From: Natronorubrum aibiense
GTDB taxonomy: Archaea > Halobacteriota > Halobacteria > Halobacteriales > Natrialbaceae
DNA length: 64,000 nt
Reading direction: 5' to 3'
NCBI RefSeq assembly: GCF_009392895.1
Contig: NZ_CP045488.1
Span: forward strand, 1,612,001 to 1,676,000
Shown here: piece after piece, positions 1 through 64,000 of the stretch
Position numbering within the stretch: position 1 is the first letter of the stretch
Layout of the letters: each line of letters opens with the position of its first letter
Position numbers and translations under genes: made by a program
Notes under the pieces: model-generated
Databases searched by the model: none
What the model saw: only the letters and a program-made list of their open reading frames with translations
What the model was told of the DNA's origin: nothing

Positions 1-502
1 CGACGGTCGTCCGATCGAGTTCGACGGCCTCGAGTTCGACATCGGTCGGCTCGTCATCCTCCTCGTCGTCCTCGTACCGGACGTGGATCGTGAACGTCTC
101 GGTGCCGCTTTCGGCGAGGTGCGTATCGATCGCTACGCCGATGCTCGTCGTCTGTCCGGCCGTTGGCTCGAGTGGGTTCGACGCCGAGACGGTCGCCGAA
201 CGGTCGCCGTCCGCGTAGAACTCGAGGCCGTCAACCTCATTTTCGATCCAGATTCGCTCGACGGCGTCGTCGTTGACTGCAATCGTGAAGACCCCATCCG
301 CGCGTGTGATCGCACGGTCGTTGAGTTTCTCGAGGTCGAGTCGGAGGTCGCCGTCTTCGATTGTGGAGTAGGAGGAGGTTGGCTCGAGGACGACGTCGTC
401 GGCTGTCGTGTCTTCACCCACCGTGATTGCTACTGTTGGGACTGCCAACGCGAAGAGAAAGCAGGCTGCGGCGGCAGTGAGGAGGATCTTGGTGGATGGC
501 AT
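1..502 (-). CDS. Exported DUF1102-like surface protein, 3' end outside window
   Basis: The gene reads leftwards and runs off the window; 167 residues are visible. It starts at the ATG at 502 (MPSTKILL) and opens with a hydrophobic signal segment (about residues 5-26, rich in Ala, Leu and Phe), followed by an acidic beta-rich ectodomain. Residues around 55-110 repeat the flavour of DUF1102-type haloarchaeal secreted proteins: short strands and an EN/ND-rich core. An acidic EDDEEDDE stretch lies near the visible end. It is encoded in the same direction as the DUF1102-like gene at 580-1131, 77 bp away, with an AT-rich stretch (CAATAATAAG) that can serve as its own TATA region. The family assignment is inferred from context and general look, not from a decisive motif. 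A S26/SipW-type signal peptidase beyond the left edge would fit but is not visible. Confidence 0.6.
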   Translation of the reverse strand, partial: MPSTKILLTAAAACFLFALAVPTVAITVGEDTTADDVVLEPTSSYSTIEDGDLRLDLEKLNDRAITRADGVFTIAVNDDAVERIWIENEVDGLEFYADGDRSATVSASNPLEPTAGQTTSIGVAIDTHLAESGTETFTIHVRYEDDEEDDEPTDVELEAVELDRTTV

Positions 503-579
503 TCAGAATTTCTTTTTCGACGAACAGCGTCATTAATCACTTATTATTGTCTGTTCAAGAGAAGGTTCGATAAGTTCGT

Positions 580-1131
580 TTATTGTCCCGATGGAACCGC
601 TTCGATAGTGATTTCTCCTGGAATATCGTCTTCTGTTGGATTATTTACGCCAGTGAATTCAAACACAACATTGAATGTTTCACTGGCCTCTGGTGAGAGT
701 GTGAGGATATTTCCAGTAAGGGTGTTGTCAGTGTCCACAAAGTTCATTCCAGACCCCTCGGCAATACTATTACTGTTGACAAGAAGATCATTTTCATTTG
801 CATCCTGAATCGTGATGTCAATGTCGCCGATATCGGGATCACCGGTATCGGGACTTGGGTCATTGTTGGTAATCGTGAGAGCTTCAGAAAATGTGGTCAC
901 TGCGTCAATGTTAATATCAGCGTCAAGATCAAATTGGATAACATTCTCGGTCCCACCGGCAAGATCACCACTGACGTCTAATCCAAGGAGTGCCGCGCCG
1001 TCACCCTCGGTACTGATGTTCACTGTCCGATCCGCACTCACGCTGCTAAACGCACCAGTGCCCAGTGCAGCTCCGCCGCCCGCGACGATCGTTCCCAGTC
1101 CAACTAACACATTGCGTCGGTTCATGCTCAT
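580..1131 (-). CDS. DUF1102-family exported protein
   Basis: A 183-residue haloarchaeal secreted protein. I place the start at 1131 (MSMNRRNVLVG) because GGAG lies 8 nt upstream; an in-frame ATG at 1125 is the alternative. The N-terminus has an RR followed by a glycine/alanine-rich hydrophobic segment (about residues 5-31), which looks like a twin-arginine-type or DUF1102-type signal ending near GAFSSVSADR. The mature part begins with the DUF1102 pattern (DRTVNIS...DGAALLGLD), the same v-v-D-A-LGL signature that appears in the protein at 1612-2445. The rest is a beta-sandwich-like sequence full of N-D-I-T strands with no membrane anchor at the C-terminus. Base composition is clearly AT-richer than in the housekeeping genes further right. 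Role: a cell-surface or secreted structural protein by inference; no enzymatic motif is visible. Confidence 0.75.
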   Translation of the reverse strand: MSMNRRNVLVGLGTIVAGGGAALGTGAFSSVSADRTVNISTEGDGAALLGLDVSGDLAGGTENVIQFDLDADINIDAVTTFSEALTITNNDPSPDTGDPDIGDIDITIQDANENDLLVNSNSIAEGSGMNFVDTDNTLTGNILTLSPEASETFNVVFEFTGVNNPTEDDIPGEITIEAVPSGQ

Positions 1132-1611
1132 GATTGTAGTCTCCATGTAACCACGCCGCGACCCTCGCCGCTGGGTCCGGAACGCGGTTCTTGCTCCTCC
1201 CTTGGAATCCCACCCACTTTGTATTGAGTACCGAGACACTGTTCAAGCTTGATAATACCCGTTGCAGCAACACCGCAATCACCTTCAAGACCGGCCTGAA
1301 CGGCCGAAATCGGCCGTCTCGAGTATTTGGACTGCTGTCAGGTCACATACTCTCGAGCGACACGACATCTCGAAACACCCGCAGCTGTCGTACGCCTATT
1401 GCGTCCGGGGCAATCGGCGACACTTGAGACAGATGATCGACTCCGATGGCGTCCCATAGTGAGTCGAGGCCAACCGATATATGATCTTTTGTGACAGTAC
1501 AGTGTACTTATATATGCCCGTCTCGTAGCTATTATACGGATACAGATGTCCGAGACGGGAAATTGAGCCAGTTCGCAACATCTGGGATTATCACACATAC
1601 AGTACTCCAAC
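1132..1611. other. Long divergent intergenic region between two surface-protein genes
   Basis: 480 bp without a convincing gene. It carries the leftward promoter region for the 580-1131 gene (TATA-like GGTATTATC around 1252-1260 on the minus strand), a perfect short hairpin CGGCCGA-AA-TCGGCCG at 1301-1316, and the palindrome plus TATA box at 1491-1515 that faces the rightward gene at 1612. The right half is AT-rich. Short open frames here lack start signals and family resemblance. Confidence 0.6.
1491..1515 (+). promoter_or_regulatory. Operator-like palindrome directly upstream of a TATA box (copy 1)
   Basis: AGTACAGTGTACT at 1496-1508 is a perfect 6-1-6 inverted repeat and runs straight into TATATAT (1509-1515). 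The same 21-bp block recurs at 2518-2538 with two differences. Its position, overlapping the TFB/TBP binding site, suits a repressor or activator site. The expected transcript would have an approximately 75-80 nt leader before the ATG at 1612. Confidence 0.6.
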
Positions 1612-2445
1612 ATGACACGTCCTTTCACAGGTATTGCGATCGTGTTCATCCTCCTCGGCGTAGCGGTTATGGCCGGGCCGACGTTCGGCTTCGACACGAT
1701 CGCCGCCGATCGTGGTGTGAGCGTCGCGACGGCCGACGACTCGAGTGCCTATCTCGGCCTCGAGGACCGTTCGGGATCGGCGGCGATCGACTCGCCCGCG
1801 GATTCAACGGTCGTCTACACCGTGACCGACAACTTCGGCGGGGCTGATCCGGCTACCGTCGACACATCGGTCGTTCGGATCACCGACGACAACAATGACC
1901 CGGTCACGTCGACGGCGCTTTCGGCGACAGTCCAGCCCGGCAGCGAGGCCAATACGTTCGACGTCCAGCTTGCATGTGACGATGCAACGTCGCTCGAGGG
2001 ATCTTACTACATCCTGTTACAGTTTGTTGCGTCGGACGACGGCTCGAGTGTGGACGCGACTCGAGAGACGGCTGCCCTCATACCCGTAGACTGTACTGCC
2101 GAGCCGGTCGAGATCACAGTTGACGAAGACGGCGACGTCACTGCTGGGGGCGACGTGACCGTCGACAACAACGTCGATGTCGGTGGCAACATCAGCAGCG
2201 GCGGGTCGGTGACGATCGACAACAACGCGAACGTCGGCGGAGACATCGTCGCACAGGGCGATATCACGATCTGGAACAACGCCATCAGCGGCGATCTCAT
2301 CGCCGGCGGTAACGTCGATATTCGGAACAACGCCGAAATCGACGGTGATGTCATGGCTTGCGGGACCGTCACCGTCGGGAACAACGCGGTCGTCACTGGG
2401 ACGATCCTCGAGAATCAGACCGATCTGCCCGGCATCCAGTGTTGA
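1612..2445 (+). CDS. DUF1102-like exported protein with C-terminal bactofilin/halofilin-like beta-solenoid
   Basis: 277 residues. Residues 5-27 form a signal or anchor helix. Residues 33-150 resemble DUF1102 proteins (DRGVSVATAD..SAYLGLED), like the neighbour at 580-1131. From about residue 175 to the end there are five tandem repeats of 17-18 residues built as G-x-V/I-T/D-V/I-x-NN-A/V, with NN at each turn (DNN, DNN, WNN, RNN, GNN). Such glycine-asparagine ladders are typical of bactofilin-like polymerising beta-helices; haloarchaeal relatives called halofilins shape cells. Four cysteines (LACDD, VDCTA, MACGT and the C-terminal IQC) are unusual in a haloarchaeal exported protein and could form disulfides. 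An operator-like palindrome lies upstream and the regulator gene follows 129 bp downstream. Polymerisation is inferred, not shown. Confidence 0.7.
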   Translation: MTRPFTGIAIVFILLGVAVMAGPTFGFDTIAADRGVSVATADDSSAYLGLEDRSGSAAIDSPADSTVVYTVTDNFGGADPATVDTSVVRITDDNNDPVTSTALSATVQPGSEANTFDVQLACDDATSLEGSYYILLQFVASDDGSSVDATRETAALIPVDCTAEPVEITVDEDGDVTAGGDVTVDNNVDVGGNISSGGSVTIDNNANVGGDIVAQGDITIWNNAISGDLIAGGNVDIRNNAEIDGDVMACGTVTVGNNAVVTGTILENQTDLPGIQC

Positions 2446-2517
2446 CGCTGTTATCCGTGTGATGGGTGGCTGTAGAACCGATCCCGTGCCGTGCTCGAGC
2501 GCGATTCTCACGAGTTC

Positions 2518-2539
2518 GTGATAGTACAGTATACTTATT
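2518..2539 (+). promoter_or_regulatory. Operator-like palindrome at the regulator's promoter (copy 2)
   Basis: AGTACAGTATACT at 2523-2535 is the same palindrome as at 1496-1508 with one arm mismatch, again running into a TATA-like CTTATT. It lies 40 nt upstream of the DUF7344 regulator start at 2575, which fits autoregulation. Flanking bases GTGA and TTAT match copy 1 too. Confidence 0.6.
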
Positions 2540-2574
2540 GGTTGTGAGTCTCTTAATTCTAGACAGACACTGAA

Positions 2575-3117
2575 ATGGCGACACAGGTAGCGAATCGGTC
2601 AGATCCAGATCAAGGGGAAATTTTCGATCTACTGAGTAATCAGCGCCGTCGCTACGCGATTCATTACTGCAAGCGCGAAGGCGAGCCCGTCGAACTCGGC
2701 GACCTCGCCGAACACGTCGCCGCCTGGGAACTCGACAAAGAGATAGACGAACTTACATCGGCCGAACGCAAGCGCGTCTACACGTCACTCCAACAGACGC
2801 ACCTGCCGACGCTCAAGCGCGCCGACATGATCGAGTTCGATGACCGAACGATCGCGCTAACTGACCACGCCTCGGAGTTAGATGTGTATCTCGATATCGT
2901 GCCGGCGGACTCGATTCCGTGGGGGCTGTACTATCTTGGGCTGACCGTGCTCGGATCAGTCGTGATGGCTGCGCTGTGGCTCGAGGTCGTACCAACGGAG
3001 ACGATCCCCGAACTCGGCTGGGCGACGCTCGTCTTTGCGTTGTTTGCGGTCTCGGCAGTCGTCCATGTTGTCCAGAGTCGGCAGATGCGACTCGGGGAGA
3101 TGGAGCGACCACCGTAA
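2575..3117 (+). CDS. DUF7344-type winged-helix regulator with two C-terminal membrane helices
   Basis: 180 residues. Residues about 15-105 match the haloarchaeal DUF7344 winged-helix pattern: IFDLLSNQRRRYAIHYC, then LGDLAEHVAAWE, then ERKRVYTSLQQTHLPTL and a wing ending in IEFDD. Residues about 113-135 and 146-168 are two hydrophobic helices, so the DNA-binding domain is tethered to the membrane facing the cytoplasm. Such regulators sit next to surface or envelope genes in haloarchaea. Its promoter carries the palindrome shared with the solenoid gene at 1612, so it is the best candidate to bind that site. ATG start; the downstream 212 bp are AT-rich and lead into the next gene. Family assignment is solid; target assignment is inference. 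Confidence 0.8.
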   Translation: MATQVANRSDPDQGEIFDLLSNQRRRYAIHYCKREGEPVELGDLAEHVAAWELDKEIDELTSAERKRVYTSLQQTHLPTLKRADMIEFDDRTIALTDHASELDVYLDIVPADSIPWGLYYLGLTVLGSVVMAALWLEVVPTETIPELGWATLVFALFAVSAVVHVVQSRQMRLGEMERPP

Positions 3118-3329
3118 TTCAGATTCGGTCTTACTCTTATTTTAGTCGTGTGTGCGTCTCGAGTCGCTCCCGACGGCGACACGGTGATCCGTCGCTTTCA
3201 CGGGTGATAATCAAGCAGTCACTGTAGGGGATTCGTCGCGTTTCAAGCCATTCCTGATATCCTGACATAAATTCTTCTATACTTTAACGTCTGTGGGATA
3301 TATAATATACTTCTTCGATAGCTTAGTAA

Positions 3330-5756
3330 ATGACTCCTCGGACACACGCCGATACTCGATCAGAACCGTCCGCTGATCGAGGCGGTGCACCGATCATCGG
3401 TATCGTACTACTCTTTGGAATGGTACTGGCGGGTGCAGTACTGGTCTTCGTTGCCGCGGGGCCACTGTTCGATGCATTAGAGAGTCAAAGCGACCGAGAG
3501 CGCGCAATTATATACATGAGTCAAACCGATAAGGCGCTCTCGACAGCGACGTTTTCGGATGGATCACAACCGATCGAGGTGCCACCCAATGCCGACATGT
3601 CAATCGTTGATGACGGCTCGATAGAAGTCGTCTGGTACAATGCCTCAGATACTGATGATCCACCGTGGGATGGGAACGGGGGATGTGTTGCTCCTGAGAG
3701 CGCTTCGGGTGATCTAAACGCACTCGAGTACGACCTCGGTGATCGAACGATCATCCACCAGGGTGGTGGTATCTGGGAGCACAGTGGCGGCGACTCGAGG
3801 GTCGTCTCAGAGCCGACTATTGAATACAGCAATGGCTCGGACGACGACACCGGGTCGCTTCGACTCCAAATCATGCAACTCGAGGAGGGAGACGTTGGCG
3901 GGTCCGAGCTGGCTGCGATGGCAGACCACAGCAAGGCAACGGCACTGACATCCGAAATCCAGGCGGCAGCAACGGAATGTGACCAGACGGATATCGCATT
4001 CCGAATCGAAAGCTCGTACCACGACGCGTGGTACGACTATCTCGAGGGGACGCTCGAGGACGGTGCAGAGGTCACTCACAACCAAGGCAGTGTCGAAGTG
4101 GTGATCGAGGGGATCAGAGAGTCGAGTGAGCCGGTGTCGTTCATCGTCGAGGAAGATCAGGGACTCAAAGAACCGAACGGAAAGTCAATCTTGCCACAGG
4201 TTATTGAACCGTCTCAGAACTTTCGAGTCGGTGGCGTCATCAAAAACGTCGGAAGCACAACGGAAACGCAGACTGTCTCTGTTTCGATTTGGGGAGACGA
4301 TCCTGAAGATGAATACGAGAGAAAGAACGAGACGATCGAAGATCTCGGTCCCGGCGAGACGGAAAACATCGGCGAGGAAGCGGGCGGTGGGACATTCATT
4401 CACTTCGCACCAGGAGAGTTCAAACATAACCTCACACCCGGCGAGACGTACAATTACACGATTTCGACTGAGGACGACGCAACCGACGAACCGGGGTCGT
4501 TCTACTATGGCTACAAAGGAACACAGTTCGAACTGTCGAATCCGGACGCGACAGTTGCTGGAAACGTCACAGTCTCCGCAGATCTTCACAACAGGGGCGT
4601 CAACGATGGCAATGAAAAACTGACGCTCGAACTCGAGTATCTGGATGAGCTACCGGACGAACTCGAGGATGACCCGTATGCAGACCCGATCGACGCAGGA
4701 ACTGTTGAGCGATCGTTCGGCGAGAACGGGACTGTCGAACTGCCTATTAATCAGAGTGCACTCATCGATGGCGAGTACGAAGCGACGATACTGACGGAAG
4801 ATGATGAGGAGACAGTGACGTTCAATGTCACTGCCGGCGTCGATCCAGGTAGGGTTGGGCTCAATGATATCGATAACGCAACGGTCGATATTTCTATTCT
4901 GAGTTCGCAAGTCTCCGGCTTGGGTCTGAACCATCAACTCGGAACGATGACCCTTGAGGTCCTGACCGAACGTGACGGGGAGACGTACACGGAGCACGTG
5001 TTCGAAAACCCCGAAGGTGGTGACAACATAAACACGTATCCTGCGTGGCAAAACAAGAGCCACCACGTCTACAATACAACGATCGAAATTGAGGGACAGG
5101 CGACACTAACGTTGGCATCGAAGTCGTACGGTCTGCCCGGAAATACAGCAGGCTGTCACCGGCAATTGGATCCGTCTCGGTACCACTGGTACTGTGAGGA
5201 CTTCGACGCCTCGTCGACGGACTATCTCGTCGAACCGGTTGATGCAACCGCTGATGAACAGGAACAGAATCTCAGAGTTCGAACTGCGGCAGATAACGGT
5301 TTGCCGGCACTACAACCAGGAAACGACGAACAGGAAAGCGTCGACGAAATCCTTGCAGATCTCTCCGATCCGGCCATCGACCGTGACGGCCTCTGGGAGA
5401 ACGGTGAACTGGACCTCAAGGATAATGAGTTCCTCTTCCTCTTTGAGACTACGACCGAGTGTGGAATGCCCGACTCTGGATGTGCCACGGATACCGATGA
5501 TATCGATGCGCTCTGGGAGAGTGCGCAGGAGGCAAGCGGCGCTGGTGATCCGAACTTCAACGACCTGATTGTCTACGTCAAAGTCAATCGAGCGGATGTT
5601 AATCCTGGAACACCGAGTATCGAGATTATCCCTAGCAGTGGTGATGAGACCGATGTCGGACCGGGAGATTCCGATAAAAGCGGAATGGATGGTTCTGGTA
5701 CGGTAGTTGACAACTCCGATGTCGATATTGGAAGCGATCACATTGTGATCGGTTAA
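3330..5756 (+). CDS. Large exported protein with pilin-like N-terminus and CARDB-like domains
   Basis: 808 residues. Residues 17-46 (DRGGAPIIGIVLLFGMVLAG) copy the N-terminal hydrophobic segment of haloarchaeal archaeal-type IV pilin and DUF7289-type proteins, including the charged residue, glycines and P-I-I-G core that surround the prepilin peptidase site. The rest is a long acidic ectodomain with many N-x-S/T sequons. Residues about 290-375 (FRVGGVIKNVGSTTE) and about 415-500 (AGNVTVSADLHNRGVND) look like two CARDB/Ig-like adhesion domains. Cysteines are grouped near 650 and 710. No C-terminal anchor is present, so the N-terminal helix is the membrane or filament attachment. An AT-rich TATA region (ATATATAATATA, about 3298-3310) suggests a leaderless transcript. 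A minor pilin or tip adhesin is plausible; function is not proven. Base composition is unlike the genes after 5869. Confidence 0.65.
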   Translation: MTPRTHADTRSEPSADRGGAPIIGIVLLFGMVLAGAVLVFVAAGPLFDALESQSDRERAIIYMSQTDKALSTATFSDGSQPIEVPPNADMSIVDDGSIEVVWYNASDTDDPPWDGNGGCVAPESASGDLNALEYDLGDRTIIHQGGGIWEHSGGDSRVVSEPTIEYSNGSDDDTGSLRLQIMQLEEGDVGGSELAAMADHSKATALTSEIQAAATECDQTDIAFRIESSYHDAWYDYLEGTLEDGAEVTHNQGSVEVVIEGIRESSEPVSFIVEEDQGLKEPNGKSILPQVIEPSQNFRVGGVIKNVGSTTETQTVSVSIWGDDPEDEYERKNETIEDLGPGETENIGEEAGGGTFIHFAPGEFKHNLTPGETYNYTISTEDDATDEPGSFYYGYKGTQFELSNPDATVAGNVTVSADLHNRGVNDGNEKLTLELEYLDELPDELEDDPYADPIDAGTVERSFGENGTVELPINQSALIDGEYEATILTEDDEETVTFNVTAGVDPGRVGLNDIDNATVDISILSSQVSGLGLNHQLGTMTLEVLTERDGETYTEHVFENPEGGDNINTYPAWQNKSHHVYNTTIEIEGQATLTLASKSYGLPGNTAGCHRQLDPSRYHWYCEDFDASSTDYLVEPVDATADEQEQNLRVRTAADNGLPALQPGNDEQESVDEILADLSDPAIDRDGLWENGELDLKDNEFLFLFETTTECGMPDSGCATDTDDIDALWESAQEASGAGDPNFNDLIVYVKVNRADVNPGTPSIEIIPSSGDETDVGPGDSDKSGMDGSGTVVDNSDVDIGSDHIVIG

Positions 5757-5868
5757 TCAACTGGTCTCATCGGACTTCTACTGGTCGCCACTCGAGCCAC
5801 ACCACGAACTGAACACACCTCGAGACCAACCCGAACGCCTTTTTAGGCCCGAACGCGGACATCGAGCC

Positions 5869-6192
5869 ATGTCGACCGAATCGATCAGCGACCGACGCGA
5901 GCATCTTCGCTCGATCAGCGTGACGGCACTGTCAGCGCTGCTCGGCGTTGCCGCGGCACTCGCCTCGATGGCGATCACGGGCGATCTGGGCCCGGCGGAA
6001 GCCGCTGGAGATACACGAGCGCTCATGCTCGTCGCAGGGGCGATCCTCGCGCAGTTTCTCCTCTACGATTTCACCGGAATCTACGGTGAGGACGAGTTCG
6101 GGGTGAAACACTACCTGTTCATCACGTTCATGACGTTCTCGCTGTGGTTCGTGACGTGGGGAATATTGCTTACCGCGGAGGCAACGGTATAG
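5869..6192 (+). CDS. EMC6-like small membrane protein
   Basis: 107 residues with three hydrophobic helices (about 17-38, 49-68, 80-102), the size and topology of archaeal EMC6-like (Rab5-interacting protein family) proteins. EMC6 is a core subunit of the eukaryotic ER membrane insertase; archaeal versions are presumed to help membrane-protein insertion. A TATA-like CCTTTTTAGG about 27 nt upstream of the ATG implies a leaderless message. The stop codon is one base away from the ATG of the ribosome-recycling ATPase that follows, so the two are almost certainly co-transcribed and translated in coupling. Confidence 0.75.
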   Translation: MSTESISDRREHLRSISVTALSALLGVAAALASMAITGDLGPAEAAGDTRALMLVAGAILAQFLLYDFTGIYGEDEFGVKHYLFITFMTFSLWFVTWGILLTAEATV

Positions 6193-6193
6193 A

Positions 6194-8008
6194 ATGGCAG
6201 ACGACAGCATCGCCGTCGTCGACTTGGATCGGTGCCAGCCCGACCGCTGTAGCTACGAGTGTAAGAACTACTGCCCGCCGAACCGCACCGGCAAGGAGTG
6301 TATCACACTTCGCGGCGAGGAGACCACTGAGGGCCAGCCCGAGCAGATCCACATCTCCGAGGAGATCTGTCTCGGCGAGACCTGCGGGATCTGCGTCGAG
6401 AAGTGTCCGTTCGACGCGATCGAGATCATCAACCTCCCGAAGGAGTTGCAGGACGATCCAGCCCACCGCTACGGCGAAAACGCCTTCTCGCTGTACGGAC
6501 TGCCCGCGCCACAGGACGGACAGGTCACCGGTATTCTCGGCCCGAACGGGATCGGGAAGACGACCGCCGTTCGAATTCTCGCGGGCGAACTCGAGCCCAA
6601 CCTGGGCCGTCACGAGGAGTCGCCCGGTTGGGACGAAGTGCTCGAGGCCTACCGCGGGACGGAACTGCAAGACTACATCGCAGACGTCCGGGACGGTGAA
6701 GTGACCGTCGCCCGAAAACCCCAGTACGTCGACCAGATCCCGAACAGCTTCGACGGCAACACTCGCGAACTCCTCGAACGGACGAACGAGCGTGACGCCC
6801 TCGAGGACCTCGTCGAACGCCTCGAGATCGGCCCGGTGATGGACCAGTCGATCGACGACCTCTCCGGTGGTGAACTCCAGCGGGTCGCCCTCGCGGCGAC
6901 GCTGGCTCGAGACACGGACTTCTACTTCTTAGACGAAATTACGCCGTATCTCGACATGAGCCAGCGGGTCACGGCGGCACGACTGATCCGCGACCTCGCC
7001 GAAGAGGAGAACAAGTCGATGCTCGTCGTCGAGCACGACCTGGCGATCCTCGATTTGCTCGCAGATACGCTCCACGTCGCCTACGGTGAGCCCGGTGCCT
7101 ATGGTGTCATCACGGCACCGAAATCGGTCCGCAACGGGATCAACGAGTACCTCGCTGGCTATCTCGACAACGAGAACATGCGGATTCGGCCGAACCCGAT
7201 CGAGTTCGAAGAACACGCGCCGCGAACCGAATCCCGAGGCGACACGCTCGTCGAGTACCCCGACCTCACCAAGAGCTACGGCGACGGCGAGTTCACCCTC
7301 GAGGTCGAAGGCGGCGAGATCCGCGAGAACGAAGTGCTCGGCATCGTCGGTCCGAACGGGATCGGGAAATCGACGTTCGCGAAGCTGTTGACGGGCAACC
7401 TCGAGTCGGATGCCGGCGACACCGACCTCGATCTGGACATCTCCTACAAGCCCCAGTACGTCACCATCGACCAGCCGATGCGGGTCGACGCCTTCCTCTC
7501 GTCGATCACCGACCAGTTCGGTTCGTCGTACTGGAACACCGAGATCGCCCAGCCGCTCCAACTCGAGCGCATCATGGAGCAGAACCTCTCGGATCTCTCC
7601 GGCGGGGAGCGCCAGCGGGTCGCCATCGCGGCCTGTCTCTCCGATTCGGCGGATCTCTACCTGCTCGACGAGCCCTCCGCGCATCTGGACGTCGAACAGC
7701 GCGTGCAGGCGACGAGTGCGATCCGACGGTACGCCGAACAGCAGGACGCGACCGTGATGGTCATCGACCACGACATCTACACGATCGACCTACTCGCGGA
7801 TCGGCTGATGGTCTTCGACGGCGAACCCGCCGTTGCCGGTCGCGCCGGTCAGCCACAGCCGATGCGCGACGGGATGAACGAATTCCTCGCGAACCTCGAC
7901 GTTACGTTCCGCCGCGACGAGCGAACCTCGCGCCCGCGGATCAACAAACCCGACTCGCAACTCGACCGCCAACAGAAAAGCGAAGGCGAGTACTACTACG
8001 CGCCCTGA
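6194..8008 (+). CDS. Ribosome-recycling ATPase ABCE1/Rli1
   Basis: 604 residues, normal for archaeal ABCE1. An N-terminal ferredoxin-like region carries eight or nine cysteines (C-x4-C-x3-C-x3-C near residues 14-27, then C-x4-C-x2-C-x3-CP near 57-70) for two 4Fe-4S clusters. The first ABC domain has GPNGIGKTT, LSGGELQRVALA and FYFLDEITPYLD. A hinge follows, then the second ABC domain with GPNGIGKST, LSGGERQRVAIA and LYLLDEPSAHLD. ABCE1 splits ribosomes after termination and links recycling to initiation; it acts in the cytoplasm with aRF1/Pelota. It is the second gene of an operon with the EMC6-like protein. All catalytic motifs are intact. Confidence 0.97.
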   Translation: MADDSIAVVDLDRCQPDRCSYECKNYCPPNRTGKECITLRGEETTEGQPEQIHISEEICLGETCGICVEKCPFDAIEIINLPKELQDDPAHRYGENAFSLYGLPAPQDGQVTGILGPNGIGKTTAVRILAGELEPNLGRHEESPGWDEVLEAYRGTELQDYIADVRDGEVTVARKPQYVDQIPNSFDGNTRELLERTNERDALEDLVERLEIGPVMDQSIDDLSGGELQRVALAATLARDTDFYFLDEITPYLDMSQRVTAARLIRDLAEEENKSMLVVEHDLAILDLLADTLHVAYGEPGAYGVITAPKSVRNGINEYLAGYLDNENMRIRPNPIEFEEHAPRTESRGDTLVEYPDLTKSYGDGEFTLEVEGGEIRENEVLGIVGPNGIGKSTFAKLLTGNLESDAGDTDLDLDISYKPQYVTIDQPMRVDAFLSSITDQFGSSYWNTEIAQPLQLERIMEQNLSDLSGGERQRVAIAACLSDSADLYLLDEPSAHLDVEQRVQATSAIRRYAEQQDATVMVIDHDIYTIDLLADRLMVFDGEPAVAGRAGQPQPMRDGMNEFLANLDVTFRRDERTSRPRINKPDSQLDRQQKSEGEYYYAP

Positions 8009-8077
8009 GCTAGGATCTCGGGCCCGAAGGCTGCACGACGTCGCCGATCGGCTGCCGAACGTTTCGAATCGCACGCC

Positions 8078-8845
8078 TCACTCGCCGAGGAGCACCGCGA
8101 GTCCGAACCAGACGAGGATGAGCCCCGGCAGGGCGAAGCCAAGGACGGTACTCGAGACCGAAAGTCCACCAGTCGCACCGACGACGGCACCGCCAGCCGC
8201 GATGATGCTCCCGAGGACGACCAGTCCGGCAGCGATGACGCTGGACGCCCTCTCGAGTGTGCGCTCGTCTTCCTCGGTGGGGCGCTCGAGCGGATCGACC
8301 AGCCGCCATCTTGGAGCCGTGTTCTTCTCGAGTCGGTATCGGTCGCTGAGCAGTGAGGCGACGACAGCGTCGCTGGCGGTTCGAATCGGGGTCGCCCACC
8401 ACTCCTTGTCGTCCGCCCGTGGCTCATCGTCTATTCGATCCAGATAGATCGGTTCGCCGACGAGGTGGCCGATCGACGCGGCGTCGTAGCCGACGTCCTC
8501 GACGATCCGTGCGAGGAGGAACCGCTCGGACCAGGGGATCGGCTTCTCGAGCGTGAAGACGGTGACGTCGTCGTGTGGGAGCGTCACCTCCAGTTGAACC
8601 GTCCGCTCGTCGATCGACTCGAGGCCGGTCACGCGCCCTTCGACGTACCCGTCCGGCGTCGTCAGCAGGTCGATCCGGCCGAGTTCGTCCTCGAGGGCGC
8701 GTTCGGGTGCGGTGGTGTCGGCTGTGCCATCCGTGCTGGACTGATGGTCAGGCTTGCGGCCGTCGTGAGCCGGTCGGTCCATCCCCGACCACGTCTCGCG
8801 TTCGATTTCGATCTCGATTTCGTCGTCGTCAATTGGCCCTGTCAT
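8078..8845 (-). CDS. Haloarchaeal protein of unknown function with C-terminal membrane hairpin
   Basis: 255 residues. The start at 8845 (MTGPIDDDE) is chosen because a strong GGAGGTGA ribosome-binding site lies 5 nt upstream; a GTG three codons earlier would sit inside that site. Residues 1-60 are acidic and low-complexity. Residues about 60-185 form a soluble alpha/beta region (EGRVTGLESIDERTVQLEV, later a P-I-P-W-S-E-R-F segment). Residues about 196-253 are two glycine-rich hydrophobic helices ending in LLGE. Convergent with Rli1. I do not recognise a functional family; the shape suggests a cytoplasmic domain anchored at the membrane. Confidence 0.7.
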   Translation of the reverse strand: MTGPIDDDEIEIEIERETWSGMDRPAHDGRKPDHQSSTDGTADTTAPERALEDELGRIDLLTTPDGYVEGRVTGLESIDERTVQLEVTLPHDDVTVFTLEKPIPWSERFLLARIVEDVGYDAASIGHLVGEPIYLDRIDDEPRADDKEWWATPIRTASDAVVASLLSDRYRLEKNTAPRWRLVDPLERPTEEDERTLERASSVIAAGLVVLGSIIAAGGAVVGATGGLSVSSTVLGFALPGLILVWFGLAVLLGE

Positions 8846-9113
8846 CGGTTTCACCTCCGTCGTCGTCGACGAGTGCCGTGACTAGCCGAAGGCTGCACAT
8901 CGGTCGCCTGGAGTAGGTCCTCTCGTAGCACGGCGAATCAGATGACCAGCCTACGGTGTCCATGCAGTAAACGGTTGTTCCACCCCCTTCCTGCGATCGA
9001 TCCCGACAGCACAACTGCGTCGTCAGTGTGAGAATTAACCGCGCTACTCGGTGGTGTTGTGTCCCCACATAACTCGGCAACAGTAGTCCGGGTGACGGGT
9101 GGCGTTCGTCCTG

Positions 9114-9635
9114 TCAGCTAATCAGTCGCTGACAGCTCCCACAGAGGTTCTCCTCTTTGATGTCGACTTCGCGAACCGTCGGCGAGAAGTTCATCACACA
9201 GCGGTTGTTGTCACAGTGTTCGAGGCCGTAGGTGTGGCCGATTTCGTGGACGATTTCCTTGCGGACGCGATCCTCGAAGATGTCGACGGCGCTCTGGTTT
9301 GAGAAGCCGCCGTCGCTCGAGGTCTGGAGGCGGTAGGTTGAGATGACACTGCCGCTGCCGTCGAGGTAAGCGAGTCCGAAGACGTAGTTTCGCCGTCGGT
9401 AAAAGAGGTCATGTGGCGTGATCGCGATGTTCTTGTCACCACGACCGACACGTTCGGCGAGTTGAATGAACGTTTCGGCGGTGTACTGGTTCCGGTCGGC
9501 ATCGTATGCGCCGTTGGGGACTGACTGGGCGTCGTTGATCGTGACGTCGCAGTCGTAGACCGATCGCAACGCGGCCGAGGCCGCCCGCTTGACGTTCGCG
9601 GAGACATTGCCGACCGGCACGATATCGACGAGCAT
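9114..9635 (-). CDS. amzA: Archaemetzincin zinc metalloprotease
   Basis: 173 residues starting at MLVDIVPVGN (9635), which matches the usual N-terminus and length of archaeal archaemetzincins; an ATG at 9662 would add nine residues. The metzincin site is complete: HEIGHTYGLEHC (HExxHxxGxxH plus the family-specific cysteine) followed by the Met-turn-like CVMNFS. Two further cysteines in CGSC near the C-terminus complete the second, structural zinc site of the family. This is a soluble peptidase of unclear physiological substrate. Its 5' end lies 39 bp from the divergently encoded UPF0146 gene, so the two share a promoter region. Confidence 0.92.
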   Translation of the reverse strand: MLVDIVPVGNVSANVKRAASAALRSVYDCDVTINDAQSVPNGAYDADRNQYTAETFIQLAERVGRGDKNIAITPHDLFYRRRNYVFGLAYLDGSGSVISTYRLQTSSDGGFSNQSAVDIFEDRVRKEIVHEIGHTYGLEHCDNNRCVMNFSPTVREVDIKEENLCGSCQRLIS

Positions 9636-9674
9636 GGCAAGTGCTATGTCCGCGGGTGGCATAAACGTCCCGCC

Positions 9675-10079
9675 GTGGTACACTCTCGCCGGAACGTGGA
9701 GACGTTGCTCGGTTCGCTCGCCGCGTATGACCGCGTCATAGAAGTTGGAATAGGTCGCCGAACCGACATCGCGGCGGCACTCGCCGCACGTGACGTCTCC
9801 GTTACCGCAACCGACGTTCACGACCGCGACGTGCCCGACGGCGCTCGATTCGTCCGCGACGATATCGTCGATCCTGACCTATCGGTCTACACCGACGCGG
9901 ACGCGATCTACGCGCTGAATCTCCCGCCGGAACTTCACCAGCCGGCGCTCGAGGTTGCCCGCGCGGCCGACGCCGATTTCCTCTTTACGACACTGGGTGG
10001 GGACCAGCCGATGGTGCCGGTCGAGCGCCGAACCATCGAGTCGGGGACAGTGTACGTGGCTCGAGCGACCGAGCGGTGA
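9675..10079 (+). CDS. UPF0146 family protein, Rossmann methyltransferase-like
   Basis: 134 residues with a GTG start. The sequence IEVGIGRRTDIAAALAARDVSVTATDVHD has the form of a SAM-binding motif I (usually ExGxG) followed by an acidic strand-2 end, then DAIYALNLPPELHQP, which fits the motif IV area. This is the archaeal UPF0146 family, whose activity is not established. Encoded divergently from archaemetzincin. No membrane segment. The domain is shorter than functional methyltransferases, so activity is doubtful. Confidence 0.85.
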   Translation: MVHSRRNVETLLGSLAAYDRVIEVGIGRRTDIAAALAARDVSVTATDVHDRDVPDGARFVRDDIVDPDLSVYTDADAIYALNLPPELHQPALEVARAADADFLFTTLGGDQPMVPVERRTIESGTVYVARATER

Positions 10080-10197
10080 CCGATAGCCAGCCTCGCCTGC
10101 TGTCGAGGGGGCACAGCACGGGCCACATGCCGCGCACGGCGATCACTGACCACCGTCCGACAGTATCTTAGGAGTAGTCACGAGAATTGATGTATCG

Positions 10198-10857
10198 ATG
10201 TCCGCCGATGCCGTCCTCGTTGCTGTCGCGGTCGTGTTCGCACTCACAGTGCTCGCGATAGCAGTCATCGGAATCGGGACGCTGTGTTGGGTTGGACTGC
10301 AACTGCTGACGCTCCCAGGCGTCGTCGTCCACGAGTTCGCACACAAGCAGGCCTGCGATCTTGTCGGCGTCCCCGTCATCGAGGTCGCATACTTCAGATT
10401 CGGTGATCCGCCGGGGTACGTCCGTCACGCCCATCCCGATCAGTACCGCAAGTCGTTCGTTATCAGCGTGGCGCCGTTTCTCGTCAACACGGTCGTCTCG
10501 TTCGCCGCGTTTTTCGCTCTCGCTGTGCTCGTGACCGCGGTCGTCGGGAATCACGTCTCGGTCGACTTGCTTGCTGGCCTCGAGACGGCCTCGAGCGAGA
10601 TGCTCGTCCTCGCAGTCGTGCTCGGTTGGCTAGGCCTTTCCGTCGGGATTCAGGCGTTTCCGAGCACCGGCGATGCGAACACGCTCTGGGTTCGCTCGCG
10701 GTCGGAGTGGCGACGATCGCCGATCGTCCTGCTCGGGGTTCCCGTCGTCCTCGTGATCTACGTCGCGAATCTGCTCTCGTGGCTCTGGGCTGACGTGTTC
10801 TACGCACTGGCACTCGGCGTCACCGCCTTCTATGCGGTCAGTGTGCTGCCGATTTGA
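10198..10857 (+). CDS. Polytopic membrane metalloprotease with HEFAH motif (M50-like)
   Basis: 219 residues and about five or six hydrophobic helices (about 4-25, 28-45, 86-118, 137-160, 180-215). HEFAH at about residues 42-46, placed in a membrane helix, is the HExxH zinc site; FPSTGDAN at about 157-164 is where site-2 proteases carry their third ligand aspartate (usually LDG or NPD). Between them lies a conserved-looking loop with GDPPGYVRHAHP. The protein is far smaller than classical S2P and has no PDZ domain. Stand-alone gene; the message is likely leaderless or short-leadered (ATG at 10198). Function inferred: intramembrane or membrane-associated proteolysis. Confidence 0.72.
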   Translation: MSADAVLVAVAVVFALTVLAIAVIGIGTLCWVGLQLLTLPGVVVHEFAHKQACDLVGVPVIEVAYFRFGDPPGYVRHAHPDQYRKSFVISVAPFLVNTVVSFAAFFALAVLVTAVVGNHVSVDLLAGLETASSEMLVLAVVLGWLGLSVGIQAFPSTGDANTLWVRSRSEWRRSPIVLLGVPVVLVIYVANLLSWLWADVFYALALGVTAFYAVSVLPI

Positions 10858-10935
10858 AACCGCTGCCCGTAGTGCGATTGTCGAGACGCTGGGGCGGATT
10901 CGAGTGAGTCCGACGTGACATGATTTTGACATCCT

Positions 10936-10955
10936 CCACGCCGTAAACGACGTGG
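10936..10955 (-). repeat. Right-end hairpin of the tnpB element, putative omega RNA 3' region
   Basis: An eight-position stem with one mismatch and a TAAA loop, 22 bp past the tnpB stop. In IS605-group elements the 3' part of tnpB plus the right end makes the omega RNA, and the bases just outside the element act as guide. Here the guide would be read on the minus strand from about 10926 downwards. Confidence 0.5.
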
Positions 10956-11545
10956 AATCCCGACCGCCGTTGAGATATTACGGTTTACAGTCCACGACCT
11001 GTTCTCGCGGGGCGAAACGGCCCTCGTTACGATCGAACAGATGGACTGAAGGCTGTGCCAACCAGCCGTTACTCCTATCCTCAGAAGGACTCGGAGTTAC
11101 TTTTCGGCGGATGTTCTCCGCACCGTTCACGTCCGCGTTCGCCACCGTATCACACTCCTCACAAACGTACAACCCGCGTTCAACACGCTGGTTGCCGTCC
11201 TTCGTTCCGCAGGCCGAACACGTCTTTGAGGTATCGCGTTCGGACTCCACCGTTACGTCGATCCCTTCGGCTTCCGCCTTGTACTCGAGTATCGACGTCA
11301 AGCGGTCAAACGCCCACCCGTGAAGGTCGAGATTTCCGTGTTTGCCCCAGTTGCAGGACTCGCCGTTATCGTCGTCTCGGATACCGCCGAGATCACCGAT
11401 GACGATCGTCCCGACACCCCTCTCGACGCACTCCGAAACGATGTGTTTTGAGAGGGTGTGCAAGAAGTGGGTTCGGCGTTCCGTGCGCTTACGGTCCAAC
11501 CGAAGCCGCTCGTTCGACCGGCTGTCGTCGCACTTCGCTTTCTTT

Positions 11546-11555
11546 CGTCCGAAGA
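11546..11555. repeat. Left target-site duplication of the MITE-like insertion
   Basis: CGTCCGAAGA, matching CGTCCGAAGT at 11893-11902 in nine of ten positions; the right copy carries the base expected in the unbroken tnpB (codons for YFGR), so the left copy has mutated since insertion. Confidence 0.85.
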
Positions 11556-11892
11556 GCTCTGGTGAATCGCTAGAATGCGACGACCTCCGGTGCAAACTCA
11601 CGTCGCTCGAGGCGTCACGCTGGAACAATCGTGACCGTTCCCTCACGAAATCCGGTGGTGACGACCCGATTGATTGATTGATCTCAGAGAGACTGCAAAA
11701 CACTCCATCCCGACGCAGTTTGGCGATTCACCAGAGCCCAATATAGAGAATCCCGTTCCTCTATTCAAGACAGATGAGTATCTCACTACTCAGTTCAACA
11801 CTCGAGGGTGCGATCACAATCGTTACAACGTGACGCCTCGAGTGACGTGAGTGCTCTCCGAAGGTCGCTGCCGTCTAGCGATTCACCAGAGC
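11556..11892. mobile_element. MITE-like 337-bp insertion with 19-bp terminal inverted repeats
   Basis: Ends are GCTCTGGTGAATCGCTAGA (11556-11574) and its exact reverse complement (11874-11892). The similarity continues inwards for about 80 bp as an imperfect inverted repeat around a shared GTGACGCCTCGAG core. It is flanked by CGTCCGAAGA (11546-11555) and CGTCCGAAGT (11893-11902), a 10-bp target duplication with one mismatch. A third, 15-bp copy of the end lies inside at 11723-11737. No open frame of useful length, so non-autonomous. The 19-bp ends and 10-bp duplication resemble ISH2/ISH8-type halophile elements in general properties; I cannot name the parent. Confidence 0.9.
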
Positions 11893-12700
11893 CGTCCGAA
11901 GTAGTATTCGTCCTCTTTCAGCGCGTTTCCGGGGAAGAGGATTGATTCACCACCGAACGAAAGCGCGGCAACGTTCGAGATGCCGAGGTCGATCCCGGCA
12001 GTTTCGTCTCCCGGTGGTTCGGGATCAATCGACTTTCGGCAGATGAAGTGGAGTCGCCACTCGTCGTACTTGTGGACGGCCCGAACCTGTTGGATGTCCC
12101 ACTCGGAGAGGTCTACGTCAGGACGTAGCTCGTACTCGCACAGCACGAAGTCCGAGCGGTGTTCCTTCAGGTTCCGTCCTTTCGAGAGGCGAACGCGGGT
12201 GAACTGTGCATCATGCTTGAAGCCAGCCGCTTTGAACGACACAGTAGAACGCGGGTGGGAATCACCGCGCTTGCGGTAGCCGGGCGGTCGGGCACGGCTA
12301 TCGCCGTTCCGACGCTTTGCGAACCAGCCGTTGAACGCTTCAGCGAGTTCTTCGAGAACGCGCTGACTGGATTGAGAATGAAGGTCCGTGTAGCGTTCGT
12401 GACCTTTGAGTTCGGATTTGAGTTCCCCGTCATCGGGGATCTCGCCCGTTTCGTCCCACTGCTCTTGTGCGTAGTAGCGACCGACGTTCCAGAGCTTCGA
12501 TGCAGCCCGTCCGAGTTGATCGAGGTCGTCACTCACCTGCCGTGGGTTCGTGATCGACGCCTCGAATGTTCGGTGGGTTCGCATCGGATTCTGGACTCAT
12601 AACCAGTTATGAAACCCGAGAACATAATAGAACCGATTCAGTATAGAATATCCGGCCATGCAACAGGCGGTGGATTGTTGCATCAATTGACGGCGCGTAT

Positions 12701-12755
12701 CCACGCCCTGAAGGGCGTGGTATTGCGCCTGTTCAGCGTATAATAGTCGCTGAAC
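12701..12755. repeat. Left-end hairpin of the tnpB element and adjacent inverted repeat
   Basis: 12701-12720 is a perfect 9-bp stem (CCACGCCCT/AGGGCGTGG). Just outside, GTTCAGCG (12731-12738) and CGCTGAAC (12748-12755) form a second 8-bp inverted repeat around an AT-rich loop containing TATAATA. The first is the element's subterminal hairpin; the second may be the original target, where IS605-group elements like to insert beside hairpins, or a regulatory site. Confidence 0.55.
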
Positions 12756-12807
12756 GCCACTGCACACCTGATCGCACGATAGCTGTGCGATGGGTGTGTG
12801 AATTGGT

Positions 12808-13860
12808 TCAGTTGTTACTATCGTTGTCCGGCAGTGGTGCGTCCGGTACCGGCTCGGGTTCTATCGGCTCCGATTCCGGTGGCTGCGTCCTGGGGCTGGT
12901 TCCTGCCGGTTCGTCGACGTCCATCTCTTCTGGCTTCTCGCCGGTCACGAGGAACTCAGCGATGTTGCCGATGAGGACGTTGTTGTCGGCCCGATAGGCG
13001 TTCTCCGGGGCCAGGAAACTCGAGTCGCCGATTACCGCGAGGTCCTCGTGGTGGACACCGACGGTGTAGCTGTCGGTTTCGCGGGTGATCGAGTGTCGGG
13101 TGTCGGCACTCGTCGTCAGCGCTGGCTCGCCCTGTGCGGTCCCGAGGGCCGTCGCGCTTCGGAAAACGACTTCGTCGACGCCGTCCGTCAGCGGGTCGGT
13201 GTCGGTCGGCTCGACGTAGAGACTGAGGTAGTTGTTGTCGTTCTCGACGAGGTTGTAGAGATAGCCCGGTTCGGCGTACATACCGGCCGATGAGCCGAGG
13301 TCGATGACGCTCTCGGCGCTGCCCGGATCGGCGGCGATCACGACGCGACCGCCGGCGTCGACGAACGACTGGACCTGCTCGCGCTCGCTGGCCGACAGCT
13401 GTGTCGGCGCTGTCGTCACGAACGCATCGGCGTCGCCGAGCGTCTGCTGGAGCGGCCCGTCCTCGAGTTCGTCGGTGTAGAACTCGACGTCGTGACCGTT
13501 CGCGGCGAGCGTGGTCGCGAGTGGTCCGACGCCGCGTTCTGGACCGCCAGCGGTGCCGGTCGACACCGCTCGCTCGGCGTCTGTACCGGCCGAAAACAGC
13601 GGTGGCACTTGACCGGCTGCGGCCGCGGCGCCCGTGTGAACGACGACAGTGTTCGCAGATTCATTGCTGTCCATCGTAATCTCGCCGCCGTCGGCCGTCT
13701 CGTCGGGCAGTGCGTTCTCGGGTTCGAAGTGGGCCGTTTCGACCGTTGGCTGCTCGGTTCCTCTCTCATCGAGTGCCAGAGTCCCGAGGGAGACGACGCC
13801 GACCGTCAGCACGAACACTGCGACGAACGCGGCGAGCAACAGCCGCCCGCGGCCGCTCAT
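12808..13860 (-). CDS. DUF4350-like membrane-anchored protein
   Basis: 350 residues. Residues 7-30 are a signal anchor (LLLAAFVAVFVLTVGVVSLG). The extracellular part has a class I glutamine-amidotransferase-like fold of the DUF4350 type: NTVVVHTGAAA, then ANGHDVEFYTDEL, then DAFVTTAPTQLSASEREQVQ, VDAGGRVVIAADPG and DLAVIGDSSFLAPENAY. The last 40 residues are Pro/Glu/Asp-rich. Its ATG overlaps the stop of the upstream sppA gene (ATGA), so the two are translationally coupled. DUF4350 proteins often accompany membrane transporter or envelope operons; the function is unknown. The coupling to a signal-peptide peptidase suggests a role in exported-protein quality control, which is inference. Confidence 0.75.
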   Translation of the reverse strand: MSGRGRLLLAAFVAVFVLTVGVVSLGTLALDERGTEQPTVETAHFEPENALPDETADGGEITMDSNESANTVVVHTGAAAAAGQVPPLFSAGTDAERAVSTGTAGGPERGVGPLATTLAANGHDVEFYTDELEDGPLQQTLGDADAFVTTAPTQLSASEREQVQSFVDAGGRVVIAADPGSAESVIDLGSSAGMYAEPGYLYNLVENDNNYLSLYVEPTDTDPLTDGVDEVVFRSATALGTAQGEPALTTSADTRHSITRETDSYTVGVHHEDLAVIGDSSFLAPENAYRADNNVLIGNIAEFLVTGEKPEEMDVDEPAGTSPRTQPPESEPIEPEPVPDAPLPDNDSNN

Positions 13861-14783
13861 TCCGTCTCACCTCCGGCTTCGACGGTCAGTGCCGCTGACT
13901 GTGTGTCGGTGCCGTCGGGGTCGGCGTCGTCGACCTCGTCGTACCACACTTCGGGGGCGACGAGCTGTGGCTGATACGGGTTGAGCGTCGTGCTCGAGCG
14001 AACGGTTTCGGCCTCGAGCCCGAGCGAAAGTCCACTGTCGGCTGTCTCGGAGCGATAGGTGACGACATCGTATGACTCCACACCGGCGGCTGTTGCGGCG
14101 TCGTGGACCGCGTCGTCGACCGTTCCAATCTCGTCTGCGATCCCGTTGGCAACTGCTTCGGTGCCGTAGTAGGTTCGTGCGTGCGAGACCTCCTCGCGCG
14201 TGAGTTCGAGGTCGTCTCCACGCTGTTCGAAGACGCTCTCGACGAACGTTCGTTTGATCAGTTCGGTGTCCGCTCGAGCGTCGTCGGGGTGTGTGGTTCC
14301 CTTGTCAGGCGCCGTTCGCTCCTCGCTCGGGCCAGTCGGGGTCGGTGCGGGACCGATGACGCCGACGCTCCCGACTCCCGATGACGACGCGACGTAGATC
14401 TCGTCGGCGGGCAACATCGCGTAGTAGCCACCGGAAGTCCCCATCTGATCGACGGCAGCGACCACCGGCATCTTCGCCGCAGTCCGTTCAACGGCCATGT
14501 ACATTCGCTCGCTCGAGGCAGGTTGACCACCGGGACTGTCGACGTCGAGAACGACCGCATCGATCGACTCGTTGGTGCGAGCCTCTCTGAGTCGATCCTC
14601 GAGGTCCTGTGCCTCGTTCGAGTCGATCACGCCGCTGATCTCGATCACCGCGACGTGTGCATCTGAATCGTTCGCCTGCGCGTAGACCTGCGGTGCTGCG
14701 AGGGCACCTGCCGCGATCGCGATCAGCGCAACCGCGGCGACCTGTTGTCGACGTGTAAGTCGCTTCCACTGACGAAGTACCAT
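13857..14783 (-). CDS. sppA: SppA-type signal peptide peptidase (family S49)
   Basis: 308 residues. Residues 14-36 form one membrane-spanning helix, then a ClpP/crotonase-like S49 domain: VAVIEISGVID, VVLDVDSPGG, and the nucleophile serine in MGTSGGYYAML, followed by IYVASSSGVGSVGVIG. The general-base lysine is probably the one in PDKGTTH. The stretch ELIKRTFVESVFEQRGDDL and ADEIGTVDDAV is typical of the family. It cleaves leftover signal peptides in the membrane. The last 45 residues are a family-foreign acidic tail. First gene of a two-gene operon (4-bp overlap with the DUF4350-like gene); divergent from 14889. Confidence 0.9.
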   Translation of the reverse strand: MVLRQWKRLTRRQQVAAVALIAIAAGALAAPQVYAQANDSDAHVAVIEISGVIDSNEAQDLEDRLREARTNESIDAVVLDVDSPGGQPASSERMYMAVERTAAKMPVVAAVDQMGTSGGYYAMLPADEIYVASSSGVGSVGVIGPAPTPTGPSEERTAPDKGTTHPDDARADTELIKRTFVESVFEQRGDDLELTREEVSHARTYYGTEAVANGIADEIGTVDDAVHDAATAAGVESYDVVTYRSETADSGLSLGLEAETVRSSTTLNPYQPQLVAPEVWYDEVDDADPDGTDTQSAALTVEAGGETE

Positions 14784-14888
14784 GTACTGGTGGCGTTCTC
14801 ATACCGCATATGTAATCTCACAAGTGAGTTTTCTGAACGAGAATGTCGTATTCTCTATTTATGTGCTATCTGACGAAATCATCATCCA

Positions 14889-15863
14889 ATGGTCTCGAGA
14901 CGGTCACTCGTTCGGAACGCGTTCGCACTCGTCGGTGGTGGTGTCCTGTCGACCGGTGTTGCAACGGCGACGGCGTCAGCCCCGGCTGTTGGGCTGTCCG
15001 ACGCCGGTACAGTCGCCGACAGCGAGACGACGGTAGTTGCAGCGATCGATCCCACGGTGGTCGACTCCGCCGGCGTTCCGCCCTCGCTCGAGTCGATTCC
15101 CGCGGATGGCCGCGCTCGAGTGCCATCGGTTTCGCTCGACGATGTCGACGCCGTCCGCGGGAGTCTCGCCGCCGACGGTACCACCGTCGTCGGTGGCTGT
15201 GCCGTCGCGACCGGCTCGTTCGACAGCCGGGCGATCGAAACCGAACTGCGGAATGCCGAACGCGGGTTCGTCAGGGCCGACTCCCGACGGAACGCCGGCA
15301 CAGCCGACCGGCTGGTCGCCTCGGACCGCCCGTACGCGATCGCTCTCGAGTCGTCGGCGCTTCGGGTTGGGTACGGCCGGACGCGAGCGCACGCCCTGCG
15401 ACAGCTGGATGCGGTCCTCGAGGCCGATTCACGGAAGTCTCGGTCGAGCAAGCCGACAGCCAGCTACGGCTCACTCCCGTCGCTGCTCGATGGCGATGCC
15501 GTCGCGTACGCGGCGCTCGGCCCGAACACCCGGTCGGCACTCGCCAACCGCGCCGCGGGTGTCTCGGACTCGCTTGCCGCCGTCGTCGAGGCAGCCGACG
15601 CGCTCGGCTGTGCGCTCGAGGCTGGGTCGGCTCGGTCCCGACTCCGGTACGGTGTCGTCACCGGTCCCGATCGACTGTCGTGGGAGACGATCCGGACGCT
15701 CGTCGACGAGGCCACGTCTGGTGACCGCTCCCTGACGGAGCCGTCGATCTACCGCGACGGGCAGACGGTCGTCGTCGATGCCGCGGTCGAAACACCGTCG
15801 CTGTGGGTTGCTCACGAACAGGTCGCGTCTGACAGCTCTCGTCCGGCGACGTCGACCGACTGA
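14889..15863 (+). CDS. Tat-exported haloarchaeal protein of unknown function
   Basis: 324 residues. The N-terminus SRRSLVRNAFALVGGGVL is a twin-arginine signal, cleaved probably near ATASA (about residue 30). The mature protein is Ala/Ser/Arg-rich with two repeat-like alpha/beta halves: TTVVAAIDPTVVDSAG...TVVGGCAVATGSFD, then YAIALESSALRVGYG...DAVAYAALGPNTR. No catalytic motif stands out. ATG at 14889 with an AT-rich stretch (TATTTATG) about 30 bp upstream. Divergent from sppA across 105 bp, so the two may be co-regulated. This looks like a lineage-specific secreted protein. Confidence 0.65.
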   Translation: MVSRRSLVRNAFALVGGGVLSTGVATATASAPAVGLSDAGTVADSETTVVAAIDPTVVDSAGVPPSLESIPADGRARVPSVSLDDVDAVRGSLAADGTTVVGGCAVATGSFDSRAIETELRNAERGFVRADSRRNAGTADRLVASDRPYAIALESSALRVGYGRTRAHALRQLDAVLEADSRKSRSSKPTASYGSLPSLLDGDAVAYAALGPNTRSALANRAAGVSDSLAAVVEAADALGCALEAGSARSRLRYGVVTGPDRLSWETIRTLVDEATSGDRSLTEPSIYRDGQTVVVDAAVETPSLWVAHEQVASDSSRPATSTD

Positions 15864-15950
15864 CGGTGATCGCGCCCACTTTTTCTCAGCCCGTGTCTCG
15901 ACGGTTCCCGATTCGTCGCCCTTTATTCCCAGCGGTTCGTTACCCCGCGT

Positions 15951-16832
15951 ATGACCATCCGTGCCGATGCCGTCGTTCTCGATATTGACGGTGTGCTCGT
16001 CGACGTCGCCGACTCCTACCGCCGTGCAATCGTCGAATCCGTCGATCGCGTCTACGATCGAACGATTCGCAAAGCAGATATCCAGCAGTTCAAAGACGCC
16101 GGCGGCTTCAACAACGACTGGGAGCTGACGTACGCGGCCGCACTGTACATTCTCGCGACGGGCGAGGGGTACGACGAGTCGATCGAGACCTTTACTGACG
16201 CCATCGCCGAGAACGGCGGCGGCCTCGAGGCAGCAGAAGCCGCCGTTCGGGACACACTCGGCGCGCGGGCAACGCAACGCGTGACCGATCGCTTGGATCG
16301 CGACCGGCTCCGCGACGTCTTCCAGCAGCTGTACCTCGGTGCCGAACTCTATCGTGGCCTCGAGGGCGGCGAGCCCGACATCGAGAGCCGGGGCTTCATC
16401 CACGACGAACCCGTATTGCTCGACGACGAGACGCGCGAGGCGTTGCTCGAGGCCTACGACGTCGGCGTCGTGACCGGCCGGCCGGAAGCCGAAGCCGAGA
16501 TCGCCCTCGAGCGCGTCGGCCTCGAGGACTCGATTCCGGCCGACCGTCGGTTCACGATGGACGACTGGGAGGAAGGGAAGCCGCATCCGAAAGCGCTGAT
16601 GACACTCGCCGAGCGGTTCGACGCCGACACCGTCGTCTTCGTCGGCGACACGTTAGACGACATTCGGACGGCCACCAACGCCGACGACGCCGATCCAGAC
16701 CGCGAGTATCACGGCATTGGCGTGCTCACCGGCGGGCTCACGGGCGAGGAGGGACGACGGAAGTACGAGACCGAGAACGCCTCGGCAGTTCTCGAGTCGA
16801 TCACCGAGTTGCCGGCATTGCTCGAGGAGTAA
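15951..16832 (+). CDS. HAD-superfamily hydrolase (TIGR01548 haloarchaeal type)
   Basis: 293 residues. HAD motif I is [11 protein letters not shown] (nucleophile and acid aspartates at about residues 10 and 12), motif II threonine in VVTGRPEAE, motif III lysine in [10 protein letters not shown], motif IV in [13 protein letters not shown]. The cap domain is helical and inserted after motif I (subfamily IA arrangement). Members of this haloarchaeal subfamily are annotated as phosphatases, sometimes next to histidine biosynthesis genes; the substrate is unknown. Own promoter; a TATA-like CTTTATTCC lies about 22-30 bp upstream of the ATG. Convergent with the receiver-domain gene at 16872. Confidence 0.9.
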
Positions 16833-16871
16833 CGCGACACTCGAGTGGATGAAGGTCACTCGAGCGTCCCG

Positions 16872-17321
16872 TTACTCGTTGTCGCGGGGAAACCGAACGA
16901 ACGTCAGCCAGAACTCCTCGAACGAGCGAACGAGATCGACGAACTCGTCGGGATCGACCGGCTTCTGCAGGTAAGCGTTCGCGTGGAGGTCGTACGAGCG
17001 AGCGATATCCTCTTCGGAGTCGGAACTCGTCAGGACGATCACGGGGATCGAGCGCAGTTCGGGTTCGGATTTGAGCTCCGACAGAACGTCTTCGCCGCTG
17101 ACGGTCGGGAGCTGGAAATCGAGCAGGACGATATCGGGCCGTGGGCTCTCGGCGTGGTCGGCTCGCTGGTGGACGAAATCGAGCGCCGCATCCCCGTCGG
17201 CGACGGTGTGAATGTCGCTTGCGATGCTCGCGTCCGCGAACGATTCGGTGAACAACCGCGAATCGCCGGGATTCGGCTCGACCAGCAGTATCGTCACTGT
17301 ATCTTCGTCTGGGGGGACCAT
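16872..17321 (-). CDS. Stand-alone receiver-domain response regulator
   Basis: 149 residues, a single REC domain with no output domain. The phosphoacceptor is Asp68 in IVLLDFQLP, the switch threonine/serine is in VIVLTSSD, and the lysine is in AYLQKPVDP. The acidic pair that holds magnesium normally reads ED or DD; here it is E15-P16-N17, so one acid is replaced by proline, which may weaken phosphorylation. Rcp1-like single-domain regulators in haloarchaea work with multi-domain sensor kinases encoded elsewhere; none is in this window. Confidence 0.9.
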   Translation of the reverse strand: MVPPDEDTVTILLVEPNPGDSRLFTESFADASIASDIHTVADGDAALDFVHQRADHAESPRPDIVLLDFQLPTVSGEDVLSELKSEPELRSIPVIVLTSSDSEEDIARSYDLHANAYLQKPVDPDEFVDLVRSFEEFWLTFVRFPRDNE

Positions 17322-17446
17322 AGACTCGGTACGGTCGTCTCGGGGATGAATGACGTGGTCATCTGAGTTACGTTGGAACGAGACACATCGGATCCGTCCG
17401 TCCGGCCGTTTTTTGCCGCTCGTTGGTGTAGCCCGCGGCAGTTCCC

Positions 17447-19036
17447 ATGGGCAACCGTCTCTCCGACAGCGACCTTCCCGGCGAACCGACCTCGGTCTGG
17501 CTGGCGAGCACGCTCGAGGCCGAGCACCCTGACACAGAGCGCGCCCGATCGGAGACGGCCGCAGACGGCGAGCGACTCTCCGCGGATCGAACGGTCGATG
17601 TCTGTGTCGTCGGGGCCGGAATCGCTGGGCTCTCGACGGCGGTCGAACTACGCGACCGGGGCCAGTCGGTCGCCGTCCTCGAGCGCGACCGCGTGGCGAC
17701 GGGTGTCACCGGCAAGTCGACGGCGAAACTGACGAGCCAGCACGGGCGGATCTACGACCACCTGCGCCGGGAGTTCGGTCGCCGGCAGGCGACCCAGTAC
17801 GCGCAGGTACAAGAGGACGCGATCGACACTGTCGAGCAGCGAATCGACGAGTTAGGGATCGAGTGTGGGTTCGAACGCCAGCCGTCGTATCTTTACAGCA
17901 CCGAACCGGACGAGATCCGGCGCGAAACAGACGCTGCACAGGCTGCAGGACTCGAAGCGACCTACGTGACCTCGGTGCCGCCGTTCGAGCGTGCACAAGC
18001 AGCCGTCCGATTCAACGAGCAGGCATGGTTTCACCCACGGAAGTACCTCCTCGGGATTGCCGACGAACTCCGGAACGACGACGATGCGGTCGTCTACGAA
18101 CACACTCGCGTGACGGACGTCAACCCGGGTCAGCCGTGTCGCGTCCACACGCGCGAGGCGACGGTGACGGCCGAGCGCGTCGTCCTCGCGACCGGATTCC
18201 CGATCCTTGACCGGGCGGGCTACTTCGCCCGCATGCATCCCAAACGCTCCTACGTACTCGGGATACGCCTCGACGGCGATCCACCCGAGGGGATGTACTA
18301 CCGATCGGGCGACAACTACCGCTCGGTCCGAACCCATCGCGATTCCGACGGCACGCTGTTACTCGTCGGCGGTGAGAATCACAAGACGGGACAGGGCGGG
18401 TCGACCGCCGACCGCTATCGGCGACTCGAGCGCTGGGCGCGCGATCGGTTTCCGGTCGCGTCGATCGACTACCGGTGGTCGACACAGGACTACAAACCGG
18501 TCGACAAGGTCCCCTTCGTCGGCCGCGTCGGTGCCGGTGCGGAGAACGTCTTCGTCGCGACCGGCTTTCGCGGCTGGGGGATGACCAACGGCGTCGCCGC
18601 TGGTCGCTTGCTGGCTGCCCTCATCGTCGGTGAACGCCCGCCGGAACGCGATCTGTTCTCCCCGCTTCGCTTCACGCCGAAGTCTTCGCTCAGTAGCACG
18701 CTCACCGAGAACGCGGACGCTGCGAGCCAGTTCGCAACCGACTGGGCCCGCACTCTCCTGACACCCGACCTCGAGGACTTAGCGCCCGGTGAGGGGCGAG
18801 TCGTCCGCCGCGGCGGGAAACCGATCGCCTGCGCCCGCGACGACGACGGGACGCTGCATACGTCCTCCGCGGTCTGTCCCCACATGTACTGTCTCGTCCA
18901 GTGGAACGACGCCGAGCACAGTTGGGACTGTCCCTGCCACGGCTCGCGCTTCGGACTCGACGGGGAGGTGCTCGAGGGGCCGGCGACCGACGACTTGCCA
19001 ACCCGTCGGCCTGCGTCCGATCGGGGTAGAGAGTGA
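17447..19036 (+). CDS. FAD-dependent oxidoreductase with C-terminal Rieske domain
   Basis: 529 residues. After a 45-residue polar lead the DAO-type FAD-binding fold starts: VDVCVVGAGIAGLSTAVELR (GxGxxG at 56-61), ERDRVATGVTGKSTAKLTSQHG, and near 375 the FAD-closing KVPFVGRVGAGAENVFVATGFRGWG. Residues about 435-529 are a Rieske 2Fe-2S domain: CPHM...CPCHGSRF gives the two Cys and two His ligands. This FAD-Rieske pairing is common in haloarchaea and other prokaryotes (glycine/D-amino-acid oxidase-like); the true substrate is not known. Cytoplasmic, no signal. The stop is one base before the convergent GDPD stop. Confidence 0.92.
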   Translation: MGNRLSDSDLPGEPTSVWLASTLEAEHPDTERARSETAADGERLSADRTVDVCVVGAGIAGLSTAVELRDRGQSVAVLERDRVATGVTGKSTAKLTSQHGRIYDHLRREFGRRQATQYAQVQEDAIDTVEQRIDELGIECGFERQPSYLYSTEPDEIRRETDAAQAAGLEATYVTSVPPFERAQAAVRFNEQAWFHPRKYLLGIADELRNDDDAVVYEHTRVTDVNPGQPCRVHTREATVTAERVVLATGFPILDRAGYFARMHPKRSYVLGIRLDGDPPEGMYYRSGDNYRSVRTHRDSDGTLLLVGGENHKTGQGGSTADRYRRLERWARDRFPVASIDYRWSTQDYKPVDKVPFVGRVGAGAENVFVATGFRGWGMTNGVAAGRLLAALIVGERPPERDLFSPLRFTPKSSLSSTLTENADAASQFATDWARTLLTPDLEDLAPGEGRVVRRGGKPIACARDDDGTLHTSSAVCPHMYCLVQWNDAEHSWDCPCHGSRFGLDGEVLEGPATDDLPTRRPASDRGRE

Positions 19037-19037
19037 G

Positions 19038-19871
19038 TCAGTGCTCACTCGAGTCCACAGCCAGCCCCGGATAGTCGGCGATGATCCCGTCGACACCCGC
19101 GGCTGCCAACTGGTCGAACTGGTGCCAGTTCGTCACTGTCCAGACGTTGACCGTTCGGCCCTCGGCGTGGGCCACCTCAAGGATGTCGATCTCGGGTTCA
19201 CCGCCCGTAAACCCAGCATACGACGTCTCCGCTAATCCCGTTCCGGCGACCGTGTTTCTCGGCGGGTGAATCGCCTCGCAGTCGTAGCGACGGGCAATCT
19301 CGGGCCCTGCCTCGAGGTCATCCCAGACGAGCGTTGCGGCGGCGTAGTCGGGTGCAAGCTCTCGGATGGTTGCGAGCGCACCCTCGTAGAACGACGAGAA
19401 GAGGAGTTCGCCGTCGAAGCACTCGCAGGCGTCAACGACGCGCTCGACGAACGGCGTCCAGACCTTGCGGCGCTCGGCTCGCTCGTCGGCACTGAGCGCG
19501 TCGGCGAATCGTAGCTCGGTTGTGCCCGGGTTCTTCAACTCGACGTTGACGCCGACGGACTCGGGAATCGCCGCGAGGAACTCGGTGAGCGTCGGTACCG
19601 TCTCGTCGGTCCCGAGGACGTGTGCCGCCCGGAGGTCCTCGAGACCAGTCTCCCAGACGAGCCCCGACGCGTCGGTGAGCGGGCGGCCATCGCGGCTGCC
19701 CTCCAGTCGGTCGTCGTGGATTACGACCGGCGTGCCACAGGCCGCCGGCTGGACGTCGATCTCGAGCATCGTCGTCTCGTCGTCCTCGGCGGCGCGGATG
19801 GCCGCTTCAACGGTGTTTTCAGGGGCAACGCCGGCGTAGCCACGGTGGGCGATCACGGCAGGACTGGCCAT
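19038..19871 (-). CDS. Glycerophosphodiester phosphodiesterase
   Basis: 277 residues, TIM-barrel GDPD family. Motifs: VIAHRGYAG (His and Arg of the active site), PENT (metal/phosphate-binding Glu), LEIDVQ (metal acids), VVIHDDRLEG (second catalytic His), then VNVELKNPG and the closing VNVWTVTNWHQFDQL and GVDGIIADYPG. It hydrolyses glycerophosphodiesters to glycerol-phosphate and alcohol. No signal peptide, so cytoplasmic. The start MASPAVIAHRG is fixed by the family's N-terminus. Confidence 0.93.
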   Translation of the reverse strand: MASPAVIAHRGYAGVAPENTVEAAIRAAEDDETTMLEIDVQPAACGTPVVIHDDRLEGSRDGRPLTDASGLVWETGLEDLRAAHVLGTDETVPTLTEFLAAIPESVGVNVELKNPGTTELRFADALSADERAERRKVWTPFVERVVDACECFDGELLFSSFYEGALATIRELAPDYAAATLVWDDLEAGPEIARRYDCEAIHPPRNTVAGTGLAETSYAGFTGGEPEIDILEVAHAEGRTVNVWTVTNWHQFDQLAAAGVDGIIADYPGLAVDSSEH

Positions 19872-19917
19872 GACCGGACAATGGGCGCTGAGATAATGTA
19901 ACGGTCGCTGTCTGCTC

Positions 19918-20961
19918 TCAGCGCGGCGAGAGCCCGACGGCGTCGGCGAGCAACTCGTGTGAGCGAAGCGTGTCCTCAGGGGTGGCGATCTGGTTCTGCA
20001 CGATCACCTCATCGACCTCGATGGCGAGCTGTGACGTGAACTCGGCGAGCAGCTCCTGGACCGTCTCTGGACTCCCCGAAATCGCTCGGGGCCACTCGCC
20101 GGGTTCGATCGGGAGTCGCGTCGGTTCGGGGACGCTGCCGAGGAATTCGATGGCCTCTTCGACGGAATGGATCGGTAACTGATCGACCCGACCGCTCCGG
20201 AGCAATCTCGAGGAAGCCTCGGTGGTCGCGCGGAGCCTGGCCGCCTCCTCGTCAGTCTCCGCGCAGGTGACATTCACCGACAACATGCCTGTGGGGTCGT
20301 CCGGCCCGGCGTCATAGGGCGAGGGCTCGAAGTGTTCGCGGTAGACCTCGAACGCCTTGACCGCTGGCTCCGGGCGAATGAACGCGGCGAAACAGTACGG
20401 CAGGCCCAGTTTACCGGCGATTTTTGCGCTCTGGGGGCTCGAGCCCAGCATCCAGATTTCCGGGACCGAGTCGGCCGATCGGGCCAGTTCGAGATCGCTG
20501 AACGGGTGATCGTCGTCGAACCCGTCATGGAAGTACTTCGCGACCTCGTCAACCTTCTCAGAGTGATCACTGCCGCTTCGCCGACGCTGACTGCGGTCGT
20601 CCTGCAGGGCGAGGTCGCTCGTCGGATTACCCGTCGCCCGACCGAGACCGAGGTCGATGCGGCCGGGCTCGAGGGCGTCGAGAACGCCGAACGTCTCCGC
20701 GACCTTGTAGGGGCTGTAGTGGTTGAGGAGCACGGTGCCGGAGCCGACGCGGATATCGTCGGTCTTCGCGGCCACGTAAGGAATCAGCGCCTCGGGGGTC
20801 GTGCTCGCAACCGAGTCCGTGAAGTCGTGATGCTCGGCCACCCAAAACCGCGAGTAGCCGAGCCGTTCGGCTTGCTGGGCGCGCTCGACTGTGTGTTCGA
20901 ACGCCTCTGTCGCGCTGCCGCCCTCCGGAATCGGTGCGAGATCGACGATCGAGAGTTCCAT
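19918..20961 (-). CDS. LLM-class flavin-dependent oxidoreductase
   Basis: 347 residues from [11 protein letters not shown] (20961); an ATG at 20979 is a six-codon longer alternative. Luciferase-like TIM barrel: [32 protein letters not shown] near the N-terminus, [37 protein letters not shown], and [20 protein letters not shown]. These are the family's usual substrate/FMN or F420 contacts. Such proteins resemble MsnO8-type oxidoreductases using FMN or F420; the substrate is unknown. An F420:NADPH reductase gene lies close by (21394), which would suit an F420 enzyme but does not prove it. Confidence 0.92.
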
Positions 20962-21063
20962 ACCGGATGGTGAGACCATAGTCAGAAGTGTGTACGCATT
21001 TGGTGACCCGACCCGACACCTGACGGGCCAGCAGTAACCCCACTCGCGTCCGAAGCCAGTTTC

Positions 21064-21321
21064 ATGACCGACACCACAGTTGAAGACATCGAACACACCC
21101 TCGACCGCGCGACGGATCTCGAGGCCGACGCCGCTGTCGACGAGTTACGGACGGCCAAACGCGAACTCGAGGCTCTCGAGACCGATCCGTCCGTCGACGA
21201 CGATCGCCGGAAAGCGCTCGAAAACCGCCTCGAGCAACGGATTCGTGAAGTGAAAAATCGCGACGCCTACGATAGCGAGCTCGGGGCGGCAATGAATCCG
21301 AAGGACGAAGACGCGCCGTAA
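21064..21321 (+). CDS. Small acidic helical protein of unknown function
   Basis: 85 residues, almost entirely charged heptad-like helix (IEHTLDRATDLEADAAVDELRT..RELEALE) ending in a short tail (AAMNPKDEDAP). The composition suggests a coiled coil. ATG about 100 bp from the divergent LLM gene; 72 bp upstream of F420:NADPH reductase in the same direction, so possibly cotranscribed, although that gene also seems to have its own TATA box. Confidence 0.75.
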   Translation: MTDTTVEDIEHTLDRATDLEADAAVDELRTAKRELEALETDPSVDDDRRKALENRLEQRIREVKNRDAYDSELGAAMNPKDEDAP

Positions 21322-21393
21322 ACTTCCACGAAAACCCGGCGAGATCGGCCGACCTCCCACCCTTTTATTCGGATGCCGTCCCGAGAGTCGCGT

Positions 21394-22062
21394 ATGCGAA
21401 TCGCACTACTCGGTGGAACCGGAGATATCGGGCAGGGACTGGCCCTGCGCTTTGCGCGCGATACGGACCACGAAGTACTGATCGGCTCGCGTGACCCTGA
21501 AAAAGCCCGCGAGGCGGTCGATAGCTACGACGCGGAACTCGAGGACCGCGGCGTCGATTCGAACATCAAGGGCTTTATCAACGAGATGGCGGCCGACCGG
21601 GCCGACATCGTCGTCCTCAGCGTGCCGCCGTATCACGTCGCCGACACCGTCGAATCGGTCGAAGACACTCTCGACGAGGACACGATCCTGGTCACCCCCG
21701 CAGTCGGAATGAAAGGCGACGAGGACGGCCTCCACTACCACCCGCCGGGAACCGGCAGCGTCACCGAACTCGTCGCCGAGCGAGCGCCCGACGAGGTGCC
21801 CGTCGTCGGCGCGTTCCACAATCTCGCGGCCGACGCGCTCTCGGATCTCAACACCAACCTCGACCTCGACACCCTGCTTGTCGCGAACGACGACGACGCG
21901 AAGGAGACCGTCCGCAACCTCGCAAACGAGATCGACGGGCTGCGCGCTCTCGACGTCGGCCCGCTCGCGAACGCCGCCGAGGTCGAAAGCGTCACCCCGC
22001 TGGTCATCAACATCGCGAAGTACAACGCCGATCTCCACGACATCGGCGTCAAATTCCAGTAG
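21394..22062 (+). CDS. npdG: F420:NADPH oxidoreductase
   Basis: 222 residues from MRIALLGG (21394). An upstream in-frame ATG at 21373 is rejected because a TATA-like TTTTATTC lies 24-31 bp before 21394, fitting a leaderless message. Rossmann dinucleotide site GGTGDIGQGLALRFA, then VLIGSRDPEKA (NADPH 2'-phosphate pocket), VVLSVPPYH, VTPAVGMKGDEDGLHYHPP and AFHNLAADAL are all family hallmarks. It moves hydride between NADPH and reduced F420. Full length with no anomalies. Confidence 0.94.
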   Translation: MRIALLGGTGDIGQGLALRFARDTDHEVLIGSRDPEKAREAVDSYDAELEDRGVDSNIKGFINEMAADRADIVVLSVPPYHVADTVESVEDTLDEDTILVTPAVGMKGDEDGLHYHPPGTGSVTELVAERAPDEVPVVGAFHNLAADALSDLNTNLDLDTLLVANDDDAKETVRNLANEIDGLRALDVGPLANAAEVESVTPLVINIAKYNADLHDIGVKFQ

Positions 22063-22396
22063 CCGCGTTTCGGCGTTTTCCCGTCTCTGATGCACCTCAC
22101 GCGCGGTGGCGTATGCTGTCGAACGCGCTCGAGCGCCGCGAAGGTGCGTCGACGATACTGTGCGAGAAATGCGTGACCAACCGACGGGAGTGAACGAATC
22201 AGCTGGGGTGGCTGTGGAAATCTGTGGTGCCAGCGCAGTTCGATTGAATCTGTCACTGGAGTTGTTGATCGCATTCTTCACTCGAGTCTCTCTCAGCAGT
22301 GTTCACCCACTGATAGCGATCCAAGAGTGCCATCAAGTCAGCACGTTTGCGTCCCCAACACCGCCGTTTTTGCCTGTCCACTCCCTACGATCGCCT
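22063..22396. other. Intergenic region without a recognisable gene
   Basis: 334 bp between F420:NADPH reductase and the cobalamin-binding-like gene. The last 40 bp hold a TATA-like GTTTTTGCC about 28 bp before the ATG at 22397. The middle has a mixed-composition frame (…GVAVEICGASAVRL) that may be a decayed remnant, but I cannot tie it to any family. No RNA gene or repeat pair seen. Confidence 0.5.
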
Positions 22397-23353
22397 ATGC
22401 GAATCGTTACGACACTTCCCTCGGCGACCGAAACCGTCGCCGCTCTTGATCTCAACCCGGCCGCTGTCTCCCACGAGTGTGATTACCCACCCAGCGTCGA
22501 GTCGCTGCCGTCGGTCACCTCCTCCAGAATCGATACCAGTGGTTCGAGTGCCGAAATCGACAGTCAAGTGCTCGATACTGCCGACGACGGAGGTGTCTAC
22601 GAGATCGATACTGAACTGCTCGAGGACATCGAACCCGACCTGATCGTCACGCAGGGAATGTGTGACGTCTGTGCAGTCGACGAGACGGTCGTCACCGAAG
22701 CCGTCGCGGACCTCGAGGCCGCTCCCGAGATCCTGACGACCGACCCCCACCGCGTTTCCGACGTTCTCGACGATCTCGAGCGGGTCGGTCGCGCGACGGA
22801 TCTCGAGGAACGCGCCCGCGAGGTTCGGGCCGCCCTCGAGTCCCGAATCGACGTGATCCGAGAACGAACGGCCGATCTCGAGGCTGAAGACCGGCCACGG
22901 GTCGCTATCTTCGACTGGACCGATCCCGCGATGATCGCTGGCCACTGGACAGCCGAACTCGCCGAGTGGGCCGGCGGCACGTACGGCCTAGCCGACGCCG
23001 GCGAGCGCTCGCGGCCCCGCGAGTGGGACGAGATCCGCGAATACGACCCCGAACTCGTGATCGTCGCCCCCTGTGGCTTCGGCCTCGAGCAGATCGCTGC
23101 CAACGCGGCGGATCTCACGCAGCGCGAGGACTGGGACAAGCTTACTGCAGTCCAGAACGGTCGCGTCTGGGCGATGGACGGCGACCACTACCTCAATCGG
23201 CCCGGCCCGCGACTAGTCGACACCCTCGAGGCGCTGGCACCGATCGTCCAGCCCGATCTGTTCGACGAGGGGACGCCGCCGGAACCGCTTTCTGGGATCG
23301 CGGTTCCGTTCGAGACGCTTTCCGCGCGACTCGAGACGGACGCCAACCAGTAG
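22397..23353 (+). CDS. Cobalamin-binding (BtuF-like) protein without export signal
   Basis: 318 residues from MRIVTTLPSATE (22397), supported by a TATA box 28 bp upstream. Class III periplasmic-binding-protein fold: VTTLPSATETVAALDL, VSHECDYPP, IEPDLIVTQGMCDVCAVDE, DLERVGRATDLEERA and LVIVAPCGFGLEQ. These match the archaeal cobalamin/iron-siderophore binding protein family; however there is no signal peptide or lipobox, so it is cytoplasmic rather than a transport component. Similar lone proteins occur in haloarchaea. Two Cys in CDVC could bind metal. No transporter subunits are nearby. Confidence 0.85.
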   Translation: MRIVTTLPSATETVAALDLNPAAVSHECDYPPSVESLPSVTSSRIDTSGSSAEIDSQVLDTADDGGVYEIDTELLEDIEPDLIVTQGMCDVCAVDETVVTEAVADLEAAPEILTTDPHRVSDVLDDLERVGRATDLEERAREVRAALESRIDVIRERTADLEAEDRPRVAIFDWTDPAMIAGHWTAELAEWAGGTYGLADAGERSRPREWDEIREYDPELVIVAPCGFGLEQIAANAADLTQREDWDKLTAVQNGRVWAMDGDHYLNRPGPRLVDTLEALAPIVQPDLFDEGTPPEPLSGIAVPFETLSARLETDANQ

Positions 23354-23375
23354 CTGATAACTATAAAATAGATAA

Positions 23376-23423
23376 ATGGTTTGGCACGAAATAATCAGTT
23401 TATATACATAGTTACCGAACCAT
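23376..23423 (+). promoter_or_regulatory. Inverted repeat bracketing a TATA box
   Basis: ATGGTTTGG (23376-23384) and CCGAACCAT (23415-23423) are inverted with one mismatch; between them lies the AT-rich CAGTTTATATACATA (23396-23410), a good TATA region for the protease gene at 23489 (about 60 nt leader). A regulator dimer could bridge the TATA box. No second copy seen in this window. Confidence 0.4.
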
Positions 23424-23488
23424 CCAATTCAGTTCCAAGCGGTATTCTGAATAGCGAACCCGTGCTACTATCTACAGTTCCCCATCTG

Positions 23489-23917
23489 ATGACGCTTGAC
23501 TCTGAACTCGTCGTCCCGACCGCGATCCGTGACGCGATCCTTGAGCGGGCTCACAACGGCCGCCCCGAGGAAATCTGTGGGGTCTTCGGCGGCGAGTACG
23601 ACCCCGACGGGCGAAGTCGCGTTCGCTCGCAGTACCCAGCCGAGAACGTCGCCGAGACGCCACGAACGCGCTACCGGATCGATCCGGAGACCCAACTCGA
23701 AATCTTCGAGCGCCTCGAGGACCGCGGCGAGGAAATCGTCGGCTTCTATCACTCCCACCCCAGCGGGCCGCCGCGGCCGAGCGAGACCGATGTCGCGCAG
23801 GCGACCTGGCCCGACCGCTCGTATCTGATCGTCTCCCTCGAGCCACGCGAGGTCGGCTCGTGGCGCTGGCGGGCCGACGACGACCGGTTCGAACGCGAGG
23901 CGATCGTGCTCGAGTGA
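23489..23917 (+). CDS. JAMM/MPN-domain metalloprotease, desampylase-like
   Basis: 142 residues from MTLDSELVV (23489). JAMM signature is complete: Glu27/28 in PEEICGVFGG, then His88-Ser-His90-Pro, Ser98 and Asp101 (HSHPSGPPRPSETD). Single MPN domain, the same size as haloarchaeal HvJAMM1, which removes ubiquitin-like SAMP proteins from targets and helps sulfur-carrier recycling. The substrate here is inferred from family. A 36-codon longer frame exists upstream but is AT-rich leader with the promoter inside it. Convergent with the sulfatase gene (13 bp apart). Confidence 0.9.
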   Translation: MTLDSELVVPTAIRDAILERAHNGRPEEICGVFGGEYDPDGRSRVRSQYPAENVAETPRTRYRIDPETQLEIFERLEDRGEEIVGFYHSHPSGPPRPSETDVAQATWPDRSYLIVSLEPREVGSWRWRADDDRFEREAIVLE

Positions 23918-23930
23918 CGAACGATGCGGC

Positions 23931-25562
23931 TCAGTCCTCGTTCGCGGCTCGGAGCACGTCCGGGACCCACTTCCGGTTCGGATCCTTTGTTCGGTTCATC
24001 CAGTGGATCAGACGACGTCGCATGTCCTGGCGCGTCTCGACGTACTCGGAGTCGTCGATCAGGTTTGTTAGCTCGGAAGGATCTGCCTCGAGATCGTACA
24101 GTTCGTCGATATCCGGCCCGTTGTAGATGTACTTGTACCGGTCAGTGCGGACCATTCGCTGGGTGTAGAGGCCGAACTCGTCGCCGTGGTACTGGGCGAA
24201 GATCGAACTGGGCCAGAAGTTTGATTTGCCGACGTTGCCGTTAGTTATGTTTATGTCCTTTGGAGACTTCCTCTTGCGCTTGAGAAACGGCACGAGACTC
24301 CGCGAAGTAAATTTCCCGTACTCTTGGGCTTCGAATTTTTCAGGAATCTCATCGATCTCCGCCATCTCGAGAAACGTCGCCGTGAGGTCGTGCAGATGGA
24401 CGGGTTTATCGATGGTCCGTTCTTCCTGCTCTGTTTCTACACATGTTCCCGAATTGGTTTCTCCTTCTTTGTCCATATACTTCGGCCAGTACACCTGCAG
24501 CGGGATTCGATAGGTATCGTCGTACATCAGCGGCCCCTTGTTGAACTGCCGGTGGCCGCCGGCGAAGTCGCCGTGATCCGACGCGTGAACGACGATCGTC
24601 TCGTGGAGACCGTGTTCCTCGAGCGCCTTGCGGATTCGTCCCAACTGATCATCGATAAGGGTGACAAAAGCTCGATACTTCGCGATGGCCTCCGCCCAGA
24701 GGTCCCAGTCGAACTCGGCGACGCCACGGTAAAAGAGGTAGCTCTTCTGGACGCTCGGCTTGTTTTCGTAGGATTCGTTGTAGTTTTTGAGTCGTTTGAT
24801 ATTATTGGGATCATACATCGAAGCATACGGGTCGGGGTCGGGTCGACAGACTTCGTCCGGGTCAGGTGCATCGTCGGGAACGACGTAGGGATGGTGTGGA
24901 CCGTAGAAGTCGGTCCGGTGGAAAAACGGTTTGTCTCGCTGCCCGGTTGCATACTCCTCGATCGCCTCGATGGTTCGCTCGGCGATGAACCAGGCGCGGG
25001 TGTCTTCGACGTCAATCGGCGCTTTCGCCGCGACGAGCGTCCCTTGGCTGTCGTCACGCGGGTCGCCGTGGGTGTAGATCTCTTCCTCGAGGTCGACGTC
25101 CTCGACTGGAACGCCGCGTTTCCGCCGGTACTCGCGAAACGCCTCGTCGATGTCGTCGTGATGACGGTCGCTGCCGCCGAGATACGAGAACCCGAAGTCC
25201 TCCGGCGTCTGGTCGTTGCCGACGTGCCACTTGCCGATGTAGCTCAACATGTAGCCGTTCTCGGCCAGGATCTCCGAAAAAGTTGGAATGCCATCCGGCA
25301 GGTTCGGCTGAATCGAGTCGGCTTCGTGGCTGTTGTTCAACATCCCGTGGCTGTGCGGATACCGTCCGGTCAGCAACGATGCGCGGGCGCTCGTACAGAT
25401 GCTGATCGGCGTAAACGCGTGTGTAAAGCGCACTCCGTCCTCCGAGAGCGTATCCATCGCTTTCGTCTCAACTGGTGGGCCATCCGGCGCGGTACAGTCG
25501 TATCGCTCCTGATCCGTGAGCACGAACAGGATGTTCGGTCTCTGAGTATCGGCGTCAGCCAT
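23931..25562 (-). CDS. Sulfatase family hydrolase
   Basis: 543 residues, alkaline-phosphatase-superfamily sulfatase. PNILFVLTDQERYD gives the first metal aspartate; ICTSARASLLTGRYP carries the formylglycine cysteine (Cys56) with CTSAR in place of the commoner CTPSR; YIGKWHVG and VVHASDHGDFAGGHR supply the later active-site residues. The C-terminal region ends RKWVPDVLRAANED. No signal peptide, so cytoplasmic. It needs a formylglycine-generating or anaerobic maturase, not seen here. The stretch around 24230-24500 is AT-richer than its surroundings, hinting at foreign origin. Substrate unknown (sulfated glycans are an option). Confidence 0.9.
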   Translation of the reverse strand: MADADTQRPNILFVLTDQERYDCTAPDGPPVETKAMDTLSEDGVRFTHAFTPISICTSARASLLTGRYPHSHGMLNNSHEADSIQPNLPDGIPTFSEILAENGYMLSYIGKWHVGNDQTPEDFGFSYLGGSDRHHDDIDEAFREYRRKRGVPVEDVDLEEEIYTHGDPRDDSQGTLVAAKAPIDVEDTRAWFIAERTIEAIEEYATGQRDKPFFHRTDFYGPHHPYVVPDDAPDPDEVCRPDPDPYASMYDPNNIKRLKNYNESYENKPSVQKSYLFYRGVAEFDWDLWAEAIAKYRAFVTLIDDQLGRIRKALEEHGLHETIVVHASDHGDFAGGHRQFNKGPLMYDDTYRIPLQVYWPKYMDKEGETNSGTCVETEQEERTIDKPVHLHDLTATFLEMAEIDEIPEKFEAQEYGKFTSRSLVPFLKRKRKSPKDINITNGNVGKSNFWPSSIFAQYHGDEFGLYTQRMVRTDRYKYIYNGPDIDELYDLEADPSELTNLIDDSEYVETRQDMRRRLIHWMNRTKDPNRKWVPDVLRAANED

Positions 25563-25624
25563 CGACCGTCGTACACCGACGCCGTAGTTAATGCTGGGGC
25601 CTGCTGTGGATTCGACGCGACCGA

Positions 25625-26434
25625 TCAGTCAGTTCCTGCTGCCGACGACTCGAGTGCTGCCTCGACTCCCTGCCGGTCCTCGACGAGTTCTTTCAGCCGC
25701 TGGACGAACCGCGCGGCCGGAGCACCGTCGACGACGTCGTGGTCGAACGTCACCGTGAGATCGAGGTACTCGCGGGGTTCGACAGTCCCGTCGACGATGC
25801 CTGGCTTCCGTTCGATGCCACCGACTGTCAGCTGTAGCGAGTAGTTCGTCGGACTGATCCCCCAGCCACCGCCCGTGCCGAACATCCCGACGGACGTTAC
25901 GGCGACGGTTCCTGCAATCCGTTTCCAGCGCCGAGGAAAGAACTGGGGCAGCCGCCAGAACAGCCGTCGAACGGGGCCAGGGAGTCGAAGACCCAGAGAC
26001 GCCAACTTGGACTGTCGCCCCTCGTCGGGATCGCGCTGGGCGGTGCGAATCTCGTCGTGAATCGATCGTAACGACCGCCGATTTGCTGCCCTGATCACGT
26101 GTGGGACGCCGGTTTGTACGCCGTCGACCTGCGTTTCGACGATGACCATCACGTCGACGTCGTCGAACCGAACGATTCGTCCCCGCCAGTCGCGGTACGA
26201 CTGGAGCGTGGGGTGGTCCTCGAGGGCTTGCGACAGACAATAAACCAGAAACGCCGTGAACGAAAGCTGCTCTCCGCGTTCGGTTTCCCCGGTCCGGATG
26301 CGCTGCCGCACCTCGGTAACGTCGAACTCGACGAGTCCGTGGACGACGCTCCGTCTGCCGGCCGCTCGCATGTAGTCAACGGTCCCGCGGCGCTGGATCG
26401 GGAACGACTCGACTGGCTCTCCTCGGTCGGTCAT
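25625..26434 (-). CDS. Stand-alone 2-oxo acid dehydrogenase E2 catalytic-domain protein
   Basis: 269 residues, starting at MTDRGEPVESF (26434). The chloramphenicol-acetyltransferase-like E2 catalytic fold is recognised from HGLVEFDVTEVRQ, SFTAFLVYCLSQALEDHPTLQSYRD, VPHVIRAANRRSL and the active-site motif His232-Asp-Val-Val-Asp236-Gly. There is no lipoyl domain and no E1/E3-binding domain, and no E1 or E3 gene nearby. The FPRRWKRIAGTVAVTSVGMFGTGG segment matches lone E2-like proteins in actinobacteria and archaea. It may be an acyltransferase of unknown acceptor. Downstream of hisS on the same strand, 75 bp apart. Confidence 0.85.
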   Translation of the reverse strand: MTDRGEPVESFPIQRRGTVDYMRAAGRRSVVHGLVEFDVTEVRQRIRTGETERGEQLSFTAFLVYCLSQALEDHPTLQSYRDWRGRIVRFDDVDVMVIVETQVDGVQTGVPHVIRAANRRSLRSIHDEIRTAQRDPDEGRQSKLASLGLRLPGPVRRLFWRLPQFFPRRWKRIAGTVAVTSVGMFGTGGGWGISPTNYSLQLTVGGIERKPGIVDGTVEPREYLDLTVTFDHDVVDGAPAARFVQRLKELVEDRQGVEAALESSAAGTD

Positions 26435-26509
26435 GGGCGAGATAGCCCGACGAAGGGCAAACGTCTTTGCCCGCAATGGATCGCTCGAGGCCGGTCGAAA
26501 CGAGAATCT

Positions 26510-27808
26510 CTACTCGAGGTCGTCGAACGTCGGTCGCTCGAGGTCGCCGGGGAACGAGTCGACCGGAACCTGCGTCTGGTCGCCGGATTCCATGTCCTTG
26601 ATCGTCACCTCGTCGTTCTCTAGGTCCTGCTCGCCGACGATGACGACCGTCTCGGCGTTGATCGAGTCGGCGTAGTTGAGTTGCGCGCCAAAGGAGCGGC
26701 CGGCGACGTCGGTTTCGACGACGTGGCCACGGTCGCGGAGATCGCGAACGATCCGGGCCGCTTCGGACCGCGTGTCGCCGATCTGGAGGACGTAGTAGTC
26801 GGTCGTCACTTCCTCCTCGGGCCAGACGCCCGCGCGCTGCATCAGGAGGGGCAGGGTCGCGTGGCCCGGGGCGACGCCGACCGCGGGCGTCGGCTGGCCG
26901 CCGAAGCCTTCGATGAGGTCGTCGTAGCGGCCGCCGCCGAAGATCGACCGCGAGACCTCACCCGCGGAGTCGAAACACTCGAAGACGACGCCGGTGTAGT
27001 AATCGAGTCCGCGCGCGGTCTCGAGCGAGATCGTACAGTACTCGCGTGCGCCGAAATCGTCGGCGGCCGCGAGGACGTTCTGGAGGTTCTCGACGGCTGC
27101 CGTGACGCGCTCGGTGTCGGCGAATGCCTTGACTTCCTCGAGGTCGCCGCCGGCGATGAGATCGGCGAACTCGACGGCTTGATCTGCCGTCAGGCCGGCA
27201 CCGATCAGCAGGTCGTGGTACTCGACCTGTGAGATCTTGTCGGACTTGTCGACGGCCCGAATCGCCGCTTCGGTGTCGACGTCGGCCTCGTAGCTCTCGA
27301 GGACGCCCTCCAGAATGTCTCGGTGGGAGATGCGGAACTCGAAGTGCTCGCCGGTCAGTCCCAGCCCGGTCAGTGCGTCGGCGGCCCAGGCGAGGATTTC
27401 GGCGTCGGCTTCGGGCTCGCTCGAGCCGAAGATGTCGACGTTGGTCTGGTAGAACTCCCGCTGGCGGCCCTGCTGGACCTGCTCGTAGCGCCAGAACGGC
27501 CGCGTCGAGAACCACTTGATCGGCTTCGAGAGCGCCTGTTGTTTGGCGACGACCATCCGCGCGACCGTTGGCGTCAGTTCCGGCGTGAGCGTGACGTGTC
27601 GTCCGCCCTGATCTTCGAAGGAGTAGAGTTCGTCGACGATGTCGTCACCGCTCTTGTCGGTCCACATCTCTGCCCGCTCGAGTGCGGGGGTACCGATCTC
27701 GCGGAAGCCGTAGCTGCGGGCTGTGTCCTCTAAGGTGTCGATGGTCGCCCGTCTGGCGGCCATCTCTCCGGGATAGAAGTCACGAAAACCCTTGATGCCG
27801 TCGTACAT
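26510..27808 (-). CDS. hisS: Histidyl-tRNA synthetase
   Basis: 432 residues, class II synthetase. Motif 1 region GFRDFYPGEMAARR, motif 2 FSTRPFWRYEQVQQGRQREFYQTNVDIFG, histidine-specific motif ARGLDYYTGVVFE, motif 3 GGGRYDDLIEGFGGQPTPAVGVAPG, and C-terminal anticodon-binding domain from about residue 330 (YYVLQIGDT...GEQDLENDEVTIKDM). All present, full length. It charges tRNA-His. It is followed on the same strand by the E2-like gene and preceded by the PP-loop ATPase. Confidence 0.97.
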   Translation of the reverse strand: MYDGIKGFRDFYPGEMAARRATIDTLEDTARSYGFREIGTPALERAEMWTDKSGDDIVDELYSFEDQGGRHVTLTPELTPTVARMVVAKQQALSKPIKWFSTRPFWRYEQVQQGRQREFYQTNVDIFGSSEPEADAEILAWAADALTGLGLTGEHFEFRISHRDILEGVLESYEADVDTEAAIRAVDKSDKISQVEYHDLLIGAGLTADQAVEFADLIAGGDLEEVKAFADTERVTAAVENLQNVLAAADDFGAREYCTISLETARGLDYYTGVVFECFDSAGEVSRSIFGGGRYDDLIEGFGGQPTPAVGVAPGHATLPLLMQRAGVWPEEEVTTDYYVLQIGDTRSEAARIVRDLRDRGHVVETDVAGRSFGAQLNYADSINAETVVIVGEQDLENDEVTIKDMESGDQTQVPVDSFPGDLERPTFDDLE

Positions 27809-27894
27809 GACCCAGTATTGGTGGACGGCGAACTTCTATCCTGTTATTTATTGCGTGGTGGGCGCCCGTCGCCCAGTGCGTGGCCGCGTCGCGC

Positions 27895-28491
27895 TCAGCC
27901 GCGGTGGACGCCAGTCACGTACGTCTGGTCGTGGTCCGGGAATAGATCCCCGATCGCTGCTGGCCCGTCTTTTTCGGCGATAAGCGCCCGCAGTTCCGCC
28001 TCGTAGTCGGCCCGATCGATCTCCTCGCTCGGGCCGGCGGTCACCTCGAGTCGATCCTCGACCAACCGGTCGACGGCGGTGCGACCGAATCCCGACAGCG
28101 GCGCGATGTAGTCGACGTCGTGGCGGTCCTCGAGACTCTGGGCTTGCGCTCGCGAGACCGTTGGGACGCGATCGTCGCGCCGGGTCCCGTCGGCGATCGC
28201 GTCGAACTCCTGTCGGGCCAGTCGCTCGAGGGCGTGGTGGTGAATCTCCTGGATGCCGTTTCTGGGGAAGCCGTCCTCGCGAATCCGAGTGACGGCGTCA
28301 TGAGCGACGTCGGGGTCCAGCTCGAGTCGGTCGAACGCAAAGCCGGTTGCCTCAGCAGTCTCGCGGGCGTGTTTCCAGTCGTCGGTGATACCGAAGTGGG
28401 CCGTCACGAGCGTGACATCGTAGAACTCCTCTAGGAGAAGCGCCGCGAGCGTCGAATCCTTGCCGCCGCTGTAAAGCACGCCGAGCTCCAT
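27895..28491 (-). CDS. PP-loop ATPase (DUF7411/alpha-hydrolase type)
   Basis: 198 residues. The PP-loop SGGKDS at residues 8-13 binds ATP pyrophosphate; AHFGITDDWKHARETAEA follows and GIQEIHHHALERLA and IADGTRRDDRVPTVSR complete the adenine nucleotide alpha-hydrolase fold. Related to diphthine-ammonia ligase and tRNA-modifying PP-loop enzymes, but shorter; substrate unknown. It starts at the ATG that overlaps the PDCD5 stop (TAATG), so the two are coupled. The PDCD5-S19e context points to translation or tRNA modification. Confidence 0.85.
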   Translation of the reverse strand: MELGVLYSGGKDSTLAALLLEEFYDVTLVTAHFGITDDWKHARETAEATGFAFDRLELDPDVAHDAVTRIREDGFPRNGIQEIHHHALERLARQEFDAIADGTRRDDRVPTVSRAQAQSLEDRHDVDYIAPLSGFGRTAVDRLVEDRLEVTAGPSEEIDRADYEAELRALIAEKDGPAAIGDLFPDHDQTYVTGVHRG

Positions 28492-28841
28492 TAGCGGCGC
28501 TTGATATCGAAGCTCTTCGAATCGGGCTTGAGTTCCTGGAGCAGCTGTTTCATCTTGTCGTCGTCGATCTTGCCCTGAATGCGGCCGCTGCGGGCGAGCG
28601 TGACGACCTGCCGTTCGACCTGTTCGCCGAACTGCGGCTTGCTCATCTTGACCGTGTTGAGCCGCTTGCGGGCGTCGTCGGTGAGGTGCTGCCGCAGGAC
28701 GGCTTGCTTCTGGGCTTCGGCCTGTTGCTGAGCCGCCTCCTGGGAGGCACTGCCTTGCTGGTTTTCGGCCTGTTCCTGGAGCTGTTCCATCTTCTTCTGC
28801 CGGAGTTCCTCGAGTTTCTCCTCGTCGGGTGAACCACTCAT
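28491..28841 (-). CDS. PDCD5-family DNA-binding protein
   Basis: 116 residues. N-terminal Gln/Glu-rich helix ([23 protein letters not shown]), then the conserved core [57 protein letters not shown], which is the TFAR19/PDCD5 three-helix bundle. Archaeal members bind nucleic acid weakly; cellular role uncertain. It sits between ribosomal protein S19e and a PP-loop ATPase, a conserved archaeal arrangement. The stop overlaps the next start by one base. Confidence 0.95.
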
Positions 28842-28943
28842 AGCTACAGGAGTCTACCGTCGCACGGCGGAAAATGATTACGGACGAACGCGACCACTGA
28901 CGGCTCTCTGCGGTCGTGTCGGCGAGAAAATGGATCCCGTCGT

Positions 28944-29399
28944 CTACGCGTAGCGCTCGAGTTCCGGACGGTCGAGGTCTTCGAGGACTGCGCCGGCGGT
29001 ATCGTCGAGCAGGCTCTGTCCGTCAGCCGTGATGCGTCGCCCCTCCCCTTCGGCGGTCTCGACGAGCCCTTCCTCCTCGAGCTGCTGGAGGATCGTTCGG
29101 ATCAGGTTCTTCGAGCCGTCGGCTCGCTTGTCGGGTGCAACCTGGTAGCGGTTCGAGCCGCCCTTTGCGCCGCCGTACTCCGTCGAGAGTCGCTCGACGC
29201 CGACAGGGCCGCGGTCTGCCACCTTGCGAAGGAGGCTCGCGGCGCGGGTCGCCCAGAACGCCTCCTGCTCTGGTGGGAGTTCGCGATCGACACCGGTCTT
29301 TACGAACTTGCCCCAGTCGGGTTCGTCGAGTCGGTCCTCGAGTTCGTCGGCGAGCGCCTCGATGAGGTCGTCCGCCGGAACGTCGTACATCGTAGCCAT
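28944..29399 (-). CDS. rps19e: Ribosomal protein S19e
   Basis: 151 residues from MATMYDVPADDLI (29399). WGKFVKTGVDRELPPEQEAFWATRAASLLRKVADRGPVGVERLSTEYGG, then NLIRTILQQLEEEGLVE and RRITADGQSLLD, are standard S19e sequence. Archaeal/eukaryotic-specific small-subunit protein of the 30S head. Same-strand upstream neighbour of PDCD5 (102 bp apart). Full length. Confidence 0.97.
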   Translation of the reverse strand: MATMYDVPADDLIEALADELEDRLDEPDWGKFVKTGVDRELPPEQEAFWATRAASLLRKVADRGPVGVERLSTEYGGAKGGSNRYQVAPDKRADGSKNLIRTILQQLEEEGLVETAEGEGRRITADGQSLLDDTAGAVLEDLDRPELERYA

Positions 29400-29522
29400 T
29401 GGCGTGTGGTTCCCGTCCGCGGCATTTAAGAGCATCGTATCGGCGCCAGCGTTCGCGTCACCGACCCGCACTCCGCCGCGTCGGCCCGTATCGTTTTTCG
29501 TCCTCGACTCGAAACGAGGGGC

Positions 29523-30410
29523 ATGGACGAACGCGCCGCTCTGGCGCTCTTAGCGAACGAACTCGACGCTGCCGGCGACGACGCGGCCATCATCGACGGC
29601 CTCGTGATCACGACTGATATGCTCCACGACCGGACGGATTTCCCGGATGGAACGACCCGTTACACCGCGGGCTGGCGAGCTGTCGGCGCGTCGCTGTCGG
29701 ACGTGGCAGCGATGGGTGCCGAGGCGACCGCGGCCGTCGCAGTCTACGCGGCCCCCGAATTCGATCCTGAGGAACTGCTCGCGTTCGTACGCGGTGCACG
29801 CGACGTCTGTGAGCGCGTCGACGCCGAGTACGTCGGCGGCGACCTCGACGGCCACCAGGAGTTTACGGTGACGACGACGGCGATCGGCCGCACCGACGAC
29901 CCCGTTCTCCGAAGCGGTGCTCGCCTCGGCGATTGCCTCTGTGTGACGGGCACGCTCGGGCGCAGCGCAGCCGCACTCGAGTACTTCGAGCGCAGCCGCG
30001 ACGACGCGGCCCTCGAGCGAGCGAACGAGCTGTTTCGGTTCGAGCCGCGCGTCGCGGCCGGCCGGGTGCTTGCTTCCCACGCGACGGCGATGATGGACTC
30101 GAGCGACGGGCTCGCCCGCTCGCTGCATCAGCTTGCCGACGCCAGCGACTGCGGCTTCGCGGTCGACGCCGATCAGGTACCGATTGCCGACGCCCTCCGC
30201 GAGGTGGCACCTGACGCGGCCCTCGAGCGAGCGACGACCTTCGGCGAGGACTTCGAACTCGTCGTCACGCTGCCCGAATCCGCACTCGAGGCCGTTCGCT
30301 CGTCGATCGACGTCGAGCTATCGGTGGTCGGGCGGGTGACGGATCCCGAACACGGAATCACGTTCGGCGGCGAGCCGCTTGCCGACCGTGGCTACACGCA
30401 CGGCGATTGA
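29523..30410 (+). CDS. thiL: Thiamine-monophosphate kinase
   Basis: 295 residues. N-terminal ATP-binding half of the PurM/ThiL fold: DDAAIIDGLVITTDMLHDRTDFP, WRAVGASLSDVAAMGAEA, GGDLDGHQEFTVTTTAIG; C-terminal half with GARLGDCLCVTGTLGRSAAALE, MMDSSDGLARSLHQLA and EDFELVVTLP. It phosphorylates thiamine monophosphate to the diphosphate cofactor using ATP. Its end lies 15 bp from the convergent site-2 protease gene. Confidence 0.95.
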   Translation: MDERAALALLANELDAAGDDAAIIDGLVITTDMLHDRTDFPDGTTRYTAGWRAVGASLSDVAAMGAEATAAVAVYAAPEFDPEELLAFVRGARDVCERVDAEYVGGDLDGHQEFTVTTTAIGRTDDPVLRSGARLGDCLCVTGTLGRSAAALEYFERSRDDAALERANELFRFEPRVAAGRVLASHATAMMDSSDGLARSLHQLADASDCGFAVDADQVPIADALREVAPDAALERATTFGEDFELVVTLPESALEAVRSSIDVELSVVGRVTDPEHGITFGGEPLADRGYTHGD

Positions 30411-30425
30411 CGGTCGTCAGAATCG

Positions 30426-31589
30426 CTACTGGATGAGTTCGATCGGCACTGGCATGAAACAGAGCAGTCCGAGCCCAAAGGTCACGACCCCGACCACGAA
30501 TCGCCACGTTCCCAGTCGTCCTTCGGCGACCGGATGGGCCGCGCCGGCGGACGCGAGGACCATCGTCAGGATCCCCCAGAACACCCAGATGAACACCGTC
30601 TGGAGGCCGTAGCCGTCGACGTAGTAGAGGTAGGCCGCGAGGCCGAACAACACGGCCGGGACGAGCGCGCTGATCGTCTCGTGGAACTCGCCGGTCATCG
30701 CCCGAAGAATGTGGCCACCGTCGAGTTGACCGACGGGAATCAGGTTGAGGAAGGTGACGAACATGCCGACCCAGGCCCCGATGACGACCGGGTTGATGTT
30801 TCGCGTCGGGTCGTCGCTGTACAGTGGCTGGTCGACCGCCGCCGCGAGCAACTCAAGCAGCGGCGGAATCCCCAGCCGAAGCCCGCCCGCGTCGGACTGC
30901 TGCATAAGTGACTCGGGCACGGTCACCGGCGGGAGATGCAGGCCGATCACGGCCACGACGACCGTCGCCACCAGTCCGGCCAGCGGGCCGGCGACGCCGA
31001 TGTCGAACAGCGCTTTTCGGTTCGGCATTCGCCCCTTGAGCTTGATCACGGCCCCCATCGTCCCGATGATCGTGGGTACGGGCAGAAAGTACGGCAGCGA
31101 GGCGTCGACCTCGTGATACCGGCTCATCACGTAGTGGCCGAGTTCGTGAATGCCGAGCACCGAGAGGATCGCGAGCGAAAACGGCCAGGCGTGGATGATC
31201 GTCGCCGGGTCGGCGAACGGATCGATCGACGGATACCACCACAGGGCACCGACGAACAGCGTCGAGAAGATCGTCGCAGCGAGCAGGAGGATGTTCGTCC
31301 ACGGAATCGTCTCGATACCGAGACTGATCGGCTCGGCGACGAGGACGTACTCGCCGTAGCGTCTCGTCAACTGGAGTTCGTAGCCGGCCTCCCGAAACGC
31401 GGGCCACAGCTCTTGCATCGCCTGCTCGGGATGCATCCGTGGGTCGCCGTAGTACACCAGTCGGTCGCCCTCGGACCGAACCTCGTAGATCGCAAACACC
31501 GACTCGACGCGCTCGAGCGGCGGCCCGTCCTCGAGTGACGGCCCGCTCGAGCGCGACGGTCCGAATCCGGGCGATTCGACGTCGTCCAT
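30426..31589 (-). CDS. Site-2 protease family membrane metalloprotease (M50)
   Basis: 387 residues. A soluble N-terminal part of about 100 residues (EVRSEGDRLVYYGDP, ELWPAFREAGYELQL) precedes about seven membrane helices. The zinc site HELGH lies in the helix after LSVLGIHELG, and the third ligand is in LIPVGQLDGGHIL. VPTIIGTMGAVIKLKGRMPNRKALFDIGVAGP is the conserved S2P core. No PDZ domain. It is close to plant EGY-type and haloarchaeal S2P proteases that cut membrane substrates such as anti-sigma-like factors; the target is unknown. Confidence 0.92.
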   Translation of the reverse strand: MDDVESPGFGPSRSSGPSLEDGPPLERVESVFAIYEVRSEGDRLVYYGDPRMHPEQAMQELWPAFREAGYELQLTRRYGEYVLVAEPISLGIETIPWTNILLLAATIFSTLFVGALWWYPSIDPFADPATIIHAWPFSLAILSVLGIHELGHYVMSRYHEVDASLPYFLPVPTIIGTMGAVIKLKGRMPNRKALFDIGVAGPLAGLVATVVVAVIGLHLPPVTVPESLMQQSDAGGLRLGIPPLLELLAAAVDQPLYSDDPTRNINPVVIGAWVGMFVTFLNLIPVGQLDGGHILRAMTGEFHETISALVPAVLFGLAAYLYYVDGYGLQTVFIWVFWGILTMVLASAGAAHPVAEGRLGTWRFVVGVVTFGLGLLCFMPVPIELIQ

Positions 31590-31732
31590 TACTTGCTATT
31601 CAGGGATCACGCCGTATAAATCGACTGTCGTCGGAAGGGTGCATTGCTATCCACTCGACGCCGGCTATCGAGAGAATCCTGATTACGGCGACCGTGTTTC
31701 TAACTGTGTATCACACACCACACGACTGATGT

Positions 31733-31972
31733 TCAGACGGGTTCGACACGCCACGTGGTCGCGCTCGTGTATGACCACTTCTCGATCTCGAGGTCGGTCG
31801 CCGACTCCGAGAGCTTGACCATCAGCGCGCCGATCTCTTTTGGGGACATGCCGACTTCATCCGCGATGAACTTGCCTTTGAAGTACAGTTCGCCGTCCTC
31901 TGCGCGGTTGCGCAGGTAGCGCTTCAGGCGGTGTTCTTTGCTTTCCGTGGAGGGTTGGGCTGTGGTGCTCAT
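31733..31972 (-). CDS. DUF7123 small winged-helix-like protein
   Basis: 79 residues from MSTTAQPSTESKE (31972). After a polar lead, HRLKRYLRNRAEDGELYFKGKFIADEVGMSPKEIGALMVKLSESATDLEIEKWSYTSATTWRVEP is the haloarchaeal DUF7123 sequence, a compact helix-turn-helix type fold. A TATA sequence (CCTTTATAAC on the minus strand, 32001-32010) sits about 30 bp upstream, giving a very short leader; a second TATA and a palindrome lie further upstream (32094-32125). Probably a transcription regulator, by fold and size. Confidence 0.88.
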   Translation of the reverse strand: MSTTAQPSTESKEHRLKRYLRNRAEDGELYFKGKFIADEVGMSPKEIGALMVKLSESATDLEIEKWSYTSATTWRVEPV

Positions 31973-32283
31973 CGACAGTCGTTCATTGTGGGGGATATCT
32001 GTTATAAAGGATGGATGGTTAGCGGCGTTTCGTTTGTGTTCAACTATTTGGGGGGTCCCGATTGTTTCACCCGTGTTTACCACATCCCTTATTACTGTTT
32101 CAGAAACAGTTAGACGTTTTATAACCCTTTCTAACGTGTTATCTGTGATCAGCGATCCGCAACCGGCAGAACATCATCGTTCTACTCGCGACCGATATTT
32201 CAAACTTTATATTCTCGAATATATCGTCTGACGGGCTGGGTCGGCAGGGCAATGGCGCCTCGGATCGTGTCATCGCGTCCGTC
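31973..32283. other. AT-rich intergenic region with two leftward promoters and a palindrome
   Basis: 311 bp, much AT-richer than the surroundings. It carries two minus-strand TATA boxes (32001-32009 and 32117-32125) facing the DUF7123 gene and the 17-bp palindrome at 32094-32110. The rest (32130-32283) shows an AT-rich run ATTTCAAACTTTATATTCTCGAATATATCG but no gene or RNA that I can recognise. Confidence 0.55.
32094..32125 (-). promoter_or_regulatory. 17-bp perfect palindrome next to a TATA box upstream of the DUF7123 gene
   Basis: ACTGTTTC-A-GAAACAGT at 32094-32110 is a perfect 8-1-8 inverted repeat. On the minus strand GTTATAAAA (32117-32125) lies just upstream, so transcription would begin at about 32094, right on the palindrome. 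That is the classic place for a repressor. A related half (ATTGTTTCAC) lies at 32061-32070. Confidence 0.55.
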
Positions 32284-33111
32284 TCAGGGACGGTCGTGAA
32301 CCCAGAACTCGTCGTCGACTGTCACTTCCTTTTTGAACAATGGCACCTCGTCTTTCAACCGATTGATGCCGTCCTCGACGGTTCGAAACGCCTCCTCGCG
32401 GTGGCCAGCGAGGACCACAACGAAGACGATATCCTCGCCGTCTTCGACGATACCCGTCCGGTGGTAGAGTTCGACCTCGAGGACGCCGTCGCGCGCCTCG
32501 AGATCTTCTTCGAGGGCAGCCATTCGCTCGTCCGCGACGCCCTCGTACTTTTCGAACTCGAGATACTGGGTGCGCGAGTCGTCCGCGTCCTCTTTCGCGC
32601 GAACCCGACCCGTGAACGTCGCGATCGCGCCCGATCGGTCCGCCTTCGGCGACCGTTTAACCTGCTCGACCAGCGACTCGAGAGTCTTGTGGGGTTCCGT
32701 GTCCTCGAGGGCATCGACGACGGCGTCGACGTCGAGGGTACTGGGGGTGTCGACGGCTGCGAGGACGTCGTCACCCTCGGCGTCGCTCGAGCCGACGACG
32801 AGTTTCGGATAGCGAACGTCGTCGACGCCGACGACGACTCCGTAGTCACAGGTGGGTGCCAACTGATCGAGTGCGTCCGCGACGTCCAGTCCGGTTCCGG
32901 TGGCAGTCCAGTCGCCGTCGGCGCCCAGATCGTAGATGACGTCGCCGCCGACCGCCGTCGGTTCGTGGGCGTGCATTCCGTCCGCGATCGTCGCGTCGTA
33001 TCTGATGACGCCGACGCGACCCGCCGCCGTGAGTCGGTCGACGATTCGGTCGACGACGCCCTCGAGTGTGTCGTCGCGTGCGCCGTGGTCGAGAATACCG
33101 AGTACGTGCAT
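32284..33111 (-). CDS. Molybdopterin synthase large subunit MoaE with MobB-like N-terminal domain
   Basis: 275 residues from MHVLGILDHGARDD (33111). Residues about 1-140 resemble MobB but the usual P-loop (GxxxxGKT/S) is replaced by LDHGARDDTLE, so nucleotide binding is doubtful. Residues about 145-275 are MoaE: GAIATFTGRVR, LEFEKYEGVADERMAALEED, VELYHRTGIVEDGEDIVFVVVLAGHREEAFR and the catalytic lysine region FKKEVTVDDEFWVHD. MoaE with the MoaD thiocarboxylate makes molybdopterin; in haloarchaea MoaE is itself linked to SAMP1/SAMP2 chemistry. This fusion is haloarchaeal. Divergent from the CapA-like gene. Confidence 0.9.
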   Translation of the reverse strand: MHVLGILDHGARDDTLEGVVDRIVDRLTAAGRVGVIRYDATIADGMHAHEPTAVGGDVIYDLGADGDWTATGTGLDVADALDQLAPTCDYGVVVGVDDVRYPKLVVGSSDAEGDDVLAAVDTPSTLDVDAVVDALEDTEPHKTLESLVEQVKRSPKADRSGAIATFTGRVRAKEDADDSRTQYLEFEKYEGVADERMAALEEDLEARDGVLEVELYHRTGIVEDGEDIVFVVVLAGHREEAFRTVEDGINRLKDEVPLFKKEVTVDDEFWVHDRP

Positions 33112-33238
33112 GTCTGCAGTATGGCGTCGTCGGACTTTGTAGCTGTCGGCGTTTGGAACCGTTTCGTACGGGCGTCTCGCCGCCACAGCGGTCGAATCTG
33201 GTGGTAGAACTTTGCACTTGCGTCGTGACGGGGCCACT

Positions 33239-34276
33239 ATGACGCGTCGAATCGGCTTCACGGGCGACGTCATGCTCGGTCGGCTGATCGATCAGCGACA
33301 GCGCACTCGCGCCGTCGATGCCGTCTGGGGAACTGTTCTCGAGCGACTACGGGGACTCGACGGCTTCGTCGTCAACCTCGAGTGTTGTCTCTCGACGCGC
33401 GGGCGACAGTGGCAGCGAACCTATCGACCGTTTCACTTCCGCGCCGATCCCGACTGGGCGATCCCCGCGCTCGAGCGTGCCGGCGTCGACGCCTGTGCGC
33501 TCGCGAACAACCACGTACTCGACTACGAGGAAATCGCCCTGCGCGACACGCTCGAGCACCTCGATACGGCCGGTATCGCACGGTCCGGGGCCGGTGAGAC
33601 GATCGACGAGGCACTCGAACCGGCAGTGTTCTCGGTCGGGGACCTCAGCGTTGCCGTCGTCTCGCTGACTGACAACACGCCGGAGTACGCAGCCGACGAG
33701 GAATCCCCGGGAACTGCGTGGATCGACATAGACGACTGGCGACACGACTCGAGCAGTCGAACGCAGTCCGACGACGCCGTCGCCGACGAGCGGACTCGTC
33801 AGCGGGTCCGAGACGTTGTCGGACGGGCACGCGAGACCGACCCCGATCTGCTCGTCGCCTCGTTGCACTGGGGGCCGAACATGGTCACGGAGCCACCCGA
33901 CTCGTTTCAAGCGTTCGCCCGGTGGCTGATCGACGAGGGTGTCGATCTGATCCACGGCCACAGCGCCCACGTGTTTCAGGCGCTCGAGGTCCACGAGGGA
34001 GCGCCGATCATCTACGATGCGGGCGATTTCGTCGACGACTACGTGGTCGATCCCGAGTTGCGAAACAATCGGAGCTTTCTGTTCGTGCTGTCGATTACGG
34101 ACGACGGAACGCCGACGGAACTGCGACTTCTCCCGACCGAGATCGACGACTGTGCGGTCCACGAGGCGAGTCCGGGTGCAGCCGAATGGTCCCGCGAGCG
34201 GATGCAAAACCTATCGGAGCCGTTTGGGACCGAGTTCGACCGCGACGGTGAGGCACTTGTGCTGGCACTCGAGTAA
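33239..34276 (+). CDS. CapA-family (poly-gamma-glutamate/capsule) metallophosphatase-like protein
   Basis: 345 residues from MTRRIGFTGDVMLGR (33239). The CapA calcineurin-like fold is shown by GFTGDVMLGRLIDQR, VVNLECCLSTRG, ACALANNHVLDYEEIALRDT, SLHWGPNMVTEPPD and the ending GHSAHVFQALEVHEGAPIIYDAGDFVDDY. No signal peptide, so cytoplasmic or membrane-peripheral. CapA proteins take part in poly-glutamate or capsule formation or act as phosphatases; no capB/capC genes are near, so the capsule role is uncertain. Confidence 0.9.
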   Translation: MTRRIGFTGDVMLGRLIDQRQRTRAVDAVWGTVLERLRGLDGFVVNLECCLSTRGRQWQRTYRPFHFRADPDWAIPALERAGVDACALANNHVLDYEEIALRDTLEHLDTAGIARSGAGETIDEALEPAVFSVGDLSVAVVSLTDNTPEYAADEESPGTAWIDIDDWRHDSSSRTQSDDAVADERTRQRVRDVVGRARETDPDLLVASLHWGPNMVTEPPDSFQAFARWLIDEGVDLIHGHSAHVFQALEVHEGAPIIYDAGDFVDDYVVDPELRNNRSFLFVLSITDDGTPTELRLLPTEIDDCAVHEASPGAAEWSRERMQNLSEPFGTEFDRDGEALVLALE

Positions 34277-34375
34277 GGACCGGGTCCCTCGAGAATCTCT
34301 CCCGTGATGGTGTGGAACACGTGGGCCGGCCAGTTGGCAACCCTTAAGATTGGCTCCCGGCTACACCGCTGTAGC

Positions 34376-35104
34376 ATGAAAGTGGTCGTTTCTATCGGCG
34401 GCAGCGTGCTCGTGCCCGAACTCGGAGCGGATCGGGTCGCCGAACACGCCGCCGTCGTCGAAGACCTTGTCGAGGACGGCTGTCGCGTCGGTGCCGTCGT
34501 CGGGGGTGGTGGTGTCGCTCGAGAGTATATCAATGCCGCACGCGATTTGGGGGCGAACGAAATCGAACTCGATCAGTTGGGGATCGACGTCACCCGGCTC
34601 AACGCGCGCCTGTTGATCACTGCACTGAACGAAGATTCGGTGACAGCACCGGCGAAGGATTACGACGAAGCCGGCGAGGCGCTTCGCCGAGGCGACGTCT
34701 GTGTCATGGGCGGCGTCGCGCCGGCTCAGACTACCGACGCCGTCGGTGCAGCGCTCGCCGAGTACGTCGACGCCGATCTGCTCGTCTACGCGACGAGCGT
34801 ACCGGGCGTCTACAGCGACGATCCGAACGAAAACGACGATGCGACCAAGTTCACGGAACTCTCCGCTGCGGAACTCGTCGACGTCATCGCTGACCTCGAG
34901 ATGAACGCTGGTGCCTCGTCCCCGGTCGACTTGCTGGCGGCGAAGATCATCCAGCGCTCTGGGATGCGAACGATCGTCCTCGACGGCACCGATCCCGAAC
35001 GGATTGCGCGTGCGGTTCGCTTCGGCGACCACGAGGGGACCGACATCCTTCCGGAGGGGGCTGGCGAGGAGCCGACCTACTGGGCACAGAACGAAGATGA
35101 CTAG
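34376..35104 (+). CDS. pyrH: UMP kinase, archaeal type
   Basis: 242 residues from MKVVVSIGGSVL (34376); CCCTTAAGAT about 30 bp upstream is a TATA box for a leaderless message. Amino-acid-kinase fold: VVVSIGGSVLVPELG, GAVVGGGGVAREYI, GIDVTRLNARLLITAL, VCVMGGVAPAQTTDAVGA, VYATSVPGVYSDDP and SPVDLLAAKIIQRSGM. It phosphorylates UMP to UDP; archaeal members lack GTP regulation. Its stop lies 8 bp inside the start of lysS, so the two are coupled. Confidence 0.95.
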   Translation: MKVVVSIGGSVLVPELGADRVAEHAAVVEDLVEDGCRVGAVVGGGGVAREYINAARDLGANEIELDQLGIDVTRLNARLLITALNEDSVTAPAKDYDEAGEALRRGDVCVMGGVAPAQTTDAVGAALAEYVDADLLVYATSVPGVYSDDPNENDDATKFTELSAAELVDVIADLEMNAGASSPVDLLAAKIIQRSGMRTIVLDGTDPERIARAVRFGDHEGTDILPEGAGEEPTYWAQNEDD

Positions 35105-36851
35105 CGACGACGACGCGTCGGCGTCTCCGACCGACCGGGACGTCACAAGTCCGTACACCCTCCAGCAGGAGGGCGACGACGCACGCCATGCCTTCTGGGC
35201 GGATACCGTCGCGGATCGAGTCGAGGAGCGCGTGGCCGACCGTCGGGAGGCTACGGAAGGGACGAGCGGGGAGGAACGACCCGCGAGCGAGGACCCCGAC
35301 GAGCCGATCGTCATCAAAGGCGGTATCTCGCCATCCGGCGTCCCTCACCTCGGGAACGTCAACGAGATCATGCGCGGCTACTACGTCGCCGAAGTCCTGC
35401 GCGAACGCGGCCACGAGGTCCGACAGGTCTTCACCGCCGATGACCGCGACCCGCTGCGTGGGCTCCCGCGAACGCTCTGTGACCTCGAAGGGAATCTCGT
35501 CGACCTCGGTGAGGTCGATGCCGGTGCGCTCGGCCGCAATCTCGGTTCGCCGTACACCGACATTCCGGACCCCTTCGGCTGCTGTGATTCGTACGGCGAA
35601 CACTTCTCGACGATCATTCAGGACAGTGCGGACGCACTCGACGTGCCGATCGAACTGGTCTCGAACACGGAACTGTACGAATCTGGCGAGTTCGACGATG
35701 TGACCCGATTCGTCCTCGAGAATCAGGATCGCGCCCGCGAGGTCCTCGCCGCGTATCAGGACAAGGTCGACGAGGACTACGTCCCGTTCAACCCCATCTG
35801 TGCGGAGTGTGGCAAGGTCACCGAGACCGTTACTGGCGTCGATCTGGACGCTGAACCGCCGACCGTCGAGTACGAGTGTACCGATATGGATGCCGGCGAC
35901 CAGACGATCAACGGCTGTGGCCACGAGGGCACGGCGACCCTGCGCGAGGGCAAGATGCCCTGGCGCTTCGAGTGGCCCGCCCAGTGGCAGATCCTCGGCG
36001 TCGACTTCGAGCCCTTCGGCAAGGACCACGCCGAAGGCTCATGGCCGAGTGGCCAAGACGTCGCACGCAACGTCCTCGAGATCGAGCCACCCGTCCCAAT
36101 GGTCTACGAGTGGTTCACGCTCGACGGCGAGCCGTTTTCGTCCTCGGCAGGAAACGTTATTCTCGTCTCCGACGTGCTCGAACTCCTAGAGCCAGAGGTC
36201 CTGCGCTACTTCTTCGCGAAGGATCCGTCGAAGGCTCGAGACTTCAGCATCGAGCGCCTCGACCAACTGGTCGACGAGTTCGACCGCCTCGAGGCGATCT
36301 ACTTCGACGAGATCGACGCCAGCGAGGACGAGACGGCGTTCGCGAAGCGCGTCTACCCGCTCGTAGTCGAGGAACCCCGCGAGGAGCGCATCCGACTGCC
36401 CTACACCTTCGCTGCGGTGTTGGGGATGACCGACGACCCCGATCTGCGCGAGGAAATAGCGCGCCGCGAGGGCCACATCCCCGACGACGCTCCCGAGTGG
36501 GCCGTCGAAGGCGCGCTCGAGCGCGTCGAACAGGCCAGAAACTGGGCCCGTCGGACCGAAAACGAGTTCGATTACGAACTCAAACGGAGTGCGATTCCGG
36601 CCCACGACTTCGACGACGCGACCGAAGCGGCGCTCGCTGACCTCGCGGACTTCATCGAAGACGGTCACGATCCCGAGGAGATCCAGGGGGAGATCTACGA
36701 GGCGGCGCGACGACACGACGTCGACGTTGGTGACTTCTTCAGTGCGGGCTACCGGCTCTTTTTCGACGAAGAGCAGGGTCCGAAGCTCGGTCCGTTCCTC
36801 GCGAAAGTCGATCAGGCGTTCGTCGTCGACCGACTCCGTCGAGAGCGCTAA
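35097..36851 (+). CDS. lysS: Lysyl-tRNA synthetase, class I
   Basis: 584 residues. The start at 35097 overlaps the end of pyrH by 8 bp. A 60-residue haloarchaeal polar lead precedes the class I Rossmann core: IVIKGGISPSGVPHLGNVNE (HIGH is HLGN), then DPLRGLP, zinc-binding CAECGK...CGHEGT, and GEPFSSSAGNVIL (KMSKS-like). The rest is the helical anticodon domain. This is the archaeal class I enzyme, unrelated to bacterial class II LysRS. Active-site motifs look intact. Confidence 0.96.
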   Translation: MTSDDDASASPTDRDVTSPYTLQQEGDDARHAFWADTVADRVEERVADRREATEGTSGEERPASEDPDEPIVIKGGISPSGVPHLGNVNEIMRGYYVAEVLRERGHEVRQVFTADDRDPLRGLPRTLCDLEGNLVDLGEVDAGALGRNLGSPYTDIPDPFGCCDSYGEHFSTIIQDSADALDVPIELVSNTELYESGEFDDVTRFVLENQDRAREVLAAYQDKVDEDYVPFNPICAECGKVTETVTGVDLDAEPPTVEYECTDMDAGDQTINGCGHEGTATLREGKMPWRFEWPAQWQILGVDFEPFGKDHAEGSWPSGQDVARNVLEIEPPVPMVYEWFTLDGEPFSSSAGNVILVSDVLELLEPEVLRYFFAKDPSKARDFSIERLDQLVDEFDRLEAIYFDEIDASEDETAFAKRVYPLVVEEPREERIRLPYTFAAVLGMTDDPDLREEIARREGHIPDDAPEWAVEGALERVEQARNWARRTENEFDYELKRSAIPAHDFDDATEAALADLADFIEDGHDPEEIQGEIYEAARRHDVDVGDFFSAGYRLFFDEEQGPKLGPFLAKVDQAFVVDRLRRER

Positions 36852-36925
36852 CACGGCGCTCACCCTGTATCACGTCGGCTCGGTAGACAAAAGCCCTTTG
36901 AGAATGCCTCCCTGACATACGATCG

Positions 36926-38752
36926 ATGGATTACGGTCTCCCCGCAGTCGTCTCGGTTCCCGAACTCTTCGGCTCTGAGCTTGCGACGTGGGCCGCTGTT
37001 GGCCTGTTCGTCTACTGGCTCGGGGTTATCGCACTCCAGCGAGCCGACCTCCTGCCGGAGTACGTCGGGACGCAGGGCCCGATTCTCACCTTCCACACGA
37101 AACGCGGACGTGACTTTCTCGACCGACTCGCAGGCCCCAAACGATTCTGGCGTGCCTGGGCAAATCTCGGTGTCGGCATCGCGATCGTCGTGATGGTGGC
37201 CATGTTCGTCCTTCTCCTCCTCGCGGCGATTTCCGCGGTGACATCCCCGCAACCGAGCGGTTCGGCCGTCCAGCAGCCCCGGAACGTCGTTCCGTTCCCC
37301 GGCGTCAACGACTTCCTCCCGCTGTCCGCGACGCCCGGGATCGTCGTCGGCCTCCTCGTCGGCCTCGTCGTCCACGAGGGCGGCCATGGCCTGCTCTGTC
37401 GCGTCGAAGACATCGGTATCGAATCGATGGGCGTCGCGATGCTCGCGATCATCCCCTTCGGCGCGTTCGTCGAACCCGATCAAGAGAGCAGTCAAAACGC
37501 TTCGAGAGGCGGCCAGACTCGCATGTTTGCCGCCGGCGTGACGAACAACTTCGCGGTGACGCTGCTCGTGTTCGCGATCCTCTTCGGACCGATCGCTGGT
37601 TCGATCGCCGTCGCACCCGGCGCTGCCGTCGGCGGCGTTGCACCCAACTCCTCGGCCGACGCCGCAGGGATCGAACCGAACGATCGGATCACCGCCGTCG
37701 ACGGCGAGGCCGTCGAGACGAACGACGACCTCGCGGATCGCCTCGAGGCCGCATCCGGCGAGGAGGTTACGATCGAACTCAACGAGGAAGAGACCGTCGC
37801 AGTCGATCGATCGTTGCTCGTCACGACCGCGATGGACGACGGTCCGGTCGGCGTCTCGGCGGGTGACAAGATCGTCGCGGTCAACGGCCAGCAGGTCGCG
37901 ACCGAGCGCGCCTTCTTCGAGGCCGTCGACGACGACGAACGCGTTACGCTGACGGTCGAGACCGAGTCCGGCGAGCGAGACGAGCACGAGGTACCGATCG
38001 GTGCCGCTGTCGACGTCAGCGACGACGGGCCGCTCCAGACTGCCACTGGATCGATCGACGAGCCGTTCGTCATCACATCGTTCGACGGCGAGCGAACGCG
38101 CTCCTACGAGGAACTCAGCGCGCTGCTCGAGGACAGCGAGGCAGGCGATGAGGTGACGATCGTGGGCTATGTCGGCGACGACCGCCAGGAGTACGAAGTG
38201 ACACTCGGCGAGCACCCGAACGAGGACAGCGGCTTCCTCGGGATCTTTGCCAACCCCGGAATCTCCGGCTTCGAAGTCAGTGATATCGGGGTCCAACTCT
38301 ACCCGGCCGGCGAGTATCTGTCGATTCTCGGCGGTGACGGCGGCGACGGTGGGGCGACCGACTCCTTCTTCGGGAAGATCGGGCTGGCGATCTTCCTCCC
38401 GGTCATCGGCGTCATCGGCCTCTTGCCGTTCAACTTCGCCGGCTTCACCGGCGGGATCGAGAACTTCTACGAGGTGCAGGGGACGCTCGCCACACTCGGC
38501 GACAGCACGGTGTTTATCCTCGCGAACCTGCTGTTCTGGACCGGCTGGATCAACGTCCAGCTCGGCTTTTTCAACTGTATTCCGGCGTTCCCGCTCGATG
38601 GGGGGCACATCCTGCGAACGAGCACCGAAGCCGTCGTCTCGAGGTTGCCCATCGAGGCGACCCGCGGCCACGTCCGAACGGTGACGACGACGATCGGGCT
38701 GACGATGCTCGTCAGTTTCATGACGATGCTGTTCGTCCCGTTCCTGCTCTGA
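36926..38752 (+). CDS. Site-2 protease with PDZ-like domains
   Basis: 608 residues. Four or five membrane helices before and after a large insert. The zinc site HEGGHGLLC (variant of HExxH) lies at about residue 151; the last ligand motif PAFPLDGGHILR lies at about 553. Between them are two or three PDZ-like modules (GGVAPNSSADAAGIEPNDRITAVDGEAVETNDD, VGVSAGDKIVAVNGQQVATERAFFEAVDDDE, VITSFDGERTRSYEELSALLEDSEAGDEVTIVGY). This is the classical S2P/RseP layout for regulated intramembrane proteolysis, with the substrate unknown. ATG start 75 bp after lysS. Confidence 0.93.
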   Translation: MDYGLPAVVSVPELFGSELATWAAVGLFVYWLGVIALQRADLLPEYVGTQGPILTFHTKRGRDFLDRLAGPKRFWRAWANLGVGIAIVVMVAMFVLLLLAAISAVTSPQPSGSAVQQPRNVVPFPGVNDFLPLSATPGIVVGLLVGLVVHEGGHGLLCRVEDIGIESMGVAMLAIIPFGAFVEPDQESSQNASRGGQTRMFAAGVTNNFAVTLLVFAILFGPIAGSIAVAPGAAVGGVAPNSSADAAGIEPNDRITAVDGEAVETNDDLADRLEAASGEEVTIELNEEETVAVDRSLLVTTAMDDGPVGVSAGDKIVAVNGQQVATERAFFEAVDDDERVTLTVETESGERDEHEVPIGAAVDVSDDGPLQTATGSIDEPFVITSFDGERTRSYEELSALLEDSEAGDEVTIVGYVGDDRQEYEVTLGEHPNEDSGFLGIFANPGISGFEVSDIGVQLYPAGEYLSILGGDGGDGGATDSFFGKIGLAIFLPVIGVIGLLPFNFAGFTGGIENFYEVQGTLATLGDSTVFILANLLFWTGWINVQLGFFNCIPAFPLDGGHILRTSTEAVVSRLPIEATRGHVRTVTTTIGLTMLVSFMTMLFVPFLL

Positions 38753-38903
38753 ACCGGCGGCCCGAACGGTCGTCGCGTCGCTGGCTCGGTGTACCTCGAA
38801 ACCCCTTATATGGCCCGTTTCGGGTCAGTATGGCGATGCGACACGCATCCGTTCTCGGATCGAAACCCGGTGCTTCTTAGCGTCTCCGTTCTAACCCGCG
38901 GGT

Positions 38904-40376
38904 ATGGAACGACGACAGCCGCCACAGACCGAAGAGGGCTGGTACGTCCTGCACGACTTCCGGTCGATCGACTGGGACGCTTGGCGTAACGCACCCGAGC
39001 GTCGCCGCGAGCGAGCGATCGAGGAGGGACGCGAGTACCTCTCGACCGCCGAATCCGTCGCGGACGCCGACGAGGGCGACTCGGCGACGTTCGCCGTCCT
39101 CGGGCATAAGGCCGATTTGCTCGTCCTCCACCTGCGGCCGACGCTCGGCGACATCGACGCACTCGAGCGACGGTTCGAACACACGGCACTCGCCGAGTTC
39201 ACCGAGCGCGCCGACTCGTATCTGTCGGTGACGGAGGTCTCGGGCTACATGTCTCAGGAGTACTTCGAGGAGGGCGAAACCGCCGATACCGGGATCGCCA
39301 ACTACATCGAATCTCGACTCAAACCCGAGATTCCGGACACTGACTTCCTCAGTTTCTACCCGATGAGCAAGCGCCGGGGCCCCGACCACAACTGGTACGA
39401 ACTGCCGTTCGACGAACGTGCCGACTACCTCTCGAATCACGGCGAGATCGGTAAAGACTACGCCGGCCGGGTCACCCAGATCATCTCCGGCAGCGTTGGT
39501 CTCGACGACTACGAGTGGGGCATCACCCTCTTTGGCGACGATCCAACCGACGTCAAGGAACTGCTCTACGAGATGCGCTTCGATCCCTCGAGTTCGCGCT
39601 TCGCCGAGTTCGGCCGGTTCCTCTCGGCCCGCCGGATGTCTCCGGCCGACCTCAGTGCGTTCCTCGCCGGCGAGCGAGTGCCACAGGACGACGCTGACAG
39701 CGCCCACGGCCATCCACACGGCCACGGCGAGTCCGGCGATCACGGGCACGCTCACGGCGACTCCGACGGTCACCACGGCGACGACGATGACGTCCGGAGC
39801 GAACTCGATGACATGGGCGTCTACGCTGGCCAGCCACACGGCGAGGACGTCCACGCGGTCGTGCTCTACTCCGAAGCCGACACTGACGACCTGTTCGAGG
39901 AGGTCGACGGGCTGCGAACGAACTTCGATCACTACGATACGCACGTCAAGACGGCCGTCTATGAGCCTCGAGACGACGACAGCGAGGCCGCAGTCGTCAG
40001 CCTTTGGGACACCGAACGCGCCGCGAACACGGCCGCCGGATTCCTCGCTGACCTCCCCGAAGTCGTCCGGCAGGCGGGCGACGACGAGGACGATTCGTGG
40101 GGCACCATGGGCATGTTCTACACCGTAAAGCCGGACCACCGCGGGGACTTCACCGGTGTGTTCGACGATGCTGAAGCGTTGCTCGCCGACATGGACGGTC
40201 ACCGCAAGACCGACCTGCTGGTCAACCGTGAGGACGAAAACGACATGTTCATCGCCAGCCGCTGGGACTCCCGTGAGGACGCGATGCAGTTCTTCCGCAG
40301 TGACGCCTTCTCGGATGCCGTCGAATTCGGTCGCGATGTCCTCGACGACCGACCACGACACGTCTTCCTCGCCTGA
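38904..40376 (+). CDS. pitA: PitA-type chlorite-dismutase-like/ABM fusion haem protein
   Basis: 490 residues. Residues 1-250 are a chlorite-dismutase/HemQ-like barrel: EEGWYVLHDFRSIDWDAWR, FYPMSKRRG, and the family signature YLSNHGEIGKDYAGRVTQIISGSVGLDDYEWGITLFGDD, whose His (about residue 178) is the expected haem ligand. Residues about 265-295 are a His/Gly/Asp linker (HGHPHGHGESGDHGHAHG), a likely metal-binding stretch. Residues about 300-490 are ABM/Dabb-like. Haloarchaeal PitA proteins are linked to haem handling and oxidative or thiol stress. In related organisms HemQ makes haem from coproporphyrin; whether this one does is unknown. Cytoplasmic. Confidence 0.85.
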   Translation: MERRQPPQTEEGWYVLHDFRSIDWDAWRNAPERRRERAIEEGREYLSTAESVADADEGDSATFAVLGHKADLLVLHLRPTLGDIDALERRFEHTALAEFTERADSYLSVTEVSGYMSQEYFEEGETADTGIANYIESRLKPEIPDTDFLSFYPMSKRRGPDHNWYELPFDERADYLSNHGEIGKDYAGRVTQIISGSVGLDDYEWGITLFGDDPTDVKELLYEMRFDPSSSRFAEFGRFLSARRMSPADLSAFLAGERVPQDDADSAHGHPHGHGESGDHGHAHGDSDGHHGDDDDVRSELDDMGVYAGQPHGEDVHAVVLYSEADTDDLFEEVDGLRTNFDHYDTHVKTAVYEPRDDDSEAAVVSLWDTERAANTAAGFLADLPEVVRQAGDDEDDSWGTMGMFYTVKPDHRGDFTGVFDDAEALLADMDGHRKTDLLVNREDENDMFIASRWDSREDAMQFFRSDAFSDAVEFGRDVLDDRPRHVFLA

Positions 40377-40478
40377 GGACGACGCTGTCGTGTCCCGGTT
40401 TCGACCGCGTGTCGTAGAAACGGGCGAGTCTCACCGATAGCAACACGTGTTGATTGTCCCTGCTCTTACGGTGAGTCG

Positions 40479-41801
40479 ATGAGCACTATCGCTTCCACGT
40501 CGCGAACCGTCTGGGATCGGTATCGATCCGTTCCGATCATCTACCGCATCTCGCTCGCGTTCATCCTCGGCACTGCCGTCGGCGCGATCGGCGGCGAACG
40601 GGCCGCCATCGTCTCGCCGCTGGGCGATCTCTTCTTGCGCTTACTCGAGATGCTGATCATCCCCCTGATCGTTTTCACGTTACTGGGCGGGATGCGACGG
40701 CTGACGCCGTCAAAACTCGGCAAGGTCGGTGGGCTGACCGTCGCGCTCTACGCCGCGACAACGACGGTCGCAGCCGTGATCGGCCTCGCGGTCGCGAACC
40801 TGTTCGATCCCGGCACGGCCGTGGAGTTCACCGGCGGCGAAGCCCAGCAGGCCGAACCGCCGACTGTCTCTGAGGTCATCCTCGGAATCGTCCCTGCGAA
40901 CCCGCTCGCCGCGCTGGTCGAGGGCGACATTCTGGCGACGATCTTCGTCGTGATCGTCTTCGGGTTGGCGCTGACGATCGTCCGCGAGTCGACGACCGAG
41001 GAGACAACCGAGGACGCGATCGACGGCTTCTTCGCGTTCATCGACGCCGGCACCGAGGCCCTGTTCAAGGTCGTCTGGGGCGTTATGGAGTACGGCGTCA
41101 TCGGCGTCTTCGCGCTGATGGCGGCCGCCATCGGCACCGAGGGACTGGGTGCAATCGTCCAACTCGGCGCGCTCGTCGCGGTCATCGCGGTCGGCATCGC
41201 CGTCCACATGAGCGTCACCTACCTCGGCGTAATGACCATGGGCATCCTCGGCCAGTCGCCGCTGGCGTTTCTCAACGGCGCGAAAGACGCGATGGTGACG
41301 GCGTTTACGATCCGCTCCTCGAGCGGCACCCTTCCGGTGACGATCACCAACGCGGAGGAGAACATGCGCATCGACGAGTCGGTCTACGGCTTCGGCCTGC
41401 CCCTTGGGGCGACGATCAATATGGACGGCGCGGCGATCAGACAGGCCGTCACGGTCGTCTTCGCTGCCAACATGGTCGGTGTCTCGCTGGGACTTGCCGA
41501 TCAGGTGATCGTCCTGGCGACCGTTATCCTGATCAGCATCGGCACGGCCGGCGTCCCCGGTGCCGGGCTCATCATGCTCACCGTCATTCTAAACGCCGTT
41601 GGCCTGCCCCTCGAGATCGTCGGCTTCGTCGCCGGCGTCGATCCGATCCTCGGCCGGATTGCGACGACGAACAACGTGACCGGGGATCTCGCCGTCGCCT
41701 CGGTCGTCGGCAAGTGGACCGACGGGATCGACCTCACCGACGGAGTCTGGAGTGACGTCCCGACCGACCAGCCCGACGACGCCGTTGCGACGTCAGACTG
41801 A
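40479..41801 (+). CDS. Dicarboxylate/amino acid:cation symporter (DAACS family)
   Basis: 440 residues with about eight membrane helices and two re-entrant loops. Family motifs: MLIIPLIVFTLLGGMRRL, the serine-rich hairpin AFTIRSSSGTLPVTI, and GLPLGATINMDGAAIRQAVTVVF (substrate and sodium site), then GTAGVPGAGLIML. It imports dicarboxylates or acidic amino acids with sodium or protons. Stand-alone gene with its own promoter; the stop is three bases from the convergent small membrane protein. Confidence 0.95.
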   Translation: MSTIASTSRTVWDRYRSVPIIYRISLAFILGTAVGAIGGERAAIVSPLGDLFLRLLEMLIIPLIVFTLLGGMRRLTPSKLGKVGGLTVALYAATTTVAAVIGLAVANLFDPGTAVEFTGGEAQQAEPPTVSEVILGIVPANPLAALVEGDILATIFVVIVFGLALTIVRESTTEETTEDAIDGFFAFIDAGTEALFKVVWGVMEYGVIGVFALMAAAIGTEGLGAIVQLGALVAVIAVGIAVHMSVTYLGVMTMGILGQSPLAFLNGAKDAMVTAFTIRSSSGTLPVTITNAEENMRIDESVYGFGLPLGATINMDGAAIRQAVTVVFAANMVGVSLGLADQVIVLATVILISIGTAGVPGAGLIMLTVILNAVGLPLEIVGFVAGVDPILGRIATTNNVTGDLAVASVVGKWTDGIDLTDGVWSDVPTDQPDDAVATSD

Positions 41802-41804
41802 CGC

Positions 41805-42020
41805 TCAGATCCGACCCGAGTCCGCCGTCTCGTCGTAAAAAAAGTAGCCGGCGACGCCTGCAAGCCCTAACAGCAGCGTCAGGTACGGCCAGTTGCCGGC
41901 GTCGGTGTCCGTCAACGTGGCGTGTCCGGCGACGAAGATCGCAAAGCCGGTGTGTGCGACGAGCGTCGCGGCGAGAAAGCCTGCGAGGTCCATTATCCGG
42001 AAATTTTCCGTCGCCATCAT
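41805..42020 (-). CDS. Small two-helix membrane protein of unknown function
   Basis: 71 residues with two hydrophobic helices (about 10-30 and 44-62) joined by a short acidic loop (TLTDTDAGNWPY), ending YDETADSGRI. The start may be either of the double ATG at 42018-42020, or MDLAG at 41993. Divergent from the lipoprotein gene at 42080. No family recognised; such small proteins are common near haloarchaeal transporters. Confidence 0.6.
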   Translation of the reverse strand: MMATENFRIMDLAGFLAATLVAHTGFAIFVAGHATLTDTDAGNWPYLTLLLGLAGVAGYFFYDETADSGRI

Positions 42021-42079
42021 AGCCGTTTCGGACTGCGCCGGGGAAAGGTACTCGACGCTCGTCCCCGAAGTTCGAGGTC

Positions 42080-42535
42080 GTGAACCGACGTGCGCTCCTC
42101 GGTGCTCTCCCAGCGATCGCCCTCGCCGGCTGTGTGACCCGGCTCGGACTCGCCGACCGCGTCGAAATCAGCGAGAAGTCCGTCCGCGTCCACCCCAGAG
42201 ACGGAGGCGACCCGATCGACGCCGCCGTGAGACGATACGATCCCGACGAGGGGCCGTACTACCACGACACGCCCGCCGAGCAACTGGCCGATGAACTCGG
42301 ACCCGACGACCCACTCGAAATCAGCGAGGAACTCGCGGCGCGACTCGATTCCGAGTTCGAGGTCGTCGAGTACCGGGTTCGCGGCTGTGACGTCGGCACT
42401 GACGACTGCCAAGAGACGACGCTCGTCCGAGCGGATTTCAACGACCTCGAAGCCGGTGATATTGCCGATATCGTCTACCGAAGTTCCGGTGCGGGACTCA
42501 TTTCAGTGCACGAGTCACATGAAAACCGCAGCTGA
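42080..42535 (+). CDS. Predicted lipoprotein of unknown function
   Basis: 151 residues, GTG start. MNRRALLGALPAIALAGCVTRLG carries a twin-arginine-like N-region, a hydrophobic segment and a lipobox (LAGC, Cys18), so it is probably lipid-anchored outside. The mature part (EISEKSVRVHP, AVRRYDPDEGPYYHDTPAEQLADELG, EYRVRGCDVGTDDCQETTLVRADFNDL) has two more cysteines that could pair. No known fold; a haloarchaea-only protein. GAGG lies 6 bp upstream. Confidence 0.65.
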   Translation: MNRRALLGALPAIALAGCVTRLGLADRVEISEKSVRVHPRDGGDPIDAAVRRYDPDEGPYYHDTPAEQLADELGPDDPLEISEELAARLDSEFEVVEYRVRGCDVGTDDCQETTLVRADFNDLEAGDIADIVYRSSGAGLISVHESHENRS

Positions 42536-42588
42536 TTGGGACACTGTCCGAACGCTGCGAAGCCGTTTTCGTCGTCGAACGCGACGAG

Positions 42589-42972
42589 TTAGAAGTCGTG
42601 ATCCGGGTCGTCTTCGACCTGGCGTTTCATCGACTCGCGGCGGGACTTGGCGTCGCGACCCGTCGCCTCGAGCAAGAAGTCGTTTTTCGCGTCGACGGCC
42701 TCACCGGCGGCCTCGAGTTCATCGGGACCGAGCTCGGTGGGATCGCGCTCGTAGAACTCGACGCCGAGTTTGTCCTTTTTCCCGGAATACTCGACGGCCC
42801 CGGCAACGACCTTCTCGAAGACGGGATTGTCGGGCTCGCCGATGACGTAGAGCTCGCTCCCTTTGTACTCTTCTGTGCCCGTGATCGGGCCGAAGTAGTC
42901 CTCGATGGTGGCTTCCATATCGGGGATTCGCTCCTCGAGATACTCACCGCGGCGCATCTTGTACTCTTTCAT
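42589..42972 (-). CDS. DUF5611 family protein
   Basis: 127 residues from MKEYKMRRGEYLEERIPDME (42972). DYFGPITGTEEYKGSELYVIGEPDNPVFEKVVAGAVEYSGKKDKLGVEFYERDP is the haloarchaeal DUF5611 core. The C-terminal part is a charged helix (SRRESMKRQVEDDPDHDF). Function unknown; small, soluble. The frame upstream of 42972 is open by chance (high GC) but has no family similarity. Confidence 0.85.
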   Translation of the reverse strand: MKEYKMRRGEYLEERIPDMEATIEDYFGPITGTEEYKGSELYVIGEPDNPVFEKVVAGAVEYSGKKDKLGVEFYERDPTELGPDELEAAGEAVDAKNDFLLEATGRDAKSRRESMKRQVEDDPDHDF

Positions 42973-43150
42973 GGATTGGTGATACACGGGGGACCGTTTA
43001 CCTCTTTTCATAGCCGGCGCAGCCGACAGACGGGGGTCTGAGACGGGGAGACCCGTTTCGTCTTCGTCTCGGAAGGCGACAGGTCCGTCCATCTCGACCG
43101 GTGAGAGTAGCGAGACGAACGCGATCGCGTGCAGTGCGATCCGGGATCGC

Positions 43151-44134
43151 TCAGCGCCGCTCTCGTTTGCCGAGGTAGCCCTTTCGACAGTCAGGACAGA
43201 TGTCGCCGGTGCGTAGCGAGGTCCGGGCACCAGCCGCGACGTACTCACACCGTGGGCAGTACAGTTCGGTCGGCACGTCCGACTGGTCGGCGGTGCTTTC
43301 GCCGGGGACCGGTGCCGACCCCGCGCGCTCGATGCCGCTACCGGCGTCGCTCTCCACCGGCGTCTCGGTGCGTTCGTCGTCGCTCGAGTCAGCCGTCGGC
43401 GGCTCCGTCGTGAGCGTTCGGGCCTCCGTTGCGGCAGCCGATTCGCCCGGTGCAGCGCCCGTGTCGTCCTCGAGGACGATCGCATCGTCGGTTACCTCAG
43501 CGTCCGTGCGGTCGGCTTCTGTGGCGGCTGCGTCGACGTCATCGGGGTCCGAGTCGTCGTCCGGCCACGCTGTCGGTTCGTCAGCCGCGCCAACCGGTGG
43601 GCCGACGTCTTCTGACTCCGGCCACTCCCCGTGTTCGCGGTCGCGGTCGGGCTGGGACTCGGAGTCGTCTAAGATTTCGCCGTCGTCGGTCACAGGCTCG
43701 CCGTTTTCGTCGGTTGGAACGTCGAAGTCGTCGTCCTCATCGTCGCCGTCGAAGGCGATGTCGGCCGACTCGGCAGACCCGACCTTGGAATCGTCGATGA
43801 ACTCGGTGTCCGCTGCGTCGGCGTCGATGAACTCGGCATCGTCGCCGTCGCCGGAGTCGGCGGCTTCATCCGGGGGTGTTTCGACCGTTTCAGCAGCGTC
43901 GGCTGTCGCGGTCGTGTTTGGCTCGGGATCGGATTCGGTGGGCCGTGAGGCGGCCGTCTCCATGGAGAGACTCGTGATCTCGGTGTTCTCGCTGATGACG
44001 TTTCGCTCGCCACAGCGGATACACTCCTCGTACTCCTGGACGGTGACGACGACCTCACTGCCCCGTTCTTCGCGCTCGCGTTCGACGTCGGTTTCGCCGT
44101 AGTCGTGTCCGAGCAACGAACATCGCAGGACCAT
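43151..44134 (-). CDS. DUF7093-type zinc-ribbon protein with acidic middle
   Basis: 327 residues from MVLRCSLLGHDYGETDVERE (44134). The N-terminal part has CSLLGH and EECIRCGERNVIS, a zinc-ribbon-like pattern; the C-terminal part has a second ribbon, ELYCPRCEYVAAGARTSLRTGDICPDCRKGYLGKR. Between them is about 200 residues of Asp/Glu/Thr/Ser-rich, probably disordered sequence. This bipartite layout is the haloarchaeal DUF7093. It may bind nucleic acid or protein partners; function unknown. Upstream intergenic to 44380 is divergent with the DUF6432 gene. Confidence 0.85.
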   Translation of the reverse strand: MVLRCSLLGHDYGETDVEREREERGSEVVVTVQEYEECIRCGERNVISENTEITSLSMETAASRPTESDPEPNTTATADAAETVETPPDEAADSGDGDDAEFIDADAADTEFIDDSKVGSAESADIAFDGDDEDDDFDVPTDENGEPVTDDGEILDDSESQPDRDREHGEWPESEDVGPPVGAADEPTAWPDDDSDPDDVDAAATEADRTDAEVTDDAIVLEDDTGAAPGESAAATEARTLTTEPPTADSSDDERTETPVESDAGSGIERAGSAPVPGESTADQSDVPTELYCPRCEYVAAGARTSLRTGDICPDCRKGYLGKRERR

Positions 44135-44379
44135 TGTCCCACCGTTCCCAGTCATCGCATAAAAAACGTACTGCCTGCCAGACCGTCGTCGTGACAACAA
44201 CGTTCCTCGTTTGCTGTCCGACAGTCGGCAACTCCCGATCGCCAGTCGCGTCGTCGACCGGTGATACGGACTCCTGGTAGTTAGGTCGGTGCACTCGCGA
44301 GTGCACCGGGCCGTGGGGCCAGCAGACCGGATGAAAGAACGGCAAACGTCAAATCCCCGGTCGTTGAAGAGAAAGACGG

Positions 44380-44679
44380 ATGAGAGCAAAGCGGGAGTAC
44401 CGGGATCGGGAATCGACCGAGGTGGCGGTACTCGACGAACTCGTCGATCGGGCCGATGACGGGATGACCGTCTTCGAACTCCGTGCCGCCGTCGAAGAGG
44501 ACATCGACCACCTCGAGCAGGCCCTCTCGACGCTCAAAGAAGACGAGCTGATCGTCGTCGAGTCCGATCACACCGAAACCGTCATCAAACCCGACGAACG
44601 GGTGATCCCCGACATCACGTCCGACGAAAACGACGAGCAGACTATCGGGGAGTGGCTCCGCGAGCGGTTGCCCTTTTGA
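44380..44679 (+). CDS. DUF6432 winged-helix protein
   Basis: 99 residues. MRAKREYRDRESTEVAVLDELVDRADDGMTVFELRAAVEEDIDHLEQALSTLKEDELIVVE is a winged-helix fold: helix, DELVDRADDGMTVFELRAAV recognition helices, and a wing ending VVESDHTETVIKPDE. A C-terminal tail ERVIPDITSDENDEQTIGEWLRERLPF follows. This matches haloarchaeal DUF6432. It sits 39 bp upstream of the YgfZ/GcvT-like gene in the same direction, so they may be cotranscribed. Confidence 0.87.
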   Translation: MRAKREYRDRESTEVAVLDELVDRADDGMTVFELRAAVEEDIDHLEQALSTLKEDELIVVESDHTETVIKPDERVIPDITSDENDEQTIGEWLRERLPF

Positions 44680-44718
44680 ATCGAAACGCCTGATACGTTC
44701 AGGCCCGAGAGAGTAGGC

Positions 44719-45819
44719 ATGAGCGTCATCGAGTCAGTCCATACCGACCACGGCGCGACGTTCGGCGACCGCGACGGGCGAACGATCGTCGAACATTTCG
44801 GACGGCCCGAGCGAACGCATCTCGCGGTTCGCAACGGTGTCGGCCTTCTCGAACTCGCCTACGGCGTGGTCGTCGTCGAGGGCGATGATCGCCTCGAGTA
44901 CGTCGACAACGTCGTCTCGAACCGCGTCCCCACCGAAGACGGACAGGGCTGTTACGCGCTCGTCCTCGATCCACAGGGCGGGATCGAGGTCGAACTCTAT
45001 GTCTACAACGCTGGCGAGCGACTGTTGCTCTTTACGCCGCCGGCCGAAGCTCAACCGCTGGCCGAGGAGTGGTCCGAGAAAATCTTCATTCAGGACGTCG
45101 AGATTCGGGTTGCGACCGACGACTACGCGATCTTCGGGATTCATGGTCCCAAGGCGACGGAAAAGATCGCTAGCGTCCTCAACGGAGCTGCCTCGCCCGA
45201 CCAGCGCTACTCGTTCGTCCGCGGGACGATGGGCGACGAGGGCGTCTCCGTCATCCGAACCGACGCCCTCACCGGTGAAGAGAGCTACGAGGTCATCTGC
45301 GCGGCCGACGACGCCGAGGCCGTTTACGATACCCTCTTGAATCAGGGGTTGAACGCCGCCCCCTTCGGCTACCGAACCTTCGAGAGTCTCGCGCTCGAGG
45401 CCGGCTCACCGCTCTTTGACACGGAACTCGAGGGAACGCTCCCGAACGTCCTCGGCCTGCGAACCGCCCTCGACTTCGAGAAGGGCTGTTACGTCGGTCA
45501 GGAGGTCGTCTCCCGCGTCGAGAACCGTGGCCAGCCCAGCCGGAAACTCGTCGGCCTGACGCTCGAGACGGACGACGACGCCGCGGTCCCTGAATCCGGC
45601 GCAGCCGTCTTCGACGGCGACGCGTCCGTCGGCGAGGTTACGCGGGCTGGCGAGAGCCCATCACTCGAGACGGTCATCGCGCTCGCGCTCGTCGACTACG
45701 GCCTCGAAAGCGAGGCGCTGACGGTTCGTGTTGGCGGCGAGGAGATGCCCGCCACCGTCACCGCGTTGCCGTTCGTCGAGGGCTCGGATCAGTCGGGCCG
45801 ACTGCCCGACTATCAGTAG
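44719..45819 (+). CDS. YgfZ/GcvT-like folate-binding aminomethyltransferase-family protein
   Basis: 366 residues. Folate-binding GcvT fold with the YgfZ signature FEKGCYVGQEVVSR (K-G-C-Y-x-G-Q-E) at about residue 255, plus the usual GNGVGLLELAYGVV near the N-terminus and VALALVDYGL near the end. YgfZ proteins help Fe-S cluster and tRNA-modification chemistry using folate; the GcvT name covers glycine-cleavage T protein. Haloarchaea use tetrahydrofolate, so either role is possible. It is not part of a gcvH/gcvP cluster here. Confidence 0.9.
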   Translation: MSVIESVHTDHGATFGDRDGRTIVEHFGRPERTHLAVRNGVGLLELAYGVVVVEGDDRLEYVDNVVSNRVPTEDGQGCYALVLDPQGGIEVELYVYNAGERLLLFTPPAEAQPLAEEWSEKIFIQDVEIRVATDDYAIFGIHGPKATEKIASVLNGAASPDQRYSFVRGTMGDEGVSVIRTDALTGEESYEVICAADDAEAVYDTLLNQGLNAAPFGYRTFESLALEAGSPLFDTELEGTLPNVLGLRTALDFEKGCYVGQEVVSRVENRGQPSRKLVGLTLETDDDAAVPESGAAVFDGDASVGEVTRAGESPSLETVIALALVDYGLESEALTVRVGGEEMPATVTALPFVEGSDQSGRLPDYQ

Positions 45820-45845
45820 GTAGCCAGCGAGACGGTTTTCGTTAG

Positions 45846-46043
45846 TCCGAAGGAACGTCCTCAGAATCGCATGGCGCTTCTGATGGGCTGCGAAAATCGT
45901 CCGACGATTTTCGAACGCCCGTGGAGACTGCGACTGCTGTGGACACTGTTTCCGTGTCTGCAAGTCGCGTCGTTGAAACAGGAAGCCCCTGCCTCAAGGA
46001 ACGAGCGGCTGCCACCGCGAGTGAGTAGGCAGGGGTAGTTCAC
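45846..46043 (+). pseudogene. Relic of a tnpB 3' end with IS605-group right end
   Basis: A frame from about 45846 ends VETATAVDTVSVSASRVVETG, then SPCLKERAAATASE and a TAG at 46026-46028; this is the well-known C-terminus of a haloarchaeal IS1341-type TnpB. The stem CCCCTGCC (45986-45993)/GGCAGGGG (46028-46035) then GTAGTTCAC is the element's right end. Inside, a perfect hairpin CGAAAATCGT-CCG-ACGATTTTCG lies at 45891-45913. No RuvC or zinc-ribbon sequence remains; only about 60 codons survive. It is a fossil of an element different from the one at 10927-12730. Confidence 0.7.
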
Positions 46044-46094
46044 CACAACCTGCCCGTCCCGCAGTATTATCTGGAGTACCATGGTCGGTCCTGT

Positions 46095-47402
46095 ATGCGC
46101 TATCTGGAGGTGACGGTCCCGAAAGGGAAACGACAGGCTGTCATCGACATTCTCGAGGACGAAGGCATCGAGTACGTCGTCAGCGACGAAACCAGTGGTC
46201 GGGGATACACCGCAGTCGTCCGGTTTCCACTGCCGACGCGGGCCGTCGAACCGGTGCTCGATCGGCTCAGGCAGGCCGGAATCAGCGAGGATGCAAGCGT
46301 CGTCGTGATCGACGCCGAGACGGTGATCTCCGAGGAGTTTTCGACGCTTCGAGAGCAGTATAGTCACGGCGGACAGGCTGGTTCGCGCACCTCGAGGCAG
46401 GTCCTGCGAACGAAAGCCGACGAACTCACGCCGCCGTTTCCGATCTACGCCGTCATGTTGCTCATCAGCGCTGTCGTCGCCACCGCCGGGCTGCTCGCCG
46501 ACTCGCCGGCAGTCGTGATCGGCGCGATGGTCATCGCACCGCTGCTCGGGCCGGCGCTCGCCGCCAACGTCGGCATCGTCACCGGCGACGACCGGCTCAA
46601 ATCGACCGGGTTCAGCTACCAGATCGTCGGGGTGACGATGGTGATCGTCGCCTCGATCGCCCTCGCCGCGATCGCCCGGCTCGCGGGACTCGAACCTGCC
46701 GGCGTCGACATCGTCGTCGCCACCGAACTCCAAGAGCGGGTCGCGCCGAATCTGTTCTCGCTCGCGGTCGCACTCGGGGCCGGGATCGCCGGCATTCTGA
46801 GTCTCACGCGGGGGTTTTCGGAGGCGATCGTCGGTGTGATGATCGCCGCTGCACTGATCCCGCCGTCGGCCGCGGTCGGCATCACCGTCGCCTGGGGGAT
46901 GTACGGCGCGGCGACCGGGGCCGCCGTGCTCGTGATCGTCAACGTCCTCTCGATCAACCTCGCTGCGCTGGCGACCCTGTGGATCGCCGGCTACCGCCCG
47001 CAGGGGTTGTTCGAGGTGTCACCGACCCGCACGCCGACGTACACCTACGCGGCGATCTTCGGGATCGCGCTGCTGGTGTTGGCGGCCCCGTTGGCTGGCA
47101 TCACTCTGCTCGATTTCCACACGACCGAACTCGAGTCGGTTGCCGAGGAGGAAGCCGAGGCAGTGCTCGCCGACCCACAGTACGAGACCCGCGAGGTCGA
47201 CGACGTCGTGGTCGAACTCGACGGCAACTATCCGATCCAGTCGGTCGACCGGATCGTCATCACGGTCACCGGACGGACACCGGGACCGGAGCCGGGGCTC
47301 GCCGAGCGGCTCCACACGGCGATCAGCCAACATAGCGACGAGTCACTGGTCGTCGAGGTCCAGTACATCGTCGCCGAGCAACACGGCGACACTGGTGACT
47401 GA
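46095..47402 (+). CDS. DUF389/TIGR00341-type membrane protein
   Basis: 435 residues. Residues 1-85 are a soluble ACT-like domain (MRYLEVTVPKGKRQAVIDILEDEGIEYVVSDE, FPLPTRAVEPVLDRL). Then about seven membrane helices: FPIYAVMLLISAVVATAGLL, VVIGAMVIAPLLGPALAANVG, and onwards through GAGIAGILSLTRGFSEAIVGVMIAAALIPPSAAVGI. A C-terminal soluble domain follows (DDVVVELDGNYPIQSVDRIVITVTG). This is the DUF389 family; role unknown, possibly transport. Own start after the tnpB relic. Confidence 0.92.
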   Translation: MRYLEVTVPKGKRQAVIDILEDEGIEYVVSDETSGRGYTAVVRFPLPTRAVEPVLDRLRQAGISEDASVVVIDAETVISEEFSTLREQYSHGGQAGSRTSRQVLRTKADELTPPFPIYAVMLLISAVVATAGLLADSPAVVIGAMVIAPLLGPALAANVGIVTGDDRLKSTGFSYQIVGVTMVIVASIALAAIARLAGLEPAGVDIVVATELQERVAPNLFSLAVALGAGIAGILSLTRGFSEAIVGVMIAAALIPPSAAVGITVAWGMYGAATGAAVLVIVNVLSINLAALATLWIAGYRPQGLFEVSPTRTPTYTYAAIFGIALLVLAAPLAGITLLDFHTTELESVAEEEAEAVLADPQYETREVDDVVVELDGNYPIQSVDRIVITVTGRTPGPEPGLAERLHTAISQHSDESLVVEVQYIVAEQHGDTGD

Positions 47403-47462
47403 CGGCAGTCGTCTGGCCTCGACCGTTCGATCGAATCCATCGAAACGTACGCAAAAACGGGG

Positions 47463-48860
47463 TTACGTCGCCGGCTTGACGTTCTGGTTCATCCGGAACA
47501 GGTTCTTCGGATCGTACGCGGCCTTGACCTCGGCCAGCCGTTGCTGGTTTGTCCCGTAGGCGAGGTTTTCCTCGCCTTCGTCCTCACTGATGAAGTTCAT
47601 GTAGACGCCGCCGGTCGCGTGCGGGGCCATAGCATCGAAGAATGCTCGAGCCCAGGCGATACAGCGGTTGTCATCCGCTGGATCCTCCCAGCGCGTGTGG
47701 ACGTTCATCGCGTACTCCGCATCCCGGTGTGGGTAGGCCGTCGCGTCCGCCGGGATGCGTTTCATCGCGCCGCCGAGTTGTCCGAAAAAGATCTCGGACT
47801 GCGGCGACGGCAACTCCTGTGCGTACTCGATTGCCGTCTCGATGGCCTCGTCCGAGAGCGTCCCGAAATTGTGTGACTTCCAGTAGTTCCGGGATCCCTC
47901 GGTGAGCAGTGGATCGAACGTTTGCTGGAACTCGGCGTACTGGTGTGGACTGACGACATCGGCGATCGGCTCGCCGTACTCCCGGATCGGGGCGAGCACG
48001 TTTTCGCCTTCTGCCACGTCACCGGCGTAGAACGGAACCACGACGAGGATGTCCTCACCGTGGATTTCCTCCGGGAGGAACGGAAGCGGTGGTGCCTTGC
48101 GCAGGACCATCCAGACGGCAGACTCGTCCGGTGCCGTTTCGTTGAAGTCCCGCACGTGTCGGAGGACGTCTGGTGCATCCGCGCCGTGGTAGACGACCAA
48201 TCCGGCGAGGACCTCCGGCCCGACCTCGTGGAGGTCGAACTCGAAGGCGGTGACGACACCGAAGTTGCCGCCGCCGCCACGAACGCCCCAGAACAACTCC
48301 TCGTTCTCGTCCTCACTCGCGTGACGCAGCGTGCCGTCGGCGGTGACGATGTCGACCGACCGCAGGTTGTCCACGGTCATGCCGTACGTACGAGTGAGCC
48401 AACCGAATCCGCCGCCGAGCGTCAGTCCCGCGACGCCGGTCGTCGAGTTGATTCCCAGTGGCGTCGCCAGCCCGAACGCCTGCGTCTCGTGGTCGACGTC
48501 GGCGAGGGTCGCCCCCGGCTCGACTCGAGCCGTCTTCCCTTCCGGATCGACCTGCACCGACCGCATCGCAGAGAGGTCGAGCATTAGGCCGTCGTTACAG
48601 ACCGCGTTCCCCGCGATGTTGTGTCCGGCACCGCGAATCGCGAGCACCACGTCTTGCTCCCGGGCGAAGTTCACCGCCGCGATTACGTCCGAGACACCCA
48701 TCGCTCGAGCGATGAGTGCCGGCCGTCGGTCGATCATGCCGTTCCAGATTGCTCGCGTCTCGTCGTAGTTCGGATCCTCGGGACGGAGCAACTCACCGTG
48801 AAGCCCCTCGCCGAATCCGTCTATTGCACCGTCGTCTACGGGTGTGGTAGTGGCTGCCAT
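47463..48860 (-). CDS. Berberine-bridge-type FAD oxidoreductase (copy A)
   Basis: 465 residues. PCMH-type FAD-binding domain: RPALIARAMGVSDVIAAVNFAREQ, VLAIRGAGHNIAGNAVCNDGLMLDLSAM (His in AGHN is the usual 8-alpha covalent FAD ligand), TTGVAGLTLGGGFGWLTRTYGMTVDNL, and SVDIVTADG. The 6-S-cysteinyl ligand seen in doubly linked homologues is not present. The C-terminal BBE motif YDPKNLFRMNQNV ends the protein. Substrate unknown (sugar or aromatic alcohol oxidases belong here). Divergent from its paralogue at 49079 over about 220 bp. Confidence 0.93.
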   Translation of the reverse strand: MAATTTPVDDGAIDGFGEGLHGELLRPEDPNYDETRAIWNGMIDRRPALIARAMGVSDVIAAVNFAREQDVVLAIRGAGHNIAGNAVCNDGLMLDLSAMRSVQVDPEGKTARVEPGATLADVDHETQAFGLATPLGINSTTGVAGLTLGGGFGWLTRTYGMTVDNLRSVDIVTADGTLRHASEDENEELFWGVRGGGGNFGVVTAFEFDLHEVGPEVLAGLVVYHGADAPDVLRHVRDFNETAPDESAVWMVLRKAPPLPFLPEEIHGEDILVVVPFYAGDVAEGENVLAPIREYGEPIADVVSPHQYAEFQQTFDPLLTEGSRNYWKSHNFGTLSDEAIETAIEYAQELPSPQSEIFFGQLGGAMKRIPADATAYPHRDAEYAMNVHTRWEDPADDNRCIAWARAFFDAMAPHATGGVYMNFISEDEGEENLAYGTNQQRLAEVKAAYDPKNLFRMNQNVKPAT

Positions 48861-49078
48861 TGTCCCTCAGAGACAGTACGTCGCCAGTGAAGATATACAT
48901 ATCACGATTAATAATTAATATAACTCGAGCCGAGAGAGACTCGAAAATCGTCCGATCCGGTTGTGACTCGAGGCTCACCGTCGACTCTCGATCCGTCGTG
49001 CGATCGTCACGTCGATGCGGTGGACCGTCGTGTCTGCAGTAAAACTGGTTTATCGTCACTGACGGCATAGCTCGTACC

Positions 49079-50509
49079 ATGGCACAAGTTGGCAAACACC
49101 CGGGTGAGAAAGCGCTCGCGGAGCTACCGGGCGGTGCGGTCCGGTCGTTCGAAACGGGGATTGGCGGCAACGTAATCCTTCCAGCAGATCCGGAGTACGA
49201 ACGGGAACGACAGGTCTGGAACGGGATGATCGATAAGTACCCGGCGATCATCGCCCGCTGTGCCGGCACTGCCGACGTCGTTTCGGCAGTGACGTTCGCC
49301 CGCGAACAGGACCTGCCGCTCGCGGTTCGATGCGGCGGCCACAACGTCGCCGGGACGGCCGTCTGTGACGGCGGGCTCGTCGTCGACCTCTCGGCGATGC
49401 ACGGCGTGCGCGTCGACCGTGAGCGACGGACCGTTCGCGTCGAGGGTGGCGCGACGCTCGGCGATGTTGATCGGGAAACACAGCTGTTCGGGCTGGCGAC
49501 GGCGCTTGGAGCCGTCTCGGAGACGGGTGTCGCGGGGCTCACACTCAACGGCGGCTACGGCCACCTGAGTCGCCAGTACGGGCTCGCGATGGACAACCTG
49601 CGAAGCGTCGACGTCGTGACCGCCGACGGGCAGGTTCACACCGCCAGCGCCGACCGTAACGCAGACCTGTTCTGGGGACTCCGCGGCGGTGGCGGTACAC
49701 TGGGTGTGGTCACTTCGTTCGAGTTCGACCTTCACGAGGTCGGCCCCGAAGTGGACGCCTTTTTCGTCTGGTTCCACGCTGACGACATGGCCGACGTGAT
49801 GACCCGGTTCCTCGAGTGGACCGACGACGCGCCGCGGGAAGCGGGTGTGCTCGTCTTCACTGCCCACGTCCCCGAACTGGAGGAGTTCCCCGAGGAGATG
49901 TGGGGCGAGCCCGCTATCGCGATGCTCGGCTCGTCCCGTGGCGACCTCGAGGCCGACGACGTTTTCGAGCCGCTGCGCTCGAGTGCGACGCCGACCGCCG
50001 ATCTCAGCGGGCCGATGGCGTACGCCGACCTGCAGTCGATGCTCGACGAGGACTACCCCGATGGGCTGCGCTACTACTGGAAGTCGATCTTCCTGACCGA
50101 CGTTACCGACGAGGTCGTCGACATCATGGACCGGTACACTGAGTCAGCACCGTCGGCGCTCTCGACGATCGATCTCTGGCATCTCGGTGGAGCGGTTGCC
50201 GAGGTGCCACAGGACGCGACCGCGTTCTGGCACCGGGACAAGCCGTACATGCTCAACTTCGAGGCCAACTGGGAGGACGAAGCCGATGACGACGCGAACG
50301 TGACCTGGGGCCGCGAGGGAATCGCCGAAGTGGCGGCACTGGCAGTTGCGTCGGGAAGCTATGGTAACTTCCCGGGCATGAACGAAGATCCAGTGAAACT
50401 GCGCTTCGGTGATAACTACGAACGACTGCTCGAGATCAAATCGAAATACGATCCCGAAAACCTGTTCGGAACGATCGCCCCGTCGGCCAGCAACAGCGCC
50501 GACAATTGA
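49079..50509 (+). CDS. Berberine-bridge-type FAD oxidoreductase (copy B)
   Basis: 476 residues, clearly paralogous to the gene at 47463-48860. The FAD region reads VSAVTFAREQDLPLAVRCGGHNVAGTAVCDGGLVVDLSAM (GGHN is the covalent histidine), TGVAGLTLNGGYGHLSRQYGLAMDNLRSVDVV, and the C-terminal YDPENLFGTIAP. It carries an extra 20-residue N-terminal lead and a different substrate domain (FWGLRGGGGTLG). Head-to-head with copy A, so probably a local inverted duplication, with a shared regulatory region of about 220 bp. Both copies keep active-site glycines. Confidence 0.93.
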   Translation: MAQVGKHPGEKALAELPGGAVRSFETGIGGNVILPADPEYERERQVWNGMIDKYPAIIARCAGTADVVSAVTFAREQDLPLAVRCGGHNVAGTAVCDGGLVVDLSAMHGVRVDRERRTVRVEGGATLGDVDRETQLFGLATALGAVSETGVAGLTLNGGYGHLSRQYGLAMDNLRSVDVVTADGQVHTASADRNADLFWGLRGGGGTLGVVTSFEFDLHEVGPEVDAFFVWFHADDMADVMTRFLEWTDDAPREAGVLVFTAHVPELEEFPEEMWGEPAIAMLGSSRGDLEADDVFEPLRSSATPTADLSGPMAYADLQSMLDEDYPDGLRYYWKSIFLTDVTDEVVDIMDRYTESAPSALSTIDLWHLGGAVAEVPQDATAFWHRDKPYMLNFEANWEDEADDDANVTWGREGIAEVAALAVASGSYGNFPGMNEDPVKLRFGDNYERLLEIKSKYDPENLFGTIAPSASNSADN

Positions 50510-50518
50510 CCCCGTCAG

Positions 50519-50584
50519 ACGGTTTGCTGTACCGATTTACCGGTGGGATCGCAGTCCCACCGGAAATGACGTACAGCAGACAGT
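50519..50584. terminator. 66-bp near-perfect two-tier palindrome between convergent genes
   Basis: Inner stem CCGGTGGGA (50540-50548)/TCCCACCGG (50555-50563) with a 6-nt loop, and outer arms ACGGTTTGCTGTAC (50519-50532)/GTACAGCAGACAGT (50571-50584) matching in 12 of 14. Both tiers share the same centre. Located between convergent genes (stop 50509 and stop 50606), so a bidirectional terminator or a REP-like element is likely. No second copy is visible in this window. Confidence 0.6.
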
Positions 50585-50605
50585 ATCAGCCTCCGTGGGC
50601 CGCCG

Positions 50606-52036
50606 TCAGTCGGCCTCCGCCGCTGGCCGATAGCGCCGACTGACGACCTTCCAGCGGCCCCGCCGGAACAGCCAGTAGGTGATCCCGCCGGGGACGGCCG
50701 TCTCGAGCAGCAAGGCGAGATAGAGCCCGCCGATTCCGAGTGGCGTGACGAGTCCCAGCGCGGCCGCCGGGAGCGCAAAGGCGTACCGGCCGACGAGCGA
50801 GGCGACGAAGGGAAGGCGCGTATCGCCGGCCCCGAGCAATGCGCCCGCGGCAGCGCCGTCGATCCCGAAGCCGATCGAACTGACCGCGCCGACGGCGACG
50901 AACGTGGCCGCCAGCGCGAGTTCCTCGCTCCCGGAGACGAACAGGTTCGCGATCGGTTCGGCGAAGACGACGACTAGCACGGCCAGCGCGGTGTAACAGA
51001 CGGCGGCGAGCCGGATAATCGCCGCACCATATGCGCCGGCTTCGTCCTCGTCGTTCGCGCCGAGGTGTTGGCCCACGAGCGAACTCGCGGCCAGCGAGAG
51101 CCCCCAGTTGACGCCGTTGATTAGGCTCCGGACGCGCCGGCCGACCTCGAGGGCGGTGACGACCACCGGGCCGAAGGTGGCGGCGATCCACAACAGCGGG
51201 AAGACGACGATCCCCTGTGCCAGTCGGCGGCCGATCTCCGGCGTCGAGATTTCGACCACTTGGCGCAACAGCGTCGGTTCGAGCCACGGCCCCGAAAGCG
51301 TCACCGGCACCGGGCTGGGTTCCATCCCGAGGATGCCGTAGGACCGTCCGAGCATCCCCCACGCGAGGACGACCGTGACGAAGCCCGTCGAGACGGAGGT
51401 GCCGATCGCCGCACCGGCGACGCCGAGTCCGGCCCCGAAAATGAGGGCGGCGCTGAGGACGACGTTGAGCACGGCTCCACCGGCGCGGGCGACCATCTCC
51501 GTGAACGTGTCGCCAACGCCCGTGTACGTTCGGCTGGCGATCAGATTCAGCAGTTCGAATAAGACAGCGGGCGCGACGAAGACGAGATAGGTGCGCCCGT
51601 GGATGCGCGACTCCGGCCCGGAACCGAACAGCCCGATCAACGAGTCGGCAAAGAAGACGAACATGGCCGCGATTGGCACTGCGAGCGCCACGGTGAGCAG
51701 GATGCTCTGTTTTACCACGAGCGTGGCCCGGTCGGTCTGCTCGCCGCCGTAGTTCTGCGAGACGAGGCTGACGGTCCCACCCGCCAGCCCGAGCCCGAGC
51801 ATCGTCACGACCTCCCAGAACGCGAGCGCGAAGGCAAGCCCCGCTGTGCCGGCCGTCCCGACGGCGATGCCGACCATCGCGAGGTCGGCCGTCTGCTTGG
51901 ACATGATCGCAAAGCCGGTGACGATCCGTGGCCACGCGAGATCGACCGTCGGCCGAAACCTCTCGCTGTCGATGATGCCGAGTCGCTCGAGCGTCTCGGC
52001 GAGGAACGCGACGGCTGCCGCCTGCCGGCCTGTCAT
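50606..52036 (-). CDS. MATE-family multidrug efflux protein
   Basis: 476 residues from MTGRQAAAVAFLAETLE (52036). Twelve membrane helices with the MATE pattern in both halves: WPRIVTGFAIMSKQTADLAMVGIAVG, GLAGGTVSLVSQNYGGEQTDRATLVVKQS, ASRTYTGVGDTFTEMVARAGGAVLNV, and in the second half SLVGQHLGANDEDEAGAYG and GALLGAGDTRLPFVASLVGRYAFALP. Exchanges cations for drugs or metabolites. Downstream of the geranylgeranyl reductase gene with a 77-bp gap on the same strand. Confidence 0.93.
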   Translation of the reverse strand: MTGRQAAAVAFLAETLERLGIIDSERFRPTVDLAWPRIVTGFAIMSKQTADLAMVGIAVGTAGTAGLAFALAFWEVVTMLGLGLAGGTVSLVSQNYGGEQTDRATLVVKQSILLTVALAVPIAAMFVFFADSLIGLFGSGPESRIHGRTYLVFVAPAVLFELLNLIASRTYTGVGDTFTEMVARAGGAVLNVVLSAALIFGAGLGVAGAAIGTSVSTGFVTVVLAWGMLGRSYGILGMEPSPVPVTLSGPWLEPTLLRQVVEISTPEIGRRLAQGIVVFPLLWIAATFGPVVVTALEVGRRVRSLINGVNWGLSLAASSLVGQHLGANDEDEAGAYGAAIIRLAAVCYTALAVLVVVFAEPIANLFVSGSEELALAATFVAVGAVSSIGFGIDGAAAGALLGAGDTRLPFVASLVGRYAFALPAAALGLVTPLGIGGLYLALLLETAVPGGITYWLFRRGRWKVVSRRYRPAAEAD

Positions 52037-52113
52037 CGAGTGATGGTTTCGGGAGTGACGGCTTCGGTCTGTCGGCTGCCGATTCGTGTCGCGTCGTTGC
52101 CTTCGCTCTCGAG

Positions 52114-53205
52114 TTAGGGCCGTAGCCTCGAGAGCATCGCCTTGAGATGAGACGGCGAGACGAGCGAGGTTGGTCGGTCCATGTGGACGCCGATCTCGCC
52201 CGAGAGCGCGCCGAGGCCGATCCGTTGGACGGGTTCGGGAAACGAGTAGGCTCGTCGGAGGGAGTGGCCGAGCGTCATCTCGCGCTCTAAGTCGTCGCGC
52301 CAGGCGCGCTCGTAGGCGGCGAGCGTTGCAGGCCGATCGGGATCGATCTCGCGGGCAGCGTGGTCGGCACAGGTCATGCCATAGAGGATGCCGCCACCGG
52401 TGAAGGGTTTGGTCTGGGCGGCCGCGTCGCCGATGAGAAAGCCGCGGCGACTCGTGACGCGACGCGGCGGGCCGATCGGGATCGCCCCCGAGCAGCGATG
52501 GGCAACGTCGATCTCGTAGCCGTCGATCAGTTCCTCGAAGTGTTTTGTGACCTGCACGCCCGGCGGGGCCGCGAGCCCGTACTCGACGCCGGCATCGCCA
52601 CGGGGGATGCGCCACGCGAAGAACGTCGGTGCAGTCAGGTGGACGTCGACGAAGTTCTGGTGGTCGGTCTCGTCGGAAAAGGCCAACACGCCGTGGAGGA
52701 GTTCGTCGGGTTCGGGCAGCGTCAGCGCCTCGCGGACCCGCGACCGAGGACCGTCACAGCCGGCCACGAGCTTCGTTTCGAACTCGAGGGAGCCCTCGGG
52801 GCCGCTGGCAACGACGGTCACGTGGTCGTCGTGTTCGGCCACGTCCGTGACAGTGTGTTCCTCGCGGACGTCCGCGCCCGCTTCCCGCGCGAGGTCGGCG
52901 AGGTGTCGATCCAAGCCGACGCGATCGATGACGTTCGAGGCGACCTCGTCCTTGTAGAAGGGATAGGCATCGCTGTGTGGCCCGCCGACGTGAAAGCGCG
53001 CGCCGTAGATCTCATTCTGGAACAGCGCTTCGCGTGCTCCCTCGCCGGTGAACTCCCAGATGTCCGTACTCACGTGGCCCGAACAGGCCAGTGGCGTCCC
53101 CACTGTCCCTTTCTCAAGGGCGAGCACGTCGTACCCCTGTTCGGCGGCCCGTCGCGAGAAGCGTGCCCCGGCCGGGCCGACGCCCACGACGACGAAATCG
53201 TACAT
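52114..53205 (-). CDS. Geranylgeranyl reductase family FAD oxidoreductase
   Basis: 363 residues from MYDFVVVGVGPAG (53205); a GTG three codons earlier is the alternative, but a TATTTACT box 23-30 bp upstream fits 53205 best. FAD site GVGPAGARFSRRAAEQGYDVLALEK, LACSGHVSTDIWEF, VDRVGLDRHLADLA, and late GDAAAQTKPFTGGGILYGMTCADHAA. These are the hallmarks of the archaeal GGR family, which saturates isoprenoid chains of archaeol lipids or quinones; the exact substrate is not fixed. Cytoplasmic-face membrane-associated enzyme. Confidence 0.9.
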   Translation of the reverse strand: MYDFVVVGVGPAGARFSRRAAEQGYDVLALEKGTVGTPLACSGHVSTDIWEFTGEGAREALFQNEIYGARFHVGGPHSDAYPFYKDEVASNVIDRVGLDRHLADLAREAGADVREEHTVTDVAEHDDHVTVVASGPEGSLEFETKLVAGCDGPRSRVREALTLPEPDELLHGVLAFSDETDHQNFVDVHLTAPTFFAWRIPRGDAGVEYGLAAPPGVQVTKHFEELIDGYEIDVAHRCSGAIPIGPPRRVTSRRGFLIGDAAAQTKPFTGGGILYGMTCADHAAREIDPDRPATLAAYERAWRDDLEREMTLGHSLRRAYSFPEPVQRIGLGALSGEIGVHMDRPTSLVSPSHLKAMLSRLRP

Positions 53206-53544
53206 ATCAGTCACGTACTCGGCGGGCAGTAAATAGTTTCTCGAGATTCGCTCGCCGGGTTCCAGCGACGGGCGGTATTAAACACTCTGATTAGAGTGGT
53301 AGAGAATCGAGCGGGCGCTGTATCTCCTCCCTGCTCGTTCACTCCACGCTGTTCCGTTCGCACCCTGAGGAAGGGGGGCTTAGCGTCCTCTCCTTCAGCT
53401 AAAACAGACCGCTCTGTGAACAGGTATTATTTTGTGAATTGTCCGTCCTCAATGTAGTGTGAACGTGAGCTCAGTAGCGCCCGTGACGACTGGCCGGATC
53501 GGAACAGCACTGGAACCCGAGACGATTCCCCAGCACGGAGTGAG
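53206..53544. other. Intergenic region with promoter signals and a possible insertion-element end
   Basis: 339 bp between two divergent genes. It holds the TATA for the leftward reductase (53228-53235), a small hairpin CACTCT-GATT-AGAGTG at 53283-53298, the possible IS605-group right-end relic at 53322-53400, and an AT-rich stretch (AGGTATTATTTTGTGAATTG at about 53421-53440) upstream of the SLC13 gene. No further gene seen. Confidence 0.5.
53322..53400 (-). repeat. Possible right-end relic of an IS605-group element
   Basis: Read on the minus strand, this reads LKERTLSPPS...NSVE-stop, followed by AACGAGCAGGGAGG, with an imperfect stem CCTTCC/GGGAGG straddling the stop, in the same order as the relic at 45986-46043 (…LKERAAATASE-stop, GGCAGGGG). 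The similarity is short and the frame upstream is lost, so this is a weak call. Confidence 0.3.
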
Positions 53545-55572
53545 ATGATCGCCGGCGTGTCGACCGGCGCGCTGGTCGTCTTCGCGCTCATCGGTGCCGC
53601 GCTCGTATTGTTCGTCACCGAAGCGATCCCGACCGACGTGACGGCGATTGGGATCATCGTCTCGCTGGCCGCCCTCGAGCCGCTGACCGGCGTCGGCTAT
53701 CGGGCGGCGATTTCGGGCTTTGCGAGCACCGCGACGATCACGATCATCGCCATGTACATGCTCAGCGCCGGGATCCAGCGGACCGGACTGGTCCAGCGAC
53801 TCGGTCTTTCGCTCGCGAAAGTCACGAAGGGCAGCGAGACGCGCGCGCTGGCGGCGACAGTCGCCACCACGGGACCGCTCGCGGGGATCATCAACAACAC
53901 GCCCGTCGTCGCGGTCTTCGTTCCGATGATCTCCGAACTCGCCGAGAAGACCGGCATCTCGCCGTCGAAACTCCTCTTGCCGCTGTCGTACGCGGCGATC
54001 CTCGGCGGCACCCTGACGCTCATCGGAACCTCGACGAACCTGCTGGCCAGCGAGTTCGCCGTCGAGTTGCTCGGTCGCGACCCCATCGGGATGTTCGAGT
54101 TCACGCCGCTCGGCCTCATTATCCTGCTCGTCGGCCTGACGTACCTCATGACCGTCGGCCGCTGGCTGACGCCGGCACGAATCCCCGCCGATGCGGACCT
54201 CGTCGAGGAGTTCGATCTCGAGGACCACCTCGCTCACGTTCGCGTCGGCTCGAAATCCACCGCCGTCGGCCACACGGTTAGTGACCTCGAGGCCCGCGCT
54301 GAGTCGAACGTGCGGATTCTCCAGCTTCGCCGAGAGGCCGACCTCGAGCCTCGGTCGGCGGAGACGGGATCGATCCTCGAGTACGACGACGCCGTCGACG
54401 GGTCGGCCGAAGCGAGCGGCCGCGACCAGCAACTCCGCGAGGCCAGCGATCGCAACAGCCCGCTCGAGTCCGACGCGTCGGCCGTGACCAACGCGCCCGA
54501 CAGCGACCAGCGCCGCCCGGTGAGCGAGTCGTACGTCGCAGTGAGAACCGACCAGCGCATTCGCGAGGACGACGTGCTCACCGTCCACGGCACCCTGCAA
54601 GCGGTCAATCGGTTCGTCACAGAACAGGGCCTTCAGCAACTCGTCCGCAAACCGGTGACCGACGAGACGTTCGACGACTCGACCAGCGAGGACTCGCTCG
54701 CGAAAGCGATCGTCCCCGACGAATCGTCGTTCGTCGGCGAAACCGTCGCTGAAACCGGCCTTCGAGACCTCTACGGCACGACTGTGCTCGCGATCCGCCA
54801 CGACGGCAACCTGCTCCGGACCGACCTCGGCGACCACCGACTGGAACCCGGCGACGTCCTCTTGCTCCAGACGATCCCCAGTTCGATTCGCCACTTCGCC
54901 GACTCGAGCGATCTTGTCGTCATCGAAGCGGACGCGTTCGATCGCCCCCTCGAAGACAACGTCGACGACCTCGCGCCGCTGTCGCCGAAAACGCCGATCA
55001 CCGTCGCGATCATGGCGGGGGTGATCGGCGCGGCTGCCCTCGGAATCGCCCCCATCGTCATCAGTGCGCTCGCCGGCGTCTTCTTCATGGTCGTTACGGG
55101 CTGTCTCTCGATCAGCGACGCCTACGACGCCGTTTCCTGGAACGTCATCTTCCTGCTCGCCGGCGTGATCCCGCTCGGAGTCGCTCTCGAGGCGACTGGC
55201 GGCTCACAGCTCATCGCCGCCGGACTGGTGTCGACGGCGAGCTATCTCCCGCTCGTGGCGGTCCTGTTGCTGTTTTCGATCGTGACGGGGCTGCTCGCGA
55301 ACGTCATCACACCCGTCGCGACGATCGTGTTGATGAGCCCCGTCGCGATCGATGCCGCGACGAGTCTGGGCGCGTCGGCGTTTTCGTTCCTGCTCGCAGT
55401 GATGTTTGCCTCCGCAACGTCGTTTATGACGCCGGTGGGCTACCAGACGAACCTGATGGTGTACGGTCCCGGCGGCTACGAGTTCACCGACTTTATCCGA
55501 GTCGGTGGCCCGCTACAGCTCCTGTTGGCGGGAGTTACGACGGCCGGAATCGTCCTCATCTGGGGTCTGTAA
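53545..55572 (+). CDS. SLC13-family permease with TrkA-C domains
   Basis: 675 residues. N-terminal half: LVVFALIGAALVLFVTEAIPTDVTAIGIIVSLAALEPLTG, ISGFASTATITIIAMYMLSAGIQRTGL, NNTPVVAVFVPMISELAEKTGISPSKLLLPLSYAAILGGTLTLIGTSTNLLA. A cytoplasmic insert of about 250 residues has two TrkA-C-like domains (VGSKSTAVGHTVSDLE; DESSFVGETVAETGLRDLYGTTVLAI, then LEPGDVLLLQ) with a variable acidic linker. The C-terminal half repeats the transport domain. Imports anions such as sulfate or dicarboxylates with cations; the ion is not determined. Confidence 0.93.
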   Translation: MIAGVSTGALVVFALIGAALVLFVTEAIPTDVTAIGIIVSLAALEPLTGVGYRAAISGFASTATITIIAMYMLSAGIQRTGLVQRLGLSLAKVTKGSETRALAATVATTGPLAGIINNTPVVAVFVPMISELAEKTGISPSKLLLPLSYAAILGGTLTLIGTSTNLLASEFAVELLGRDPIGMFEFTPLGLIILLVGLTYLMTVGRWLTPARIPADADLVEEFDLEDHLAHVRVGSKSTAVGHTVSDLEARAESNVRILQLRREADLEPRSAETGSILEYDDAVDGSAEASGRDQQLREASDRNSPLESDASAVTNAPDSDQRRPVSESYVAVRTDQRIREDDVLTVHGTLQAVNRFVTEQGLQQLVRKPVTDETFDDSTSEDSLAKAIVPDESSFVGETVAETGLRDLYGTTVLAIRHDGNLLRTDLGDHRLEPGDVLLLQTIPSSIRHFADSSDLVVIEADAFDRPLEDNVDDLAPLSPKTPITVAIMAGVIGAAALGIAPIVISALAGVFFMVVTGCLSISDAYDAVSWNVIFLLAGVIPLGVALEATGGSQLIAAGLVSTASYLPLVAVLLLFSIVTGLLANVITPVATIVLMSPVAIDAATSLGASAFSFLLAVMFASATSFMTPVGYQTNLMVYGPGGYEFTDFIRVGGPLQLLLAGVTTAGIVLIWGL

Positions 55573-55658
55573 CAAAGCAGGGCACAGCCGCTTTCCAGTG
55601 AGCACGTGAGAACCGAAACGAGGAGGGAAACCGAGACTGCGAGCGGCGCGATCGCCGA

Positions 55659-56234
55659 TCAGCACCCTTCGAGCAGCGACCAGAACCGCTCGGTGTCGCC
55701 CTCGAAGCGCTCGAGCAGGTCGCGCATCGCCTCGCGGTGGTCGTCTGCGACCTTGACGTGGACCATCCCTTCGTCGGGTTGGCCGTAGACGACGCTTGCC
55801 CCCTCGGGGGCAGCGACGATCGCTGGCAGCGCGACCAGATCCTCCTCGCCGTCGACCAGGATCGTGGTTGGCTCGTCGCGAGCGAGGGCGTCGACGAGTG
55901 CCTCGATCATCGCCGCAGACAGTTCGGCGGGCGGGTTCGCGACTTCGAGTGTCGTTTCCTCGGTGACGGTCTCGCGGATCTCCTCGTCGACCGTCTTCCG
56001 TTTGGTCCGTTCGTCGACGACGGCGACGTCCGGCGGCCGCCCCGCCTCGAGCAGGTGGTAGGTGACGACGTCGCCGACGGCGATCAGCGGGCCGTCGACG
56101 GCCTTGAGGAGTCGATCGGCGTCGGTTTCGATTGGGCCCATCGGCTCTTTGAGTTCGTGTCGGAGGTCGTCAGGAAGCACCAGCAGTGGCTCGTCGTCGG
56201 TGGCGGTTGCCGCGCGGTCGTCGTCGCGAGTCAC
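55659..56234 (-). CDS. GTP-dependent dephospho-CoA kinase
   Basis: 191 residues. DUF359/archaeal DPCK pattern: LVLPDDLRHELKEPMGPIET, PLIAVGDVVTYHLLEAGRPPDVAVVDERTKR, NPPAELSAAMIEALVDALARDEPTTILVDGEEDLVALPAIVAAPEGASVVYGQPDEGMVHVKV. It catalyses the last step of coenzyme A synthesis using GTP, unlike bacterial CoaE. Last gene of the rpoE1-spt4-DPCK run, a conserved archaeal order; one base separates it from Spt4. Confidence 0.93.
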   Translation of the reverse strand: MTRDDDRAATATDDEPLLVLPDDLRHELKEPMGPIETDADRLLKAVDGPLIAVGDVVTYHLLEAGRPPDVAVVDERTKRKTVDEEIRETVTEETTLEVANPPAELSAAMIEALVDALARDEPTTILVDGEEDLVALPAIVAAPEGASVVYGQPDEGMVHVKVADDHREAMRDLLERFEGDTERFWSLLEGC

Positions 56235-56235
56235 G

Positions 56236-56433
56236 TTACCGGACCTTCAGTGCGTACGCGCCGGGCTCGGTCACCTGCATCTCCGTCGCGATTTCGCTGT
56301 CTTCGGGATGGGCGATGACGACGTAGCCGGCCCAGTCTTCGGTCAGCGACGAGGAGTTACAGGCGTCGCAGGTCTCGTTGTCCGGATCGTTGACCCGGTG
56401 GCACTCGCGACAGACGAGACGGTCCGAAGCCAT
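56236..56433 (-). CDS. spt4: Transcription elongation factor Spt4
   Basis: 65 residues. One zinc ribbon, CRECHRVNDPDNETCDACNSSSLTEDWAGYVVIAHPEDSEIA, followed by a short beta tail. Spt4 pairs with Spt5 (NusG-like) on the RNA polymerase clamp for processive elongation. Two bases after the Rpo7 stop and one before DPCK. Confidence 0.95.
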   Translation of the reverse strand: MASDRLVCRECHRVNDPDNETCDACNSSSLTEDWAGYVVIAHPEDSEIATEMQVTEPGAYALKVR

Positions 56434-56435
56434 GG

Positions 56436-57005
56436 TTATTCACCCGCCGCCGCTTCGCGTTTCTCGTGGTCTTCCTCGAGCCAGCCGTGCTTGCCGAGGC
56501 CGGGCTGTTTCGCCGTCAGGCCGATCTTGGAGTCACGCGGGTTGCGCTCGTCGATGCTTTTGGTGACGATGCGGGCGCGGACGGCGTCGTCGACGCCGAG
56601 GGTGCGGTTCGATTCGTTGGAGGCGAGTTGCTGGTTCTCACCGTCGAAGGCGAGGTACTCGTCGCTGATCTGCGAGACGTGCAGCAGCCCGTCGACGGGG
56701 CCGATGCCGACGAAGGCGCCGAACTCGACGACCTCGACGACGGTACCGTCGACGACTTCCTGCATCTGCGGATCGAAGGTGACAGCGTCGAAGTCCGCTT
56801 CGTAGTAGACGCCCGGTCGGTTCGGCAGCACCGTCCCCTCACCGATGTCGTGGACTTCGGTGACCGAGACGACGCTGCCGACTTCCTCGTCCATGCGGCC
56901 TTCGAGTTTGTCCTGTAGCAGTCGCTTCACGAGGTCCGGCGAGACGTCGCCGAGTTCCTCCGGTGGTACTTCTACCGTGTCTTTTAATCTGACCCGTTTG
57001 TACAT
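56436..57005 (-). CDS. rpoE1: RNA polymerase subunit E' (Rpo7)
   Basis: 189 residues. N-terminal tip domain MYKRVRLKDTVEVPPEELG, then LQDKLEGRMDEEVGSVVSVTEVHDIGEGTVLPNRPGVYYEADFDAVTF, and an S1 domain with VVDGTVVEVVEFGAFVGIGPVDGLLHVSQISDEYLAFD. The stalk subunit binds emerging RNA together with Rpo4. It starts directly after the PIN gene's stop. A C-terminal tail HEKREAAAGE is haloarchaeal. Confidence 0.95.
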   Translation of the reverse strand: MYKRVRLKDTVEVPPEELGDVSPDLVKRLLQDKLEGRMDEEVGSVVSVTEVHDIGEGTVLPNRPGVYYEADFDAVTFDPQMQEVVDGTVVEVVEFGAFVGIGPVDGLLHVSQISDEYLAFDGENQQLASNESNRTLGVDDAVRARIVTKSIDERNPRDSKIGLTAKQPGLGKHGWLEEDHEKREAAAGE

Positions 57006-57398
57006 CTATGGTTGAGTGATCGCTAACTTGTTTCTCCCGCGTAATGCAATTACCGGTACGCGTACTTCGCGTACCCGCTCGCCGAGCGGGCGATCGTTCG
57101 TGACGACGTAGTCGGCGACGCCCTCGCGGGCGAGTTCGACCAGCGCGTCGTCGGCGTACGATGCCTCAGTATCGACGATGAGACAGCGCTCGGTCGCCAG
57201 ATCGTGCCCGACGTTTGCAGCCGTTCCCTCTTTGCCACCTTTCTCCGAGAGTCGGCGGAGTTCTTCGATGACGGCCTGTGGCGCGACTAGCTCGTACCCG
57301 TCTACCACTCGATCGAGTTCGTCGAACAGTCGAACGTCGAGTTCGACGGGCATCATGAGCGCGCTCGTGTCGAGGGCGACCTGCGTCGGGGATGTCAT
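57006..57398 (-). CDS. PIN-domain nuclease, FCF1/Utp24-like
   Basis: 130 residues. PIN core: VALDTSALMMPVELDVRLFDELDR (first acidic residue), VIEELRRLSEKGGKEGTA, CLIVDTEASYADDALVELAREGVADYVVTNDRPLGERVRE (later acidic residues). This version resembles eukaryotic Utp24/FCF1-type rRNA-processing nucleases, and its place between aIF2 gamma and Rpo7 in archaea supports an RNA role. Not part of a toxin-antitoxin pair here. Confidence 0.9.
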   Translation of the reverse strand: MTSPTQVALDTSALMMPVELDVRLFDELDRVVDGYELVAPQAVIEELRRLSEKGGKEGTAANVGHDLATERCLIVDTEASYADDALVELAREGVADYVVTNDRPLGERVREVRVPVIALRGRNKLAITQP

Positions 57399-57415
57399 GC
57401 TCGTCGCTGTCGGTG

Positions 57416-58648
57416 TTATTCTTTGAGCGTTCCGAGACCGATCAGCCGCCAGCGAGCACCGATACGGCGGTTGATCGCGATCTTTGCGCCCGGTTCGGCG
57501 GCGACGGGCCGTTTGAGGTTAACCTCACACTCGCCCTCGCGAGCGCTCGTGACGGCACCGACAGTCGTCGCGGTGCCGACGGTCATCATCAGTGGCTCGC
57601 CAGTGCTGATCTCGTCGACGGTCTCGCCGTGTTCGGCACCGACGATGCGGTCGAGCAGGTCGACGTTCATGGTGAACTGCTCCCAGGTCGGTGGCAGCGA
57701 CCCCGGTGGGCCTGCCAGCCGTCCGGCGAGTGCGTCGCCTTTGGTCAGTGCAGGGTCGAGCCCGGTCCCGACGCCGAGTAAGCCACCCGGCGTGACGGTG
57801 TCGACGGTCTCGCCGCCGGCTTGCAGCGAGCGAATCGTCGTCTGGATCGGGACGTACTCGGTCTGCCCGCCTTCCTCGACTTCGCGGCCGGGGCGGATCT
57901 CGATCTCGTCGCCGACCTCGAGTTCACCCTGAACGAGGCTGCCGCCGAGGACGCCGCCAGCGAGGTTTTCGTGGGTTGTCCCCGGTTTGTTGATGTCGAA
58001 ACTGCGGGCGACGTGCATTCGTGGATCGGCGTCAGGGTCTCGATCGGGAGTTGGAATCTCCTCCTCGATCGCCTGCATCAGCAGGTCGAGGTTGACCTCT
58101 TGCCCGGCCGAGACCGGGACGACGGGTGCGTCTTCGGCGACCGTGCCCTCGACGAACTCCTGGATCTCCTCGTAGTTCTGTCGGGCCTGGTCGCCGCTGA
58201 CGAGGTCGACCTTGTTCTGGGCGATGACGATGTTGTCGATGCCGATGATGTCGAGCGCCATCAGGTGCTCTTCGGTCTGAGGCTGTGGGACGGGCTCGCT
58301 GGCACTGATGACCAACACGGCGCCGTCCATCAGCGACGCACCAGAGAGCATCGTCGCCATCAGGGTCTCGTGACCAGGGGCGTCGACGAACGAAACGGTC
58401 CGAAGCGGCTCACTCGGCGAGCCGTCCGGACACTCCTCTTCGACGGTGTAACACTCGGGTTCGTCCAGCTCCGCACAGTGACGGAACGTGGCGTCGGCGT
58501 AGCCGAGCCTGATGGAGATACCGCGTTTCATCTCCTCTGAGTGCTGGTCAGTCCACGATCCACTGAGGGCCTGTACCAGCGTGGTCTTGCCGTGGTCGAC
58601 GTGACCGACGAGCCCGATGTTCACCTCCGGTTGTTGATTTCCTGCCAT
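57416..58648 (-). CDS. eif2g: Translation initiation factor 2 subunit gamma
   Basis: 410 residues. GTPase motifs [10 protein letters not shown] (G1), RGISIRL (switch I area), [15 protein letters not shown] (G3) and [13 protein letters not shown] (G4). Between switch I and G3 is [11 protein letters not shown] with Cys residues of the zinc ribbon, one in ECYT and one in EECP plus [10 protein letters not shown]-terminal domains II and III have [23 protein letters not shown] and [13 protein letters not shown]. It brings initiator tRNA to the small subunit with alpha and beta subunits. First gene of the conserved cluster. Confidence 0.96.
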
Positions 58649-58795
58649 AAGACGGTGAGTAATCTTAGATAAGGGTTCCGTCGTGCGCTTGATAAACCTA
58701 CTGTTCTGAGGGCGATTCGATTCCCGGAGTTGCCTTCGTTTCGGGGACTGTCACATCCAGTTGAACGGTTTCGGGCGCGTCGTGGCCCCGTACTC

Positions 58796-59257
58796 TCACT
58801 CGTTCGGATCGACGACGAACATCGTACCAGTGACTTCCTCGACGTCCGCTGCGGTGTAGCCGATGTCGTATTTCCCCTCGAACGGGAACTCCCAGGAGTG
58901 ACTGGTGCCACCGTCGCTGCCGGACCACTGACACGGGCTGGGGATCTCGATCGGATACACCTCGCCGCTGCTGTCGCCCCATCGCCAGGTGATCGTCGTC
59001 AGCCTGTCGACGACGATCGGGTCTGGATCGAACGGCGGGTCGCGGTTCGGCGAGATTTGGATCGCCACTTCGGACTCTCCGGTGTGGTCGATCAGATCGT
59101 AGTCGTCCATCTCGTCGAGTCGCGTGTCGTAGCTCCCGACCCCCTCATCGTCGTCGTCTTCACCCTCGTCATCGTCGCCGTTGTCGTCCCCGAGACAGCC
59201 CGAAAGCAGGGTTGCTGTACCGGCAACAGCGCCGACGAATGTCCGTCGCGTCCACAT
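58796..59257 (-). CDS. Cupredoxin-like lipoprotein lacking copper ligands
   Basis: 153 residues from MWTRRTFVGAVAGTATLLSGC (59257). Twin-arginine signal and lipobox LLSGC (Cys21), then an acidic linker (DDNGDDDEGEDDDDEG). The mature domain (ITWRWGDSSGEVYPIEIPSP, HSWEFPFEGKYDIGYTAADVEEVTGTMFVVDPNE) follows the halocyanin/plastocyanin layout, but the Cys-x-His-x-Met copper site of halocyanins is missing. It may be a structural or redox-silent relative; the fold is an inference from layout. Confidence 0.55.
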   Translation of the reverse strand: MWTRRTFVGAVAGTATLLSGCLGDDNGDDDEGEDDDDEGVGSYDTRLDEMDDYDLIDHTGESEVAIQISPNRDPPFDPDPIVVDRLTTITWRWGDSSGEVYPIEIPSPCQWSGSDGGTSHSWEFPFEGKYDIGYTAADVEEVTGTMFVVDPNE

Positions 59258-59450
59258 TGTACGTTGCCGTATGGATTCCTCGAGGATAACAGTTCGTCCG
59301 TATTCGACTGCTGTACTACGGTCCCCCCGTCCCGTAGTACGGTTTCCTGCAGGCGATGACTCGAGCAGCCGCGCTCGAGTGTCACCGTCGAGTACGATGG
59401 TCGTCGGGCGGATGTCGCCATCGAGCACGGCGGACGCCGAGCATCCGTGC

Positions 59451-59678
59451 TCACCGAGCGTCGTCGAGGTCGACGACCGCAGCCATATCGGCCGACAGCC
59501 AGTTGGTCAACCGTTCGTCCTCCGTACACTCGCGTGGGGCGATCGTACAGCGATCCGGCCGATCTCGATACCGGACGACGACGCACTCGAGTGCGGGTGC
59601 GTGCTCCGTATTCGCCGCAGCGGTGGCCAATCGGTCGCTAACGCTTCGATCGTCGTGACCAGTTGCGGAACCGCTCAT
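59451..59678 (-). CDS. DUF7511 family small protein
   Basis: 75 residues from MSGSATGHDDRS (59678). LECVVVRYRDRPDRCTIAPRECTEDERLTNWLSADMAAVVDLDDAR is the haloarchaeal DUF7511 sequence: a short beta-hairpin with two Cys and a helix. No known role; often next to regulators. A poly-Ala-free, fully soluble protein. Confidence 0.87.
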   Translation of the reverse strand: MSGSATGHDDRSVSDRLATAAANTEHAPALECVVVRYRDRPDRCTIAPRECTEDERLTNWLSADMAAVVDLDDAR

Positions 59679-59954
59679 GGGTTGGTAACCTCGGACACGG
59701 TAGTTTCCTCTCGGTCGGAAACCCACAAAACCGCTGCTAATTGCCGTATTGAGGACTCCATACTTGCTCGAGGCGATCAGTATCGACCGGTAGTGGCTAA
59801 CACGGCGCGATGGCAGCGAATTACCGGTGTGACGGCCGTCGGTCCCCTTCCTCGAGCGCCTGCTCTGTAGCAGTACGTTCCGCTCGGTACCTGCCCGGTC
59901 GTCGCTAGAGCGCTAATAGCGTGATTTACCCTGTTGCGGGCCCCCGCTCCGGCT

Positions 59955-60740
59955 GTGTCCGCACCTCAAAGGGCCGTTCTCGAGTCGGCAACCGCGGCAC
60001 TTGACCGCGAACACACGCAGTTGACCGCCGAACGACGCGCGTTCGAACGGTTTCGCTCGCGTGTCGCACGACTCGAGACGGCTGCACCCAGTACGGCCGC
60101 AGTGGCATCGCACACGGTCGGCTCGCCGATAGCCGTTCGCCCTCACTCGACGCCCCGAGTTGGCGGTCTCGAGTCGATCGTCGACGCCTATCGCGACACG
60201 GTGATGGCCATCCCGCACTACGACGACGTGTACGCCGAACCCTGCCGCGAGCACATGGCCGGCGAACTCGGCGCGGAGCTGGCGGCGGCGATCGACGGGA
60301 GTTCGCAGGTACACCCGCCGATCAAACAGTCGGTGATCGCGGCGACCGACCACGCCATCGACGCCCGAACACAGCTCATCGATGCGATCGAGGACGAACA
60401 CGCCGAACTCGAGACGGCGACGCAGACCCTCGCGACACTCCGTGCGGATCTCGAGTCACTTCGCGCACAGCCGCTGGCGCAACTCGAGTTCAACGCGCTC
60501 CGGCTCACGAGAGAGCGCCTCACCAACCTTCGGATCCGGTGTGATGAGTTCGCCGCTGCCCGTCAGGAGACGATCTGGCGACGGCGACAGCTCACGATCG
60601 CCGACATGGGTGTCTTCGAGCGGTACTGCTACGGCGAGTGCGACCGGACGCATCCGGTACTCGCCGCCCTCGCCGCGTACGGCGATCGGCTCGAGCGGAC
60701 GCTGGCGCGTGTCGACGGCTACTTGACAACAGCCAGATAG
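59955..60740 (+). CDS. DUF7260-like helical protein
   Basis: 261 residues with the likely GTG start at 59955 (VSAPQRAVLES); a TTG at 59934 would add seven residues. Coiled-coil-rich: AALDREHTQLTAERRAFERFRSRVARLE, then PIAVRPH and VDAYRDTVMAIPHYDDVYAEPCREHMAGELGAELAAAI, and a second coiled coil EDEHAELETATQTLATLRADLESLRAQPLAQLEF. A Cys-rich end (FERYCYGECDRTHP). Matches haloarchaeal DUF7260; function unknown. Confidence 0.8.
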   Translation: MSAPQRAVLESATAALDREHTQLTAERRAFERFRSRVARLETAAPSTAAVASHTVGSPIAVRPHSTPRVGGLESIVDAYRDTVMAIPHYDDVYAEPCREHMAGELGAELAAAIDGSSQVHPPIKQSVIAATDHAIDARTQLIDAIEDEHAELETATQTLATLRADLESLRAQPLAQLEFNALRLTRERLTNLRIRCDEFAAARQETIWRRRQLTIADMGVFERYCYGECDRTHPVLAALAAYGDRLERTLARVDGYLTTAR

Positions 60741-60851
60741 CGATGGGAACTCGGCTTGGTGTGTGAGCGACCGCGTCGGCACGGCAACGACGCGCGATAG
60801 CTGTGTACTGACAAAAGAGGAGGATCCACAACGTGGCGGCTCCGCCGGCGC

Positions 60852-60998
60852 TCAGCGCTGTCGGGAATCGGACTGGCGCTCGAGCAACCGGTTGCTGATC
60901 GCGCTTTTTCGGTGACTGGTCAGCAAGTGGTTGTACACGTCGGTGTTGGTCTTGCCGGTGTACGCACACAGCGGACAGGTGTCAGTCTGGGTGGACAT
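60852..60998 (-). CDS. C2H2 zinc-finger microprotein
   Basis: 48 residues from MSTQTDTCPLCAYTGKTN (60998). Single zinc site Cys-x2-Cys-x12-His-x4-His (CPLC, HLLTSH). The tail RKSAISNRLLERQSDSRQR is basic and may touch nucleic acid. Haloarchaea encode many such zinc-finger microproteins that influence swarming, biofilm or stress. A short GGATGGTATG leader precedes the ATG. Assignment rests on the finger alone. Confidence 0.75.
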   Translation of the reverse strand: MSTQTDTCPLCAYTGKTNTDVYNHLLTSHRKSAISNRLLERQSDSRQR

Positions 60999-61305
60999 GG
61001 ATGGTATGTGGGGTGTGGAACTGTGGGACGGTACTGGTTGTTGCCCGATGCTCGCTCGCGTGGATCGGCGATCGCGATCGGGATGACTGCTGGCTCCGAC
61101 GCCGGTTCTCGAGGGCGCGGTCGTCATCCAGTTTCGACCACAACCGGGCCGTACAAGGCCGTTTCTAGGAGCCTTACGGACTACCGTGTGGTGTCTCATA
61201 GAACTATTGAGACTGCCGCTGGAGTGGAGGTGACCTCCGCCTCGCTCTCCTCGCAGAAAGATAGCCGATTGGTGATCTCGAATCGCGACGGCCGCGACCG
61301 GCGGC
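60999..61305. other. Intergenic region upstream of the zinc-finger gene and downstream of ppk
   Basis: 307 bp. It contains the leftward promoter area for the microprotein, including a GGAGGT-G-ACCTCC palindrome at 61226-61238. No other gene, tRNA or repeat family was recognised. Confidence 0.45.
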
Positions 61306-63750
61306 TCACTCCTGATTCGGCTCGCTCGCCGCCTGCATAAACGTCTGGTGGGCGTCCAGACTCGAGTCTGACATCTGCGCACACCGCTCGTAGCGTCCAT
61401 CCGAGTGCATCATCCACCGGTTTTCCGTATCGCTCAACAGCGTCTCGAGGATGTCCTCGAGGCGCGCTTGCAGCGGCGGTGCCTCGATCGGCGTGATCGC
61501 TTCGACGCGGCTGTCGAGGTTGCGCGCCATCCAGTCGGCCGAGCCGATGTAGTAGCGCTCGTCGCCGCCGGCCCGGAAGTAAAAGATCCGGGAGTGCTCG
61601 AGGAAGCGGCCGACGATGCTGTGAACCGTGATCGTCTCGCTGACGTCCTCGAGTCCCGGGCGGAGCCGGCAGATGTCCCGCACGATGAGATCGATCTCGA
61701 CGCCGGCCATCGACGCCCGGTAGAGTTCCCGGACGATCTCGGGGTCCTCGAGTCGGTTCATTTTGGCGACGATCCGAGCGTTCTCGCCCGCTCGCGCCCG
61801 CTCGGCTTCGGCCCGAATCAGGTCGGTGAACCGCTCGCGCATGTTCCCCGGCGCGATGAGCAGCTTTCGATACTCGCGGTGCATCGAGTGGCCGGTAAAG
61901 TAGTTGAACAGCCTGACGAGGTCCTGCCCGATGTCCCGATCGGCCGTCAGCAATCCGAGGTCCTCGTAGTGCTTTGCGGTCTCGGAGTGGTAGTTGCCGG
62001 TTCCGACGTGTGAGTAGAGTCGAACGCCGTCGTCCTCCCTGCGGACGACCAGCGACGTCTTCGTGTGGGTCTTGTAGCCCACCGTGCCGTAGGCGACGTG
62101 GATGCCCTCCTCCTCGAGTTTCTTCGCCCACTCGAGGTTGTTCTTCTCGTCGAAGCGAGCTTTGAGTTCGACCATGACGGCGACCTGTTTCCCGTTCCGG
62201 GCGGCCTCGATCAGGCTCTCGATGATCTGGGAATCGCTCGCCGTACGGTAGATCGTTGCCTTGATCGCCAACACGTCGGGATCGTTCGCCGCCGTCTCGA
62301 GAAAGCGTTGGACGGTCCCTTCGAAGGCGTGATAGGGGTGGTGGACGAGGACGTCCCGCTCGCGAACGCTGTCGAAGATGTTCGTCCCATCCTCGTGCGC
62401 GCCGAGTCGCGGGTGAGGCTGCGGCGTCCACTCGGGCACCTGTAGCGCCGGCCGATCCAGCGCCGTCAGTTCGATGAAGTCCCGATAATCGAGCGGGCCG
62501 TCGAGCTCGAACACTTCCCGATCGTCGAGGTCGAGTTCCCGCGTGAGCACGTCGCGGATCGCGTCCGGTGCGTCGCGTTCGATCTCGAGCCGGACGACGG
62601 TCCCAAAGCGGCGTTCCTCAAGCACCTCCTCGATCAGCTCGATTAGGTCTTCGGCGACGTCTTCGTCGCGTCGCACCTCGGCGTTTCGCGTCACCCGGAA
62701 CAGCGCCGTCTCGACGAGTTCGACGTCCGGAAACAGTAACTCGAGGTTCGATCGGACGATGTCCTCAAGCAGGACGTACCGCGTCTCGTCGCCGATCTGA
62801 ATGAACCGGCGCTGATTGCGGGGGATCTTCACCCGCGAAAAGGTGACTTCGGCGTCGGGGTGTTCTCGGGTCAGGACCGCAAGCGAGAGGCTCTGATTCG
62901 AAATAAACGGGAACGGGTGGGCCGGGTCGAACGTCAGCGGGGTCAGCGTCGGCAAGATCGAACTCTCGAACTGCGTCCGCAGTTGCGCTTGTTCGGCTTT
63001 CGAGAGGTCGTCGTAGTCGACGACCTGAATTCCGGCGTCCGAAAGCGCGGGCCGGATCTCGTCTCGATAACACCGACTCTGTCGGTCGAACAGCGGCCGG
63101 GCTTCCTCGAGGGCGGCTTCCCACTGCTCGGCCGGCGTTCGTCCATCGGGCGTCTCCTCGGTGATCCCCGCGGCGATCTGCTGTTTCAGTCCTCCGATGC
63201 GCTTGCGGACGAACTCATCCATGTTCGTCGTGAGGATGGCCAAAAACTTCACTCGCTCTAACAGCGGGTTCGTGTCGTCGATGGCCTCGTGGAGGACGCG
63301 CCGTTGAAATGCGAGTTCGCTGAGTTCACGATTGAGATAGTAGCGCGACTCGGTGAGGTCGACCGCCGACACGTCGGCGTCTGAGTCCGTTTCTGCCGCC
63401 TCTCGGTCGGAAATCGCCGGTATTTCGGCTGTCTCTCGATCGTCGTCCGATTCCGTCTCGACCGTCCCTCGGTCGGTCTCCGTTTCGTCTCCGTCCTCGA
63501 GCGTTCCGAATCCGGCTGCACTCGAGCGAAACCGCAACTCCTCGTTGACTGTCGCCCATGACTCCCGCTCGTCCGACTCGAGCGATGACGTCGCCTCGTT
63601 CTCGTCGGCTGGTATTTCGCCGCCGTCATCGCTCGTCGATCCGTTGTCGAGCGGTCGCTCATCGTGGTCGTTTGTCGTCTCACTCCCTGCCTCTGTCGTC
63701 GTCTCGCTTCCCTCCCCCGTCTGCTCGTCGTCGGATACTGACTCGCACAT
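61306..63750 (-). CDS. ppk1: Polyphosphate kinase PPK1 with long acidic N-terminal extension
   Basis: 814 residues from MCESVSDDEQTG (63750). The first 130 residues are Asp/Glu/Ser/Thr-rich and probably disordered, absent from bacterial PPK1. The PPK1 core follows: YYLNRELSELAFQRRVLHEA, MDEFVRKRIGGLKQQI, the catalytic stretch LYSHVGTGNYHSETAKHYEDLG (phospho-His at about residue 581) and VHSIVGRFLEHSRIFYFRAGG. It polymerises phosphate from ATP, reversibly. Haloarchaeal PPK1 is comparatively rare, so this may be acquired. The metallophosphoesterase gene ends 14 bp upstream. Confidence 0.95.
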   Translation of the reverse strand: MCESVSDDEQTGEGSETTTEAGSETTNDHDERPLDNGSTSDDGGEIPADENEATSSLESDERESWATVNEELRFRSSAAGFGTLEDGDETETDRGTVETESDDDRETAEIPAISDREAAETDSDADVSAVDLTESRYYLNRELSELAFQRRVLHEAIDDTNPLLERVKFLAILTTNMDEFVRKRIGGLKQQIAAGITEETPDGRTPAEQWEAALEEARPLFDRQSRCYRDEIRPALSDAGIQVVDYDDLSKAEQAQLRTQFESSILPTLTPLTFDPAHPFPFISNQSLSLAVLTREHPDAEVTFSRVKIPRNQRRFIQIGDETRYVLLEDIVRSNLELLFPDVELVETALFRVTRNAEVRRDEDVAEDLIELIEEVLEERRFGTVVRLEIERDAPDAIRDVLTRELDLDDREVFELDGPLDYRDFIELTALDRPALQVPEWTPQPHPRLGAHEDGTNIFDSVRERDVLVHHPYHAFEGTVQRFLETAANDPDVLAIKATIYRTASDSQIIESLIEAARNGKQVAVMVELKARFDEKNNLEWAKKLEEEGIHVAYGTVGYKTHTKTSLVVRREDDGVRLYSHVGTGNYHSETAKHYEDLGLLTADRDIGQDLVRLFNYFTGHSMHREYRKLLIAPGNMRERFTDLIRAEAERARAGENARIVAKMNRLEDPEIVRELYRASMAGVEIDLIVRDICRLRPGLEDVSETITVHSIVGRFLEHSRIFYFRAGGDERYYIGSADWMARNLDSRVEAITPIEAPPLQARLEDILETLLSDTENRWMMHSDGRYERCAQMSDSSLDAHQTFMQAASEPNQE

Positions 63751-63764
63751 TCGTCTCTCCTCGC

Positions 63765-64000
63765 TCACGCGTCGGCGTCGACGATCTTGTCGTCCGAACG
63801 ATCCTTGTGACCGTCCGTCGAGACGCGCACGAATCGGTCTTTGCGGACGTCGTAAGCCGTCAGACTGCCGCCGTAAACACAACCCGTATCCAGTCCCACC
63901 GCCCACTCGCGCTCGAGGGGGTCTTCGAGCACGGTGTGGCCGAAAAAGATCCGTGGCGGTCCCTGATACTCGTCGAACCAGAACGGGCCGTCGTAGCCGT
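63765..64000 (-). CDS. Metallophosphoesterase, C-terminal part (5' end outside window)
   Basis: 78 residues visible: YDGPFWFDEYQG, then RIFFGHTVLEDPLEREWAVGLDTGCVYGGSLTAYDVRKDRFVRV, ending DDKIVDADA. GHTV plus LDTGCVYGG are the last motifs of symmetrical Ap4A-hydrolase/PrpE-type calcineurin-fold enzymes (GH and GxxxGG). It is 14 bp upstream of ppk1 on the same strand, so the two may form a polyphosphate/nucleotide-phosphate operon. Confidence 0.8.
   Translation of the reverse strand, partial: GYDGPFWFDEYQGPPRIFFGHTVLEDPLEREWAVGLDTGCVYGGSLTAYDVRKDRFVRVSTDGHKDRSDDKIVDADA

Follow-up and report, generated by a model that had tools for sequence, protein, structure and literature searches.

Background

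IS200/IS605 transposases make single-strand cuts at a left and a right site, each paired with guide bases at the foot of a hairpin, and the donor molecule is resealed. Rickettsia palindromic elements (RPEs) are short palindromic DNA segments inserted in frame in unrelated protein genes. In the portions of PMC3119063 available to us, the PATEs of Haloquadratum are described as transposase-free elements derived from IS605 that produce no target duplication. The available portions of PMC3733652 present the CGTC REPs, beside which RPEs are mentioned, as head-to-head dimers that occur in five bacterial phyla, also inside genes, and that have no dedicated transposase and no association with transposase genes. 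In haloarchaea, the right ends of tnpB genes overlap omega RNAs, and these RNAs are expressed and carry the right-end hairpin (PMC12558985, from the part of the text at hand).

The locus described here is the remnant of a TnpB-only element, and in its left third it carries a double hairpin that recurs in unrelated genes and is the more interesting part of the two. We analyzed it within a stretch of 64,000 nucleotides (the window), which corresponds to C1:1612001-1676000 of the 4.35-Mb source genome, G000.

The remnant and its parents

The 198 bp at 45846-46043, an interval that the initial annotation had delimited correctly to the base, stem from a haloarchaeal element of the IS1341 type (TnpB-only, IS200/IS605 superfamily), of which they comprise a 3' tnpB fragment and the right end. 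The features of the locus, with the evidence for each in parentheses, are as follows.

44719-45819, + strand: upstream GcvT/YgfZ-like gene, co-directional, its stop 26 bp before the remnant (PF01571, PF08669)
45842-45845, + strand: target tetranucleotide TTAG, directly left of the remnant (equal flank length in G006; partial base match in G008 by eye)
45846-46043, + strand: IS1341-type right-end remnant, 198 bp (97-98% identity to the ends of L002 and L003)
45846-46028, + strand: last 60 tnpB codons and TAG, C-terminal to OrfB_IS605 and TNB (parent comparison, Pfam)
45856-45918, + strand: REP-dimer-like double hairpin in the tnpB 3' end, hairpin 1 at 45861-45883 and hairpin 2 at 45891-45913 (covariation in 12 copies; found in unrelated genes and genomes)
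45982-45984, + strand: GAA at the hairpin foot, candidate right guide, pairing with TTC of GTTCAC (minimum-energy fold)
45986-46035, + strand: right-end hairpin with a 9-bp outer stem and an inner stem-loop (covariation in 32 right ends; fold)
46038-46043, + strand: GTTCAC, putative right-end cleavage motif (right boundary at empty sites; two copies in the 1502-bp parent)
46044-46063, + strand: flank starting CACAACCTGCCC, which, on transcription of the remnant, would serve as omega-RNA guide (directly 3' of GTTCAC)
46095-47402, + strand: downstream gene for a DUF389 protein (PF04087), preceded by a TATTAT box at 46065, to the right of the remnant

A BLAST search matched the remnant to two further loci of its own genome at 97-98% identity, L002 (98%, 4 differences in 198 positions) and L003 (97%, 6 differences in 198), each of which holds a full-length, intact tnpB of 444 codons, the two encoded proteins being 96.8% identical. 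Compared with both parents the remnant has two unique changes, at its positions 32 and 90, and none in its last 100 nt. Its 60 codons correspond to residues 385-444 of the 444-aa parent and end in a TAG stop at 46026-46028, in agreement with the earlier description of about 60 codons of a haloarchaeal TnpB C-terminus. That description had also noted the lack of RuvC and zinc ribbon, and this holds: the Pfam matches of the parent TnpB, OrfB_IS605 (residues 190-293) and TNB (307-372), both lie wholly N-terminal of the part that remains, and a Pfam scan of the remnant itself gave no match. The tnpB sequence (60 C-terminal codons of a parent with OrfB_IS605 and TNB) and the entry 3' of a short target that was not duplicated (TTAG at the remnant, TTTAG at L002, both read from empty sites in G006) are those of the IS200/IS605 superfamily, IS1341 type; of the subterminal hairpins that such elements have at both ends, the remnant has the right one, the native left end being missing. 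Since the native left end and 384 of the 444 codons are absent, the remnant is not autonomous.

Insertion site and boundaries

In G006, a genome of the same genus, the site is empty and the flanks lie exactly 198 bp closer together than in the window. Ungapped comparison of these flanks gave 10 of 17 identical bases on the left and 9 of 12 on the right of the junction; in G008, read by eye, the corresponding counts were 10 of 17 (8 of the last 10) and 8 of 12, and the ten bases to the left of the junction, placed by eye, read TGTTCGTCAG vs TTTTCGTTAG. Conservation among relatives is poor immediately to the left of the junction, so the flushness of the left edge depends mainly on the equal flank length. 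The site was empty in all three relatives that were read (G001, G006 and G008), with neither duplication nor loss visible in G006 and G008. The flanks that match in G003, G004, G007 and G009 are separated by 0.6-3.5 kb, and G002 and G005 gave a match for the left one only. The initial annotation had proposed to look for an intact element at this locus in close relatives: the three relatives are empty there, and the intact copies are L002 and L003, elsewhere in the same genome. A leftover of the native left end at 45820-45845 was also considered and is unlikely, the bases there fitting the native flank of G008 by eye.

The extent of the full element can be read from L002 (boundaries are marked here by slashes), where G006 has the empty site CCTGCTTTAG/CCGGCATCC and the source genome has CCTGCTTTAG/element/CCGACATCC. 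The element so defined, TTTAG/CTGAAAG...GTTCAC/, is 1502 bp long and has no target duplication. L003 has the same right end as L002, but on the left G006 reads TTTGC in place of a conserved target. At the foot of their left-end hairpin, both L002 and L003 have CTAA, the complement of TTAG; L004, a relative at 70% identity, has GTAA at this place, and the left-end stretch folded alone is no more stable than shuffled sequences (z 0.48). Within the 1502-bp parent the motif GTTCAC occurs only twice, at the true end and at the point just before the remnant starts. The junction, TTAG/TCC, was formed with no bases shared between its donors, TTAG/CTG and GTTCAC/TCC. When TTAG, TCCGAA and the start of the hairpin were combined into one pattern and searched in 125 genomes of the family, the remnant gave the sole exact match, and nine other matches with 1-2 mismatches have TCAC, TTAC or ATAC where the remnant has TTAG. 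The uniqueness of the exact junction among these genomes indicates that it probably arose in one event.

The right end

The arms of the right-end stem, CCCCTGCCT (45986-45994) and AGGCAGGGG (46027-46035), pair perfectly over 9 bp, and the tnpB stop overlaps the 3' arm. The initial annotation had placed the stop within a perfect stem followed by GTTCAC, all of which stands, and had given the stem 8 bp, which is one too few. The RNA folds of 45846-46063 (z -3.3) and of 45975-46043 (z -3.2) were each more stable than 200 of 200 shuffles. Among all 32 distinct right ends that we harvested, imperfect stems included, 96.2% of the stem cells are paired and 26 cells are double-changed, compared with a shuffle mean of 7.0 (0 of 500 shuffles); with the partners slid by 1-3 columns, 50-66% of the cells pair and there is at most one double change. 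In a subset of 23 of the 32, with several imperfect stems left out, the values are 98.9% paired and 21 double changes (0 of 500). Free mutation of this stem among relatives, which had been named beforehand as an observation that would speak against a kept RNA end, was therefore not seen, at the level of the family. Because at least 13 of the 32 right ends have tnpB sequence upstream, the covariation testifies to constraint on the right end of the family and not on the remnant itself. The pattern used for the harvest demanded GGAAG and TAG(T/A)TCAC, so that the invariance of these letters carries no weight and that of GAA and TTC is no evidence for a guide role.

To judge from the sequence, the remnant keeps a complete right end, presumably an omega-RNA scaffold together with a guide taken from its own right flank, and it shows the conserved hairpin directly before the guide that a functional omega RNA would have. 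The earlier view of the locus as a tnpB 3' fragment with the right end that encodes the omega RNA scaffold is correct as to the fragment and the complete right end, the RNA-coding role being attributed by parallel with the haloarchaeal tnpB right ends reported in the available part of PMC12558985. Searching Rfam with the remnant gave no match, either at the gathering score or at E values up to 1. Bacterial-type promoters were absent near the remnant, and two terminator-like sites lie near it on the - strand, vs 0.4 expected.

Origin of the remnant

Two origins had been offered in the initial annotation, namely plain decay or retention of the RNA-coding end. Its observation is confirmed and its interpretation is partly supported: decay fits poorly with a left edge flush with TTAG and a start exactly after the only internal GTTCAC, and a likelier third origin was missing. 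As the remnant begins and ends at transposon cutting sites, this third origin, in which IS200/IS605-type cutting left the omega-RNA end behind by partial excision (or by mini-insertion), is likelier than either decay or a kept RNA, and we give it a probability of roughly 0.55. In our view the remnant is more likely a precise stump than a random fossil.

Partial excision would have proceeded as follows, the enzyme and the order of events being what we infer. A 1502-bp IS1341-type element would have entered behind TTAG, between the GcvT/YgfZ-like and the DUF389 genes, and IS200/IS605-type cutting and resealing would have removed the part from the left boundary to the internal GTTCAC, so that the last 198 bp stayed in place with the joint TTAG/TCCGAAGG. 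The same product could have arisen if a 198-nt circle, cut at both GTTCAC copies, had inserted behind TTAG. The double hairpin would be a passenger in either case, already in frame in the parent tnpB before the trimming, and the stump, if transcribed, might provide an RNA that an intact TnpB of the same genome could load in trans. The genome contains six loci of Y1 transposases (PF01797), five of them free of internal stops, and none is tied to the element of the remnant. There is no right-end-like hairpin before the internal GTTCAC (DNA fold z -0.3), and the transposase would for this reason have had to accept a cryptic site. The fold of the left end (z 0.48), the foot GTAA of L004 and the target TTTGC of L003 in G006 also count against partial excision, and we found no analogue of this single event. 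If partial excision is the right reading, it suggests that TnpB-only elements may be trimmed to an omega-RNA-bearing stump through a cryptic internal right-end site, and such trimming would be a possible route to orphan guide-RNA loci beside intact TnpB genes.

Plain decay, in which a random deletion took the 5' part and the right end is merely yet to be deleted, is the best of the other explanations, and we regard it as unlikely. Truncations of the 5' part of tnpB with other breakpoints do exist in the genus (for example L044 in G004, from about residue 333), and core deletions of IS605-type elements are common in Haloquadratum according to the available text of PMC3119063, but the deletions which that text details were repeat-mediated, whereas the junction at the remnant has no microhomology. 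Decay would moreover require two coincidences, a left edge flush with the target and a second breakpoint at the single internal GTTCAC among 1502 positions.

Slightly less credible is a PATE-like mini-element, in which the 198-bp unit would move by itself, its embedded double hairpin standing in for the left end. Entry behind TTAG with no duplication, palindromes near both ends and a length too short for a transposase are all as in PATEs, and HqIRS71 likewise holds C-terminal coding sequence (both from the portions of PMC3119063 at hand); other short forms were also seen by eye, L037 in the same genome and L059 in G008. Against this, the unit is present as a single copy whose exact junction, searched as a pattern with the hairpin start, was found nowhere else in the 125 family genomes, by eye no CTAA stands beside hairpin 1 to match TTAG, and the two near-identical copies that the genome holds have their full length. 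A family of 198-bp copies, whether MITE or PATE, was considered as well and is out, since L002 and L003 are full-length tnpB genes and the junction is unique.

That the stump, whatever its origin, has been kept as an orphan omega RNA, transcribed from the upstream gene and either directing the TnpB of L002 or L003 to cut those copies of the site that are empty in a polyploid cell or serving a host role, is quite improbable: the complete right end with no remnant-only substitution in its last 100 nt, the two intact TnpB genes, the position 26 bp behind a co-directional gene and the expression of haloarchaeal omega RNAs (PMC12558985, in the part available) speak for it, whereas the empty site in G001, G006 and G008 gives no sign of long-term retention, and two unique changes are too few for selection to be tested.

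The double hairpin and its spread

A CGTC-tagged double hairpin of 60-63 bp, which does not appear in the initial annotation, makes up the left third of the remnant. This unit is a head-to-head dimer with the consensus CGTC[C/A]TCAGAA...AACG[C/T], in which the CGTC tag lies outside the stem; as modelled, the stems have 10 bp and the loops 3 nt, and an A-T pair starts the stem only in the CGTCATCAGAA form (for example in L164 and L166-L168). An alignment of 12 copies, from which the partial copies L059, L069 and L074 were left out, contained 12 double-changed cells compared with a shuffle mean of 3.3 (0 of 500 shuffles). A second form, with the outer stem CGAGGCG/CGCCTCG, showed 3 double-changed cells over three stems in 11 copies (1 of 500). 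Some tnpB genes of the same group are free of the double hairpin (L004, L005 and L008), and solo copies outside recognizable genes exist (for example L067).

With E values up to 0.001 a covariance model matched 120 of the 125 family genomes, and with E values up to 1e-8 it matched 232 of 293 in the order; these counts are to be read as the spread of an architecture and not of one lineage, the weaker matches including related double hairpins from the termini of other elements (such as L117-L120). A strict 23-mer scan of the named genomes found five loci, and plasmid records searched with the insert peptide gave no match at E values up to 0.1.

Three observations on other elements were made alongside this survey. 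Four copies of another element in the source genome (L117, L118, L119 and L120, on C1, C2 and C4), three of them with near-identical flanks, have a comparable CGTCCTCAGAACGC double hairpin, with ACG(A/G)CGGGATTCTCTC behind it, which suggests that several element families share the double-hairpin architecture. In L169, L170, L171 and L173 (from G030, G043, G106 and G050, respectively) units lie just inside an apparent IS1341-type left end (the reverse complement of ...GGGGATACAGCG), and IS1341-type elements seem to collect double hairpins at both ends. Finally, a TnpB-type protein from another group, with a Cas12f1-like TNB domain, has a unit in frame close to its C-terminus (L068:1172-1231; G009 C2:53671-53730), followed by an unrelated tail, also in frame.

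Double hairpins inside protein genes

We examined 14 loci, 40 more picked by hand from the match list of the family and 13 from other families of the order; a tnpB match lay nearby in 14 of the 40 family loci and in 5 of the 13 others. The longest open reading frame opposite to the model strand had a Pfam family in 26 of 30 loci, 25 of them not TnpB-type (L162 is TnpB-type; L143, L156, L157 and L161 had no family). Six further opposite-strand frames yielded four with a family, of which L247, L248 and L249 are not TnpB-type and L176 is, L160 and L110 having none. As a check for bias, 21 same-strand frames were scanned against Pfam, and none had a family (0 of 21). The non-tnpB hosts supported by Pfam thus number 28 among 36 opposite-strand frames, and in all of them the unit is read on one strand. 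In the aligned tnpB copies the unit is read from the other strand, and in L068, which is TnpB-type, from the model strand. Of the 28 hosts, 27 share one reading phase, though between three and five of the six frames of the unit are open. The exception in phase is L249, in which the unit occupies residues 6-26 of a stop-to-stop frame and stands perhaps before the true start.

With respect to the domains of these 28 hosts, the unit was spanned by one match in 11, lay between matches in 7 and fell in a match of two stretches in 3 (L154, L155 and L101, the best match only being shown), and in the remaining 7 a match was present on one side only (L153, which is partial, its frame ending soon after the unit, L163, L165, L179, L108, L247 and L249). 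Among the hosts are MenB (ECH_1), NadC, class I tRNA synthetases, polymerase IV (IMS), an Lhr-type helicase, PurK, an ABC transporter, LigT/ThpR, acyl-CoA and aldehyde dehydrogenases and Trm56, and several of the 28 are orthologues with the unit at one site (menB 2, nadC 2, aldehyde dehydrogenase 2, thpR 3, FAD oxidase 2). The insert peptide is acidic and serine-rich, for example RVRESQSDSRSPSEVQSTSED or DVRKSFALSSQSESQSDSDD.

Insert-free orthologues of in-frame insertions were found for menB and for the FAD oxidase. The menB of the source genome carries a full in-frame insert (L006:1501-1563; G000 C1:3067547-3067609) that is absent from eight genomes of the same family, six of them of the genus; in three genomes of the genus (G002, G004 and G005) there is an intermediate linker that resembles the flanks of the insert and that is either core-deleted or older than the core. 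The FAD-linked oxidases of L165 (G082) and L179 (G104) have 19 extra codons near the N-terminus that are lacking in the homologue of the window (47463-48860, - strand). In thpR a 57-nt unit lies between GACGT repeats in three genomes. An exception to the in-frame pattern is L177 (G108 C26:14869-14927), where a 59-nt unit shifts, by eye, the frame of a plasmid-like gene.

Comparison with known systems

With IS1341-type elements the remnant shares the right-end hairpin, the GTTCAC end, the TTAG target, the absence of target duplication and the overlap of tnpB 3' coding sequence with the right end, and it differs from them in having lost the left end and 384 of 444 codons. Like PATEs, as far as the available portions of PMC3119063 describe them, it has no transposase gene, has near-terminal palindromes, made no target duplication and descends from the IS605 type. 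The terminal-only forms of PATEs arose in that description by fusion of terminal palindromes through repeat-mediated deletion, whereas the break of the remnant lies at an internal right-end motif, and the remnant has no native left end and is a single copy. A PATE would be mobile as a unit, with several copies bounded by the same two ends; the exact junction of the remnant, searched together with the hairpin start, is unique in the 125 family genomes.

A PATE-like terminal-only form was noted by eye elsewhere in the source genome, at L037:478-532 (G000 C1:1146477-1146531), where GAGGGCGCTAAG, resembling the left end of the complete element, stands before a right end.

The double hairpin itself is comparable to three kinds of small repeats, and we found no published haloarchaeal report of such elements in the open-access literature searched, as far as its accessible text goes. 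SMR-A of Haloquadratum is also small, transposase-free and frequent in IS605-type elements and PATEs; it is set apart by its description, in the portions of PMC3119063 at hand, as a repeat of about 110 bp with inverted terminal repeats, with no mention there of in-frame inserts in genes. RPEs resemble the haloarchaeal unit as in-frame inserts in unrelated genes, a likeness of habit, and they belong to another domain of life; here the insert encodes an acidic, serine-rich peptide and is read in one phase in 27 of 28 Pfam-supported frames. Haloarchaeal genes for tRNA synthetase, polymerase IV, MenB, PurK and other proteins carry, in this sense, in-frame palindromic inserts like those of Rickettsia.

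The closest likeness in form is to the dimers of the CGTC REPs, which, in the available portions of PMC3733652, also have CGTC outside the hairpin, stand head to head with the tags outward and lie inside genes, including housekeeping and repair genes. For the further marks of that superfamily, stems of 8-9 bp started by A-T, loops of 4-5 nt and a CCA tail, the comparison is ambiguous, the haloarchaeal unit having 10-bp stems and 3-nt loops as modelled; unlike the bacterial dimers it occurs widely within a single order of haloarchaea and, in one form, lies inside tnpB. The unit at 45856-45918 thus has the tag, the dimer and the intragenic position of a CGTC REP and departs from the absence of any association with transposase genes, and because one form lies inside tnpB and 14 of 40 loci are near a tnpB match, we do not file it as a member of that group. 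It is conceivable, as a tentative reading that we hold to be less probable than its contrary, that the double hairpin of the remnant belongs to an order-wide haloarchaeal family of CGTC-tagged REP dimers, inserted in frame with a preferred strand and phase in housekeeping genes, that may spread by the single-strand machinery of IS200/IS605; we consider such mobilization because the tnpB/omega-RNA end of IS1341 elements harbors one of its forms. If this were true, the family would link CGTC REPs to a family of transposases, a connection so far missing. Bacterial CGTC REPs are reported, in the text of PMC3733652 at hand, to have no dedicated transposase, and a haloarchaeal unit inside an IS605-type element makes the question of their mobility directly testable.
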